From Candidatus Latescibacterota bacterium (GTDB lineage: Bacteria; JAAXHH01; JACQVL01), in assembly GCA_016209865.1 (NCBI GenBank), contig JACQVL010000060.1, forward strand, positions 1 to 6,550: 6,550 nucleotides of DNA, in the 5' to 3' direction. Under the pieces are notes generated by a model. It was not told where the DNA came from and ran no database searches. It was given only the letters and a program-made list of their open reading frames with translations. Positions 1 through 6,550 of the stretch are shown in pieces (positions within the stretch are counted from its first letter, which is position 1; each line of letters begins with the position of its first letter). Made by a program: the position numbers and the translations under genes.

Positions 1-3
1 ACC

Positions 4-966
4 ATGCAGAGTGTCATTCCCGCGAAAGCGGGAATCCATCGTCTTTCCCGAACCCCGTACCCCGAATCCCGTATCCCGGGTGTTCTCCGCGCGGCAGAGC
101 CCTACCTCTTGTTGAGTCCCGGCTATCTCCTCATCCTGGCGCTGATGATCTATCCGATGATCAGCGTCGTGCTCCTCTCATTACGCTATTACCTGTTGAT
201 GGAGCCGGGCCATACTCCGTTCATCGGGCTGGACCACTACCGGCGGGTGTGGCAGGACGCGTACTTCTGGCGCAGCCTGCAGAACTCGGCGGTGTGGGTG
301 ACGGCGTCCCTCCTCTTTCAATTTCTGTTCGGGTTCACCCTGGCGCTCCTCCTCAACAGCGCCCGGTTCAGGGCGAAAGGCGTCTACCAGGCGGTCGTCT
401 TCACCCCGTGGGCGGTCTCCGGGTTTCTGATCGCCATGATGTGGGCGTGGATGCTCAACGGCGAGTTTGGGGTCGTCAACGACCTGCTCCTGCGGGCGCA
501 CCTGATCGAGCAGAAAGTGGGGTTTCTCTCCCGGAGCCAGACCGCCCTCCTGTCGTGCGTCGTGGCGAACGTCTGGTTCGGCCTGACGTTCTTCGCCATC
601 ATGCTGCTCGCCGCCCTCCAGTCGATCCCGGTCGACCTGTACGAGGCGGCGCACATCGACGGGGCGTCCGCGTGGCAGCGGTTCTGGCGGGTGACGCTGC
701 CGCTGCTGAAGCCGACGATCATCGTCACCGTGCTGCTGCGGGCGATCTGGATTTTTAACTGGGCGGACATCATCTGGGTGATGACGAAGGGGGGACCGGG
801 CGGAGCTTCGCAGACGCTCTCCCTGTACGTCTTTCAGAAGGCGTTCTTAGGGCTGGATTTCGGGTATGCTGCCGCGCTGGGGGTGGTGCTGATGGGCCTC
901 TCCTTCGCGTTCACCGTGGCCTTCCTGCGGGTCAGCCGATTCCACGAGGGGGGAGCATTCCAATGA
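4..966 (+). CDS. Carbohydrate ABC transporter permease, MalF/UgpA type (5' end uncertain)
   Basis: Inner-membrane permease subunit of a binding-protein-dependent sugar importer; with the next gene product it forms the translocation pore and docks the ATPase. Hydrophobic segments lie near residues 35-60, 95-118, 128-151, 180-206, 238-260 and 288-309, the six-helix layout of the family. The cytoplasmic EAA loop is clear: E214-A215-A216, G220 and L232-P233. The GGPG turn at 263-266 followed by TLSLYVF is also typical. The reading frame is open to the window edge, so the gene may begin upstream. The first 25 residues are encoded by a palindromic repeat and a 14-base tandem repeat and do not look like permease sequence; homology-like sequence starts near residue 30. 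No ATG or GTG occurs in frame between codon 1 and the first helix; TTG codons at 109 and 112 are the only nearby alternatives and have no convincing ribosome site. The family is secure, the start is not. The substrate cannot be read from the sequence. Confidence 0.93.
   Translation: MQSVIPAKAGIHRLSRTPYPESRIPGVLRAAEPYLLLSPGYLLILALMIYPMISVVLLSLRYYLLMEPGHTPFIGLDHYRRVWQDAYFWRSLQNSAVWVTASLLFQFLFGFTLALLLNSARFRAKGVYQAVVFTPWAVSGFLIAMMWAWMLNGEFGVVNDLLLRAHLIEQKVGFLSRSQTALLSCVVANVWFGLTFFAIMLLAALQSIPVDLYEAAHIDGASAWQRFWRVTLPLLKPTIIVTVLLRAIWIFNWADIIWVMTKGGPGGASQTLSLYVFQKAFLGLDFGYAAALGVVLMGLSFAFTVAFLRVSRFHEGGAFQ
13..38. repeat. VIPAKAGI-type palindromic repeat, copy 1
   Basis: A perfect 8-base stem (ATTCCCGC at 16-23, GCGGGAAT at 28-35) closes a GAAA loop at 24-27, preceded by GTC and followed by CCA. 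This is the short dispersed palindrome that translates as VIPAKAGI and is common between genes in many bacteria. Here it lies in frame at the beginning of the permease reading frame and supplies residues 4-12 of the predicted protein. Stem and sequence are seen directly; identity as the dispersed family is recognition from memory. Confidence 0.8.
50..77. repeat. 14-base degenerate tandem repeat
   Basis: Two adjacent 14-base units, GAACCCCGTACCCC (50-63) and GAATCCCGTATCCC (64-77), differ at two positions. They lie 11 bases after the palindromic repeat. Such low-complexity units are usually intergenic, which strengthens doubt about the annotated start of the permease. In translation they give the proline-rich stretch around residues 17-25. 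Confidence 0.75.
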
Positions 967-1802
967 GGGCGATTCGCCAGGCTCGCCTTCACGCCGTCAT
1001 GAAAGCATGCGGTCTGAGCTTCTTCTTCGTCTTCGTGAGCTTTCCCATCTACTGGATGGTCGTCACCTCCTTCACCCCCGAGGATGAGCTCTTCTCGTTT
1101 CCGCTGCGGTATGTCCCGGTTCATCCCACGTTTGCCCATTACGAAACGACCCTCCTCCGCACCCGCATCCCTCAGTATTTCCTGAACAGCATGGCGGTCG
1201 CGTGCGTCGCGTCCGGCCTCACTCTGAGCATCGCGGTCCTTGGCGGCTACGCCCTCGCCCGGTACCGGTTTCGGGGCAAGCAGCCGACCATCCTCCTGTT
1301 CCTGGCGACACAGATGATGCCCGTCGTCGTCCTCATCGTCCCTCTGTTCATCGTCTTTAGAACTCTGGGGCTGATTAATACCCTCTCCAGCCTGATGGTC
1401 GTGTACACCGTGTTCAACGTCCCGTTCTGCACGATGATGATGCAGGGGTTCTTCGAGGGTCTCCCGCCAGAGTTGGAGGAAGCGGCGATGGTGGACGGGT
1501 GCACCCGGCTCGGGGCGATCCTGCGAGTGGCCGTGCCGCTCACCCGTCCCGGCCTGATCGCCACCTTTCTGTTCGCGTTCATCGGAGCCTGGAACGAGCT
1601 GCTGTTCGCGGTGATGTTCCTGAACACGGAAGCGCGGTTCACCCTCCCCGTCGGGCTGTACATGTTCGTCAGCAAGTATGACATTCACTGGGGACGGATG
1701 ATGGCGGGGGCGACGATCGCGCTCATCCCCGCCCTGCTCGTCTTCGGGTTCGTGCAGCGGTACATGGTGAAGGGGCTGGCGTTGGGAGCGGTGAAGGGAT
1801 AA
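963..1802 (+). CDS. Carbohydrate ABC transporter permease, MalG/UgpE type
   Basis: Second permease subunit of the same sugar importer, an integral inner-membrane protein. Its 279 residues are the usual length for the family. The EAA loop runs from E173-A174-A175 through G179 to P192, and the C-terminal tail KGLALGAVKG is the characteristic ending of MalG/UgpE permeases. Hydrophobic segments lie near 16-35, 73-99, 110-132, 140-160, 197-216 and 244-262. The start ATG overlaps the stop of the upstream permease in an ATGA (963-966), and a GGGGGAG ribosome site ends seven bases before it, so the two are translationally coupled. The stop TAA is immediately continuous with the first unit of the intergenic heptad repeat. 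No ATPase or binding-protein gene follows; the other importer parts are presumably upstream of the window or shared from elsewhere in the genome. Family is very secure; substrate unknown. Confidence 0.96.
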   Translation: MRAIRQARLHAVMKACGLSFFFVFVSFPIYWMVVTSFTPEDELFSFPLRYVPVHPTFAHYETTLLRTRIPQYFLNSMAVACVASGLTLSIAVLGGYALARYRFRGKQPTILLFLATQMMPVVVLIVPLFIVFRTLGLINTLSSLMVVYTVFNVPFCTMMMQGFFEGLPPELEEAAMVDGCTRLGAILRVAVPLTRPGLIATFLFAFIGAWNELLFAVMFLNTEARFTLPVGLYMFVSKYDIHWGRMMAGATIALIPALLVFGFVQRYMVKGLALGAVKG

Positions 1803-1868
1803 GGACGAAAAAGCAAGGACGAAGAAGTAAGGATGAAGGACGAAAAAAAGGCGGAAAGGATAAAGAGC
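1801..1868. repeat. AAGGACG heptad repeat, left arm
   Basis: Purine-rich array on the + strand. AAGGACG begins at 1801, 1815 and 1836, and the variant AAGGATG at 1829, so spacing is 14, 14 and 7 bases; the array then decays into A/G-rich sequence. The last codons and stop of the permease gene (AAGGGAT at 1794-1800) are in the same seven-base phase. Positions 1801-1824 are nearly the exact inverse complement of 1981-2005, with a single one-base indel. Confidence 0.8.
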
Positions 1869-1884
1869 TTCATTCCCTCGCATT

Positions 1885-1932
1885 GTCATTCCCGTCCTCG
1901 CTTCCGCGGGGATAAACTCCAGCGGAAATCCA
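1885..1932. repeat. VIPAKAGI-type palindromic repeat, copy 2 (longer, diverged)
   Basis: The element begins GTCATTCCCG (1885-1894) and ends GCGGAAATCCA (1922-1932). Two mutually exclusive stems can form: ATTCCCG (1888-1894) with CGGGGAT (1907-1913), allowing one G-T pair, or TTCCGC (1902-1907) with GCGGAA (1922-1927). It is the longer form of the repeat at 13-38, sharing its GTCATTCCCG start and ATCCA end. It sits in the centre of the inverted heptad arms. Confidence 0.7.
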
Positions 1933-1944
1933 TTTCTTTCGCCC

Positions 1945-2026
1945 TTCGTCCTTGCCGTTTTTGTCTTTTCGTCCTTCGTCCTTCGTCCTTGCTCTTTTCG
2001 TCCTTAGTCCTTCATACTTCGTCCTT
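1945..2026. repeat. CGTCCTT heptad repeat, right arm
   Basis: Exact CGTCCTT units begin at 1947, 1970, 1977, 1984, 1999 and 2020; variants AGTCCTT and CATACTT fill 2006 and 2013, so most of the array keeps strict seven-base phase. It is the inverse complement of the left arm. The final TT of the last unit (2025-2026) is the complement of two bases of the creatininase stop codon, so the array runs directly up to that gene's end. Confidence 0.8.
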
Positions 2027-2816
2027 ATATCGGCACATTCCGGATGAAGTCCCTTAGATAGTCCGTCACACCCTGCACGGCTAAGGCGGCGAACTGCGCC
2101 CCTTTCTCCGCGCTCGCCTTCGTGTAACTCTCATCCGCCACATCGCACAACAGCCGCGCCCGCAGACCCTGCTGGGTGAACGTCGTCGTGGCTAAGAACT
2201 GGTGGCCGGGCGGGACCTCCGGACCGGGACCGAACAGCCCGTATGTCGTCTCGATCTCGCCGACTCGATCCATACGGGTGTGCTGGGGGATGATGTGCAG
2301 GATGAGGGACGTCTCGAATTCGTCCGCGTGCCCGGGATAGTGGCGGCCTTCGTTGATCGCGGCGATCGCCTCCCGGTTGATCGTCTCCCAGTACGAGAAC
2401 GAGGCGACCTTCACTCCTAATTCCTCGGTGATCCGCCGGGCGGCCTGGGCGTTGACCGCCATGTTCCCGCCGTGGCCGTTGACGAACGCGAACCGGCGGA
2501 TGCCGTATCCCATCAGCGACGCGCAGACGTCCTTCAGCCAGTTGATCTGTGTCTCGACCCTCAGGGTCAGGCTTCCCGCGAATTCCAGGTGCTGCGGGGA
2601 ATGGCCGACGGCTAAGGGCGGGGTGACCAGCGCTTCGGGGTAGAGGCGTTCCGCCGCCCGGCACGCCATGTACGTGGCGGTGGCCGCGTCCACCTGGAGG
2701 GGAAGATGGGGGCCGTGCCCCTCGGTGCTGCCGGTCGGGATGATGGCTAAGCGAACCCGTTCGATGATGTCCTCGACTTCGGCGAACGTCATCTCAGGCA
2801 GGTAGACTTTAGGCAT
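2025..2816 (-). CDS. Creatininase-family metallohydrolase
   Basis: Cytoplasmic metal-dependent amidohydrolase of the creatininase family; members cleave creatinine, formamides or cyclic diketones. The 263 residues match family length. Conserved blocks are PTGSTEGHGPHLPL (27-40) followed by D43, NGHGGN (113-118), and GHADEFETS (162-170). By comparison with characterised creatininases, E32, H34, D43, H115-region and E166 are likely metal or catalytic residues; the last block is usually GHAGE, so D165 replaces the common glycine. The start is supported by AAGGAG six bases before the ATG. It is the last gene of the five-gene minus-strand operon, 12 bases after the unknown exported protein. Creatinine itself is an unlikely substrate: next to a sugar importer, a DeoR regulator and an aldolase, a sugar- or inositol-derived diketone (as for IolN-type 3-dehydro-scyllo-inosose hydrolases, from memory) is a reasonable alternative. 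Family secure, reaction not. Confidence 0.93.
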   Translation of the reverse strand: MPKVYLPEMTFAEVEDIIERVRLAIIPTGSTEGHGPHLPLQVDAATATYMACRAAERLYPEALVTPPLAVGHSPQHLEFAGSLTLRVETQINWLKDVCASLMGYGIRRFAFVNGHGGNMAVNAQAARRITEELGVKVASFSYWETINREAIAAINEGRHYPGHADEFETSLILHIIPQHTRMDRVGEIETTYGLFGPGPEVPPGHQFLATTTFTQQGLRARLLCDVADESYTKASAEKGAQFAALAVQGVTDYLRDFIRNVPI

Positions 2817-2828
2817 GGGACTCTCCTT

Positions 2829-3614
2829 CTACGGCAGGAGCAGGGGACGGACCCAGACATAGTAGACCGTCCCGCCGTCGGTCACGACCGGATGGTCGGC
2901 GAGGAGCCGGTAGGCGGTCCGGGCGGACTCTCCCGTCAACGTCTGGAACGCTTCTGACTTGCGGCCTAAGAGCGCGCGCAGGGACACGTCCGGCAACGGC
3001 CATCGGGCCGCCGACGCGGCGGATGACGCCAGACGGGGCGGCAGGGGATGGATGGCGAGTTCGACCTGGTCGGGGATGAACGGTTGCGCCCTGGGATGGC
3101 GGTAGCCTTCCAGGAACCGGTTGAGGCCGTTGAGGGCTTCCCAGGCCGGGGCGTTGCGTGGCTGGCCGTCGTGGGCTTTCAGGTCGGCCAGGGACATCCG
3201 CAGGGTTCGCGGAGGGTTGAACACCCCCATCCAGATCACCACCCCGTTGGCGTCTTTCTGCGGAGGCGTCTTCGGCCTCTGGATGTAGGGGAGTTCTCGG
3301 GCTAATCGCTCCGGCGTGATCCCGGAGAAATGGAATCGCTGCTGGAGGGAGAACAAGAAGGCCCCCAGCTCTTGGGGAGTCAGGACGACCTGCCGGTAGG
3401 ACGGCCGGTCGGCAGGACTGCCTCGATAGATCAGCGTCCCGTTCTGGTACAGGATGAATTGCGGAGTTCTGAGCTGGAACGCGGCCTCGACGGTGGACGA
3501 ACTCGGGACGAACTGGCGCCAGAGGAAGGGAACGGGGGCTTCACCCGGAGCGGGGGTGTCCGCCCGGGCCGAGCCGGCAAACAGGAGGATGAAGACGAGG
3601 CACAACGTTGGCAA
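2829..3614 (-). CDS. Exported protein of unknown family
   Basis: I do not recognise this protein. The reading frame stays open far upstream (to 4055), but that part is an antisense-free shadow of the preceding gene in another frame, so I place the start at a TTG (3614-3612), seven bases after the preceding stop. This gives 261 residues with a short hydrophobic leader, LCLVFILLFAGSARA, and probable cleavage after A18. The mature part contains PQFILYQNGTLIYRG (near 48-62), resembling a short beta hairpin, then LTPQELGAFL and a proline-rich middle (PYIQRPKTPPQKD); the C-terminus is VTDGGTVYYVWVRPLLLP. No catalytic motif or lipobox is apparent. The leader lacks the usual early positive charge, so the start may be wrong; a GTG overlapping the preceding stop (3627-3625) begins a different, shadow frame (MSRP), which could hint at a frameshift. 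Operon position after another exported protein suggests the two act together outside the cytoplasmic membrane. Confidence 0.8.
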   Translation of the reverse strand: MPTLCLVFILLFAGSARADTPAPGEAPVPFLWRQFVPSSSTVEAAFQLRTPQFILYQNGTLIYRGSPADRPSYRQVVLTPQELGAFLFSLQQRFHFSGITPERLARELPYIQRPKTPPQKDANGVVIWMGVFNPPRTLRMSLADLKAHDGQPRNAPAWEALNGLNRFLEGYRHPRAQPFIPDQVELAIHPLPPRLASSAASAARWPLPDVSLRALLGRKSEAFQTLTGESARTAYRLLADHPVVTDGGTVYYVWVRPLLLP

Positions 3615-3621
3615 GGTCGAC

Positions 3622-4518
3622 TCACTTACGCCCCAGGTTGGCGATACACTGGTCGTAGGTCGCTCGATGAGCCGGGTCGATCTCGATGAGTAGCTGGTAG
3701 ACATCCGGCGTCGTCTCTGTCTTGAACACGTCGGCCAGTTCGAGGTAGTGCGCGTCGAGAAACTCCTTCGGGCGTTCGTCCCTGGGCTTCGTCTTGAGGA
3801 AGGACGCCAGGCTGTCGATCGCTTGCGCGCAGAATCGTTTGGCTTCGTAATTGTTCCCCTCTTTGTGGAGCCGGATCCCCTGGTAGAACGTCGCCCGGAG
3901 CTGGCGGTACGGCTTGTAGTCGTCGGACAGGATATCCTGGACGCGCTGCAGCCGTTCATCCCACCCGCGCTGGTATTCGGGGCTGAATCGGCCGTCCGTG
4001 GCGATCGTGTGGGCCCGCTGGAAGTGCTCATTCCCGCCGAATAGGCTGTATTCATCCAGGGTGTGTCCGATCATCAGATGGACGTAGTAATCGATCAACC
4101 AGGTCAAGGGATGGAAGCGGTGTTCGTCATGACGGAGGACGTCACCATGCTCGAACTCGAAGAACCACCACCGGTCGAGGTATTTGATATCCGTCCCGTT
4201 GGACGCGGTCAATTTCGAGCCATACTGCGTCTTGATCCGGCTGCTGAGGTAGGCGAGGAACGCTTCCAGTTGGACCCGCACCGGGTTGGGCAGGGGTTGA
4301 TCGAGCCAGTCATGGCCTTCGACGTAGTCTTTGAGCTGGCGATTGAACTCCCGGAGGTCCTCCTGCTGGCGGAGAGGGAGGGTCTCCAGGTGGATGATGA
4401 ACTCTGCTCTGACCTGCTGGCCGCTCGCCCGGCCTGGCAGGGCCGCGACGCTGAGGAGCCCCGCCAGCAGGAGGGACAGCGTGCGACGGGTCTGAGATGG
4501 ACTCGGATGGGCTCCCAT
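3622..4518 (-). CDS. Exported DUF4835-like (PorD-like) protein
   Basis: Secreted or periplasmic protein of 298 residues. The leader has R11-R12, a leucine-rich core (14-27) and a likely cleavage site ASG|QQ after G33. The mature part matches what I know of DUF4835: an opening beta strand, a W71 in a REFNRQLKDYVEGHDW helix, the central block PLTWLIDYYVHLMIGHTLDE (137-156), the nearly invariant-looking FGGNEHFQRA (160-169), then GWDERLQ (185-191), and a helical C-terminus containing EFLDAHYLELADVF and a DPAHRATYDQC end. In Bacteroidota this family is annotated as a type IX secretion component, PorD; its molecular role is unclear and no other secretion genes occur here. The start has GGAG eight bases before the ATG and follows the aldolase stop by 21 bases. 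Domain recognition is from sequence pattern without a search; I am fairly confident of the family, not of the function. Confidence 0.88.
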   Translation of the reverse strand: MGAHPSPSQTRRTLSLLLAGLLSVAALPGRASGQQVRAEFIIHLETLPLRQQEDLREFNRQLKDYVEGHDWLDQPLPNPVRVQLEAFLAYLSSRIKTQYGSKLTASNGTDIKYLDRWWFFEFEHGDVLRHDEHRFHPLTWLIDYYVHLMIGHTLDEYSLFGGNEHFQRAHTIATDGRFSPEYQRGWDERLQRVQDILSDDYKPYRQLRATFYQGIRLHKEGNNYEAKRFCAQAIDSLASFLKTKPRDERPKEFLDAHYLELADVFKTETTPDVYQLLIEIDPAHRATYDQCIANLGRK

Positions 4519-4539
4519 ACGCGGTTCTCCATCGATGGA

Positions 4540-5457
4540 TCAGACAGGCTCGTCCTCGGTGGCCCGCTGGTAGGCGCTGTAGGCGTCATCAGGGGTCATC
4601 CGTCCGTCGAGGACGGCCCGCAGGGCGCGGGCGATCTGGCGCGGGGACTGCTCTTCAAAGATCGCCCGACCGAACAGGATCGCCCGGCCGCCGTGCGTGA
4701 TGACATCGTGGGCCAGGTGCAGCGTCGTCCGGGCATCCCGGCGGGGACCGCCGAGCGCCCCGACGATGAGCGTGGAGTCAAAACGAGTCAACGACTCCCA
4801 GATGGCCGGGGTGGTGTACGCCGTCTTGAGGAATCGCGGCCGCTGGTGCGGGAGCAGGTAGCTCATCAGCCGGCCGATCGAGTCGGCGACGAACTGGCCC
4901 TGTGCCTCCGGGTCCAGGCCGGGCTGGGGGAGGTTGGGCAGGAACACCTCCAGCACATGGTCGAAGTCCGGCCGCTCCCCCACCGCGCGGGCGAACCGCA
5001 AGTACGCGCTCAGGACGACCTCGTCTGAGTCAGCCCGGTTGTTGAGGGTGATGGAGTAGAGGCCGAGGCGCACCGCCCCGCCGGACGCGGCGTCCTCTAT
5101 CGTCACGGTCGAGAACGGGAGGGAAGGGCTCTCCCGGTACCGGCCGGACCGGGGGTTCCAGATGCCCGTCTCCGCATTCATCCGGACGAGGGGGGTGACT
5201 GGACTGTCATCGAACAGCCGTTCCTCGACGGCTAAGAGCGCCGCGTCCGCCGGGGTGAGCAGGAGGCCGTCGATGACCGCGTCGTCGATGAATTGGCGGA
5301 GGAGGGCGAGGAATTCCGGGCGCGTCCGGGCGCGTCCGGCGGTCTCCCCTAAGCAGAGCAGCCCGCCGCTCGCCTGGGGGTCGGCGGCGAAGACGAAGAT
5401 CGGGCTGCGCCTCAGGCTGTCGGGATCGTCGAGTTTCTTGAACAATCGGTCGCCCAT
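4540..5457 (-). CDS. Class I aldolase-like protein, DeoC/FbaB/LsrF family
   Basis: Probable cytoplasmic TIM-barrel aldolase that cleaves a phosphorylated keto-sugar through a Schiff base. The 305-residue protein has FLKTAYT at 209-215, placing K211 where DhnA/LsrF-type aldolases carry the Schiff-base lysine, followed by LIVGALGGPRRDA (230-242), the phosphate-binding glycine loop, and GGRAILFGRAIF (256-267), the last barrel strand with its typical GR. The N-terminal half has IDGLLLTPADAALL (62-75), matching the first barrel strands. The phosphate loop is GALGGPR rather than the commoner GGGGS form, so this is a divergent member. The ATG lies three bases after the repressor stop and has only a weak GGTG upstream, implying translational coupling. 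Pairing with a DeoR regulator supports phosphosugar catabolism. Which aldol substrate it uses cannot be told; deoxyribose-phosphate, fructose-bisphosphate and autoinducer-2 phosphate enzymes share the fold. Confidence 0.8.
   Translation of the reverse strand: MGDRLFKKLDDPDSLRRSPIFVFAADPQASGGLLCLGETAGRARTRPEFLALLRQFIDDAVIDGLLLTPADAALLAVEERLFDDSPVTPLVRMNAETGIWNPRSGRYRESPSLPFSTVTIEDAASGGAVRLGLYSITLNNRADSDEVVLSAYLRFARAVGERPDFDHVLEVFLPNLPQPGLDPEAQGQFVADSIGRLMSYLLPHQRPRFLKTAYTTPAIWESLTRFDSTLIVGALGGPRRDARTTLHLAHDVITHGGRAILFGRAIFEEQSPRQIARALRAVLDGRMTPDDAYSAYQRATEDEPV
5316..5339. repeat. 10-base tandem duplication inside the aldolase gene
   Basis: CCGGGCGCGT occurs twice in a row (5316-5335) followed by a partial third CCGG. 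It encodes the RARTR stretch near residues 42-46 of the aldolase. Ten bases is not a multiple of three, yet the frame is intact, so if it arose by duplication the ancestral frame must have been compensated; it may equally be chance in GC-rich coding DNA. Confidence 0.5.
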
Positions 5458-5460
5458 TTT

Positions 5461-6390
5461 CTACACCAACGGAATCATCGTCTTATACACGCACACCTTG
5501 CCGTCCGCATGGGGGGTGAGGGCGCGTGAGAGTTCAAGGTCGCCGGCTTTCTTCCCTGGGGGGATATCCGTGACGAGGGTCAGGGGGAGGCCGGTCTTCC
5601 CCTGGTCGTGTCCGGCCGCGTGCCGGCCGGCGGCGTGGTCGATCAGCCAGGGGTCCGGTTTCAGCCCGCAGAACGTCACCGTCCCGCGCGCGGTCTTCCC
5701 GAACTTCGTATGGTCGAGGACGACGATCACCTCGTCCGCGACCTTGATGAATCGCTGTTTCATCTCGATGATTTTCGGGTTGTTGACCATCAGGCCGGCG
5801 TCCAGTCCGAACCCGGCGCCGGAGAGGATGGCTTTGAACGGGCCGGCCCAGCAATACTGGTAGAACTCGTCGCCGTCCGGACAGTCGACGTAGCAGAACG
5901 ACCGGGCGACCGGGATACCGCCCAGTTGCGCGAATTCCACCCCACCGTACGAGCAGAGGGCGAGGACGTGCGGGGCGTAGCTGTTGGTGATGACGCGGAG
6001 GCCGGTCTTGCCCTGGACAACGACCTGACGGGCGACCAGGTCGATCGTCCGGCCGGCGTCGAGCAGCAGAGGTTTATCCCAGTTCTTGATGCACGTCTCC
6101 GCCACGTAGGCGCTCAGCATCTGGATGGCGTCCATCTCCGCGCTGCTCGCCCCTTCGTAGAACCCGTGGAACGGATGATCCTCGCGGGCCAGTTCCGCGC
6201 CGCCCCAGACCCGGATGAGGCTCAGGCTGTGGGCCTTCAGAATCGTCTCGATCTCGTCGAAGTCACTCCGGATGGCCACCTCGGTCACGTTGAGGTCCTG
6301 GCTCAACTCATGGGTATGCACCCGGCCATCCCTCAGTAACCGCATGATGATCGTCTGAAGCCGCCGTTCTTTCTCCGTCTTCACAGGCAT
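5461..6390 (-). CDS. DeoR/GlpR-family transcriptional regulator
   Basis: DNA-binding repressor that responds to a phosphorylated sugar. The N-terminal winged helix (residues 6-65) has the family's helix-turn-helix, HTHELSQDLNVTEVAIRSDF (25-44), and the wing ends in RVWGGAEL (60-67), equivalent to the usual RvHGGA. The C-terminal sensor domain shows DAGRT (111-115), ITNS (134-137), a glycine-rich GAGFGLDAGL (191-200), IIEMKQRFIKVAD (207-219) and LDHTKFG (225-231), all typical of DeoR sensor domains. At 309 residues it is longer than the usual roughly 250-260, mostly through an extended segment around 146-190 and a tail after residue 250. The start has an excellent GGAGGT six bases before the ATG. 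It heads the five-gene operon, with a strong promoter upstream, so it probably controls its own operon and the aldolase. The ligand is unknown. Confidence 0.94.
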   Translation of the reverse strand: MPVKTEKERRLQTIIMRLLRDGRVHTHELSQDLNVTEVAIRSDFDEIETILKAHSLSLIRVWGGAELAREDHPFHGFYEGASSAEMDAIQMLSAYVAETCIKNWDKPLLLDAGRTIDLVARQVVVQGKTGLRVITNSYAPHVLALCSYGGVEFAQLGGIPVARSFCYVDCPDGDEFYQYCWAGPFKAILSGAGFGLDAGLMVNNPKIIEMKQRFIKVADEVIVVLDHTKFGKTARGTVTFCGLKPDPWLIDHAAGRHAAGHDQGKTGLPLTLVTDIPPGKKAGDLELSRALTPHADGKVCVYKTMIPLV

Positions 6391-6419
6391 GTCCCCACCT
6401 CCCCCATGCTGGTCGTCCC

Positions 6420-6448
6420 AATGTAACCCGGTCGATGCAGAGTGTCAA
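6420..6448 (-). promoter_or_regulatory. Sigma70-type promoter of the deoR-aldolase operon
   Basis: On the minus strand a perfect TTGACA (6448-6443) is followed, after exactly 17 bases, by TACATT (6425-6420), which matches four of six bases of the -10 consensus. Transcription would start near 6413, giving a leader of about 22 bases that contains the GGAGGT ribosome site. The promoter fits the gene arrangement well; it has not been tested, and the sigma factors of this organism are unknown. Confidence 0.7.
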
Positions 6449-6449
6449 G

Positions 6450-6463
6450 CGGTTTCCAGACCG
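6450..6463. promoter_or_regulatory. Candidate operator dyad next to the -35 box
   Basis: CGGTTTCCAGACCG has four-base inverted ends (CGGT/ACCG) and 10 of 14 positions agree with its own reverse complement. It begins two bases upstream of the TTGACA box, where an autoregulator of the DeoR family could bind. The arms are short, so the call is tentative. Confidence 0.3.
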
Positions 6464-6550
6464 ATTGATGGTTCACTCTTCTCCGGGTCCCCTCGCATGC
6501 TGGGGACGACAGAGGGGTCAGGAGTGCGTCGACCACACGCCAATCCCACC
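6464..6550. other. Region upstream of the deoR promoter, no gene seen
   Basis: No credible reading frame, RNA gene or terminator is visible. It contains CATGCTGG at 6496-6503, also present in the leader region at 6405-6412, and GGGACGAC at 6503-6510, the inverse complement of GTCGTCCC at 6412-6419. These could be spaced regulator sites flanking the promoter, or chance. Confidence 0.3.

What the first reader, a model, noticed from the sequence alone, without database searches (positions are those of the whole stretch)
2829..4518. Two exported proteins, one DUF4835/PorD-like, embedded in a sugar-catabolic operon
Between an aldolase and a creatininase-family hydrolase, with gaps of only 21, 7 and 12 bases, lie two genes for proteins with signal peptides. 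The first matches DUF4835 by its central GGNEHFQRA block and aromatic helix; the second is unrecognised. A family tied to type IX secretion in Bacteroidota would not be expected in a DeoR-controlled operon. The pair may be a two-protein envelope module whose expression follows a sugar signal, or an unrelated pair co-transcribed by chance.
Basis: partly seen in the sequence, partly recalled or inferred. Interest (0 to 1): 0.6.

Follow-up and report, generated by a model that had tools for sequence, protein, structure and literature searches.

The report
PorD secretion gene with new partner
In a small group of uncultured bacteria, the gene for PorD, an accessory of the type IX protein-secretion machine otherwise described in Bacteroidota, is always paired with a previously unnamed exported protein, and in several genera it sits behind a sugar-type regulator; this points to a possible new part of that machine.

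Summary
The 298-residue protein is a true DUF4835 member (Pfam E 7e-25, full length), most likely the divergent PorD of a type IX secretion system (T9SS). The window's genome belongs to a small phylum (16 genomes held, one order), so it is not Bacteroidota. All 16 carry T9SS sorting domains (34 in the window's own genome) and PorV proteins; 15 carry the SprA translocon. All 16 have one DUF4835 gene and one copy of the 261-residue partner. The two are neighbours in all 15 genomes where contigs allow a test, even where a pilin or zinc-ribbon gene lies between them. The partner was not found in 175 genomes outside the phylum, two of which have PorD, and matches no library family. The aldolase and creatininase genes are not at this locus in relatives. 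DeoR is the surprise: in four of five genera it is a single-copy gene upstream of porD, behind a TTGACA promoter; the fifth genus (12 genomes) lacks it. The pair is real, the PorD-T9SS link is well supported, and the sugar-catabolic operon is local. That the partner acts with PorD, and that DeoR controls it, are inferences. The partner could not be folded confidently.

The parts
3622..4518 (-). PorD-like (DUF4835) exported protein, 298 aa
   Evidence: PF16119 E 7.1e-25, 88.2 bits; NCBIfam T9SS_PorD 83.1 bits, below the equivalog cut-off of 170; single copy in all 16 phylum genomes
2829..3614 (-). phylum-specific partner, 261 aa, TTG start inferred, signal-peptide-like N terminus without lipobox
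   Evidence: no family match; one copy in 16 of 16 phylum genomes and 0 of 175 others
5461..6390 (-). DeoR-family regulator, first gene of the run
   Evidence: PF00455 and PF08220 above cut-off; orthologue only beside porD, in 4 of 16 genomes
6420..6448 (-). promoter-like site TTGACA-17-TACATT upstream of deoR
   Evidence: 10 of 12 consensus bases, the only such site in 1700-6550 (0.8 expected); TTGACA-16/17-TAGATT at the same place in three other genera
4540..5457 (-). class I aldolase-like protein, at this locus only in the window's genome
   Evidence: weak C-terminal match to DhnA-type aldolases, E 3.5e-8; not found at the locus in relatives
2025..2816 (-). creatininase-family amidohydrolase, at this locus only in the window's genome
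   Evidence: PF02633 E 1.3e-55; not found at the locus in relatives
4..1802 (+). two sugar-type ABC permeases, convergent with the run; conserved neighbours in most relatives
   Evidence: PF00528; 66-78% identity, convergent with the partner gene in most relatives and in G001

Best explanation
The 298-residue protein is the PorD of a T9SS in a non-Bacteroidota phylum. As in Flavobacterium and Porphyromonas, it would sit in the periplasm on SprE/PorW next to the SprA translocon and help efficient export of proteins with a C-terminal sorting domain. The 261-residue protein is a soluble periplasmic protein peculiar to this phylum that most likely works with PorD or the same translocon. In the window both are read from one promoter in front of a DeoR-type regulator. 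The aldolase and creatininase genes were inserted locally into this unit. Shown: family membership, T9SS genes in the phylum, conserved pairing, DeoR linkage. Inferred: the PorD function, the partner's role, co-transcription and DeoR control.
For: Full-length DUF4835 match. DUF4835 in 16/16 phylum genomes. SprA in 15/16, 14 above cut-off. T9SS sorting domain in 16/16, 34 in the own genome. PorV family in 16/16, 11 in the own genome. Among 43 genomes outside the phylum, the two with DUF4835 both carry strong SprA (672 and 612 bits) and none has DUF4835 without SprA. The partner is in 16/16 and 0/175 others. It is adjacent to porD in all 15 testable genomes, with gaps of -4 to 514 bases. DeoR sits directly upstream of porD in every relative that has it, with a conserved promoter. 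PorD biology is from PMC10994853 and PMC8754138.
Against: NCBIfam scores it below the PorD equivalog cut-off (83 against 170). sprA was not found in the window's own genome, which is 83% complete. PorW/SprE, PorD's known partner, was not searched for lack of a model. GldM and GldN gave no match, but without a positive control. In genus g3 a zinc-ribbon gene lies on the opposite strand between porD and the partner gene, so one simple transcript is unlikely there. [quoted passage not shown] johnsoniae (PMC10994853).
Confidence: 0.62

Rival explanations
1. The DUF4835 protein is a T9SS component but the 261-residue protein is an unrelated periplasmic protein that stays next to it through conserved gene order.
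For: The convergent ABC permease genes are also conserved neighbours without an obvious T9SS role. In g3 the two genes are split by an opposite-strand gene.
Against: Adjacency survives several insertions and spans four genera with partner identities down to 35%. The partner gene is never lost or moved.
Confidence: 0.33
2. The pair is a sugar-responsive envelope module of a catabolic operon, with the DUF4835 protein adapted away from secretion.
For: A DeoR gene leads the run in four genera; sugar ABC permease genes are neighbours.
Against: Aldolase and creatininase genes are not conserved at the locus; genus g3 keeps the pair without DeoR; DUF4835 occurrence follows SprA.
Confidence: 0.1
3. Both are chance neighbours and the DUF4835 match is superficial.
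For: Identity to the DUF4835 proteins of two genomes outside the phylum is only 26-28%.
Against: The match covers 275 of 276 profile positions at E 7e-25, with conserved adjacency throughout the phylum.
Confidence: 0.01

Closest known systems
PorD of Porphyromonas gingivalis (PGN_1783) and Flavobacterium johnsoniae (Fjoh_3466), DUF4835/PF16119
   Same: Full-length family match, signal-peptide-like N terminus, one copy per genome, occurs with SprA, PorV and T9SS sorting domains
   Different: Divergent (83 bits against an equivalog cut-off of 170); beside deoR and a new exported protein instead of coaBC and a recN-type gene as in a Prevotella record; outside Bacteroidota
DeoR-family sugar-phosphate regulators (AgaR, SrlR, DeoR)
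   Same: HTH and DeoRC domains, first gene of a run
   Different: Best NCBIfam score 61 bits against a cut-off of 260; found only beside porD

Membership tests
DUF4835 (PF16119) | score above the gathering cut-off of 25 bits, full length | tested here: met
   88.2 bits, profile 1-275/276
NCBIfam T9SS_PorD equivalog NF052317 | score above 170 bits | tested here: not met
   83.1 bits; filed as PorD-like, not as an NCBI-defined equivalog
PorD as T9SS accessory | occurs in organisms with a T9SS | tested here: met
   SprA 15/16, sorting domain 16/16, PorV 16/16; sprA itself not seen in the incomplete own genome
PorD as T9SS accessory | binds SprE/PorW | not testable with these tools
   needs pull-down or two-hybrid; a SprE homologue was not searched for
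T9SS, complete with motor and ring | PorK/L/M/N (GldK-N) | tested here: inconclusive
   GldM and GldN models matched nothing, without positive control
Partner as member of any named family | significant match to a library family | tested here: not met
   no significant Pfam, NCBIfam, PHROGs, PDB or plasmid match

The most novel reading that the evidence does not exclude
The 261-residue protein is a new, phylum-specific T9SS component bound to PorD at the translocon, and the module is switched by a DeoR-type regulator according to a phosphorylated sugar, tying protein export to nutrient state in a lineage outside Bacteroidota.
Probability: 0.25. Interest if true: 0.65.

Novelty: new variant of a known kind. 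Interest (0 to 1): 0.42.

Why it matters
The papers read here describe T9SS in Bacteroidota or the wider FCB group, and PorD's role is unclear because its deletion gives a mild phenotype or none. A small phylum with SprA, PorV, sorting domains and a PorD always paired with one unnamed protein gives a concrete candidate component and a testable hint of regulation. A 2014 Poribacteria paper (PMC3909097) reported sorting domains without secretion genes; whether this phylum is related is not known.

Tried and rejected
Fold of the partner from a two-row alignment failed (pLDDT 38.8), so it was not searched. The PorD model was weak (pLDDT 54.3); its helical C-terminal half gave only non-significant hits, several of them TPR-like. 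GldM and GldN searches had no positive control; the Prevotella record did not serve as one. A search for a shared DeoR operator found only the promoter. Scans of plasmids and viral contigs for the partner found nothing. The phylum's name could not be established.

Full report
Observation. The window is a whole contig (G000:C352) of an 83% complete, 3.75 Mb genome in 356 contigs. On the minus strand lie a DeoR-family regulator, an aldolase-like protein, the 298-residue protein, the 261-residue protein and a creatininase, with gaps of 3, 21, 7 and 12 bases.

Identity. The 298-residue protein matches Pfam DUF4835 at E 7e-25 over positions 1-275 of 276. NCBIfam's PorD model matches over nearly its full length but at 83 bits, below its cut-off of 170. 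It is therefore a divergent PorD-like protein. The 261-residue protein matches nothing in Pfam, NCBIfam or PHROGs, nothing in PDB sequences by profile, and its 14 aligned homologues give only chance-level Pfam hits.

Phylum and T9SS. A request for up to 60 genomes of the phylum returned 16, all of one order, so the phylum is small and cannot be Bacteroidota. All 16 carry exactly one DUF4835 gene. SprA is found in 15 of 16, above cut-off in 14, and not in the incomplete own genome. The T9SS sorting domain is in all 16, 34 times in the own genome. PorV-family proteins are in all 16, 11 in the own genome. Of 43 genomes outside the phylum, two have DUF4835; both have strong SprA, five others have SprA above cut-off without DUF4835, and none has DUF4835 without SprA. 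By a hypergeometric count (7 SprA-positive of 43, both DUF4835 genomes among them) this has p of about 0.02. DUF4835 thus goes with T9SS, as reported for PorD (PMC10994853).

The pair. The partner is found once in each of the 16 genomes and in none of 175 others, including the two outside genomes with DUF4835. It follows the DUF4835 gene on the same strand in all 15 genomes where both lie on one contig. In G001 the two lie at contig ends, and the partner is followed there by the same convergent permease genes. The spacing varies from a 4-base overlap to 514 bases. In G011 a prepilin-like gene lies between the two. In 11 of 12 g3 genomes a 49-63 residue zinc-ribbon protein is encoded there on the opposite strand. 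Keeping the pair through such insertions speaks for a functional link but does not prove it.

The operon. Aldolase and creatininase genes have no counterparts at the locus in any relative, so the sugar-catabolic setting is local. The DeoR gene differs: its orthologue exists in four genera, once per genome, each time directly upstream of porD or, in the window, of aldolase-porD; it is absent from all 12 g3 genomes. Upstream of deoR all four genera share TTGACA, 16-17 bases, TA(C/G)ATT. In g3 a TTGACA site lies about 40-80 bases upstream of the porD start chosen; in L024 the pattern search stopped at an earlier TTGAC, with the shared site just after it. In a Prevotella record porD lies between coaBC and a recN-type gene, so the arrangement here is different. 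No terminator-like site was seen between the genes beyond chance. Sugar control by DeoR is plausible but untested; no shared operator was found.

Mechanism. In P. gingivalis PorD binds PorW and is needed for full secretion efficiency (PMC8754138). In F. johnsoniae it binds a disordered region of SprE in the extended translocon, and its loss has no detectable effect (PMC10994853). The same place is the most likely one here. The partner has a signal-peptide-like start without lipobox, and no T9SS sorting domain was recognised in it, so it is probably a soluble periplasmic protein acting with PorD or the translocon. This step is inference. The structure model of the partner was too poor to use; that of PorD was helical with non-significant, partly TPR-like matches.

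Verdict. The finding is real but less odd than it looked: a secretion accessory in a phylum that has the secretion system. What is new is the constant unnamed partner and the DeoR linkage.

Noticed in passing
L031:10275-10458 (minus) and the same gap in other g3 genomes: A conserved 49-63 residue zinc-ribbon protein (CxxC...CPxCGR) is encoded opposite to and between porD and the partner gene.
   Followed up: partly
L036:10260-10733: A type IV prepilin-like gene lies between porD and the partner gene in genome G011.
   Followed up: no
window 1793-2028: Many imperfect direct and inverted copies of an AAGGACGAA-type repeat fill the space between the convergent permease and creatininase genes.
   Followed up: no
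G000, G001, G011, G013 against genus g3: The four genomes carry 21-34 T9SS sorting domains, while genus g3 carries only 2-4, although SprA is kept there.
   Followed up: no
L037:8521-9315: In G022, outside the phylum, porD is followed 3 bases later by a different exported, lipoprotein-like gene of no known family that is not a relative of the partner.
   Followed up: partly
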